This document shows, in pieces, positions 1 to 37,981 of a stretch of DNA of 37,981 bases; position 1 is the stretch's first letter, and the number at the start of each line of letters is the position of its first letter. Both the position numbers and the translations under genes were made by a program. Source of the stretch: Ignavibacteria bacterium (lineage in GTDB: Bacteria; Bacteroidota; Ignavibacteria; Tepidaquicellales; Tepidaquicellaceae); NCBI GenBank assembly GCA_016929695.1, contig JAFGII010000024.1, positions 1 through 37,981 of the forward strand, in the 5' to 3' direction. Below the pieces are notes generated by a model. It ran no database searches. It saw only the letters and a list, made by a program, of their open reading frames with translations, and was not told the origin of the DNA.

Positions 1-36
1 AATTTCTTGTAATAAAAACAAGTGAAAAATTGATAC

Positions 37-60
37 AACATATTGTTTAAACAATATGTT
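37..60. repeat. Perfect 24-bp palindrome
   Basis: AACATATTGTTT (37-48) is followed directly by its reverse complement (49-60), with no spacer. A second 12-bp palindrome, AACTAATTAGTT, lies at 79-90. Both sit between the stop of the anti-sigma kinase gene (153) and the left edge of the window. They could be an AT-rich terminator for the minus-strand operon or a binding site for a dimeric protein. The missing loop and the weak T-tract favour a protein site. Nothing else is visible in 1-152. Confidence 0.5.
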
Positions 61-152
61 AAAAGATTTTTAAGGATTAACTAATTAGTTTTTTAAGGTA
101 AGTAATATTAATGTGTGTTCGAAGATTTGCTAATGTGTTTTTTTGCTCCTTT

Positions 153-566
153 TTATTTGTTCATTGTAAGGATAAACTCAGTTCCTTTGGCTCCTGAATT
201 TATTTCTAAATTATCAACGAGTGATTTTATTATAAAGATACCCCTTCCGTGTTCTTTGTATAAATTGTCTGTATCGGTCGGGTCAGGGATATCGTTGAAA
301 TCAAATCCGCTGCCTTCGTCTTTTACGTAAATTTTTAAATAATCCTTCAGGTTTTCAATTTTAACGAAAATGGATTTATTAATATTTTCTTGATTACCGT
401 GTACTATGCAGTTTATCAGTGCTTCCGAAACTGCTATTTGAAAATTGACAAATTTATCCTCCGGTATCTTCATTTCTTCATTCATATCGGTCAGTATTCT
501 CTCGACGTCGTTTATTATTCTTCTGCGGCTTTCAAATTTATAACTTTTAACTTTCTTGTCTTTCAT
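153..566 (-). CDS. RsbW/SpoIIAB-type anti-sigma factor, GHKL serine kinase
   Basis: This 137-residue protein consists of one HATPase_c_2 (GHKL) domain, the normal size for RsbW/SpoIIAB-like anti-sigma kinases. The N-box is E48-A-L-I-N-C (helix SEALINCIVHGN), the G1 box is D83-E-G-S-G-F, and the G2 box is H106-G-R-G, followed by KGTEF near 128-132. In the family such proteins bind ATP and either sequester a sigma factor or phosphorylate an anti-anti-sigma (STAS) partner. No STAS or sigma gene is visible here, so the target is unknown. The start ATG lies 9 nt after the stop of the upstream barrel gene (576-2483), so the two are very likely co-transcribed. No clear Shine-Dalgarno is present, as for most genes here. 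Family assignment is firm; the target is inference. Confidence 0.88.
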   Translation of the reverse strand: MKDKKVKSYKFESRRRIINDVERILTDMNEEMKIPEDKFVNFQIAVSEALINCIVHGNQENINKSIFVKIENLKDYLKIYVKDEGSGFDFNDIPDPTDTDNLYKEHGRGIFIIKSLVDNLEINSGAKGTEFILTMNK

Positions 567-575
567 ATAACGGAT

Positions 576-2483
576 TTAAATTTTCCAGATTACTCTTAAA
601 TTTAAGTAGTTTGACTTATTTTTAATAGGATTATCGCTTGTCTCAAATGTATCCCTGCCGGCATTTAAAAATATTAGCGAACCGTTTGAAAACAGGAATG
701 ATATATTTAGAAAAGGTCCATGATTTTTATATGACCTCAGCAGGTTTTTTACGCCGTCTGTATATATATACTGGTCCTGCAGGAAATATCTGTATCCTCC
801 TCCAACGGTGATTACTTCATAGTTATAGTTGAGACTCATATCAACCAGGCTTTCAACATAATAATTCGAAGGTTTAATGGAAAAATTTTCGTCGTTGTAT
901 TGTCCCTGCTCGTATATTCTTAAATTTCCGTCGAAATTTGCATAAATGTTACTTGTTATGTCGTAACGGGTTGTATCCCATATTTGCATTTGTCTGAATA
1001 TGTAACTCTGAACCTGAGAAAGAACATCTTCGAATTTATATACCGTGTAATTTGCAAGTACCTGAAATGAATTTATTGTGTGCAGATTGCTGAATGGTTT
1101 GTACTCGCTCCTTGAAGTAAGTCTGTATATTTTGTTTGAATTATTATTGGCGCTTTTTTCTTTGAGGATGTAACTTAAAGTTGTCAGATTATACTCGAAT
1201 GATGTCTTTAAATTGAAATTGTCTAAATTATTGTAAATGTGTGAAACCGAAGTATTGAAGTAAAGTTCATCCCTGTCATCGGAATTTTCCTTCGAGTCTG
1301 TATCGTATCTGAGCATTGTTGATGAACCTGAAAATTGAATTGTATGAAGATTTGTAACCGGCAGATAAAAATTCAGCATAACAGATGAAATTCTACTGGA
1401 ACTGTTTTTGTTCTCCTCTGTTTTCTCTAGGTCGCGGATTTGCTGGGGTAGTAAATTTTCTGAATTTATAAGATTGTGAACCTCTGACCTTTCGGAAAAT
1501 AATACTTTGAAATCAGTCAGAAATTTCCTGTATGCGAAATCAACTTTTGCACTCGCTTCAAACCTGTTTTCGTGTACTTTTGTGTCGTATATGTTTTCGT
1601 AAATAGCACTGCTGCCTTCGGGTTTGTATTTATATTCATTGTAATAACCCCTGCTTATAGCAGAACCCGATATATGTAACCTGAGATTTCTCAGAAATGT
1701 GTATTTTAAATCATCCTGTATGTATATAAGGTTTTCTTCTCTTGTCTGTGTGTTCAGGGAGATGTTGTACTGCTGAAGTATGCTTAGTGTGGCAGGCAGG
1801 AAAAAATCGTTTTTATGGTTATGTGCCTTGATAATTAGATTGTTCTCAGAGTTGTTTGCGAAATATCGGACTAGTGAAGTGTTGATTTCATAAATATGAT
1901 TTTTCTTCTGTATCAGATTTTCATTCATTAAATTAATCCTGCCGGAAATAAGAAAATTACTGAGCGTTAATCTGTCAACTTCGGTGTTGAGATTCCCGCT
2001 TACCCCGGATGTACTTTCTCCGATTTGTTCATCGTTTTTTATGCCGATTTTTGTGTTAAGCCTTATGTTATCCGCAGGTTTGTAGTTAAAGTTTAGATAG
2101 TAATAAGAATTTTTGACTTTGTTTACTTCTATATTTTTATCGTCAGATAAAGACTTGCTTTGAAATCCCGCTCCGCCGGAAAATTTGGAATTAATTATAT
2201 AGTCCGAATTAAAGTTAGTTGTTATGAAATCTCTTGCAAAATTTTCGTCAAGCTTTGTTACATCGGAGTTATATTCCGCTCTGAAAATGGAACTGAATTT
2301 TTTATAAGGAATGTTTGCATTTAATTTTGTAACGAGATTTGCCGAATTAATGTTGTTGATTAAATCGGTTGAAAAAAAATTATGTCGGTAACTCGTATCA
2401 GCGTCAGAAGTTGCATATTGAGCAGTGGAAGTATTTATGAAAAGCAGAAAAACAAAAGCGGACAGATATTTATTCAAATGCAT
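576..2483 (-). CDS. Secreted, probably outer-membrane beta-barrel protein of unknown function
   Basis: This 635-residue protein is not recognised by family. It has an N-terminal signal peptide (hydrophobic AFVFLLFINTSTA, cleavage around AQ22). The rest is rich in alternating polar/aromatic stretches such as YYYLNFNYKP, NLRLHISGSAISRGYY and NLKTSFEYNLTTLSYIL, typical of outer-membrane strands, and it ends in a strand-like NLRVIWKI. There are no cysteine clusters or enzyme motifs. It overlaps the end of the upstream ABC ATPase gene by 14 nt and is followed 9 nt later by an anti-sigma kinase, so the three form one operon. The barrel call rests on composition and periodicity; a TonB-independent OMP or a large surface protein is equally possible. 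Confidence 0.72.
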   Translation of the reverse strand: MHLNKYLSAFVFLLFINTSTAQYATSDADTSYRHNFFSTDLINNINSANLVTKLNANIPYKKFSSIFRAEYNSDVTKLDENFARDFITTNFNSDYIINSKFSGGAGFQSKSLSDDKNIEVNKVKNSYYYLNFNYKPADNIRLNTKIGIKNDEQIGESTSGVSGNLNTEVDRLTLSNFLISGRINLMNENLIQKKNHIYEINTSLVRYFANNSENNLIIKAHNHKNDFFLPATLSILQQYNISLNTQTREENLIYIQDDLKYTFLRNLRLHISGSAISRGYYNEYKYKPEGSSAIYENIYDTKVHENRFEASAKVDFAYRKFLTDFKVLFSERSEVHNLINSENLLPQQIRDLEKTEENKNSSSRISSVMLNFYLPVTNLHTIQFSGSSTMLRYDTDSKENSDDRDELYFNTSVSHIYNNLDNFNLKTSFEYNLTTLSYILKEKSANNNSNKIYRLTSRSEYKPFSNLHTINSFQVLANYTVYKFEDVLSQVQSYIFRQMQIWDTTRYDITSNIYANFDGNLRIYEQGQYNDENFSIKPSNYYVESLVDMSLNYNYEVITVGGGYRYFLQDQYIYTDGVKNLLRSYKNHGPFLNISFLFSNGSLIFLNAGRDTFETSDNPIKNKSNYLNLRVIWKI

Positions 2484-3228
2484 CCTTATATACGAATTTT
2501 TTGGACTCTGAGTCCCTGTTTAAATCGCGAAAGAGATTTTCCAGATTCGAATATCCTTCGGTATTACTTAATTCATTTACGGGTTTGTCAATTATAATTG
2601 AACCGTTTTCAATAATGATAATTTTTGATGAAATTTTTTCTATCATATCAAGTAAATGCGAGCAGTACAGGACGGTTTTTCCCTTTCTTGCAAGTTCTTC
2701 CGTCATATCCTGAAAGAGTATTATACTGTTTGCATCAAGCCCGCTGAGTGGTTCGTCAAATAAAATAATATCCGGATTGTGAATTAAAGATGAAGTTATT
2801 AGAATTTTCTGCCTGTTGCCTTTGGAAATTTTTCCGATGGGGAGGTTAAGATAATTCTTGAAATCAAACAATTCGGCAAAGTATGAATATCTTCTCAAAA
2901 TAATATTGGAATCGAGTTCGCGGATTTTTCCGACGAAATCAAAAAATTCAAGCGGAGTAAGAGAGTTGAACATGTTGGGGAGTTCCGGCACAAATCCGGT
3001 AATCCTCTTGACTTCAACGGGTTTTTCTTTTACGTCGATTCCGTTAACCCGTACTTTGCCGGAATCAAAATTGAGTGAACCCGATATTATTTTAACTGTT
3101 GTAGATTTTCCCGCACCGTTTGTCCCGATGTATCCGCAGATATCACCCTTGCTAATTTCAAATGAAACATTTTTCAATGCCTGAACCCCGTTTGGATAAG
3201 TCTTATTCAGATTTGAAACACTAATCAT
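2470..3228 (-). CDS. ABC transporter ATP-binding protein (ABC-2 exporter type)
   Basis: This is a 252-residue stand-alone nucleotide-binding domain. Walker A is GTNGAGKST at 35-43. The Q-loop region GFVPELPNMF carries Glu, as is common in ABC-2 systems (CcmA/NatA-like). The signature is degenerate (ISKGNRQ, 134-140), Walker B is IILFDEP around 154-160 with D-loop SGLD, and the H-loop is His191. The C-terminal tail (NLENLFRDLN) resembles ABC-2 exporter ATPases. No permease gene is encoded beside it: upstream is an intergenic gap and tRNA, and downstream a barrel gene overlapping by 14 nt. The membrane partner must be elsewhere or replaced by something unusual. It is the first gene of the minus-strand operon. 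The start ATG gives the usual N-terminus (MISVSNLNKTYPNG). Confidence 0.9.
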   Translation of the reverse strand: MISVSNLNKTYPNGVQALKNVSFEISKGDICGYIGTNGAGKSTTVKIISGSLNFDSGKVRVNGIDVKEKPVEVKRITGFVPELPNMFNSLTPLEFFDFVGKIRELDSNIILRRYSYFAELFDFKNYLNLPIGKISKGNRQKILITSSLIHNPDIILFDEPLSGLDANSIILFQDMTEELARKGKTVLYCSHLLDMIEKISSKIIIIENGSIIIDKPVNELSNTEGYSNLENLFRDLNRDSESKKFVYKDAFE

Positions 3229-3539
3229 ATATAAATTATGTTATCTTCCATAAATTAAATTAAATTGATTTATAAAGAAATGAAATTCAGAGCATTTGTT
3301 TTTCTTTTCGGTTGAACTAATGATTATTCTTGTCATTCCGGTTTAACCGGTCTTATAAATACTTGCTGATTAAATTGATTGGGAATTCATTTATGAGATT
3401 ATGGGTGTATCAGGTAAATTATGGAGAATTTTTTAGGGAAAATTTTTCAAATTGAATTTTCTTTATTCATTGTATAAATTCCCATATAAAAGGTATTTAT
3501 ATACCCGGATTAAATATTTGATTTTAGTGCAGATAAAAC
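3229..3539. other. Intergenic region between divergent units
   Basis: This 311-bp gap lies between the minus-strand ABC operon and the plus-strand tRNA-Leu/recJ unit, so it should hold divergent promoters. No clean -35/-10 pair stands out; a TTGAAT...TATAAA-like pair at about 3453-3480 has a short spacer. The only structured element is the 13-bp palindrome CCGGTTTAACCGG at 3338-3350, preceded by TTGTCATT. It resembles CCGG-type hairpin fragments in the repeat-rich gaps at 37247 and 37712 (ataacccggt...), so it may be a remnant of the same repeat family. I see no gene here. Confidence 0.4.
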
Positions 3540-3624
3540 GCTCAAATGGCGGAACTGGTAGACGCGCTGCATTCAGGGTGCAGTCTTAGGTTTTAAGGTG
3601 AGGGTTCGAGTCCCTCTTTGAGCA
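3540..3624 (+). tRNA. tRNA-Leu (anticodon CAG)
   Basis: This 85-nt class II tRNA folds cleanly. The acceptor stem is GCTCAAA/TTTGAGC with discriminator A at 3624. The D-arm contains GGCGGAACTGGTAGACGC, the anticodon stem is CTGCA/TGCAG with loop TTCAGGG (anticodon CAG, reading CUG), the variable arm is long as expected for leucine, and the T-arm is GAGGG-TTCGAGT-CCCTC. The 3' CCA is not encoded (CTA follows). It lies 24 nt before the recJ start, so the two may be processed from one transcript. Confidence 0.95.
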
Positions 3625-3648
3625 CTAAAGAAATTAATATGACTAAAA

Positions 3649-5382
3649 TTGAAAAAAATTTGGGAATTAAAAAAAACGGAGCCGGAGCAGGGAAATGGCA
3701 GTACTGTTGCTTATGATAATTTCGTTGCTGACGTAAAAGATAAAGTAAAACTTTCGGATGTTTTTCTTCGGCTTCTCTACCTAAGAGGGATTACCAACCA
3801 TCTTGATATTCTGAAATTCTTTAAACCGCAGTTAAATAAATTGTACGACCCCTTTTTAATGAAGGATTGTGATGTTGCCTGTAACCGTATACTCCAGGTA
3901 ATAAGGAATAAAGAAACTATAATGGTTACCAGCGATTATGATGTTGATGGTACCTGTGGTGCTTCTATGTTTTATCTCTTTATGAAAAATTTCGGAATTG
4001 ATACGGAAGTGTATATACCTGACCGTGAGAATGAAGGGTACGGAATATCCGAAAGTGCCATTAAATACGCGAACGAAAAAGGTATTAAACTTATTGTGGC
4101 GATTGATTTTGGTATTACTGCGTCCGAGAAAATTGAATTTGCAAAAACTTACGGGATAGAATTCATTATCTGCGACCATCATCAACCGCCGGAAGTTATT
4201 CCGGATGCACTGGCGGTATTGGACCCGTTAAGAGCGGATTGCAGTTATCCGTTTAAGTTCCTCTGTGGTACAGGTGTCGCATTTAAACTGCTTCAGGCAG
4301 TCTCACGGAAAATTGGTAAACCGGATTTACCTTTTAACCTGCTTGATTTTGTTGCACTTGCAACTTCATCCGATATTGCACCTTTGAATGATGAAAACAG
4401 AATACTCGTGAGGTCGGGATTCGACCTTATGAATTCAAAACCGAGACCTTCAGTAAAAAAATTAATCGAAAATTTTAAGACTAACGGGTCGGAAATCAAT
4501 ACGACCACAGTTATATTTTCCATTGCACCGAGATTGAATGCTGTCGGAAGGATGGGTGATGCAAGACGGGCATTCGAATTTTTAACCTGCGAAGACGATA
4601 CTAAACTTGAACAGTTGTCATCCGAACTTAATGATACCAACAGTGACAGGCGTGAAATGGACCAGGAAATTACAAAACAGGCAATTGAAATCTATGAAGA
4701 ACAATATATGGAAAAATATCCATATTCGATTGTCCTGCATAAGGAAGATTGGCATCCGGGAGTTGTCGGTATTGTCGCGGCACGGCTTGTGGAAAAATAT
4801 AATCTGCCGTCTGTAGTTCTGACAACAATTAACGATGTTGCTAAAGGCAGTGCCCGCAGCGTTGACGGATTCAATATATATGAAACACTTAAATCCTGTG
4901 AAGAATATATTATTCAGTTCGGTGGTCATTGCCATGCGGCAGGACTCGAAATACCGGTTGATAATATTGATAAATTCAGAGAGAAATTCAATATTTTGTC
5001 TTCTCAATATGTAAAAATAAAGGACTCTGCTCCCGTGATAAAAATTGATTCGGAAATAAAATTTTCGGATATTGATTTTGTATTTCTGAATGTATTGAAT
5101 TATTTTGAACCGTACGGTCCGGGTAATCCCTTGCCGGTATTTATGACACGTGATGTGGAAATTGAAGGTCAGATAAGAACTTTAAAAAATTATGCGCACT
5201 TGTTCAGAGTAAGAGAAGTGAGCTCGGGAAAATCAGTTGATACTTTTTTTCCTTACTCAAATGCTTACCGCGATGAAATCAAAGATAAGGCATTGTGTGA
5301 TATATGTTATTCGATTGATATAAATTACTGGAACAATGTGCCATATGCAAAATTAAAAATAAAAGATATTACGATTAAATAG
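3649..5382 (+). CDS. recJ: Single-stranded-DNA-specific exonuclease RecJ
   Basis: RecJ is the 5'-3' ssDNA exonuclease of recombination and mismatch repair (DHH superfamily, Mn/Mg-dependent). At 577 residues it has the family's usual length. Motifs in order are SDYDVDG (95-101), AIDFGI around D153, CDHHQPP (DHH 176-178), FKFLCGTGVAFKL, NAVGRMGDA, WHPGVVGIVAARL and the DHHA1 motif GGHCHAAGLEI, followed by an OB-like C-terminal domain. The start is TTG at 3649; the frame is closed by TGA at 3640-3642, so no upstream ATG exists in frame. An ATG at 3639 lies in the neighbouring frame and would join this frame if the A7 run at 3652-3658 were one base shorter, giving MTKIEKIWELKK. It leads a tight plus-strand run with yebC, ruvC, ruvA and ppa. 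Confidence 0.95.
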   Translation: MKKIWELKKTEPEQGNGSTVAYDNFVADVKDKVKLSDVFLRLLYLRGITNHLDILKFFKPQLNKLYDPFLMKDCDVACNRILQVIRNKETIMVTSDYDVDGTCGASMFYLFMKNFGIDTEVYIPDRENEGYGISESAIKYANEKGIKLIVAIDFGITASEKIEFAKTYGIEFIICDHHQPPEVIPDALAVLDPLRADCSYPFKFLCGTGVAFKLLQAVSRKIGKPDLPFNLLDFVALATSSDIAPLNDENRILVRSGFDLMNSKPRPSVKKLIENFKTNGSEINTTTVIFSIAPRLNAVGRMGDARRAFEFLTCEDDTKLEQLSSELNDTNSDRREMDQEITKQAIEIYEEQYMEKYPYSIVLHKEDWHPGVVGIVAARLVEKYNLPSVVLTTINDVAKGSARSVDGFNIYETLKSCEEYIIQFGGHCHAAGLEIPVDNIDKFREKFNILSSQYVKIKDSAPVIKIDSEIKFSDIDFVFLNVLNYFEPYGPGNPLPVFMTRDVEIEGQIRTLKNYAHLFRVREVSSGKSVDTFFPYSNAYRDEIKDKALCDICYSIDINYWNNVPYAKLKIKDITIK

Positions 5383-5408
5383 ATTTCAAAAATAATTTAT
5401 ATTATACT

Positions 5409-6128
5409 ATGTCCGGACATTCAAAATGGGCGACCATTAAACGTAAAAAAGCCGCAACCGATGCGGCAAGAGGGAAGGTCTTTACCAGGATTATTAAGGA
5501 AATTACAATCGCGGCACGCGACGGCGGCGGTAATCCGGAAGGTAATCCGAGACTTAGACTCGCTATCCAGAATGCGAAAGCCAGTAATATGCCGCAGGAT
5601 AATATTAACCGTGCAATAAAGAAAGGGACAGGTGAACTGGAAGGTGTAAGATATGAAGAAATTAATTACGAAGCGTATGCTCCGCACGGAGTAGCAGTTT
5701 TAATCGAATCTGTTACAGATAACAGGAACAGGACAGTCGCCGAACTCAGGCATCTGATTTCTAAATATAATGGGAGCCTGGGTGAGAACGGCTCGGTTGC
5801 TTGGATGTTTGAAAGAAAAGGCGTAATTCTCGTTCAGAAGGAAAACCTTACGGAAGACGAATTGATGGAGGTAATTCTTGAAGCGGGAGCCGATGACCTG
5901 AAAGATGAAACCGAATTTTTTGAAGTTATTACCGCAGTTGAAAATTTTGAAAAAGTCAGAAGGGCAATCGAAGAGAATAAATTTAAAATAGATACGGCTT
6001 CTCTGCAGTTCGTCGCAAAAAATACCATAACCCTCAATGAGAAAGGTGTTGAAGATGTTGTTAAATTTGTTGAAGCGGTTGAAGAACACGACGACGTTCA
6101 GAATGTATATTCTAATCTCGAATTTTAA
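5409..6128 (+). CDS. yebC: YebC/PmpR family protein (TACO1-like)
   Basis: This 239-residue protein matches the YebC family across its whole length. The N-terminus MSGHSKWATIKRKK is diagnostic and is followed by the RGKVFTRIIKEITIAAR helix, GGNPEGNPRLRLAI and NMPQDNINRAIKKG. Family members are described as DNA-binding transcriptional regulators, and more recently YebC-type proteins have been linked to translation of polyproline stretches, like mitochondrial TACO1. The sequence alone cannot decide between these roles. It starts 26 nt after recJ and ends 9 nt before ruvC; yebC-ruvC-ruvA is a widely conserved order in bacteria, which supports a single operon. Confidence 0.95.
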   Translation: MSGHSKWATIKRKKAATDAARGKVFTRIIKEITIAARDGGGNPEGNPRLRLAIQNAKASNMPQDNINRAIKKGTGELEGVRYEEINYEAYAPHGVAVLIESVTDNRNRTVAELRHLISKYNGSLGENGSVAWMFERKGVILVQKENLTEDELMEVILEAGADDLKDETEFFEVITAVENFEKVRRAIEENKFKIDTASLQFVAKNTITLNEKGVEDVVKFVEAVEEHDDVQNVYSNLEF

Positions 6129-6137
6129 ATTCCTGTT

Positions 6138-6704
6138 ATGATTATATTAGGGATAGATCCCGGCTCGATTGTAACTGGCGTCGGACTGATTGAGTTTGCC
6201 GGGAATTATCTGAAATTAATTGATTTTGATGCTTTTGAACTTAATACAAAAAAACCTGTCGTCGATAGATTGAAACTCCTTTATGATTTGTGCATAATAA
6301 AAATTAATAAATTCAGACCTGAACATCTTTCAATTGAAACAGCATTTTACAGCAAGAATATACAATCAACATTGAAACTCGGACAGGCAAGGGGAGTGGC
6401 AATTATATCGGCACTTAACAGCGGTCTTGAAATATTTGAATATTCACCGAGGGAAATTAAAAGGTCTGTTACGGGAAACGGGGCAGCTACAAAGCAGGAT
6501 GTGAAGTATTATATCAGAAGAATGCTCAAATTTAAGGAAGAACCGAAATATATGGATTCATACGACGCTCTCGCTGCAGCAATTTGTCATTTTCATTCAA
6601 TATCCGGGAATATTCTTTTATATAAGGGAGGAATGAAAAAAAACTCAAAAAAAATGTGGCTGAATTATGTTAATCAGAATCCCGGAAAAATTTTAAATAA
6701 TTAG
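6138..6704 (+). CDS. ruvC: Holliday junction endonuclease RuvC
   Basis: RuvC is the dimeric resolvase that nicks Holliday junctions in the RuvABC pathway. The RNase H-like fold is visible: strand MIILGIDPGS with catalytic D7, LSIETAF with E67, and the C-terminal acidic pair D140 and D143 in KYMDSYDALAAAICH. The basic segment SPREIKRSVTGNGAATKQDV matches the family's substrate-binding helix. The 188 residues include a slightly longer, lysine-rich tail than in E. coli (173 residues). It starts 9 nt after yebC and ends 3 nt before ruvA. Confidence 0.95.
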   Translation: MIILGIDPGSIVTGVGLIEFAGNYLKLIDFDAFELNTKKPVVDRLKLLYDLCIIKINKFRPEHLSIETAFYSKNIQSTLKLGQARGVAIISALNSGLEIFEYSPREIKRSVTGNGAATKQDVKYYIRRMLKFKEEPKYMDSYDALAAAICHFHSISGNILLYKGGMKKNSKKMWLNYVNQNPGKILNN

Positions 6705-6707
6705 AAA

Positions 6708-7319
6708 TTGATTACATCATTAAAAGGCAGAATATTAAAAAAAAGTCAGGGCAGTTTAATTCTTGAATGCTCAGGGGTGGGGTATCAGATTTTTATTTCA
6801 AAAAAACTTTCGGAAAATATTGCGGAAACGGGCGAGGAAGTATTCGTGTTAACCTACCTTGACGTGAAGGAAAATGCTATGACACTCTACGGCTTTTTCG
6901 ATGAGAAGGAGCGGGAGATTTTCAAACTGCTGATTACAGTGAGCGGTATAAGTTCGAAATCGGCACATAACATTCTTCTTTATGTGGGATTTGAGGAAAT
7001 TATCGCTCTGATTATGGGAAGAAAAACAAACTCGAATCTGAAAATTCCCGGTATCGGAGCTAAGAAAATGGAAATTATTTCAACTACTTTGAAAGATAAA
7101 ATCCTGAAACTTCATACTGACGATATTTCTGATATTCAGTCTGTTCCTGAAATTGCGTCGGGTGAACAGACAAGACTTGAAGCATTAACGGCATTAATGA
7201 CCCTGGGATATTCGAGAGGGGAAGCGGAAAGGTTAATCCGCGAAGTACTGAAATATAACAGGTCTTCGGAGTTATCAACGGAAGATTTAATTAAAAAGTC
7301 ACTGGAGTTAACATCATGA
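6708..7319 (+). CDS. ruvA: Holliday junction branch migration protein RuvA
   Basis: RuvA is the tetrameric junction-binding subunit that loads the RuvB helicase. Its 203 residues match the family length. The N-terminal OB domain starts MITSLKGRIL and contains GVGYQIFIS, DVKENAMTLYGFFDEKERE and LLITVSGISSKSAHNIL. The helix-hairpin-helix region includes LKIPGIGAKKMEIIS, and the C-terminal RuvB-binding helices include EALTALMTLGYSRGEAERLI. The start codon is TTG at 6708, 3 nt after the ruvC stop; it gives the canonical Met-Ile N-terminus and no ATG fits. ruvB is not in the window. Confidence 0.95.
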   Translation: MITSLKGRILKKSQGSLILECSGVGYQIFISKKLSENIAETGEEVFVLTYLDVKENAMTLYGFFDEKEREIFKLLITVSGISSKSAHNILLYVGFEEIIALIMGRKTNSNLKIPGIGAKKMEIISTTLKDKILKLHTDDISDIQSVPEIASGEQTRLEALTALMTLGYSRGEAERLIREVLKYNRSSELSTEDLIKKSLELTS

Positions 7320-7332
7320 TAAACTATTAATT

Positions 7333-8010
7333 ATGAAAAATAATTCTTTGGAAAAAATCTGGAAGGAAATAAGGTTAATTTTAAAAGCACATCCATGGCA
7401 TGGTGTTCATAAAGGAAAGGATTTTCCTGATGTTGTTACAGCATATATAGAGATTGTACCGACCGATACTCTAAAGTTCGAACTTGACAAGCAGAGCGGA
7501 TATCTGAAAATTGACAGACCGCAGTTGTATTCTAATGTATGTCCTACACCTTATGGATTCATCCCTCAGACATTTTGCGGTGACAGGGTCGGACAACTAT
7601 GCTGTGAAAAGGCAGGTCGCAAAGGGATTAGAGGTGACGGTGACCCGCTTGATATTTGTGTGCTTACGGAAAAAGTTATTACTCATAATGATATTATTCT
7701 TAGCGCTGCTCCTGTCGGAGGATTAAGGATGATAGACGGGAATGAAGCAGACGATAAAATAATCGCCGTTATGTATAAAGATAATGTGTTCGGCGGATGG
7801 AACGATATATCCGACTGTCCGGATTCTCTTATCAACAGAATAAAACATTATTTCCTGACATATAAGCAGGCTCCGGGGGAAGAAAAACGAATCTGCGAAA
7901 TCACACACGTGTATGGCAGAGAAGAAGCCTTCGATATAATCCGAAGAAGTTACGACGACTATCTCGAAAAATTCTCCGGAATGAACAATCTGTTAATGAA
8001 CAAATTTTAA
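7333..8010 (+). CDS. ppa: Inorganic pyrophosphatase, family I
   Basis: This cytoplasmic enzyme hydrolyses pyrophosphate to two phosphates and so pulls polymer biosynthesis forward. Family I residues are visible: YLKIDRPQ, the TPYGFIPQT segment, the metal-binding GDGDPLDICVL, and the second acidic cluster NEADDKIIAV with its Lys. At 225 residues it is longer than the E. coli enzyme (about 175), with an N-terminal HPWHGVHKG extension and a CxxxxRKG insert near residues 94-100, as in the longer Bacteroidota-type enzymes. It starts 13 nt after ruvA and is probably the last gene of the recJ-ppa run. Confidence 0.93.
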   Translation: MKNNSLEKIWKEIRLILKAHPWHGVHKGKDFPDVVTAYIEIVPTDTLKFELDKQSGYLKIDRPQLYSNVCPTPYGFIPQTFCGDRVGQLCCEKAGRKGIRGDGDPLDICVLTEKVITHNDIILSAAPVGGLRMIDGNEADDKIIAVMYKDNVFGGWNDISDCPDSLINRIKHYFLTYKQAPGEEKRICEITHVYGREEAFDIIRRSYDDYLEKFSGMNNLLMNKF

Positions 8011-8222
8011 GTATTTTTTATTAAGCAATTCTAAACACCGAATACACTAATTCGCATCATCCGCGGTTGCTGCACTCGTAGCTGCTGATGGATAAATATA
8101 TTTTTTTATTTACTTCTCTGTGAGAATTTAGTTCTATTATTTTTATTTTGGTTTTTCCGCTTGTTACTTGTCACTGTTTCCTTTGCGTCTTAGGGTTAAA
8201 CAAATCTCTTCTTAAAAAAAAA

Positions 8223-8244
8223 GTTGTGCGGAAAACCGCACAAC
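8223..8244 (-). terminator. Rho-independent terminator of dnaK
   Basis: A perfect 9-bp stem (GTTGTGCGG / CCGCACAAC) encloses the loop AAAA. On the minus strand it is followed by nine T (A9 at 8214-8222 on plus). It lies 28 nt after the dnaK stop. The plus-strand side has CTTTT, so it can also stop readthrough from ppa. Confidence 0.93.
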
Positions 8245-8271
8245 CTTTTATATTATATTCTCTTACGGTTC

Positions 8272-10209
8272 CTATTTTTTATCATCATCCATAACTTCAA
8301 AATCCGCATTCTCTACTTTGCCGTCATCCTGTTCTCCGCCAGCCTGTTGCTCAGGACCTGTTGATTGCTGCTGCTGAGGTCCTTCTGTCTTTGCCTGTGA
8401 ATACATCTGTGATGATGCTTCGTTCCATGCTGCATTGTATCCTTCTATTGCGGATTTAATTTCATTCGCATTGTCACCTTTTGCTGCCTCTTTCAATCTG
8501 TCAATGGCGGCTTGTATTTTGGCTCTTGTCTCCTGATTAATCTTACCTTCAAATTCCTTTAACTGCTTTTCACCCTGGAATACCATCGAGTCTGCTTGAT
8601 TCTTTAAATCAATCGATTCCTTGCGTTTCTTGTCTTCGGATTCATGCTCTTTTGCATCTCTCTTCATTTTCTCGATTTCCTGTTCTGTTAATCCTGAGGA
8701 ATGTGTAATCCTGATGTCCTGAGACTTGTTTGTTCCTAAATCTTTAGCAAGTACGTGTAATATTCCGTTGGCGTCAATATCAAATGTAACTTCAATCTGC
8801 GGTACTCCCCTCGGTGCAGGTGGAATCCCCTCAAGATGGAATCTCCCGAGTGTCCTGTTATCCTGCGCCATCGGTCTCTCACCTTGTAAAACGTGTATCT
8901 CTACTGAGGGCTGGTTGTCTGATGCTGTTGAAAATACCTGCGATTTCTTCGTCGGAATTGTGGTATTTGCATCAATTAATCTGGTCATTACTCCGCCGAG
9001 TGTTTCGATTCCAAGTGATAACGGCGTAACATCAAGTAATAATACATCAGATACATCACCTGCAAGTACTCCGCCCTGAATCGCTGCTCCTACTGCTACG
9101 ACCTCATCAGGATTTACTCCTTTGTGCGGCTCTTTTCCGAATACTTTCTTTACTGTCTCCTGAACGAACGGGATTCTGGTTGAACCGCCGACAAGTATTA
9201 CTTCATCAATATCGCTCTTGGAGAATCCGGAATCAGATAGTGCTTTCTCGCAAGGTCCGACTGTTCTTTCTATTAAGTCTGAAATTAATGATTCGAATTT
9301 TGAACGTGTTATGGTTTCAAGCAAAAATTTCGGTCCTTCCGCAGTAGCAGTTATGTAAGGCAAATTTACTTCGGTTTGTGCACTCGAGGATAATGCCTTC
9401 TTGGCATTTTCCGCCGCTTCTTTTAATCTCTGCAATGCCATGGAATCTTTTCTTAAATCAATTCCTTCTTTCTTTTTGAATTCGTCCGCGAGATAATCTA
9501 TCAGTCTTTGGTCAAAGTCGTCGCCTCCGAGATGTCCGTCTCCATTGGAAGACTTAACTTCAAATACGCCTTCACCTAATTCCAGTATGGATATGTCAAA
9601 TGTACCGCCTCCTAAGTCATAAACTGCTACTTTATGATTCTTCTGTTTCTTATCAAGTCCGTATGCAAGTGCCGCTGCAGTCGGCTCGTTTATAATTCTT
9701 TTTACATCAAGTCCTGCAATTTTTCCCGCATCCTTTGTTGCTTGCCTCTGTGAATCGTTAAAATATGCCGGTACGGTGATGACTGCTTCCGTTACGGGCT
9801 GACCGAGATAATCTTCCGCCGTCTTTTTCATCTTTTGCAGTATCATTGCGGAAATTTCTGGAGGCGAATATACTCTTTTCTGATTTGTGCTTTTATCAAG
9901 AATCTCAACTCTGGCTACGTCATTTTCACCTCTTATAACCTTGTAAGGTACTTCCTTCATTTCTTCTGTAACTTCATCATAACGTCTGCCCATGAATCTC
10001 TTTATCGAATAAACAGTATTCTCGGGATTCGTGACTGCCTGCCTCTTTGCCGGCTCGCCTACAATCCTTTCGCCTGTTTTTGTGAATGCAACTACAGACG
10101 GAGTTGTTCTCGTTCCTTCCGAATTCTGAATTACAACCGGGTCATTTCCTTCCATCACGGAAACGCAAGAATTTGTCGTTCCTAAATCAATTCCTATGAT
10201 TTTTCCCAT
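8272..10209 (-). CDS. dnaK: Molecular chaperone DnaK (Hsp70)
   Basis: This 645-residue Hsp70 folds and protects cytoplasmic proteins in ATP cycles with DnaJ and GrpE, neither of which is in the window. Signatures: [13 protein letters not shown] at the N-terminus, the [15 protein letters not shown] phosphate loop, [13 protein letters not shown], the linker [15 protein letters not shown], a substrate-binding domain with [15 protein letters not shown] and [14 protein letters not shown], then a helical lid, a Gln-rich stretch ([14 protein letters not shown]) and the acidic [11 protein letters not shown] tail. AGAAAGGA 7-14 nt upstream is a usable ribosome binding site. It follows hsp20 on the same strand, with a 144-nt gap holding two hairpins. 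I see no CIRCE element, so regulation probably differs from HrcA control. Confidence 0.98.
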
Positions 10210-10236
10210 TAAATTTTTTCCTTTCTGTTAAGTACT

Positions 10237-10268
10237 TACCCTGACAGAAATTTCTTACTGTCAGGGTA
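10237..10268. promoter_or_regulatory. Inverted repeat 11-N10-11 just upstream of dnaK
   Basis: TACCCTGACAG and CTGTCAGGGTA form a perfect 11-bp stem around a 10-nt loop, 28 nt upstream of the dnaK start codon. On the minus strand it would lie in the 5' leader of dnaK with no T-tract after it, so it is not a convincing terminator in that direction. Plausible roles are an operator, an mRNA stability or processing hairpin, or a thermosensor-like leader. It is not the CIRCE sequence. Confidence 0.6.
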
Positions 10269-10312
10269 GTCCTGATTTTTTAATTTTTTAAATTTTCTGA
10301 ATTCATATTATC

Positions 10313-10344
10313 AATTCTTTCCGGGTTTCTGCTCGGAAAGAATT
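10313..10344. promoter_or_regulatory. Second inverted repeat 11-N10-11, just after hsp20
   Basis: AATTCTTTCCG and CGGAAAGAATT form a perfect 11-bp stem with a 10-nt loop, starting 9 nt after the hsp20 stop. The stem and loop sizes are identical to the hairpin at 10237-10268, but the sequence is different. There is no T-run after it on the minus strand. It may protect the 3' end of hsp20 mRNA or partially attenuate readthrough into dnaK. Confidence 0.5.
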
Positions 10345-10353
10345 ATTACATTA

Positions 10354-10797
10354 CTACTTTACTTTTATTTCTTTCACTACCGGCTTTGCTTCCTCAACCT
10401 TCGGTAAGGTCACGGTTAAAATTCCGTCTTTGAAATCAGCTTCGATTCCGTCAACTTTTATTTCATTGGTAACATTGAAACTTCTGCAAAATTCACCGTA
10501 GTAAATCTCATTCATAATCAGATTAGTATCTTCAGTTTTTTGTGTCTGTCTCTTTTCACCACTTATTGAAAGAACATTGTTCTCAAGTGAGATTTTTAAA
10601 TCATCTTTGGAGATTCCGGGCATTTCCATATTAATGTAGAAATTGTCCCTGTCCTCAGTTATTCTTGTTCTCGGTGTGAAATTTGAAACATTCATTGAAT
10701 CGTCTTTCAGTGAGAAAAACGGATGATCGAAGATTGATTTGAACGTATCGTTAACGTTCCATAAATCGTTTGCTTTTTTATACCTGACTAATGACAT
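10354..10797 (-). CDS. hsp20: Small heat shock protein, Hsp20/alpha-crystallin family
   Basis: This 147-residue holdase prevents aggregation of unfolded proteins for later refolding by DnaK. The alpha-crystallin domain spans about residues 40-140, with TRITEDRDNFYINMEMPGISKDDLKI and SISGEKRQ, FCRSFNVTNEIKVDGIEADFKDGILTVTLPK, and the C-terminal I-x-V anchor (KEIKVK). It has one of the few strong ribosome binding sites here, AAGGAG 8 nt before the ATG (10806-10811). A near-perfect sigma-54 promoter lies about 45 nt upstream. dnaK follows on the same strand, so the two chaperones may be partly co-transcribed. Confidence 0.95.
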   Translation of the reverse strand: MSLVRYKKANDLWNVNDTFKSIFDHPFFSLKDDSMNVSNFTPRTRITEDRDNFYINMEMPGISKDDLKISLENNVLSISGEKRQTQKTEDTNLIMNEIYYGEFCRSFNVTNEIKVDGIEADFKDGILTVTLPKVEEAKPVVKEIKVK

Positions 10798-10852
10798 TTT
10801 TAATTCTCCTTATATTTAGTTTTTAAATTTTTTAATTATTTACTATATATAT

Positions 10853-10869
10853 CGCAAATATCGTGCCAA
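10853..10869 (-). promoter_or_regulatory. Sigma-54 (-24/-12) promoter of hsp20
   Basis: The minus strand reads TTGGCACGATATTTGCG, which matches the RpoN consensus TTGGCACG-N4-TTGC with the invariant GG and GC exactly 10 nt apart. Transcription would start near 10842, leaving a leader of about 45 nt that contains the AAGGAG site. RpoN promoters need an ATP-dependent enhancer-binding protein; a candidate site lies at 10875-10940. Sigma-54 control of a small heat shock gene has been reported for E. coli ibpB, so the idea has precedent. Confidence 0.8.
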
Positions 10870-10874
10870 ACCAT

Positions 10875-10940
10875 AATTTGTGACAAAATGTATGTATTAT
10901 TGAAATATGTTTCAATATATTGTAATATATATCACAAATT
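10875..10940. promoter_or_regulatory. Concentric inverted repeats, candidate activator site upstream of hsp20
   Basis: AATTTGTGA (10875-10883) and TCACAAATT (10932-10940) are perfect inverted repeats, and ATTGAAA-TATG-TTTCAAT (10899-10916) is a second pair. Both pairs share exactly the same centre, 10907.5. The left arm overlaps TTTTGTCACA (minus strand, 10888-10879), similar to the palindromes at 36965-37008. It sits about 35-100 bp upstream of the expected start site, near enough for an enhancer-binding protein. Confidence 0.5.
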
Positions 10941-11036
10941 TGTAAAAATTGTCATATCATTGGTGTTTTTATTAAAATTTATAGAAAGACATGAATTAAT
11001 TTCAAGTTTCGTGTATTAGGTAATATATGATGATAA

Positions 11037-11572
11037 TTAAATTATCAAGGAGGTTATAACGGAGGTTATATTGAACTTCATACTCAGCAATTTGGAAATT
11101 TTATAAATCAGATTTTTGGTTACAAAACCGGTGATGGTTTAAATTACGGAGTAGATGATGAGAATTATATGCCGGGATACGGTCTTGCCGAAAGGTGTAA
11201 AGTAGATTATAAAATCTACTGGTATGGTCAGGTTGATTTCTGGTTTGAGAAATTAACAACTCTGGATGATGATGAAAAAAATCTTTTTGCTGCATCTCCA
11301 TTTAATTATGATCAATTTATAGATGAAGAACTTCTTTATATTGGTGGTTCTTCTGCAAATCTTTATTCGTATAGTATGGATGAAGTGACGTATTCACAGT
11401 TACCAAGTATAAAATATGTAATGGATAAAATAAGCGAATATAATACCTCGCATTCTACAAATATCAAATTTCTTATATCCGAATCCAATTGGATGGCACA
11501 TAACAAAATGCGGAAAACAGATTGGGGGCATCAGCTAACTTTGCAGGAGCAGTAAATATTAACCCAATTTAA
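11037..11572 (+). pseudogene. Decayed, frameshifted fragment of an unidentified (probably secreted) protein
   Basis: From 11037 an open frame reads through NYQGGYNGGYIELHTQQFG and FINQIFGYKTGDGLNYG to a first ATG only at 11169 and a stop at 11553-11555. In-frame TGA TAA at 11031-11036 cut off the beginning, so the N-terminus is missing. Near the end, the G5 run at 11524-11528 seems one base short: adding one G changes the tail from HQLTLQEQ to DWGASANFAGAVNINPI, a far more protein-like end, stopping at 11570-11572. The segment IKFLISESNW, followed by that tail, faintly resembles the nucleophile strand of clan GH-A glycoside hydrolases, but I cannot assign a family. There is no signal peptide or promoter. 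It is a remnant, or less likely a live gene damaged by assembly errors. Confidence 0.5.
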
Positions 11573-11868
11573 TATCGCTTCAGATAAAATCCTTTAATTA
11601 TTGATTATTTTTGTATTTACTTCTTAATAATAATAATCAAATTAGTGAAGATACTTATAAACGACGGAAAGGATTTTTCCGATGTAAAAATAATTGTTCT
11701 GCTGAAGTAACAGATATTAAGTTAAAATGTTAATAAAACATACGAAAAATTTGTAGTGTATATTATTGTTAAAGTTTTGGGAGTTTCTTCGTTTTCAAAT
11801 CTGAGAGAGTTTCTGAAATACAAAACGGCAATGTAGCAGTATAATTTTAAACGGGGAAAACATAATGT
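11573..11868. other. Intergenic region with scrambled coding-like remnants
   Basis: Short open stretches such as NKTYEKFVVYIIVKVLGV and SNLREFLKYKTAM (about 11733-11837, plus strand) follow the decayed gene at 11037-11572. They have no start, no ribosome binding site and repeated stops, so this looks like more of the same decayed locus. No terminator hairpin is obvious after the flippase gene, which ends at 11869 on the opposite strand. Confidence 0.35.
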
Positions 11869-13338
11869 TTATTTATACTTTAATTTCAGAAGTTTTTTAA
11901 ATTTGAAAATTCCGGTTATGTCGGAAATGATGAGAATGGCTGTGATAATGAAAAGATTAAAAATAATCTGATAAAGCCCGGTCAGATTCAGAATATTGTT
12001 TAACAGCAATGATATTAAATATCCCGCACCGAATACGAAAACAATCATGGTAATCTTTTTCCAGTCATATTTTACTTCATATATTTTCTGTGAGAGATAA
12101 TAAATAAATATGAACATAAAGAAATACGATATTAGCGTTGATATTGCCGCACCTTTGATATTCAGCAGCGGAATTAAAATAATATTGAGTATAAAATTCA
12201 GAATCGCACCGGAAAGAGTTACGAAAAAGAAATAAGAGGTTTTATCCTTAAAGAACGGTGCTACATTAAGATTTGAAAACAATCCCGAAAAGAAATAAGA
12301 CAGCAGAATAAACGGTATTATAATTAATCCGCTCCAGTAATCCGCACCCAGAAGCGATAATCCGTTAATCTTGTAAGTAAAAACCGGCGGAATAAAAAAT
12401 GCAAATCCGAGAAAGAGCAGCAATCCTGCAAAAAAATAATTTGTAAAAATACCGGAAATGATATTTTTATTTTCGGAATTATCCGATAAGTTCAGGAAGT
12501 AAGGAGTCCATGCAAATTTAAATGCCGCTACTATCAGGCCCATTCCCGATGCAAGTTTATAGTTGGCGCTGTAAATTCCTACAGTTGCATCATCGGTGAA
12601 ATATTTCAGGAAGAACCTGTCGGAAACATCAATAAATAAAATGAATAAACCTACATATACAAACTTATTCCCGTAAATAATCAGTTCTTTTGCTTTTTTA
12701 AAAGAAAAATCGAAAATAAGATATTTTTTCGTAATGAACAGCGAAACTATTAATGTTACGGCGCAGGAGATTATGTATGCATAAAAAATTGATTCGATTC
12801 CCATCTTCATCCATACAATAAAAATTATATTGAAGCCGAGATTTACAAAAACAGAAATAAGATTCAGTACGAGATATTTTTTTGCCTGAAGTTCCGCCCG
12901 CAGAAGAAGCAGTGGAAACCTGTATATCGTATCGGCAAAAAGCACGAGCGCCAGAATTTTTATTAAGAAAGCTGAATCGGGATAACCTTCAAAATTAAAA
13001 ATGCCGGAGATATTTTCTGCAAAAAGAAAAATGATGATTGATAAAACAAAAGACGTGCTTGAAAGCAGAATAAGCGTTGTCGAATATATTTTGCTTCTCA
13101 GTTCCGGAAATTTTTCGTCCGTGAAATATTTGATGAAAGCAGTTTCAATTCCGAAAAGGTAAAATATTGCAATCACGAGCCAGAAAGACTGCAGTATATT
13201 GAATACTCCGAGTTCCCCTGGCTTGAAATAATAGGTATAAAGCGGAATTAATAGGAACGAAAGAAATCTGTTAACGAATAAACCTATTCCGTAAGTGAAT
13301 GTGTGTGAGAACAGTTCTTTTGAATGCGATTTCTGCAT
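11869..13338 (-). CDS. Polysaccharide flippase (Wzx/MOP superfamily)
   Basis: This 489-residue integral membrane protein has about 14 hydrophobic helices and the layout of RfbX/Wzx flippases, which turn undecaprenyl-linked oligosaccharides across the inner membrane. The N-terminus (SHTFTYGIGLFVNRFLSFLLIPLYTYYF) and the GELGVFNILQSFW helix pair are typical of the family. The C-terminal half (GAILNFILNIILIPLLNIKGAAISTLISYF) carries the usual MOP repeat-like helix pair. It is the last gene of the glycan operon, starting 4 nt after the upstream glycosyltransferase stop. Substrate cannot be read from the sequence. Confidence 0.9.
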   Translation of the reverse strand: MQKSHSKELFSHTFTYGIGLFVNRFLSFLLIPLYTYYFKPGELGVFNILQSFWLVIAIFYLFGIETAFIKYFTDEKFPELRSKIYSTTLILLSSTSFVLSIIIFLFAENISGIFNFEGYPDSAFLIKILALVLFADTIYRFPLLLLRAELQAKKYLVLNLISVFVNLGFNIIFIVWMKMGIESIFYAYIISCAVTLIVSLFITKKYLIFDFSFKKAKELIIYGNKFVYVGLFILFIDVSDRFFLKYFTDDATVGIYSANYKLASGMGLIVAAFKFAWTPYFLNLSDNSENKNIISGIFTNYFFAGLLLFLGFAFFIPPVFTYKINGLSLLGADYWSGLIIIPFILLSYFFSGLFSNLNVAPFFKDKTSYFFFVTLSGAILNFILNIILIPLLNIKGAAISTLISYFFMFIFIYYLSQKIYEVKYDWKKITMIVFVFGAGYLISLLLNNILNLTGLYQIIFNLFIITAILIISDITGIFKFKKLLKLKYK

Positions 13339-13342
13339 CTGC

Positions 13343-14473
13343 CTATATGATTTCTTTTTCTTTATAAATCGAAGTCAGCCTTTCATTAACCGCTTTATAT
13401 GAATGTGTTCGCTCCAGCCATTCGATTCCTTTTTGTGAAATATCAATTAGCCGGTCGGGATTTCTTATTATATCTGCAATAACATCCCCGAGTTTTTTAA
13501 TATTTGAATTAATGAAAGGATTGTCCCCGATGAATTTCAGATAATCGTCAGAAAATTCGCTTATTGTCGGAATACCCATTGCAAGATTTTCAATTGAATT
13601 TCTTCCGTAACCGGAACCTCCAGCAATACCCCCGACCTGGTCTATTGCAAGGTCGCAGTCTCTTTTTATTCTTAATACTTCATCGTGATTCATATTTTCA
13701 AGTAAAACAAATTCAAAATCATAATCCTTCTTTATCTTTTCAATTACTCCGATTATCTTATCCGTACCTTTATAAAACCTGTTTGTAGGGGAGTGAACTA
13801 TTTTTAATTTTTTGTTGAAACATTTTTTTGCCGATGTGTTGCAGCATTCGAAAGGGAAATATGTGAAATGTATATCTGGATGCAATGACAGGTGGTCGAA
13901 TTCAACCGTTAAATTCAAATCGCTTAATTCATCCATTTCCCTGAAAATGCCCCTTGTCCTTAAATCGCTTCCGAAATAACACGCAATGATTTTTTTTCCT
14001 TTCGATTTGAGTTCTTTCAGAAATCTGAAATCCCTGTATAAATCCATTCCTCCGTCGAAGTGATAAATATCGAATTTGTATAGCGAGTATTTATTAATCG
14101 CTTCTTCGATGACTATGCTGTTTTTAAAATCGCGGTACCAAAAATACATCTGCTCAAAAAATGAGAGTTCGCGGTAGTATTTTATTTTGTTTTTTTTGTC
14201 CTGAAGTTTTTCCGAAGGAAAAATAGCTGTGCTAATGTAATTCTGAACTTGTTTCTGAATCTCGGCATCCTGTGTTTTCTTTCTGTAAAAAGAAGAAAAT
14301 TTTCCCGATGTTAATTTCAGATTTAAATTAATATCCCCTTCAAATCCTAAGCTTGGTTGGTACATCGTGACGAGTCTGGAATTACAGCCGTATTTCCTGT
14401 GCGTTTTAACAAATTCATAAGGCATTCCGGCGAAATTTTCCTGCGCAATATGAAGTATGGATTTATTGTTCAT
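13343..14473 (-). CDS. Glycosyltransferase, GT4-like (GT-B fold)
   Basis: The 376 residues look like a GT-B enzyme. The N-terminal half contains ILHIAQENFAGMPYEFVKTH and YHFDGGMDLYRDFRFLKELK, where a GT4 acceptor domain would be. IIACYFGSDLRTRG is in the middle. The C-terminal donor domain has KIVHSPTNRFYKGTDKIIG, DCDLAIDQVGGIAGGSGYGRNSIENLAMGIPTIS (the sugar-nucleotide-binding Glu would be in NSIENLAMG), and a C-terminal helix ending HSYKAVNERL. It overlaps the start of the upstream amidohydrolase gene's 3' end by 11 nt and sits 4 nt before the flippase gene. It probably adds one sugar to a lipid-linked glycan. Donor and linkage are unknown. Confidence 0.82.
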   Translation of the reverse strand: MNNKSILHIAQENFAGMPYEFVKTHRKYGCNSRLVTMYQPSLGFEGDINLNLKLTSGKFSSFYRKKTQDAEIQKQVQNYISTAIFPSEKLQDKKNKIKYYRELSFFEQMYFWYRDFKNSIVIEEAINKYSLYKFDIYHFDGGMDLYRDFRFLKELKSKGKKIIACYFGSDLRTRGIFREMDELSDLNLTVEFDHLSLHPDIHFTYFPFECCNTSAKKCFNKKLKIVHSPTNRFYKGTDKIIGVIEKIKKDYDFEFVLLENMNHDEVLRIKRDCDLAIDQVGGIAGGSGYGRNSIENLAMGIPTISEFSDDYLKFIGDNPFINSNIKKLGDVIADIIRNPDRLIDISQKGIEWLERTHSYKAVNERLTSIYKEKEII

Positions 14474-15200
14474 TAATTAACGATAGTATATTCCCGCTGA
14501 AAATCATCTCCTTTTCTGAATTGCTGTTATTCAGTGATTCGATAATAGGAATGAATGTGGCTGGCAGGCACAAATTATAATCACTACCGAAAATAACCTT
14601 TTCAGCGCCTGCAATCTTCACAACCCGCTCAACGAAATAAAATTCCCTTACCGATTCCGTTCCGAGAAATACATTTTTCAGATTTGATTCTTTAATTTCC
14701 TGAGCCGCATTTATGCAGAGATTGGGCTGGTCCCCGCCAAGATGGGCAAGAATAATTTTTAATTCGGGATATTTTTTTGCAGTTTCTATCGGGAATTTAT
14801 AACTTGCCATTTCCTGCCATCTGCCGCAGTGTACTATAACGGGAATTTTATTGTCAATCGCAATTTGAAGATATTTCTTAAATGAATCATCTGTAATTCT
14901 TTTTTTCAGAAATGATGGATGTACTTTGAAAAACCTAATTAAATTTAAATTATTGTCAATAAAATTATCCAGATATTTATCATCGGGATTAATCCATGCA
15001 CAGAAGTAAAATTTATAATCGTTCTGTTCATTTATCTGATTCAGCAGTTCTTCGTTTGTCGTATCGTTTGCCGGCATTGCAACAGCGGAATCAATATTAT
15101 ATTTTTTCATCATTCTCACGGCGTCTTTTACATCTGTCGAGTAATTAAGAAAAACCTCCGTCCATTTTCCGATATGTGTGTGACCGTCAATAATTTTCAT
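14463..15200 (-). CDS. Amidohydrolase (TIM-barrel metal-dependent hydrolase)
   Basis: This 245-residue protein has the Amidohydrolase_2/ACMSD-like layout. The N-terminal metal motif is DGHTHIG (H-x-H), PVIVHCGRW follows strand 5, then IILAHLGG and a late metal-binding Asp in VIFGSDYN. The family hydrolyses or decarboxylates small molecules, and substrate cannot be inferred from these motifs. Its position inside a glycan operon is notable: the start overlaps the formyltransferase stop by 4 nt and its end overlaps the GT4-like gene by 11 nt. This suggests translational coupling and a role in making or trimming a glycan precursor. A polysaccharide or acyl-sugar hydrolase role is speculation. Confidence 0.82.
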   Translation of the reverse strand: MKIIDGHTHIGKWTEVFLNYSTDVKDAVRMMKKYNIDSAVAMPANDTTNEELLNQINEQNDYKFYFCAWINPDDKYLDNFIDNNLNLIRFFKVHPSFLKKRITDDSFKKYLQIAIDNKIPVIVHCGRWQEMASYKFPIETAKKYPELKIILAHLGGDQPNLCINAAQEIKESNLKNVFLGTESVREFYFVERVVKIAGAEKVIFGSDYNLCLPATFIPIIESLNNSNSEKEMIFSGNILSLINEQ

Positions 15201-16156
15201 TGCAGCAAATCTCCGATTTTAAATGTATTATTTATATCAATAAATTTACCGTTTTCATCCGATATATTCTCTGCAAGAATAATTCCTTTCCCGCAGGCGA
15301 TTTCCATCCCGCACGAACCAGCTTTCAATATTATCCCCGTTTTATTAGTAACTGTTTCCGATGACCTTATACTCGATTTTAATAAAAAATATTTTTTATC
15401 CCTGAATAAAAAATTCGGTGAAGGGTAGGGGAGTGCGAGTGCCCTTACTAAATTGTGAATACTTTCAACGTCTTTCGTCCAGTCTATTTTTCTTTCTTCA
15501 TCAGATATTTTTTTATGGGGCTCTATTCCCGGTGGAAACTGTTTGACGAATAAATTATTGTAATTATCCTTGTTTTCGTATAATCCGAACTTTCTTATCA
15601 GATTCAGATTATCATATAAAAATCTTCCCGCATACTCGCAGCATTTATAATACATTGTATTAACATCATCTGACTCTTCAATCGTCAGTGCAATTTCGGA
15701 AAGTATGTCGCCGGAATCAATCCCCTCGTCAATTCTGTGAAGGGTTATGATAATATGCTTATCTCCGTTCATTATCGCCCTCGAAATAGGAGCCCTACCT
15801 TTGTACTCCGGCAGTTTTCCGCAATGCAGATTCAGAATTCCGAGTTCGGGCAGTCCGAAAATATCTTCATTCAGGATTTCCATAAATCCGATGCATATCC
15901 CGAGATTGCATTCCGCTATATTATCCCTGTGCTCTGAAATTTTATCAACCTTAATCAAATTCAGATTGAACATTGAAGCGAGTTTTTCTGCCGGCTCGAA
16001 AAATGATTCTCTAAGTTTATCGTATTCTCTGTTTTTGTGAATGAAAACATATTCAGGCGGTATGTCCCTTGAACACAAGTGTGCTAAGCATTTCAAACCC
16101 ATTACCCCGTGAGCCAGATAAAAATATTTTACGCCTGAAGCCATTTTTTGTACCAT
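15197..16156 (-). CDS. Formyltransferase family protein, probably sugar N-formyltransferase
   Basis: The protein has the formyltransferase fold shared by methionyl-tRNA formyltransferase and the N-terminal domain of ArnA. The catalytic Asn-His-Asp set is visible as N109 and H111 in ILNLHCGKLPEYKG and D147 in RIDEGIDSGDIL. A C-terminal OB-like domain includes ERKIDWTKDVESIHNLVRAL and YPSPNFLFRDKKYF. In a glycan operon the likely job is 10-formyltetrahydrofolate-dependent formylation of an amino sugar nucleotide rather than of Met-tRNA. The chosen ATG (16156) overlaps the upstream SDR gene by 28 nt; an alternative ATG at 16144 (MASGVKYFY) would overlap by 16 nt and looks like a more natural start. 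No aminotransferase is in the window. Confidence 0.85.
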   Translation of the reverse strand: MVQKMASGVKYFYLAHGVMGLKCLAHLCSRDIPPEYVFIHKNREYDKLRESFFEPAEKLASMFNLNLIKVDKISEHRDNIAECNLGICIGFMEILNEDIFGLPELGILNLHCGKLPEYKGRAPISRAIMNGDKHIIITLHRIDEGIDSGDILSEIALTIEESDDVNTMYYKCCEYAGRFLYDNLNLIRKFGLYENKDNYNNLFVKQFPPGIEPHKKISDEERKIDWTKDVESIHNLVRALALPYPSPNFLFRDKKYFLLKSSIRSSETVTNKTGIILKAGSCGMEIACGKGIILAENISDENGKFIDINNTFKIGDLLQ

Positions 16157-17100
16157 CTGTATGTTTTTATTATTCCCTCATCGAGATTTACTTTCGGAGT
16201 GTATCCCAGCAGTTCCGTTGCTTTCTCTATACTCGGTATCCGCAGTTCGACGTCAACATAATTTTTCGGTACATAAACAATTTTTGATTTCGTACGGGTA
16301 AGGACAACAATTTTTTCAGCAAGTGAACTTATTGTAACTGTCCCTTTCGGATTTCCAATGTTGAATATTTCCCCGACTGCATTTTTATTTGTTATTGCCA
16401 GCATTATGCCGTTCACCATATCGTCAATATAACACCACGACCTTATCTGGTCGCCGTCTCCGTGTATCTCAATCGTTTTGTTCTTCACCGCATTCTTAAT
16501 AAATATCTGTATTGCGCCCTCACCGATTTGTCCCGGTCCGTAAATATTAAACGGTCTGATTGTCACGCACGGAAACCCTTTTTCCTTGTAATAACTGTAC
16601 ATCAGATGTTCGCCGCTGACCTTGCTTACGGAATATGTCCACCTCGCCTCGCCGACCGCCGCGAAACTCGTTTTTGATTTTTCGTTTGACTTGTATGCGT
16701 ATGCCCCGAGCACCTCACTTGTGGATAAATTTATCACGCGCTCGAGATGTTTTGAATTTTTTTCAAGCGCCCGAAGAAAATTAAACGTTCCGAGTATATT
16801 AACCTCCATCGTCTTTACGGGATTGTGAATCACAGTATCAACTCCCGCAATTGCGGCGAGATGAAGCGCAATATTCGGCTTGAAATCATCGCATAGCTCC
16901 TTCATAATTTCATAATCGAGAATATTCCCTTTCACAGAAATAACGTTCTTCGGATTCAGTTTCTTATACCTGAGCGAGTCCCGTGAAAATGTATCGTATA
17001 TCAGAATCTTATTATCTTTTGATAACATCGAAGCGAGTGTACTGCCTATGAATCCCGCACCGCCCGTAATGAAAATTCTTTTGCCTTTTATTTTCTTCAT
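16129..17100 (-). CDS. NAD-dependent sugar epimerase/dehydratase/decarboxylase (extended SDR)
   Basis: This 323-residue extended short-chain dehydrogenase acts on nucleotide sugars. The Rossmann motif is ITGGAGFIGS (11-20), the STSEVLG strand is at 126-132, and the catalytic Y156-S-V-S-K160 follows VGEARWTYSVSK. Further on are RPFNIYGPGQ, HGDGDQIRSWCYIDD and GEIFNIGNP. The STSE and YSVSK surroundings resemble UDP-glucuronate decarboxylases and the ArnA decarboxylase domain, but 4-epimerases and 4,6-dehydratases of the same family share them, so the reaction is open. It overlaps the formyltransferase gene, an arrangement that recalls ArnA, where both activities are fused. It is 3 nt from the GNAT-like gene. 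Confidence 0.88.
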   Translation of the reverse strand: MKKIKGKRIFITGGAGFIGSTLASMLSKDNKILIYDTFSRDSLRYKKLNPKNVISVKGNILDYEIMKELCDDFKPNIALHLAAIAGVDTVIHNPVKTMEVNILGTFNFLRALEKNSKHLERVINLSTSEVLGAYAYKSNEKSKTSFAAVGEARWTYSVSKVSGEHLMYSYYKEKGFPCVTIRPFNIYGPGQIGEGAIQIFIKNAVKNKTIEIHGDGDQIRSWCYIDDMVNGIMLAITNKNAVGEIFNIGNPKGTVTISSLAEKIVVLTRTKSKIVYVPKNYVDVELRIPSIEKATELLGYTPKVNLDEGIIKTYRWYKKWLQA

Positions 17101-17103
17101 GAT

Positions 17104-18093
17104 TTATAATTTTTTTGAGAATGATTTCCTCAGGAAACCATCCGCTTTGAATTTCTTCTTAAAATTAAACAATCCTTCGATTAATTTCCCTCCGACATCG
17201 GATGTTCCGATATCATATAATCTGTAATTATTATTCTTTGCCCATTCAATTGTTTTAAATAATAGATAATCCGCAACCCTGTATTTCTTGAAATTCTCGT
17301 CTGTAGCAAGATAAAAATTCAATATGACGTCGTTTTTAATTATAAATAAAACGCATATCCCGCACATCACATTCTCGACTTCGGCACTGAAGAATATAAT
17401 CCTGCCACTGAGATTTCTTTTTAGATATATCAGTTCTTCTTTTGAATGAGTAGGCTTAATGTTTTTCGTTAATCTGTTCTGCAGAAGTATGTCATAAAAT
17501 CGTTCGTACTTATTTGAATCAATAGGATTATCAATTATGCTGATGGTTACATTTTTCGCTGAATTTCTTATTGTTCTTTTTAAGGGATTTGATAATTTAA
17601 TATATTCAAAAAATTGTAACTTGATTATATTCGTAATTGAATCCTTTGTGATTTTAAAACCGTTTTCGAGTAATGAGTATTCGTATTCCTCATTGAAATC
17701 TGAATTGTATAAATTGGGCGGATTGTTCAGAGTGCAGAATGTAAATCCGTTATCTTTAAGATAATCGGAAAAAATATTTATGGCTTCTGTGTAATTGATT
17801 ACCGAAAGTTTTTCTTTCCAGAGGAAACCGCCGAAACTTGTACCGCGACACGATACGAATATTTTTTCTTTTCCCGATAATATTTCGCACCCGGTAATTA
17901 TACCGAGATTTCTGCTCTTTTTCTTTGACTTTATGATTAAATTATGCCAAACAATGTTTTTACTGAACTCGTCGTTGTATTTAAGAAAAACAGGGTCAAA
18001 GAAAAGATTGTAGTTCGAAGATAGAATGTTGTTCCATTCTTTATCCGTGTAAATATCCGATTTCTGAATATATATGTTACCTGTATAATTCAT
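17104..18093 (-). CDS. GNAT/FemAB-like acyltransferase
   Basis: This 329-residue protein resembles the Acetyltransf_6 (BioF2/FemAB-like) group, which transfers acyl or aminoacyl groups onto sugars or peptides. The recognisable part is the second GNAT-like domain (about residues 150-310), with RNSAKNVTISI, NFYLATDENFKKYRVADYLLFKTIEWA and YRLYDIGTSDVGG near the C-terminus. It ends in a basic tail (LRKSFSKKL). Its start overlaps the GT39 gene by 17 nt and it ends 3 nt before the SDR gene. It probably acylates an amino sugar made by this operon, which is inference from position. Confidence 0.75.
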   Translation of the reverse strand: MNYTGNIYIQKSDIYTDKEWNNILSSNYNLFFDPVFLKYNDEFSKNIVWHNLIIKSKKKSRNLGIITGCEILSGKEKIFVSCRGTSFGGFLWKEKLSVINYTEAINIFSDYLKDNGFTFCTLNNPPNLYNSDFNEEYEYSLLENGFKITKDSITNIIKLQFFEYIKLSNPLKRTIRNSAKNVTISIIDNPIDSNKYERFYDILLQNRLTKNIKPTHSKEELIYLKRNLSGRIIFFSAEVENVMCGICVLFIIKNDVILNFYLATDENFKKYRVADYLLFKTIEWAKNNNYRLYDIGTSDVGGKLIEGLFNFKKKFKADGFLRKSFSKKL

Positions 18094-19645
18094 ATCCCGG
18101 TCTCTTCATTATTAATTTAAACTTATCCGGCATAAAAGAATATGTACTGTCATAGTCGGTTCTGTTGATTTCTTCACGCTCCACGATTATACTGTGTTTC
18201 CCGGACTCAAGTGAATCCAGAGATTGTTTGACATAATCCGCTCCGTTCTTCTTTGTCTCTAGCAGTCTGTATGTATATTCTTTATTCTCCCACCCGATGT
18301 TAAGCCCTCTGAAATAAAAACTGAACTGCGGATTTGCTCTGAAATTTGCAGCGACGTAAACTATGTCTTTCTTCCCGGATTCATCAATGTCTTTTTTTAC
18401 ATCTGTCAGTTCAAACGTATTTTCCCACCACGGGATATCGAGCATGTGAACTGTATTCAGACTTAAAAAGAATACAATTATAAATGCAGTTAGAAATCCT
18501 TTTATGCTGAATTGCTTGTTGTAAAAATATGAAATTAAAAGCAGTATCAAAAATACAACTGATAATATTATTATGAATATAAAAGTTTCGTTTACTATAT
18601 ATTCTTTGAGCTGGTTTCTGAAATTTAACGTCAGTGACCAGAACACATTAAAAAATATCAGCAAAAGCACTATAATCTTTTCCTTTAAATCCGATTTGTC
18701 AATATCTTCAGTATAGGACGGAATTAATATCGCAGCCTGTGAAAGAATCAGAAGTGTATATACCTCGAGTTTTGTTTTGAAAATTGTAATTATTACGAAT
18801 CCTGTGAAGAACCATATCCACAGGAATATTTTATTTACGGATAATTTTCTGAAATTTAAAAAGTCTTTGAAAAATGCGGGAATGAGCAATATGCTGAATG
18901 GAATTATTGACAGCATGTAGTGAATATGATATAAAGGACCCGATGCCTTTATATTGCCTTCCACACCCGTTACCGCCCTTTCGAAAATGTGATAGAAGAA
19001 AAATGAGTTAATAAAATCCTGCCCGTATTTTAGATACATGTAGATATGCCAGGGCAATGCTGTTAGAATTCCTATTGTAACAAAAATTACGAAATCGGAA
19101 AATTTATAATTGATTCTTTTCCTGAGCAGAATAAGTGTTATTAAAATAACAATTGGAATGAAAGTTCCTACGAGAATTTTTATCATCAGACATGCACCGA
19201 AGATTATTCCGAGAATAATATTGTAGGAAAATTTTCTGTTCTCCAGATGTTTTATAAAAATATAAAATGCGAGAAGTATAATGAAGTTGTAGGGAATATC
19301 GAACTGGAATCGCTTGGAAAAGACGCTGAAAATTATATTACTTGTGAATATCATCGCCGCAAGATAACCCGCCGCAAGTGATTTTACCCGTTCACCTATT
19401 TTAATCAGAAGATAAACCGAAAGCAAACCCGATATGAAAGGTATAATTTTAAGTGCCCAGGTGCTTAATCCAAAAACAAGTGTGACCAGATATCCTGTCC
19501 ATATCAGCAGGGGAGGATGAGCACCGGAATATAAACCTTTGAGCGAGTAAGAATTAATTGAATGTGAAGTCTGGTCGATAAAATCCTGATGGATATGTAT
19601 TGAAGCTACCCTTACTGCATACATTCCTTCATCCCACGGCTGCAT
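18077..19645 (-). CDS. GT39-family membrane glycosyltransferase (ArnT/PMT-like)
   Basis: This polytopic enzyme transfers a sugar from a polyprenyl-phosphate donor on the periplasmic face. From the first ATG the protein is 522 residues and begins MQPWDEG, the catalytic Asp-Glu loop that in GT39 follows transmembrane helix 1. The open frame continues upstream without a stop to 19777 and encodes exactly that missing helix (FRIIFPLIIIILCIL, LPALFTTD), so coding surely starts upstream. No ATG, GTG or TTG exists there, however; candidates are CTG at 19735 or ATC at 19771. Other GT39 hallmarks are HPPLLIWTGYLVTLVFG, about 11 hydrophobic helices and a periplasmic C-terminal domain. It is the first gene of the glycan operon. 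Confidence 0.85.
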   Translation of the reverse strand: MQPWDEGMYAVRVASIHIHQDFIDQTSHSINSYSLKGLYSGAHPPLLIWTGYLVTLVFGLSTWALKIIPFISGLLSVYLLIKIGERVKSLAAGYLAAMIFTSNIIFSVFSKRFQFDIPYNFIILLAFYIFIKHLENRKFSYNIILGIIFGACLMIKILVGTFIPIVILITLILLRKRINYKFSDFVIFVTIGILTALPWHIYMYLKYGQDFINSFFFYHIFERAVTGVEGNIKASGPLYHIHYMLSIIPFSILLIPAFFKDFLNFRKLSVNKIFLWIWFFTGFVIITIFKTKLEVYTLLILSQAAILIPSYTEDIDKSDLKEKIIVLLLIFFNVFWSLTLNFRNQLKEYIVNETFIFIIILSVVFLILLLISYFYNKQFSIKGFLTAFIIVFFLSLNTVHMLDIPWWENTFELTDVKKDIDESGKKDIVYVAANFRANPQFSFYFRGLNIGWENKEYTYRLLETKKNGADYVKQSLDSLESGKHSIIVEREEINRTDYDSTYSFMPDKFKLIMKRPGYELYR

Positions 19646-19777
19646 ATCGGTGGTAAATAATGCAGGCAGTTTTAAAATGCAAAGGATTATAATTATTAGC
19701 GGGAATATTATTCTAAAATTCCTTTTGTCATTCAGAAAATCAAAAAACTTTGAAAGATAATCTTTTTCGATGGCTTT
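19646..19777 (-). other. In-frame 5' extension of the GT39 gene, without a standard start codon
   Basis: Codons from 19777 down to 19646 are open and encode about 44 residues, including a soluble start (EKDYLSKFFDFLND), a hydrophobic helix and the run into MQPWDEG. The stop TAA at 19780-19778 bounds it. Protein-like content and the need for the first helix argue that it is translated, from a rare start or after loss of the original ATG. Confidence 0.6.
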
Positions 19778-19799
19778 TTATATCTTTAATTATTTTGAA

Positions 19800-20699
19800 T
19801 TAAAAATTATAACCTAATGAAAATGTATTTCCCGTACCGAAAGAGTTAGAATATGGGATGAACCCGTAATCAATGGTAAGACCTTTATATCTGAATCCGA
19901 GTCCGGCGGAAAGACTTTTATTTTCGTAGTTGGTCATGTAACCCGCTCTCAGAAAAATAAAGTCCTTATATCCCGCCTCTATTCCCGTGTGTATGTGAAA
20001 TTTTCCTCCGTCGAGCACTTTAAATCCTTCTGCGGCGAAAATGAAATTAAAATCTTTAAGGGGATAAAAATAACCTCCGCCGAATCTGACCAGAGTAGGT
20101 AATTTCGTGCTGACGTCTTTTAATTCGTTCACGGAACCGATATTGGCAACAACGAAAGATAATGCGAGATTTTCTTTCCGGTATAAAGTACCGAAGTCAA
20201 ATCCGACGCCTGACGCTTCATCAATATAAATTTTTTCATATAGGAGTTTGGAAGTAATCCCGACCGAAAAATTTTCATATATCTGGTATGCGGCGGAAAA
20301 ATTGAGTGATAAATTTTGTGAATTAAATTTTTCCAGTGGAGCACCCGGTACCAGTCTTACCTCTATATCGTCAACACCTGTTCTTATTAAACCGATACCT
20401 ACTCCGAATTTACCGAAAATAAATTTTGACCCGACAAATGACGCCTTGTAGTCTATCATTGATATATTATGCGATAAAGTGACATTACTCTTGCCTCTGT
20501 TTACAAGTGCCGGATTATATAACATGGAAACCGCATCATCAGATATTGAAGAATATGCTTCTCCCATAGCCATTGACTTGGCACCTGTGCCGGTTTTTAG
20601 AAAAGATAATCCCGTATTTGCGGAACCGTCATTCTGTGCGGATGAATCAGTTGCAAAAAGAATTATCGTTATCAATAATATGATTATTGTTCTGTACAT
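19800..20699 (-). CDS. PorV/PorQ-family outer-membrane barrel protein
   Basis: This 299-residue outer-membrane protein has a signal peptide (IIILLITIILFATDSSAQ) and the family's typical opening: GLSFLKTGTGAKSMAMGEAYSSISDDAVSMLYNPA. Alternating strands follow, ending in the aromatic FSLGYNF expected of a barrel terminus. PorV/PorQ proteins belong to the FadL-like barrel group; PorV is a shuttle or anchor protein of the type IX secretion system, while many paralogues have unknown jobs. It is the last of four co-directional genes (lipoprotein, Asp-box T9SS protein, barrel, barrel). Which paralogue it is cannot be decided here. Confidence 0.85.
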   Translation of the reverse strand: MYRTIIILLITIILFATDSSAQNDGSANTGLSFLKTGTGAKSMAMGEAYSSISDDAVSMLYNPALVNRGKSNVTLSHNISMIDYKASFVGSKFIFGKFGVGIGLIRTGVDDIEVRLVPGAPLEKFNSQNLSLNFSAAYQIYENFSVGITSKLLYEKIYIDEASGVGFDFGTLYRKENLALSFVVANIGSVNELKDVSTKLPTLVRFGGGYFYPLKDFNFIFAAEGFKVLDGGKFHIHTGIEAGYKDFIFLRAGYMTNYENKSLSAGLGFRYKGLTIDYGFIPYSNSFGTGNTFSLGYNF

Positions 20700-20750
20700 T
20701 ATTTAAAATTATAATTAACACAAGAAAAAATGGTTTTTTTAATACTCAAT

Positions 20751-20768
20751 ACTGCGCTCCGGCGTAGT
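20751..20768. repeat. Small dispersed hairpin with TCCG loop, copy 1
   Basis: ACTGCGC-TCCG-GCGTAGT nearly forms a 7-bp stem with a UNCG-type tetraloop, between the two barrel genes. The same element with a perfect stem (ACTACGC/GCGTAGT) occurs at 37271-37288; the two differ at one base in 18. Confidence 0.5.
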
Positions 20769-20790
20769 GTTGGTGAAAATCTTCCTCTAA

Positions 20791-21801
20791 TCATTTTAAA
20801 TTAAAATTAATTCCAAGATTGTGAAATGGCTGCTTCGTATATGGTTCTAACTGGAACGAATAATCTATCCCGAGCATTATATTTTTTGTAAATACTTTTT
20901 TGAATCCCACGCCAATGCCCGGTTTAAGCGAGCCGCTGAAATCCTCCTCATTAAGCCCGATTCTGTCAAGTCCTGCCCGTATTTTCAACTGCTCGGTAAG
21001 TTTTATTTCTGTACCTGCTTTTACATAATAATATCTTTTCTTATACTCGGAATTTGAGGTTAATGTTACTTCAGGTTCCGGTACGAACATAGTCTCGAAT
21101 TCAAGGGAAACTATTCCAAAATTCTTCGGCAGCAGATATGAGGCACCAAGATTAAAAAGTATCGGAAATTTATCAGTTGTGGTTTTCCCGTTTGAACCGT
21201 AAATAGCATTTGTTTCCCATTTGTATTTCGCTGAAATGTCTCTGATAGTGGCTCCGAAAGTTAATTCCGGCATTGCCTTGTATATTGCTCCTATATCAAA
21301 AGCAATTGAATTTGTTGTTACTTCATCGAAAAGTTTTGTGTAATATAATTTAAATCCGATTCCAAGTGCGAGTTTTTCATCAAGTAGAAATCCCGTTCCG
21401 AGATAAAACTGATTCTCAAAAGTGGAAAAATCACCTATTTTGTTGGCATCATTATCGCGTCCGTCGATGTCCGTAACACCTGCATTTATCCAGGAAAGTG
21501 AAATTCCGGCGCTGCCTTGTTCCATTGTAATTTTCTTTGCTATTCCGATAAAATTCAGTTTCCTGTCAAGTGACATGAGAGTATATCCGAGATTCAGATT
21601 GGCATCTTCCTGAAAACAGGATATCGCAGGATTATAATATCCCGAATAATCACCGTAAATATCGGAAACCATTGCATTCCCTTTCGCAAGCCCTCTGGCA
21701 CCAAATCCGAGTCTTGCAAAACTTCCTGCGTAACTGCCGGATTGCGCATATATCCCGCTTACCGAGATTAATGTTAATATTATGATTATTATCCTTTTCA
21801 A
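20791..21801 (-). CDS. PorV/PorQ-family outer-membrane barrel protein
   Basis: The 336 residues contain a signal peptide (IIIIILTLISVSGIYAQ), the start-of-barrel motif SFARLGFGARGLAKGNAMVSDIYGDYSGYYNPA, and repeated strands ending LGINFNLK. It is a paralogue of the neighbouring 299-residue protein; the two share the G-A-R/K-x-x-A-x-G-x-A start region, but identity is low. The pair probably serves envelope transport or anchors secreted T9SS cargo such as the adjacent Asp-box protein. It follows the Asp-box gene by 104 nt, a gap holding a TTGCG-rich repeat (21851-21880). Confidence 0.85.
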   Translation of the reverse strand: MKRIIIIILTLISVSGIYAQSGSYAGSFARLGFGARGLAKGNAMVSDIYGDYSGYYNPAISCFQEDANLNLGYTLMSLDRKLNFIGIAKKITMEQGSAGISLSWINAGVTDIDGRDNDANKIGDFSTFENQFYLGTGFLLDEKLALGIGFKLYYTKLFDEVTTNSIAFDIGAIYKAMPELTFGATIRDISAKYKWETNAIYGSNGKTTTDKFPILFNLGASYLLPKNFGIVSLEFETMFVPEPEVTLTSNSEYKKRYYYVKAGTEIKLTEQLKIRAGLDRIGLNEEDFSGSLKPGIGVGFKKVFTKNIMLGIDYSFQLEPYTKQPFHNLGINFNLK

Positions 21802-21850
21802 TTTCTTTATACTTTATTCTTAATTCTTAATTGAATACCTATTCTTAATT

Positions 21851-21880
21851 TTCTTTGCGTCCTTTGCGCCGTTGCGGTTC
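21851..21880. repeat. TTGCG-rich intergenic repeat
   Basis: TTCTTTGCGTCCTTTGCG followed by CCGTTGCGGTTC is a quasi-tandem repeat of a TTTGCG unit. Related text occurs at 8181-8190, 24592-24620 and 37648-37680, always between genes and with no coding sense. It looks like a degenerate dispersed element that has been shuffled. Confidence 0.45.
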
Positions 21881-21905
21881 ATTTTTTTAAATTCATAATT
21901 CATAA

Positions 21906-23537
21906 TTATTGAAGTACCAGTATCTTTCCCCACACATACTTATCATCATCTACAGCAATTCTGTAAAAATAAACACCGTTGGCTACAATTATTCCGTTAT
22001 CATTCTTTCCGTCCCATATTGTAAAAAGTTCATCGGGAGAATTTCTCGTTGCATTCTGAATTACAGTTCTCACAGGATTCATTCCGAAATCGAAAATCTT
22101 GATTGTAACCTGTGAAGCAGGTTTACCGGTTTTAAAGAAAATCCTGACCACTTCAGTCGAAGGTGCGAACGGATTCGGAGCGGCATAAGATTTAGTTTCT
22201 GAAGATAAATCTATTTCCTTAATCGCCCTGAAAATTTTCCATTTAGCGCTCCACGGATTGCCTGTTTCAATTGTTCGGATTAAACCGTCTGCACTTCCGA
22301 AATACACTGTGTCGGTACTGTAATTTCCCGAATAAAAACTACTCGTACGAACCACATCCTTGGAAACTTCATCATAAATGAGAGGTGTCTTTACCCAGTC
22401 GAAAAAAACACCGAATTCGGAACGCAGTAATCCGTCATCAGTAAGACCGTAAACATATTTATCATAAGAGGAAATGCCGTTTGGAGAAGGTCCGCTGAGA
22501 GTGTATGCCCAGGTAAATCCGCCGTCTGTGGTATACGACAATGCATTTGCTTCATTCGGATTTTCCGCTCTTCTTGTTGCCGCCCAGAGAATCGTTTTAT
22601 TCGAATATTTCTGAATATGGAAATTCACGACGAAATTTCCCGCAACGCGGTTATTTCCAAAACCCGAATTCAAATAGTTGTATTTCCTCCAGCTGACGCC
22701 CCAGTCGGTAGAACGGTTGATTCCGTTCGCACTTCCGACGAATAAAGTTGAATCGTTCAGTGCTTCGACCGTAAAAACTCTGTGATTCAGATTCTGTCTT
22801 ACGTCGAGAGCGAAATTATAACCCGTGCCTCCGATGTATATACTGTCGAGATTGTCGGGAGGTAATAATACTCTCTGCCAGGTTGTTCCGTAATCAGTGG
22901 ATTTACGCAGTCCGCCCGCAAAAGATGTAATCCATATTACATATTCATTCAAATTATCTTTGTTACGTGTAACGGCTATATCGTAACTTAAATTCTGTTG
23001 GGGAACCACAACGGGCAAAGCGGGTATATTGTTGCTTCCGTAAACTATGACTGTATCATTCAATCCGTCAAGTGGCTGACCGAATGCGTTCCAGGAATGT
23101 CCGTAATCGGTTGAGACTTTTACACCCGTGCCTACTGCAACATTCTCGCTGTTCACTTCCTGTGTTGTTGCAGTGGTAACTACAACTAAGTTGCTCAGTA
23201 CAATAAGCCCTGAAACATCATCTTCCCCGAACGGCTGAAGTCCGTAATAATACTGAAAAGAGTTAAAATTATCCAGTGTCCGCATTATTCCCGTTCCCGT
23301 TGCAAACCATACTGTATCTCCCTTAAATATAATATCCGTGATAAAATTGCTTATCGGGTATTTTGATGTAATAGGTGTAACAACTGTAGCATTTGGAGAA
23401 TAGGGAAATTGATTTGATTTTCCCTTCCATTCGAATTTGTAGTCTTTCAGACGATAATCATTCAGTTCGAGAATATTCTGCGGAAATAAATTACCTGCTG
23501 TTAATATTGTTAATATTATTATTAATCTGATTTTCAT
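21906..23537 (-). CDS. Secreted Asp-box (BNR/sortilin-like) protein with T9SS-type C-terminal domain
   Basis: This 543-residue protein has a signal peptide (IILTILTAGNLFPQ). A beta-propeller-like region carries at least four Asp-box motifs: STDYGHSW, STDYGTTW, STDWGVSW and TTDGGFTW. The C-terminal domain (about 90 residues) starts YAAPNPFAPSTEVVRIFF and contains SQVTIKIFDFGMNPVRTV and WDGKNDNGIIVANGVYFYRI, typical of the FlgD-like/type IX sorting domain. Export by T9SS and anchoring or release at the surface is therefore expected. Asp-box propellers bind or process glycans or peptides; no catalytic residues are evident. It lies 8 nt after the lipoprotein gene, so the two are co-transcribed. 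Confidence 0.85.
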   Translation of the reverse strand: MKIRLIIILTILTAGNLFPQNILELNDYRLKDYKFEWKGKSNQFPYSPNATVVTPITSKYPISNFITDIIFKGDTVWFATGTGIMRTLDNFNSFQYYYGLQPFGEDDVSGLIVLSNLVVVTTATTQEVNSENVAVGTGVKVSTDYGHSWNAFGQPLDGLNDTVIVYGSNNIPALPVVVPQQNLSYDIAVTRNKDNLNEYVIWITSFAGGLRKSTDYGTTWQRVLLPPDNLDSIYIGGTGYNFALDVRQNLNHRVFTVEALNDSTLFVGSANGINRSTDWGVSWRKYNYLNSGFGNNRVAGNFVVNFHIQKYSNKTILWAATRRAENPNEANALSYTTDGGFTWAYTLSGPSPNGISSYDKYVYGLTDDGLLRSEFGVFFDWVKTPLIYDEVSKDVVRTSSFYSGNYSTDTVYFGSADGLIRTIETGNPWSAKWKIFRAIKEIDLSSETKSYAAPNPFAPSTEVVRIFFKTGKPASQVTIKIFDFGMNPVRTVIQNATRNSPDELFTIWDGKNDNGIIVANGVYFYRIAVDDDKYVWGKILVLQ

Positions 23538-23545
23538 AATTCAAT

Positions 23546-24361
23546 TTAAGGATTTGGTCTGACGAATTTTATACTGTCGGCAACAACAATACTCTGAGCA
23601 TTTGAATTATCCGTTGCCTGAAAGAGATATTTGAAATATCCGTATGAAGAATCCCCACCGGACGGTAAAACAATATTAGAGTATGAGTATATATTATTTC
23701 CGGCATTTGACATTGGAACTCTTCCCATATATAATCCGTTCGGTCTGTAAGCATCGAAATATACTTCATTAATATCGCACTCGCCGTTCGTATCAATTAC
23801 TGTTGCTTTTATAGTTAAATCAAATTGTCCCGTTACAGGTCTCACGACGCTGTCGGGTAAATCCGTATTTGTAATCACCGGCGGAAAATTCTGTGTATTT
23901 ATCACAAAAAAAGCGGAATTAATCTGATTGCTGATTAAATCATCCGTGTTGAGTGCATATACCGTAAAGGTGTATTGACCTACCAGTAAACAGGTAATAG
24001 AGGTGAACTTCACATTGCAGGAATAACGGCCATCTCCCGCAACTGAGTCAGGTTGTATGCCGTCATCCTTCATTACAAAAAAGAGTTGACCGTTATTATC
24101 AGGATAGAAAACTTTGCAGGCAACTTCTTGAATACTGCTGCCTCCGTTTGATGAAACAAAAACAGAAACATTTAAATCAATATCAGGATTAAATGATGTT
24201 GTTAAAACAGAATCTTTTGACTTATACAAATCCGAAATCATTGGCGAGATATATGACGGGTCAATTACGTTGTCCGATTCCTTCTCGCAGGACAAAAATA
24301 TAACACCTGTAATCAGCATCAAAAAGACATCTGTAAATTTTAAATTTATATATTTTATCAA
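23546..24361 (-). CDS. Hypothetical lipoprotein with Ig-like/choice-of-anchor domain
   Basis: The N-terminus is a type II signal peptide with lipobox LSC (hydrophobic VFLMLITGVIFLSCEKES, Cys about 25). The mature 245 residues are beta-rich. The segment FFVMKDDGIQPDSVAGDGRYSC is the D-G-x(n)-D-G-x-Y motif of choice-of-anchor type domains and occurs once. The C-terminus has fibronectin-like wording (YLFQATDNSNAQSIVVADS). It is the first gene of the four-gene T9SS-like cluster, 8 nt upstream of the Asp-box gene. Function is not recognised beyond a surface lipoprotein. Confidence 0.8.
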   Translation of the reverse strand: MIKYINLKFTDVFLMLITGVIFLSCEKESDNVIDPSYISPMISDLYKSKDSVLTTSFNPDIDLNVSVFVSSNGGSSIQEVACKVFYPDNNGQLFFVMKDDGIQPDSVAGDGRYSCNVKFTSITCLLVGQYTFTVYALNTDDLISNQINSAFFVINTQNFPPVITNTDLPDSVVRPVTGQFDLTIKATVIDTNGECDINEVYFDAYRPNGLYMGRVPMSNAGNNIYSYSNIVLPSGGDSSYGYFKYLFQATDNSNAQSIVVADSIKFVRPNP

Positions 24362-25074
24362 TTTTTATAAAAATTATAATCTAAAAATATATAAGAAAAA
24401 TGCCCTATAATAAAGGTAAATTTTTGAATATTTCTTATTAAATCAAATTCCTTTCTGAAATTCCTTGCATTCTTCTCAGCAGGTCAGTCTTCCGGAGTGT
24501 TACTCTATTATTTTTCTCTTTTACGAATAACTTCTATAACTGCCCTTTGCTTTTTCTACTTCTATTACTTATTTCTATGACTAACTTCTGTTTCTTTGCT
24601 TCCTTGCGGCTTTGCGGTTATTTTTTCTTCTATGAATGTGTTCTGCTTTTCCTCAGCAAATGCATATGAAAATCTTTATCTGGACGCTATGTGTGGGAAA
24701 GAAAAAAATACAGCGCATTTTTTTAATAAAGAAAAACGGCTCACAGGGCGTGAGCCGTTTTTGATTGTGTTAGTAAAGAAAGGGAGGGATTTTTGATATA
24801 TTCTTATTTTTTAGAATTTTTATTTCTGTTTTTGATTTAATTCTCATTTTAAAATACTCTACTCTCTAAAATATATAAAGAAATTATTCTTTAATCAATA
24901 ATATAAATAATATACATTTTTTAAAAACCTGCCCTTTAATGTTGAAATAGTTTTACCCGAATTCCGGATTTGCAATATTTGCTTTCTTAATCATTTAGTT
25001 TATTATCTTAAGAATCCTTGGTGCTGAAAAGTAACCCTTTGCTCTAAAAAATCATCCTCCCATTTCACTACTTC
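24362..25074. other. 712-bp intergenic gap: terminator plus dispersed-repeat text
   Basis: This gap separates two minus-strand operons. It contains the strong bidirectional terminator at 24732-24762 and upstream repeats. The repeat TTCTATGACTAACTTCTGTT (24573-24592) is identical over 20 bp to 32398-32417 and over 17 bp to 37576-37592. It is followed by a TTGCG block (24592-24620). No reading frame here has coding character. The 66-codon frame at 24596-24796 runs through the terminator. Confidence 0.6.
24732..24762. terminator. Bidirectional rho-independent terminator
   Basis: AAAAACGGCTCAC and GTGAGCCGTTTTT form a perfect 13-bp stem with loop AGGGC, with T-runs on both strands. It lies 313 nt beyond the last gene (25075-27162) of the foldase/VWA operon on the minus strand. 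It probably ends that transcript and shields the lipoprotein operon. Confidence 0.9.
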
Positions 25075-27162
25075 TTAAGGCAAAAAACTTCTCTTGCGGA
25101 TGAACCATTCAAGTGCAAGGAGGAAAACAATAGAGATTAAATAAAGCCAGCTGTAATTAAGATAAATATTTTTAAAGGACTGTGTCTCGGAAATGCGTGT
25201 CTCAGCCTGATGCTCGAGTTCTGTAATGATATCTGAAATGCCTGCATCCGTGAAATCTTGTCCGTCTGTATTTTCTGCAAGACGCTTTAGGAAATTTTCA
25301 TCGGGTTTGGTTGTCAGGAATTCGCTGCGGTTGATGTCCACTGTGAAACGCTCCTGAGCGCTTATGAAGGGTGAGTTGTAAAGATATGCATCTATGTAGT
25401 AATCGCCTTTTTCTGTGAGTACTTCGCTTGCACTGTATTCCCGCTCGCCTGTTTTTCCGGTTTTGAGCGTGCGGTCGAATTTGTCATTATATATCCTCAA
25501 ATTCAGTGAATCTTCCCCTCCGGTATATGAAGGATTTAACCGTACCGTAATATTGATTTTTTCGTAAGGTGAAAATTCGTTTTGAGAGAGTTCAATCGAG
25601 ATTTTCTTGTTCTTCTCGTAATCGCTGATGGTTGTCACAGTCCCGGTTAGAATATCTTTTAAAGCATTATCGTAATCGTAATCGCCGGGATTCAGCCGCC
25701 ATCTGTATATTCCGTATGCGCAAAATGCTGCAGAGGTCTGTGTACCCGTGCTCATAATGTAAAATACCGGGTCGGAATTTATGTTAACAAGATATATATT
25801 CGATTGTGGCTTCATCGCAAAAACTCCGCGCGGATAAAATACGGCAGGGAAGTCATCAATATTTTTTATTCCTGAAAATTTTTTCCCCGTTTCTTCGTTT
25901 AGCAAAATGCTTTTCAGCGGCGTTTCGGTTTCTAAAGGAGTCGTATTTTCAATTGTGAAAGGAAGTGAGTTCTCAAGTTGCTTTAGTTTTGCGTAATCTG
26001 TGTTTGCTCCTGCGAAGAAAAATACAGGCAGTCTGTAACGCTCAATTTCTTCTTTTATCGTATAAACTATTTCGGGATTCGAATGCTCCGTCGGATAGCC
26101 GGATATTATCACGCAGGAAATTTCTTTTAAATCGGGCTTTCCTCCCTCGTAAAATTCGCTGCCCGTTTTCTGCGTAAAAAATTGCGGCTTGAAGTTGCTG
26201 ATTTTTTTGATTTGATGTTTCAAAAATGCATAGTCGGATGACGGTCCCGCCGATATTACCGCAATGTTGAAACTGTTCGGAATGTAACGTATGTAAAATA
26301 TGCGGTGGTTGTTGATGTCTGTGATTTCACCTGCTTCAGTCTGTACTTCAAGTTGGTATTTTTTTATACCTTCGGTGAAGGAAGTGATTTCGAATTTTAT
26401 TTCGTAGTCAATACTGTTTGAATTTAATTCTATTTCGGCGTTGTCCTTCGCAATGCCGTCTTCGGATAAATTCAGTTTGACTTTCTTCGTTATTCCGTAA
26501 GATTTTATTCTGACTATCACTGGGGTTTTCGATTCTATATATGAATTTTTGTTGTAAAGTACGTCCGCTATTGCTATGTCTTTTTTCTGCGTTGTATCCC
26601 CCGTGCGGATGTAATTGAAATAGTAACCGAATGCTTTCGGATTCAGCGAGATGTCATTGCCTTTGTTTGCAATGCCGTCTGAAATGAATGTTATGCCGGA
26701 AATGTTTTCTTTTACCGTTCGGTCGCGAAGTTCTGAAAGTGTCCTGCTGAAATCTGTATAGTTGTTGTCGGTCTCTGTGAATTCTATCTGTTCGCCCGCA
26801 TTGTGTACTTTTATTAAGCCGTTTGAGAAAAGATAGTAACGGAATTCTATGCCATTCCCGGTTCTGGAATATAATTTGTCTGCAATTTCGTTCAGGATTG
26901 AATCTCTGCCGTCGAGTGTCAGAGATTTTGAGTTGTCAATTAGAAAAATATTTACGGGAGCAGATTTTTGCTCACTTAAAAATGAAAAAACTGGAAATAA
27001 CAGTAAGAATAGTATTAAAAAAACCGATATGCTGCGGAGTGTGATTAGAAGTTTTTTCCTGCCCTTTGGTATATCTGCGCGTCTGTATAATAAATATGCA
27101 ATTAATACTGCAGCGGGTATGATGATTAATAAATATAATATGCTGTAATCGGTTTTTATCAT
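25075..27162 (-). CDS. VWA-domain membrane protein
   Basis: At 695 residues it has two N-terminal transmembrane helices (about 6-26 and 38-59), then a periplasmic von Willebrand A domain with the MIDAS motif D76-N-S-K-S80 in NIFLIDNSKSL, a large beta-rich region, and a C-terminal helix (SWLYLISIVFLLALEWFI) before a short basic tail. This layout occurs in BatA/BatB-like and related Bacteroidota proteins, where such domains act in envelope assembly or as scaffolds; the exact role is unknown. It follows the SurA-like gene by 50 nt on the same strand, so it probably shares the foldase operon. Confidence 0.82.
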   Translation of the reverse strand: MIKTDYSILYLLIIIPAAVLIAYLLYRRADIPKGRKKLLITLRSISVFLILFLLLFPVFSFLSEQKSAPVNIFLIDNSKSLTLDGRDSILNEIADKLYSRTGNGIEFRYYLFSNGLIKVHNAGEQIEFTETDNNYTDFSRTLSELRDRTVKENISGITFISDGIANKGNDISLNPKAFGYYFNYIRTGDTTQKKDIAIADVLYNKNSYIESKTPVIVRIKSYGITKKVKLNLSEDGIAKDNAEIELNSNSIDYEIKFEITSFTEGIKKYQLEVQTEAGEITDINNHRIFYIRYIPNSFNIAVISAGPSSDYAFLKHQIKKISNFKPQFFTQKTGSEFYEGGKPDLKEISCVIISGYPTEHSNPEIVYTIKEEIERYRLPVFFFAGANTDYAKLKQLENSLPFTIENTTPLETETPLKSILLNEETGKKFSGIKNIDDFPAVFYPRGVFAMKPQSNIYLVNINSDPVFYIMSTGTQTSAAFCAYGIYRWRLNPGDYDYDNALKDILTGTVTTISDYEKNKKISIELSQNEFSPYEKINITVRLNPSYTGGEDSLNLRIYNDKFDRTLKTGKTGEREYSASEVLTEKGDYYIDAYLYNSPFISAQERFTVDINRSEFLTTKPDENFLKRLAENTDGQDFTDAGISDIITELEHQAETRISETQSFKNIYLNYSWLYLISIVFLLALEWFIRKRSFLP

Positions 27163-27212
27163 TTTTTCTCTTTCCTCATCTCAATCAATCAACTTACCAA
27201 TCAATCAACAAA

Positions 27213-28511
27213 TTAAAACTTTATGTCTACGTATATGCTTTTCTTTAGCTCTTCAATCCATTTATTGAGCTCGACTGTCTCTTTTTCAAATTCTGCAAAT
27301 CTCCTTATTTTATCGTAATCGGTCTCGAGTGTCATTATATGGGCAGGATTTATACTTATGAGTTTTACAATTTCATATCCGTAATTTTCATCGTCCCCGA
27401 TTCGTACAGGGTCGGTTATTTCGTTTGGCGATAATTTGTCAAGTGCGTCAATTATATTGCTGTCCAGCCGTTCTTTTGCTATGAATCCCAGATATCCGTC
27501 CTTATCTTTTGTCGATTCTTCCTGAGAATATTTTTTGGCGGCTTCTTCGAATGTTATTTCAAACGAAAGAATCTTTTCTTTTATGTCTTTCAGCAACGCT
27601 ATTGTCTGGAAATCATTTGATTCGAGTTTCGGAAACGGAATTAGTATATGTGAACTCCTGCGCTGGTCGCCTCTTTTGTCCGTTAATTTAATGATGTGAT
27701 ATCCGTACTGAGTTTCCACAATCTGTGATATATCGCCGGGTTCGTTCAGTGAAAATAATTCATCTTCAAATTCTTTTACAAATATTCCCTTTTTTGCGTA
27801 TCCCAGATCTCCGTTTTGTGCGGCAGATTGCTCGTCACTTGAATTGCGCTTCGCAAGTTCACCGAAATCTATGCCCTGTTTGATGCTGTCCATTATCAGT
27901 AATGCTTTTTCGTAGGCGAGTTTCTTCTCGTCTTCGGTTACGTTCCTCATTATAAATATGTGCGAAATTTCATATTCGTCGCTCGCCATCGGAAGTGAAT
28001 CACCGTATGTTCTGTAAAAATCGCGTACTTCACGTTCGGTAACTTTTACTCCTCCCGGAAATTTCTTCCGTTTCATCCTTTCGGATTTCATTTTGTTCGA
28101 AAGGTCTTCTCTGAGTAATAATCTGATTTTACCGAGCGACATTCCGTATATTTCTTCTATACGCTCTTCGCTTCCGTACTGCTCTAATAATGACTTTAAC
28201 CTGTAGTCAAGTTCTTTGCTTATTTCTTCCGGCTTTATTTCTATGCTGTCCTGCTCTGCTTTTGCTATTATGATTTTCTCGTTTATTAACTGCTGAAATA
28301 ACTGGTTTATCATTGCGGGATTCAATTGTGCCATCTGGTTTTGACGCATATATAACTGTACCTGATACTGAAGGTCTGATTCAAGTATTATCTGATTTCC
28401 TACTATCGCAATTATCCTGTCGCCTTCCTGCTGGGAATATGAAATTTTTGAAATAGCAATTAAGCCCGCTGCTAAAATTAATATTGCTGTAAAAAATTTT
28501 TTATTTTTCAT
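27213..28511 (-). CDS. SurA-like peptidyl-prolyl isomerase with two parvulin domains
   Basis: This is a periplasmic chaperone and isomerase for outer-membrane protein assembly. Its 432 residues match the length of E. coli SurA (428). There is a signal peptide (ILILAAGLIAISKISYSQ), a SurA N-terminal helical domain (IIAIVGNQIILESDLQYQVQLY), and two parvulin domains (about 180-285, YEISHIFIM...SIVETQYGYHIIKL region, and 290-390, SSHILIPFP...GYEIVKL). The second domain has partly degenerate motifs, which is common. It starts 11 nt after the stop of the next double-parvulin gene, so the two are co-transcribed. Confidence 0.92.
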   Translation of the reverse strand: MKNKKFFTAILILAAGLIAISKISYSQQEGDRIIAIVGNQIILESDLQYQVQLYMRQNQMAQLNPAMINQLFQQLINEKIIIAKAEQDSIEIKPEEISKELDYRLKSLLEQYGSEERIEEIYGMSLGKIRLLLREDLSNKMKSERMKRKKFPGGVKVTEREVRDFYRTYGDSLPMASDEYEISHIFIMRNVTEDEKKLAYEKALLIMDSIKQGIDFGELAKRNSSDEQSAAQNGDLGYAKKGIFVKEFEDELFSLNEPGDISQIVETQYGYHIIKLTDKRGDQRRSSHILIPFPKLESNDFQTIALLKDIKEKILSFEITFEEAAKKYSQEESTKDKDGYLGFIAKERLDSNIIDALDKLSPNEITDPVRIGDDENYGYEIVKLISINPAHIMTLETDYDKIRRFAEFEKETVELNKWIEELKKSIYVDIKF

Positions 28512-28522
28512 TTATGTGTTTT

Positions 28523-30292
28523 TTATTCGGATTCTTCTTCCGGTTCGGTCTTTATATCCTTCATTGACTTTTCAAGGATGTCTTTGTTTATTGTAATTTC
28601 GTATTTCTTCTTCAGTTCATTTATGTATTCGTTTTCAGCCTCTTTGAATTTACTCGTGTTCAGTATGTTCGATATTTCCGTTCTCGATTCTTCTAATGTT
28701 TTTACTTTCTCTTCGTTGTCTTTTATTGTCGTGAATAAGGAAAGGTTGTTGTCGTAGTATTCCTTTATATCTTCATCGGTTATTTTTATCGAAGGAGTGA
28801 TTTCTTCCTGGTCAATTTTGTATACTATTAAACCGTTTTCGAATTCGGTCAGCATTTTGATGTATCCCGGGTCGGACTCTATGTTCTCGTCTTCTGCTAT
28901 TTTTACGATTATGTCGTTTGAACCGGTTTCCTTAATTGCCGCCTTGATGTTTTCTTCCGTCGGCATTAAATATCCGTAGTCGCGGTTGCTTTTTATGAAT
29001 TCTATGAATTGGTTTAATGTGACTTTTCCTGCTTCTGATGTCGCAAGTACTTTTTCCATATCTGAGTCGCTGAATACTGAGTCGAGTTTCGTTCTGCTGA
29101 ATGATATTGTTGTGTCGAGACTCTGTTCAAGAAATTCCAGCCCGTCGTTATTTATGCTGAAATTATATCTTGTCCTCGCTTCGATTACATATTCCTTTAG
29201 TTTGTTTTTGAACTGCTGTCCGCGTTTTAGTTCGTTTTTTAGTTCTTCCGCTTCTTCCGTAACGTCTTTCAGCGGCAGTATGTCAAATACTTTTATTATG
29301 TGCCAGCCCGCAGGGCTTCTTACCGGTCCGGATATTTGATTTATTTCTGATGCAAATATCAGACTGTCAAGTGATTTTATTAAATAATTTCTTTTGACGT
29401 ATCCGAATAATCCGCCGTTCTTTCCGGTAGCCACATCATCTGATACTTCTTTCGCAAGTTCAGCGAAATCCTCTCCGTTTTTTAATCTTGCAAGTATTTC
29501 CTCCGCTTTCTGTACTGTTCTTAGGGAATCAGTAATTTTTCCTGTCGAGTCAAACTGGTCTCTTATAAATATGTGACCTGCTTTTACTGACCCTGTCCTC
29601 TCTTTCTTGTCGGTTAATTTTATTATGTGCAGTCCGAACATTGTCCTGACTGGCTCGGTGTTGACTTCACCGATGCTCATTTCATATACTTTATCTTCAA
29701 ATTCCGGTACCATTGCCCCTGATGTGAAGTAATATAAATCACCGTTGTTCATGTATGCACTCGGGTCGTCGGATGATTCCAGTGCGATTTTCCCGAAGTC
29801 CTCCCCTGTCTTTACCCGCTTAAGAATCTGATAAAACCTTTCGTATGCCTTTAATGAATCTTCCGGTGTGGGCTTTTCGGGCAGTTGTATCAATATGTGT
29901 GATGCCCTTACTTCATATTTACGGCGTTCTACTGCCTTGTCTATGTAGGGCATTAGAATTTTCTTGTCGGTAAAATACGATATTATGAAAGTTTTTCTGA
30001 AGTATTCTGTTTCGTTTTTTAAATCCTGCTGTTCAAGTAACCTTCTGTCCCTGCCGTCTTTCACTTTTAATTTGAATTTTATCAGTAAATCAAGATAATC
30101 CTGCTTGTCGTTCAAATCAATTGTTTCCGGTGTTTTTCCCTCGGGAAGGGCTCTTAAAAAATGCTCTTCGAATTCCTTCTGTGTGATGTTTTCACCGGCA
30201 ACTTTTGCCAGTATTTCATCCTGACTTCTGACGGCTGAATAACCGGCTGTGAATATTAATATTGTCAGAAAAATAATTTTTGTGATTTTCAT
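28523..30292 (-). CDS. Periplasmic PpiC-type foldase with two parvulin domains
   Basis: The 589 residues contain a signal peptide (IIFLTILIFTAGYSAVRS), an N-terminal SurA_N-like helical part (ILAKVAGENITQKEFEEHFL), a first parvulin domain (about 130-235, RASHILIQLPEKP...GLHIIKLTD), a second (about 240-345, KAGHIFIRDQF...GWHIIKVFD), and a long helical C-terminal region. It is a paralogue of the lipoprotein foldase at 30372-32129, with the same domain order and length. It starts 79 nt after that gene, across a hairpin at 30317-30348. Substrates are probably outer-membrane or T9SS proteins, which is inference. Confidence 0.88.
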   Translation of the reverse strand: MKITKIIFLTILIFTAGYSAVRSQDEILAKVAGENITQKEFEEHFLRALPEGKTPETIDLNDKQDYLDLLIKFKLKVKDGRDRRLLEQQDLKNETEYFRKTFIISYFTDKKILMPYIDKAVERRKYEVRASHILIQLPEKPTPEDSLKAYERFYQILKRVKTGEDFGKIALESSDDPSAYMNNGDLYYFTSGAMVPEFEDKVYEMSIGEVNTEPVRTMFGLHIIKLTDKKERTGSVKAGHIFIRDQFDSTGKITDSLRTVQKAEEILARLKNGEDFAELAKEVSDDVATGKNGGLFGYVKRNYLIKSLDSLIFASEINQISGPVRSPAGWHIIKVFDILPLKDVTEEAEELKNELKRGQQFKNKLKEYVIEARTRYNFSINNDGLEFLEQSLDTTISFSRTKLDSVFSDSDMEKVLATSEAGKVTLNQFIEFIKSNRDYGYLMPTEENIKAAIKETGSNDIIVKIAEDENIESDPGYIKMLTEFENGLIVYKIDQEEITPSIKITDEDIKEYYDNNLSLFTTIKDNEEKVKTLEESRTEISNILNTSKFKEAENEYINELKKKYEITINKDILEKSMKDIKTEPEEESE

Positions 30293-30316
30293 AATCTAAT
30301 TGTTTTTATTGAAAAG

Positions 30317-30348
30317 AAGCCCTTCAGGGACTGAATCCTAAAGGGCTT
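30317..30348 (-). terminator. Intercistronic hairpin between two parvulin genes
   Basis: AAGCCCTT and AAGGGCTT pair around a 16-nt loop that itself can pair (GGA/TCC). On the minus strand, CTTTTC follows. It lies 24 nt after the stop of the lipoprotein foldase and upstream of the next gene. It may be a partial terminator that tunes expression of the downstream genes. Confidence 0.5.
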
Positions 30349-30371
30349 TCGTTATATCGCAAAATCGGTAT

Positions 30372-32129
30372 TTATAATTTTGTAAATGATTTTTCTACGA
30401 CGTCATTGTGTATTACAACGGGATATTTTAATTTCAGATTATCTATGAATGCATTATCCAGTTCCTTCGCTTTTTGTTGCTGTAATTCGTTTGATATTTC
30501 GCCTCTGACGTCTTCAAATGCTTTCGTTACGGTCGAATCACCTATCTGCATCGTGTATTTGCTGATGTTCTCGCTGTAAAATTTCTGTAAGTCCTCTTCC
30601 GTTAGTTTTATCTTGCTGTTAATCTCTTCCTGCTCGATTTTGAATTTCAATAGACCGTTTTCGTATTCTAAAATTTGTGCGGTGTATTCGGGTGATTCGT
30701 CGTAATCCTCTTCTATCGCTACGTAGTTGAATAAAATCGGTTGTGAACCGTTTTCTATTAATTCTTCAATCGCTCTGTAAACGGGTGTCCTGCCGCTGAA
30801 TGTTGCGGAGGTTTTTAAATATTGAATTATGTCGCCGGCTTTTATTTCGCCGTTTTCAAATGTTGCAATTACTTTCGACATATCCTCAATTGTAAATATG
30901 CTGTCAAGATTTAATGACCCGAATGTTTGTGTCGAATCCAGTCTGCCGGTGAAAAATGTAATTGCATCCGGCATTAATTCAAATTTGTATTTTTCTTTTA
31001 TTTTGTCTGTGTATTCTTTTAATGCTTTAACGTATCCTTCGGTTCTCATGAATTCGCTCTTGAGTGATTCCTGCATTTTTTCAAATTCGGGAAATTCCTT
31101 TATTTCCGTTAGTTTCAGTATGTGCCACCCCATTTGTGACCTTACTAAACCTGTGTGCTCGCCGATTTTTAATTCGGATAATGCACTGTCTATTGCTGGA
31201 GGTACTTGCCTCTTGTTGAAATGCCCTATGTCTCCGCCTCGCTGGGATGATCGGATGTCGTCGGATACTTCCTTTGCTACCGATTCGAATTCCTCGCCGT
31301 TTTTCAGTCTCTCAAGTGTTTTTAGTGCTTTCTCCAGTACTTCCATTGAGTCAATCGCAGCACCTAAACTGTCGCGTTTTTCCTGAAATAATATGTGTGA
31401 TGCTCTTACTGATTCAACACTCTTGCGTTTATCGGTTACTTTTATGATGTGTAATCCAAATTGAGTTCTCACGGGTGTCTTCGTGTAATTTCCGACTCCA
31501 AGACTGTAAACGGCATCTTCAAATTCCGTTACCGTCATTCCGCCTGTAATGTATCCGAGTTCGCCGCCGTTATTTACTACTGAACCGTCTTCGGAAAATT
31601 GTTTTGCTACGTTTGAAAATTCTTCTTTGTCCGATAATTTGCTTATTATGGAGTCTATCTTCAGATATGCCCTGAGTGAATCTTCGGGTTTGACATCCTT
31701 TGGAGGTAAATTTACAAGTATATGCGATACTTTGTATTCATACTTCTTCCTGTCGTAAAGTTTCTCTATCTGAGGATATACTACTTCCTTGTTTATCAGG
31801 AATAAATATATGTTCTTTTTGAATTCCTGAAGGTCGTTCTTTATGTCGGGAAGTGTGTCTAAACCCCTGTCTCTCGCATCTTTGACTTTTAACCTGTAGT
31901 TTATGTATTGCTTCAGTAAAGCGTTCTTTTCTTCAAAGCTCTTGGCTTTTAAGGAATCGGGGTTCGGAGTTGTCTTTAATATCTGTTCCTCGAATTCGTA
32001 TAGATATATGTCTTCATCCCCGAGTTCCGCTATTACGGACTTGTCTTTTTTGGAACATCCCGCTGCAAGCAATACAAAAAATACAAGCAGAAAAATTTTT
32101 GCTATTGAAGCCGAATATTTTCTTTTCAT
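30372..32129 (-). CDS. Lipoprotein PpiC-type foldase with two parvulin domains
   Basis: A PrsA-like lipidated foldase of 585 residues. The lipobox is LAAGC (hydrophobic IFLLVFFVLLAAGCSKKDK, Cys about 25). An N-terminal helical region (VIAELGDEDIYLYEFEEQIL) follows, then two parvulin domains (about 140-245, YKVSHILVNLPPKDV...FGLHIIKVTDKRK, and 245-350, RASHILFQEKRD...GWHILKLTEI) and a helical tail. It is clearly paralogous to the 589-residue protein next to it, differing mainly in the lipid anchor. It is the first gene of the minus-strand foldase operon. Bases 32130-32180 upstream are AT-rich and should hold its promoter, but no clean match stands out. Confidence 0.9.
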   Translation of the reverse strand: MKRKYSASIAKIFLLVFFVLLAAGCSKKDKSVIAELGDEDIYLYEFEEQILKTTPNPDSLKAKSFEEKNALLKQYINYRLKVKDARDRGLDTLPDIKNDLQEFKKNIYLFLINKEVVYPQIEKLYDRKKYEYKVSHILVNLPPKDVKPEDSLRAYLKIDSIISKLSDKEEFSNVAKQFSEDGSVVNNGGELGYITGGMTVTEFEDAVYSLGVGNYTKTPVRTQFGLHIIKVTDKRKSVESVRASHILFQEKRDSLGAAIDSMEVLEKALKTLERLKNGEEFESVAKEVSDDIRSSQRGGDIGHFNKRQVPPAIDSALSELKIGEHTGLVRSQMGWHILKLTEIKEFPEFEKMQESLKSEFMRTEGYVKALKEYTDKIKEKYKFELMPDAITFFTGRLDSTQTFGSLNLDSIFTIEDMSKVIATFENGEIKAGDIIQYLKTSATFSGRTPVYRAIEELIENGSQPILFNYVAIEEDYDESPEYTAQILEYENGLLKFKIEQEEINSKIKLTEEDLQKFYSENISKYTMQIGDSTVTKAFEDVRGEISNELQQQKAKELDNAFIDNLKLKYPVVIHNDVVEKSFTKL

Positions 32130-32312
32130 AAGGTTTTTTAAAATTTTTTAAACATTAATTTTAATAAAATCATTATTCAATAACAAGTCAATGAAATCGA
32201 TTTTTGTGCCCATCTAATTCCCCGATTTTTTTGTATTTAGTCGTAGAATTTAACCGTAGAATACTTACCTTCAACCGCATAAACTCATCAAATCTCCGTC
32301 CCCTGAACTTCG

Positions 32313-32350
32313 AATCCTCATCCGATGAACTTGTTCATCGGATGAGGATT
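32313..32350. repeat. Perfect 38-bp hairpin of the GATGAAC family
   Basis: AATCCTCATCCGATGAAC (32313-32330) and its exact reverse complement (32333-32350) flank a TT loop, an 18-bp perfect stem. The core CATCCGATGAAC-TT-GTTCATCGGATG recurs perfectly at 37314-37339 and imperfectly at 34411-34436. It lies between the stop of the Omp28-like gene (32416) and the parvulin start (32129), where it could also act as a terminator-like barrier. Confidence 0.75.
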
Positions 32351-32397
32351 TTGTCTCTCGCTATTTTACTGCCTTCTATGACTGCTCCCTGCTTTAC

Positions 32398-32417
32398 TTC
32401 TATGACTAACTTCTGTT
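32398..32417. repeat. 20-bp dispersed repeat, overlaps a stop codon
   Basis: TTCTATGACTAACTTCTGTT is identical to 24573-24592 and matches 37576-37592 over 17 bp. Its right end overlaps the stop codon (32416-32418) of the Omp28-like gene. Confidence 0.55.
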
Positions 32418-34266
32418 ACTTTATTAGTGCCATTCTCCTTATCTCACTGTATGTATTTGCTTCCAGCCTGTAAAAATATATTCCACTCGATAATCCCGCT
32501 CCGGAAAATGAAGTTTCATAATATCCCGCATTCAAATATCCGTTGTGCAGTGTCTGGATTTCTCTTCCTGAAATATCAAATACTTTTAATTTGACCTGAC
32601 CTGATTTCGGAATGGCAAATTCGATTTTCGTTACCGGATTAAACGGATTCGGATAGTTCTGCTGAAGTTCATACTTGTTTGGCACCGAAGTTCCTATCGG
32701 ATTTATCGAAACATTTACAGTATCCCATATTGCTATCTGATTCATGAAATTATTCATTGTTACCTGAAAATTCGGATTCGGACCGTTGTATGAACCTGCT
32801 CCCGAACCCATCCACCTGTTGAAATAATATGTCTTGTTATTGAACTGAACCGTCGTTGGTGATATGGAAACGTTTACAACGCTGCCCGTATCGTGAAACT
32901 GATTGCCGTTCGCAATCGTTACAAGTGAACCGATTCCGCTCGGATTCGTTGATACCTGAAGTTTAAACTGTATTTTATAATTTGCAACGTATTCGCCTGT
33001 AGTAGAATTTACTGTTATGACGTGCGTCGTGTCGCCGCTGTCGCTCCAGTTCTGGAATATATACCTGTATTGAGTGTATGTCTGCGGTGATATTGCACTC
33101 AAAGTTTGAGTTGAACCGAGTGTCCAGTCAAATATTACGGGACTTCCGTAAGTTGTTCCGTTGACTTTGAATGTGGCTGCCGCACGATTTGCTCTGATTG
33201 TTACGTAGTTTTTGTTAACTAGATATGTAACGGATGTTTTGTGATATTTGTTTGATGCATCTGTCGCTGTCAGTATAACCTGATATATGCCTTCTGTTGC
33301 TGATGCGGTGGAATTTACCTGAACAAGCATCGAATCGCTTAAGTTTGTCAGTATGTTGCCGTTTGGGAATGTTACTGTTATGTTCGGATTTGCGGGAACG
33401 ACTTCCGATGTGAATGTTAATGCCGTATTATATGACGGTAACTTTACGGGAATTCTTACCCTGAATTGCCCTGAACCGCTCTGTCCGGAAGGAACGGATT
33501 TGTATGCGGGATAGGGGAGAAGTGTGAAATTCTTCGTCTTCTTTGCCGCATTTAAAATTTCTTTGTTGGATGCTTGTACGAATGCCAGTAATGATATCTC
33601 ATTGAGATTCCATAAAGTGTCATTTTTGTATTTGTATTCGTAAACTTTTAATGTCCCCGGTGTTAATGTAACCGGCAAACCGGCTCCCGTTGGATACATT
33701 TTCCTCATTACCCAGTGGAAATCCATTTCGCCGTTCGTACCGGGAGGATATGGATAGTGAATGCTGTCTTCAATTATTGCTACGTGTAAATATGCGCTCG
33801 GATTTGATAATAATGTTTCAGTATATAAATATACTCTGACAAGGACACTGTCGTTCGCTATTGCACTGTCCGTTATTATTAAAGTTACGGGACTGTATAA
33901 ATTAACTCTCTGGTCGTAATACGCCTGAAATGTTGACGCTGAATAAGGTGAATTTAAAGTTATTATTCCGTCGAATCTTCCCTGCGGAATGGAATTCACC
34001 CCGTAATAATTTCGTCTTGTCGTATTGTCAGTCTGATTGTATAGGTACATCGGGTCGTTTCCCGGTGCAGGCCAACTCATATGATAACCGATTGCGTTTA
34101 TACGCTCAAGGTCTGCTGATTGCAGAAATGCGGTTAATATCGGATTATTCGATGCACATGGTCCGCACGTCGTACTTGTGAAAAATTCAATTAACATCAT
34201 TCTGTCGTTTGCAAATGATGATAACGCTAAAATTAAAATAAAAATAGTTAATAATATTTTCTTCAT
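32416..34266 (-). CDS. Omp28-like secreted protein with CGPC motif, InlB-type repeats and T9SS sorting domain
   Basis: I start the protein at ATG 34264-34266, giving 616 residues, because MKKILLTIFILILALSSFA is a good signal peptide. The longer frame to 34413 only adds repeat-derived residues. After the signal comes a thioredoxin-like segment LIEFFTSTTCGPCASNN (CGPC at 34-37) and GYHMSWPAPGNDPMYLYN, as in the Omp28 family. In the middle are beta-rich repeats resembling InlB/bacterial repeats, for example YRYIFQNWSDSGD and YYFNRWMGSGAGSY. The C-terminal T9SS domain carries NYPNPFNPVTKIEFAIPKSG, VFDISGREIQTL and GIYFYRLEA. It is therefore expected to be exported and surface exposed. It stands alone on the minus strand, flanked by dispersed repeats. 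Confidence 0.9.
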   Translation of the reverse strand: MKKILLTIFILILALSSFANDRMMLIEFFTSTTCGPCASNNPILTAFLQSADLERINAIGYHMSWPAPGNDPMYLYNQTDNTTRRNYYGVNSIPQGRFDGIITLNSPYSASTFQAYYDQRVNLYSPVTLIITDSAIANDSVLVRVYLYTETLLSNPSAYLHVAIIEDSIHYPYPPGTNGEMDFHWVMRKMYPTGAGLPVTLTPGTLKVYEYKYKNDTLWNLNEISLLAFVQASNKEILNAAKKTKNFTLLPYPAYKSVPSGQSGSGQFRVRIPVKLPSYNTALTFTSEVVPANPNITVTFPNGNILTNLSDSMLVQVNSTASATEGIYQVILTATDASNKYHKTSVTYLVNKNYVTIRANRAAATFKVNGTTYGSPVIFDWTLGSTQTLSAISPQTYTQYRYIFQNWSDSGDTTHVITVNSTTGEYVANYKIQFKLQVSTNPSGIGSLVTIANGNQFHDTGSVVNVSISPTTVQFNNKTYYFNRWMGSGAGSYNGPNPNFQVTMNNFMNQIAIWDTVNVSINPIGTSVPNKYELQQNYPNPFNPVTKIEFAIPKSGQVKLKVFDISGREIQTLHNGYLNAGYYETSFSGAGLSSGIYFYRLEANTYSEIRRMALIK

Positions 34267-34407
34267 AATTAATTTAATTAATTTGCAGAAAATACTAAAC
34301 ATATTCATTAAAAGAAACAAAAAATAAAACTTCAATTTCATTGTTCCGAAGAATCTCCCGTGTTCGCCTCTCGGGTAATTTTCAATTCTAATAATAACTC
34401 GTAATTT

Positions 34408-34548
34408 ACTCATCCTATGAACTTCTTCATCGGTTGAGTCTGAATTTCAAAAATCTGTGTAAATCTGTCTAATCACTGTAATCCGGTGCGCCGAATGAAT
34501 TATGATGGTAAAAATTCTTTACCATTTTACGCAGAATTTGAAAACTAA
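34408..34548. repeat. Dispersed repeat family, copy C (degenerate)
   Basis: It starts with an imperfect GATGAAC-type hairpin (34408-34439), then AAAAATCTGTGTAAATCTG, a GTGCGCCGAATG-like core, a perfect 8-bp hairpin ATGGTAAA/TTTACCAT (34505-34525) and CGCAGAATTTGAAAACTAA. It is an older copy of the elements at 37311-37495 and 37751-37895. It lies in the gap between the Omp28-like and HEAT-cyclophilin genes, which is otherwise empty. Its left hairpin is the reason a spurious 49-codon extension exists for the Omp28-like gene. Confidence 0.65.
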
Positions 34549-34631
34549 CGGTCTTATTGTATTTTGCCTCGGATCGGATTGAACGTTATTTCAAAATAAA
34601 TTAAATTGTATAAAAATATATTTGCATCACT

Positions 34632-36740
34632 ATGAAATTTCTCAACATTGTATTTTTGATATCTTTGTTTTGTATCACATCCGTACATCCCCAGATGTTC
34701 TCTCCCGATGAAAGAAAAATCCTCGGAATGCAGGACAGCCGTACACTCGGCGAAAATAACGAAGTGCTGAATTACCTGAACAGCGAAAATGAAGCACTCG
34801 TAAAAAGAACATTAATTGCTCTTACCAATATTCAGGATACAGCAACCTGCGATGAAATCGGAGAACTGCTTCTGAAAAATCCTTCTGCGGAAATCAGAAA
34901 ATTATCTGCATTTTCACTCGGACAGATTCCGTCCGAAACATCGGAAATATATCTCTTAAAATCTCTGTTGACGGAATCAAATGATGATATCCTGTCGGAA
35001 GTAATAACTTCACTTGGTAAAGCAGGCAGTTCTTCCTCGCTCGATGAAGTACTGAAATTCAATAACGAAAATGAAGAAATAAAAAAAGCAAAAGCAATGG
35101 CGGTGTTTTTTTATTCGATGAGAAATATAAAAACTCAAAGCGGTGTGGATTTTTTGAAATCTCTGATTAACGGGAATTCCGCACCCGGAACACGTAAAGC
35201 GGTTGCGTATGCATTTTACCGCTTCAGGGATAGGGATTTAATGAAAAGCGCCGTTAATGAAATCGAATCGCTTGCAAAATCAGATGATGAGCATACGAGA
35301 ATGTGGGCGTTCTCTGCTCTCGGAAAGATTGCCGGTCCGCAATTTTTTGAAACACTCCTGGATTCATACGAAACAGAAAATATCTGGAATGTAAAAGTAA
35401 ATATCCTGAACTCCATCCCGGATTATATTAAAAATGATGTATCACTGCTTAATGACAGATTAACCGGAATTCTCCTTAATGCAAAAGACGATGAAAACAT
35501 AAACGTAAGAATTACCGCTCTGAAAGTTATCGGTGCCGTGTTCTCTTCGGCTGAAAAAAATCAAAAGGAAAAAATCAGAAATAAACTTGTTTCTTGTTTC
35601 GATAAAAGTATATCCGCAGACTGGAGGGAAATAGGGGAGTGCTTCCTTATTTATGGAATGATTTTCAAAGACGAATCTGAAGAACTCTTGTTCGAAAATT
35701 TTAAAGACACCGGCAGCAGAAACCTGAAACCCTATATTATAAGGGCTTTCGGGTATTTTGAAAACGGGGTGGTTTATAAAAAAGTCAGGGAAATCGTTTC
35801 TGCTCAAGTTCAGGCTTATACAAAACAAATGGGCTATGAATCAGGCAGAATGGTTCAGGATAGATACCTTGCGGAATTGTATCTCGCTTTCGTTGAAACA
35901 ATCGGCGAACTCGCTTCAAAAGTTAATGATGATGAGAGAAATCTTATACGCCTTATGCTCTCCGAATTCCTGTCGTCTAAAAATCCTGCTATCGTTGATG
36001 TTTGTCTCAATATGCTTGATAAAGATATATTCGCGAAATACCGCGATGAAACCGCATTGCTGATAATGTATGATTTTAAGGAACTCTCGTATCCGGAAGA
36101 TAAAGAGGTGATGAAACTCTTTATTAACCGGTTCGGATTATTGAAATATTCTGATGCTGTTGGCTTGCTGGAAAAGTATATTGCATTTGGTGATGACGAA
36201 CTCGCTTCTTATTCAGTAAGGGCGCTTAAGGAGATTACCGGCAAAGATTATTCATTCGAAAAATCATTGAAAACTTTCTACGACTGGGATTATGTCGAAA
36301 GTCTGGCTGGTAAAAAAAATATTCTAATCGAAACTGAAAAAGGAGATATTAAAGTAGAATTGTTTCCCGAATATACTCCGTTCACGGTGAGGAATCTTAT
36401 TTCACTAATCGAAAAGGATTTTTATGAAGGGTTATTTTTCCACAGAGTCGTTCCGAATTTTGTTATTCAGGGAGGCGACCCGCTCGGTAATGGCTGGGGA
36501 GGACTTGATTATACAATCCGTACGGAAATTTTTCCGTCGAATTTTGAAACGGGTTATGTTGGAATTGCATCGGAAGGAAAAGATACCGAAGGATGCCAGT
36601 TTTTCATTATGCACTCGCCTCACTATCATCTCGACGGGAGATATACTCTCTGCGGAAAAGTAACCGAGGGAATGGATGTCGTTAATCAAATTTATATTTA
36701 TGATAAAATTTTGTCTGTGAGTATATTATATGATAATTGA
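34632..36740 (+). CDS. HEAT-repeat protein with C-terminal cyclophilin domain
   Basis: The 702 residues start with a signal peptide (FLNIVFLISLFCITSVHPQ), so the protein is probably periplasmic or outer-membrane associated. Residues about 40-545 are armadillo/HEAT-like helical repeats (RTLIALTNIQDTATCDEIGELLLKNPSAEIRKLSAFSLGQI and similar). The C-terminus from about 553 is a cyclophilin domain: ILIETEKGDIKVELFPEYTPFTVRNL, GLFFHRVVPNFVIQGGDP with the catalytic Arg of the FHR motif, and YVGIASEGKDTEGCQFFIMHSPHYHLDGRYTLCGKVTEGMDVV. It stands alone on the plus strand, but lies beside three parvulin foldase genes. The fusion should place prolyl isomerase activity on a peptide-binding scaffold. Confidence 0.9.
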   Translation: MKFLNIVFLISLFCITSVHPQMFSPDERKILGMQDSRTLGENNEVLNYLNSENEALVKRTLIALTNIQDTATCDEIGELLLKNPSAEIRKLSAFSLGQIPSETSEIYLLKSLLTESNDDILSEVITSLGKAGSSSSLDEVLKFNNENEEIKKAKAMAVFFYSMRNIKTQSGVDFLKSLINGNSAPGTRKAVAYAFYRFRDRDLMKSAVNEIESLAKSDDEHTRMWAFSALGKIAGPQFFETLLDSYETENIWNVKVNILNSIPDYIKNDVSLLNDRLTGILLNAKDDENINVRITALKVIGAVFSSAEKNQKEKIRNKLVSCFDKSISADWREIGECFLIYGMIFKDESEELLFENFKDTGSRNLKPYIIRAFGYFENGVVYKKVREIVSAQVQAYTKQMGYESGRMVQDRYLAELYLAFVETIGELASKVNDDERNLIRLMLSEFLSSKNPAIVDVCLNMLDKDIFAKYRDETALLIMYDFKELSYPEDKEVMKLFINRFGLLKYSDAVGLLEKYIAFGDDELASYSVRALKEITGKDYSFEKSLKTFYDWDYVESLAGKKNILIETEKGDIKVELFPEYTPFTVRNLISLIEKDFYEGLFFHRVVPNFVIQGGDPLGNGWGGLDYTIRTEIFPSNFETGYVGIASEGKDTEGCQFFIMHSPHYHLDGRYTLCGKVTEGMDVVNQIYIYDKILSVSILYDN

Positions 36741-36756
36741 ATGAGAGGTATATATA

Positions 36757-36832
36757 AAAAGACAGCGAAGCGTATTTTGGGTGGGCGCTTCGCTTAACTA
36801 AGTCTTAAGTTTTATTTGTAATCTATCGTCTG
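36757..36832 (-). ncRNA. Candidate sigma-54-dependent small RNA
   Basis: A predicted start near 36832 (12 nt after the -12 GC of the sigma-54 promoter) and a terminator ending near 36757 bound about 76 nt on the minus strand. The 5' half is AU-rich and unstructured; the 3' half is a 9-bp stem with the C-rich loop CCCACCCAAAATA. No start codon with a reading frame is present. C-rich loops of this kind can pair with G-rich ribosome binding sites. That it is a stable RNA is inference from the promoter-to-terminator layout. Confidence 0.6.
36764..36794 (-). terminator. Rho-independent terminator of the small RNA candidate
   Basis: AGCGAAGCG and CGCTTCGCT form a 9-bp stem with a 13-nt loop. On the minus strand GTCTTTTTATATA follows, a good T-tract. 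On the plus strand, where it would serve the HEAT-cyclophilin gene ending at 36740, the following sequence is not T-rich, so the minus-strand role is stronger. Confidence 0.8.
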
Positions 36833-36842
36833 TATTTATATC

Positions 36843-36858
36843 TGCAAATACTGTGCCA
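36843..36858 (-). promoter_or_regulatory. Sigma-54 (-24/-12) promoter
   Basis: The minus strand reads TGGCACAGTATTTGCA. The GG at 36857-36856 and the GC at 36845-36844 are separated by exactly 10 nt, with full TGGCAC and TTGCA boxes. It resembles the hsp20 promoter at 10853-10869. Downstream is the terminated small RNA candidate; upstream is the double palindrome at 36965-37008. Confidence 0.8.
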
Positions 36859-36964
36859 TGAAAAATTTGAAAATCGATTTTTATAAAAAATCGTTGTAAG
36901 TAATTGATAATATAAGATATATTTTTATTTTTATTATTTTATTGCGTAAAATTGCCTCTTGATT

Positions 36965-37008
36965 TTGTCTCAAAATGAGACAATTTTGTCTCAAAATGAG
37001 ACAAAATT
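36965..37008. promoter_or_regulatory. Tandem palindromes, candidate enhancer (UAS) for sigma-54 activator
   Basis: TGTCTCAAAATGAGACA occurs twice in a row, at 36966-36982 and 36987-37003, a 21-bp period (two helical turns). The first copy has 8-bp arms (TTGTCTCA/TGAGACAA), the second 12-bp arms (AATTTTGTCTCA/TGAGACAAAATT) with a 3-nt spacer. Relative to a start at 36832 this is about -133 to -176, the usual distance for an enhancer-binding protein. An AT-rich stretch with an 8-bp hairpin (CGATTTTT/AAAAATCG, 36875-36893) lies between, and DNA bending there is plausible. Confidence 0.65.
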
Positions 37009-37270
37009 AGGTAAAATAATGTTTTTTCAATACCGCTAATTCTAACAAAATACTTTAATTTTCTTGTATAATTCTTATAAATATAAACATTTCCGCCTCC
37101 CAAATCCGGCATATCTGAATAATATTATTCTTCCAATCCTGCTTTCCGTATTTTGACATTTTTAACACCGAAAACGAAACCCCCGAAGCACATTTTTTCC
37201 TTACTACTTTTTTCAAAATATTGTTTCCCTTCTATTACATAACCCGGTCAAACAGGAATCCTGTCTGCTG

Positions 37271-37288
37271 ACTACGCTCCGGCGTAGT
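37271..37288. repeat. Small dispersed hairpin with TCCG loop, copy 2
   Basis: ACTACGC-TCCG-GCGTAGT is a perfect 7-bp stem with a UNCG-type loop, flanked by CTG-rich and CCGG text (37247-37260). It differs by one base from 20751-20768. Confidence 0.55.
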
Positions 37289-37310
37289 TACCAAAATTCT
37301 TTTTTAATTT

Positions 37311-37495
37311 ACTCATCCGATGAACTTGTTCATCGGATGAGTCTGAATTCCAAAAATCTGTGTAAATCTGTCTAATCTGTGTCATCAGCGTGCTGAATGC
37401 GTTGTGATGGTCAAAATTCTATGACGGTTTCCGCAGAATTTAAGAACTAAAGGATTAATTGTTTAGTGTTCTTGGGTTTTCTTTCGTGCACTAAG
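37311..37495. repeat. Dispersed repeat family, copy A (with intact hairpin)
   Basis: It begins with a perfect 15-bp hairpin (ACTCATCCGATGAAC-TT-GTTCATCGGATGAGT, 37311-37342) and continues through AATCTG-rich text to CTTTCGTGCACTAAG at 37495. Bases 37351-37495 are repeated at 37751-37895, exactly 400 bp later, with 10 mismatches in 145; the last 71 bases are identical. Confidence 0.85.
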
Positions 37496-37575
37496 TGGTA
37501 AAATAATTTCAATCCGTTTGTTTTTAACTATTGAATAAACGTTGCGTCCGTAGCGCCTTATTGGTAAATTATCCC

Positions 37576-37680
37576 TTCTATGACTAACTTCTACGACCAA
37601 CTTCTGCTTAAATTTGCGGTTATTATTTTTATTGCACATCGAATATGCTTTGCGTCTTATTCTCCTTTGCGCATTCGCGT
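37576..37680. repeat. TTCTATGACTAACTTCT and TTGCG repeat blocks
   Basis: TTCTATGACTAACTTCT at 37576-37592 is the third copy of the repeat at 24573 and 32398, immediately followed by a related ACGACCAACTTCTGC unit. At 37648-37680 TTTGCGTC...CTTTGCGC text appears again. This is a composite repeat zone between the two copies A and B, with no coding content. Confidence 0.5.
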
Positions 37681-37750
37681 GAACTTCACTCCGTTAGTAT
37701 TCTTAATTTATAACCCGGTCGAGCCGGAACCAAAGTTTTTTTAAACCTTA

Positions 37751-37895
37751 ATAAAATCTGCGAAAATCTGTCTAATCTGCGTTATCAGTGTGCTGAATGC
37801 GTTGTGATGGTCGAAATTCTATACCGGTTTCCGCAGAATTTAAGAACTAAAGGATTAATTGTTTAGTGTTCTTGGGTTTTCTTTCGTGCACTAAG
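37751..37895. repeat. Dispersed repeat family, copy B (interrupted at right edge)
   Basis: It is 93% identical to 37351-37495 (10 mismatches in 145). The left hairpin is missing. Copy A continues TGGTAAAATAATTTC after CACTAAG, while this copy continues GTGCGTCACGAAGCG, so the two diverge abruptly at 37895/37896. Confidence 0.85.
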
Positions 37896-37981
37896 GTGCG
37901 TCACGAAGCGTTCAGGTGCAAGTCAGTGAAAATCTGACATAACTAATTTGTCATTCAGTTATAAGTGACAAAGACAATCTG
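37896..37981 (+). mobile_element. Possible 5' end of a group II intron, cut by the window edge
   Basis: The sequence starting GTGCG (37896-37900) matches the group II intron 5' consensus GUGYG and begins exactly where repeat copy B departs from copy A. AGGTGCAAGTC soon after resembles domain I text of bacterial introns. The reverse transcriptase gene and domains V-VI would lie beyond the window, so this is a hypothesis; a junction of another kind of repeat is possible. Confidence 0.35.

Follow-up and report, generated by a model that had tools for sequence, protein, structure and literature searches.

The minus strand near the end of the window, the 37,981-nucleotide stretch of Ignavibacteria DNA analysed here, carries what is quite probably a stand-alone small RNA gene of a σ54 regulon, activated by the NtrC-type response regulator P0002 and most likely working by base pairing. 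As read from the DNA, the locus has its own predicted promoter, an intrinsic terminator, and no start codons (Table 1). A preliminary description had proposed an enhancer-dependent small RNA gene with a two-palindrome enhancer (UAS), and this proposal is now supported by syntenic loci in both of the other genomes of the genus that were compared, G001 (isolate SKW224) and G002 (isolate Ch128a), and by five analogous loci in a second genus.

Table 1. Features of the small RNA locus in the window, and the candidate activator and regulon genes elsewhere in the window genome (G000)
Feature	Position	Strand	Evidence or remark
Distal UAS palindrome TTGTCTCATTTTGAGACAA	36986..37004 (37004-36986)	minus	exact sequence; motif recurs 5' of σ54 promoters in relatives
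Proximal UAS palindrome TTGTCTCATTTTGAGACAA	36965..36983 (36983-36965)	minus	distance to the promoter TGG, 125 bp
σ54 promoter TGGCACAGTATTTGCA (GG-N10-GC)	36843..36858 (36858-36843)	minus	exact match; conserved in synteny in G001 and G002
Predicted small RNA, ~77 nt, no start codon	36756..36832	minus	sequence, fold, alignment with the G001 RNA
5' end with GACGA box at +3	36825..36832	minus	GACGA at +2/+3 in G001 and G002
C-rich loop CCCACCCAAAATA, possible pairing seed (putative function)	36773..36785	minus	sequence
Intrinsic terminator: 9-bp stem, 13-nt loop, GUC, U5	36756..36794	minus	base changes in the G001 and G002 stems preserve pairing
Convergent HEAT-repeat cyclophilin gene, synteny anchor	34632..36740	plus	orthologs in G001 and G002 adjoin the same promoter
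P0002, NtrC-type response regulator (receiver, AAA+, Fis-type HTH)	G000:C92:61055-62404
Regulon gene: small membrane peptide	C23
Regulon genes: single-domain response regulators	C28, C92
Regulon genes: type IX secretion-tail proteins	C60, C81, C100		promoter at C100 weak
Regulon gene: secreted protein	C92		weak trypsin and carboxypeptidase-regulatory matches
Regulon gene: unclassified secreted protein	C36

Enhancer and promoter

The enhancer consists of two perfect 19-bp palindromes of the form TTGTCTCA-TTT-TGAGACAA, repeated with a period of 21 bp. It is the only perfect tandem UAS in its own genome and the best-preserved enhancer there. Of 391 genomes of the class searched for the tandem palindrome TCTCANNNTGAGA-N6-9-TCTCANNNTGAGA, 7 contain it, with 41 sites among them, and the reversed control returned 0 in the genomes listed, which excludes chance as an explanation for the enhancer.

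In the promoter, GG-N10-GC sits at -24/-12. The exact pattern TGGCACNNNNTTTGCA occurs twice in the 2.78 Mb genome, one of the two matches being the promoter in the window; when one mismatch is allowed, there are 14 matches versus 2 for the reversed control. The genome also encodes rpoN and six clear or strong AAA+ σ54 activators. The predicted +1 lies near 36832, 12 bp past the GC of the promoter.

Another σ54-like promoter, TGGCACGATATTTGCG, is present in the window at 10868-10853 (minus strand), about 55 bp ahead of a gene at 10354-10797 (minus strand) that by eye resembles a small heat-shock protein (Hsp20). Other inverted repeats lie upstream of it, and this arrangement suggests that the heat-shock gene is under σ54 control by another activator.

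The predicted RNA and its terminator

The preliminary description had listed four elements on the minus strand: the tandem palindrome, the GG-N10-GC promoter, a promoter-to-terminator stretch lacking a reading frame, and a hairpin with a T-tract. All four are present, although the boundaries given for them were only approximate. The two DNA elements stand as described, as does the stretch without a reading frame: ATG, GTG, and TTG are all absent from the roughly 77 nt of the predicted RNA, and no peptide signal was found in its sequence. The hairpin and T-tract stand with the qualification that the terminator is slightly non-canonical, having 3 nt, GUC, between the stem and U5. The arms of its stem lie at 36794-36786 and 36772-36764, and the T-tract at 36760-36756. 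A simple terminator scanner did not list this hairpin because its loop limit is 8. The predicted RNA as a whole folds better than all of 200 shuffled sequences (z-score -3.9 to -4.0).

The only gene adjoining the RNA is the cyclophilin gene, whose stop lies about 16 bp from the T-tract. From this gene to the contig end at 37981, no open frames of at least 60 aa were found. The last part of this region, about 1 kb from 37010 to 37981, contains a hairpin, CTCATCCGATGAACAAGTTCATCGGATGAG, near 37310-37343, and is possibly a dispersed repeat.

Orthologous loci in the genus

The preliminary description had named conservation in relatives as a check on the gene, and the outcome is favorable: promoter, tandem UAS, terminator, and 5' GACGA are found in synteny in both congeners, giving syntenic orthologs of the RNA gene in 2 of the 2 other genomes of the genus. 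In G001 and G002, a tandem UAS is followed at 66-67 bp by a GG-N10-GC promoter. As in the window, these elements lie past the stop codon of the cyclophilin ortholog, at a distance of about 110 bp, and are read from the strand opposite to that gene. Both congeners have a degenerate distal palindrome, and the -24 box of the G001 promoter is weak. The G002 genome has only two composite sites, this locus being one of them. The predicted RNAs of the two congeners are 70-80 nt long, end at a terminator, and carry GACGA at +2 or +3. The terminator stem is AGCGAAG/CUUCGCU in G000 and G001 and AGCGGAG/CUCCGCU in G002, so that the bases differ and the pairing is kept.

Sequence similarity among the three RNAs is uneven. 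The alignment score of the G001 and G002 RNAs was matched by 0 of 1000 shuffles, and on this evidence the two are clearly homologous. The window RNA is only modestly similar to its orthologs in sequence: its score was matched by 4 of 1000 shuffles against the G001 RNA and by 91 of 1000 against the G002 RNA, the latter not being significant alone. Given the shared position, enhancer, promoter, and start, together with these alignments, we take the three congeneric RNAs to be orthologs. The C-rich part lies inside the terminator loop in the window RNA and before the terminator in G001 and G002. A DNA similarity search in relatives matched mainly the palindromes and not the RNA, and the orthologs were located through synteny. 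No DNA similar to the region was found in plasmids, and a GTDB scan with the cyclophilin alignment revealed no further species of the genus.

The regulon and its candidate activator

Nearly every UAS site in the relatives has a σ54 promoter, and the spacing between it and the proximal palindrome takes discrete values. These are mostly 64-68 bp, with others at 76-79, 84-86, 98, 112, and 123-125 bp. At the other sites of the window genome, a single or degenerate tandem UAS is followed by a promoter at 64-67 or 85 bp. Most of the regulon promoters serve protein genes. Judging from these genomes, the palindrome acts as the enhancer for a genuine regulon that extends through the family. The presence of secreted proteins with type IX sorting tails among its members (Table 1) indicates that the circuit probably governs the cell surface.

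Some of the protein genes in the regulon have structured leaders. In G007, three genes under the enhancer and a σ54 promoter (L019, L024, and L027) carry the DUF805 RNA (RF03081) in their 5' leaders, with scores of 83-89 bits. At L023 (G009:C48, minus strand), a long, structured-looking 5' leader, GCATTCCGGCTGATAGGAATG...TGCTTCCCCGCGACTG, lies under the enhancer, downstream of a promoter at 1448; this leader has no Rfam match at the gathering score.

The likely activator at this enhancer is P0002. Its gene follows that of a hybrid histidine kinase and is itself followed by an enhancer, a σ54 promoter, and a receiver gene; the window RNA gene is on a different contig. Orthologs with 63-77% identity are present in 10 of the 27 family genomes tested, a search that left out G042 and G043, and the next best proteins reach at most 46%. 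The genomes with orthologs include G001, G002, G006 (partial), G007, G009, G010, G021, G022, and G041. The combination of a UAS half-site with a promoter occurs on average 4.0 times per genome where an ortholog is present versus 0.47 times in the 17 family genomes without one (Mann-Whitney p=0.005). The activator gene is immediately followed by an enhancer and promoter in G000, G001, G002, G007, G010, and G021, and the orthologs keep the recognition helix SKAT(L/I/V)YRKI. These site counts, the position of the enhancer, and the kept helix make the predicted pairing of P0002 with the enhancer well supported. In all aligned P0002 orthologs, GAFTDA or GSFTDA replaces the usual GAFTGA in the σ54 contact loop.

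A second RNA in another genus

In five genomes of another genus (G009, G021, G041, G042, and G043), a tandem UAS and a σ54 promoter separated by 112-124 bp precede an RNA of 160-200 nt. A core of its own, CCCCAAAUUACCCUUUACUUAAUU, is conserved ahead of the terminator, and a model of this core (R1, genus g8) scores 79-97 bits in the five genomes versus a background of at most 41. The many matches to R1 of 30-41 bits elsewhere look like generic terminators and were set aside. In three of the five species, the RNA lies 5-10 kb from the cyclophilin ortholog.

This second RNA resembles the window RNA in its tandem UAS, its σ54 promoter, the spacing class of 112-125 bp between the proximal UAS and the promoter that is common to the window locus and the five loci, and a C-rich stretch near the terminator. 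It differs from the window RNA in being longer and in having its own core. Membership of the window RNA in the g8 family was considered and rejected, as it scores 10.7 bits (E=2) with R1 and has no match to the 3' core; given this lack of a match, common descent of the two RNAs is only possible. A broader reading, to which we give somewhat less than even weight, is that one two-component enhancer-binding protein controls, throughout the family, both surface-protein genes and a C-rich sRNA, and that the RNAs of both genera are a single fast-evolving, Qrr-like hub. In that case, the sequence of the hub would have been rewired, with enhancer, promoter, and rough location retained. Such an RNA, changing rapidly under an enhancer that stays constant, would be a test case for the rewiring of sRNA regulators.

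In G009, the 5' end of the second RNA (L026, 1632-1822, plus strand), AAAGGGGUAAU, is complementary to its own core, AUUACCCUUU, and the fold has a z-score of -7.0; pairing of the 5' end with the core could mask the seed. In the window itself, an intergenic sequence at 24802-24726 (minus strand), CCCTCCCTTTCTTTAC, is followed by a strong terminator hairpin and gives a weak match of 17.4 bits to the core of the second RNA. It is a possible further C-rich small RNA or 3' UTR.

Proposed mechanism

In the mechanism that we propose, the histidine kinase and P0002 would sense a signal, and P0002 would bind both TCTCA-NNN-TGAGA palindromes of the tandem, whose positions are about -142 and -163. The DNA would then loop, allowing the AAA+ domain of P0002 to open the σ54 polymerase complex at the promoter (Table 1), and an RNA of about 77 nt would begin near 36832 and stop at the 36794-36756 hairpin. 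This RNA would most likely base-pair through its C-rich stretch with G-rich sites, for example the ribosome binding sites of target mRNAs. The two-component system would thus couple post-transcriptional repression of some genes with transcriptional activation of surface or secreted proteins and single-domain receivers. Transcription, binding of the activator, base pairing, and targets are all predictions from the genomes.

A C-rich stretch is present in every RNA of both genera, as CCCACCC, ACCCUC, CUCUCCCUC, or CCCC..ACCCUUUAC, and its composition would fit pairing with ribosome binding sites, which are G-rich. The loop of the window RNA is itself not conserved; its orthologs and analogs carry other C-rich sequence. 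The complement of the loop, the only seed searched, is not enriched in the genome (18 matches per strand versus 32 and 36 for controls), and the search revealed no convincing site at a start codon and no target that stands out; the link between the RNA and any target is thus inferred.

Alternative explanations

The convergent cyclophilin gene suggests a different role for the transcript. The promoter would be real, and its product would be antisense to that gene or interfere with its 3' end rather than act in trans, with the hairpin serving both genes as a bidirectional terminator. The short distance between the cyclophilin stop and the T-tract fits this idea, as does the convergence of the two genes in G001 and G002. 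Yet a T-run follows the hairpin on the minus strand only, so the transcript should end before the cyclophilin gene. Moreover, the RNA that this enhancer precedes in the other genus is found 5-10 kb away from the cyclophilin gene or at another place, and overlap with that gene is thus not what is conserved. We therefore consider an antisense role unlikely. Still less probable is that a protein gene or micro-ORF, now decayed, originally stood under this enhancer and promoter, and that the short transcript is a functionless leftover. No gene lies between promoter and terminator in any of the 3 congeners, the terminator and the GACGA start have been kept, and the enhancer in the window is the best preserved of its genome; in favor of a relic, protein genes make up most of the regulon, and conservation of the RNA sequence is weak.

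Repressor operators, too, typically have perfect inverted repeats, and the spacing of 125 bp exceeds the usual 66. The palindromes might then belong to a different regulator, such as a repressor dimer, next to a σ54 motif that is there by coincidence. We find this very hard to credit, given that several genomes contain, in all, dozens of sites where the tandem palindrome stands at a fixed distance before a σ54 promoter, and that the distribution of the palindrome tracks a single enhancer-binding protein. A small RNA gene under P0002 and σ54 accordingly remains our preferred reading. On this reading, sequence from an uncultured lineage spells out a complete circuit with a predicted sensor, activator, enhancer, promoter, sRNA, and protein regulon.

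Comparison with known systems

The closest parallel is found in the Qrr sRNAs of the Vibrionaceae, which are activated by LuxO and, in Vibrio fischeri, also by SypG, the activator of Qrr1 (PMC10162802). As predicted for the window RNA, these sRNAs are under σ54 and an NtrC-type response regulator, and Pqrr1 has two upstream sites. The SypG site in V. fischeri, reported as TTCTCANNNTGMDWN (PMC10162802), is nearly the same motif as the palindrome in the window, a likeness that concerns the site alone and may be convergent. The window RNA differs from Qrr in its phylum, its gene neighborhood, its length of about 77 nt, its one strong hairpin, and its lack of an Rfam match.

In the CbrA/CbrB system, CrcZ and CrcY are sRNAs made from an RpoN promoter with a two-component enhancer-binding activator (PMC6292655), a combination similar to that predicted here. 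Unlike the window RNA, CrcZ adjoins the gene for its activator, cbrB. CrcZ antagonizes Hfq-Crc, and nothing at the window locus suggests a decoy of this kind or matches it in Rfam. GlmY and NrsZ are likewise two-component, σ54 controlled sRNAs, and such control is predicted for the window RNA too, which differs in its phylum and, again, in having no Rfam match. GlmY has been described as a σ54 sRNA (PMC7073468).

Assignment of the window RNA to Qrr, CrcZ, GlmY, or another Rfam family was rejected, since all matches were chance matches below the gathering score; Rfam scans of the locus and the window detected no RNA family except tRNA elsewhere in the window. A literature search for Ignavibacteria together with σ54 found nothing, and one for RpoN-dependent sRNA found enterobacterial work only. 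As far as the literature searched shows, this kind of gene is known; what is new is the RNA with its enhancer, its regulon, and the lineage in which it occurs. To our knowledge, the σ54 controlled sRNAs described so far (Qrr, CrcZ, GlmY, and NrsZ) come mainly from Proteobacteria, and the window locus would thus extend a rare regulatory design to another phylum.
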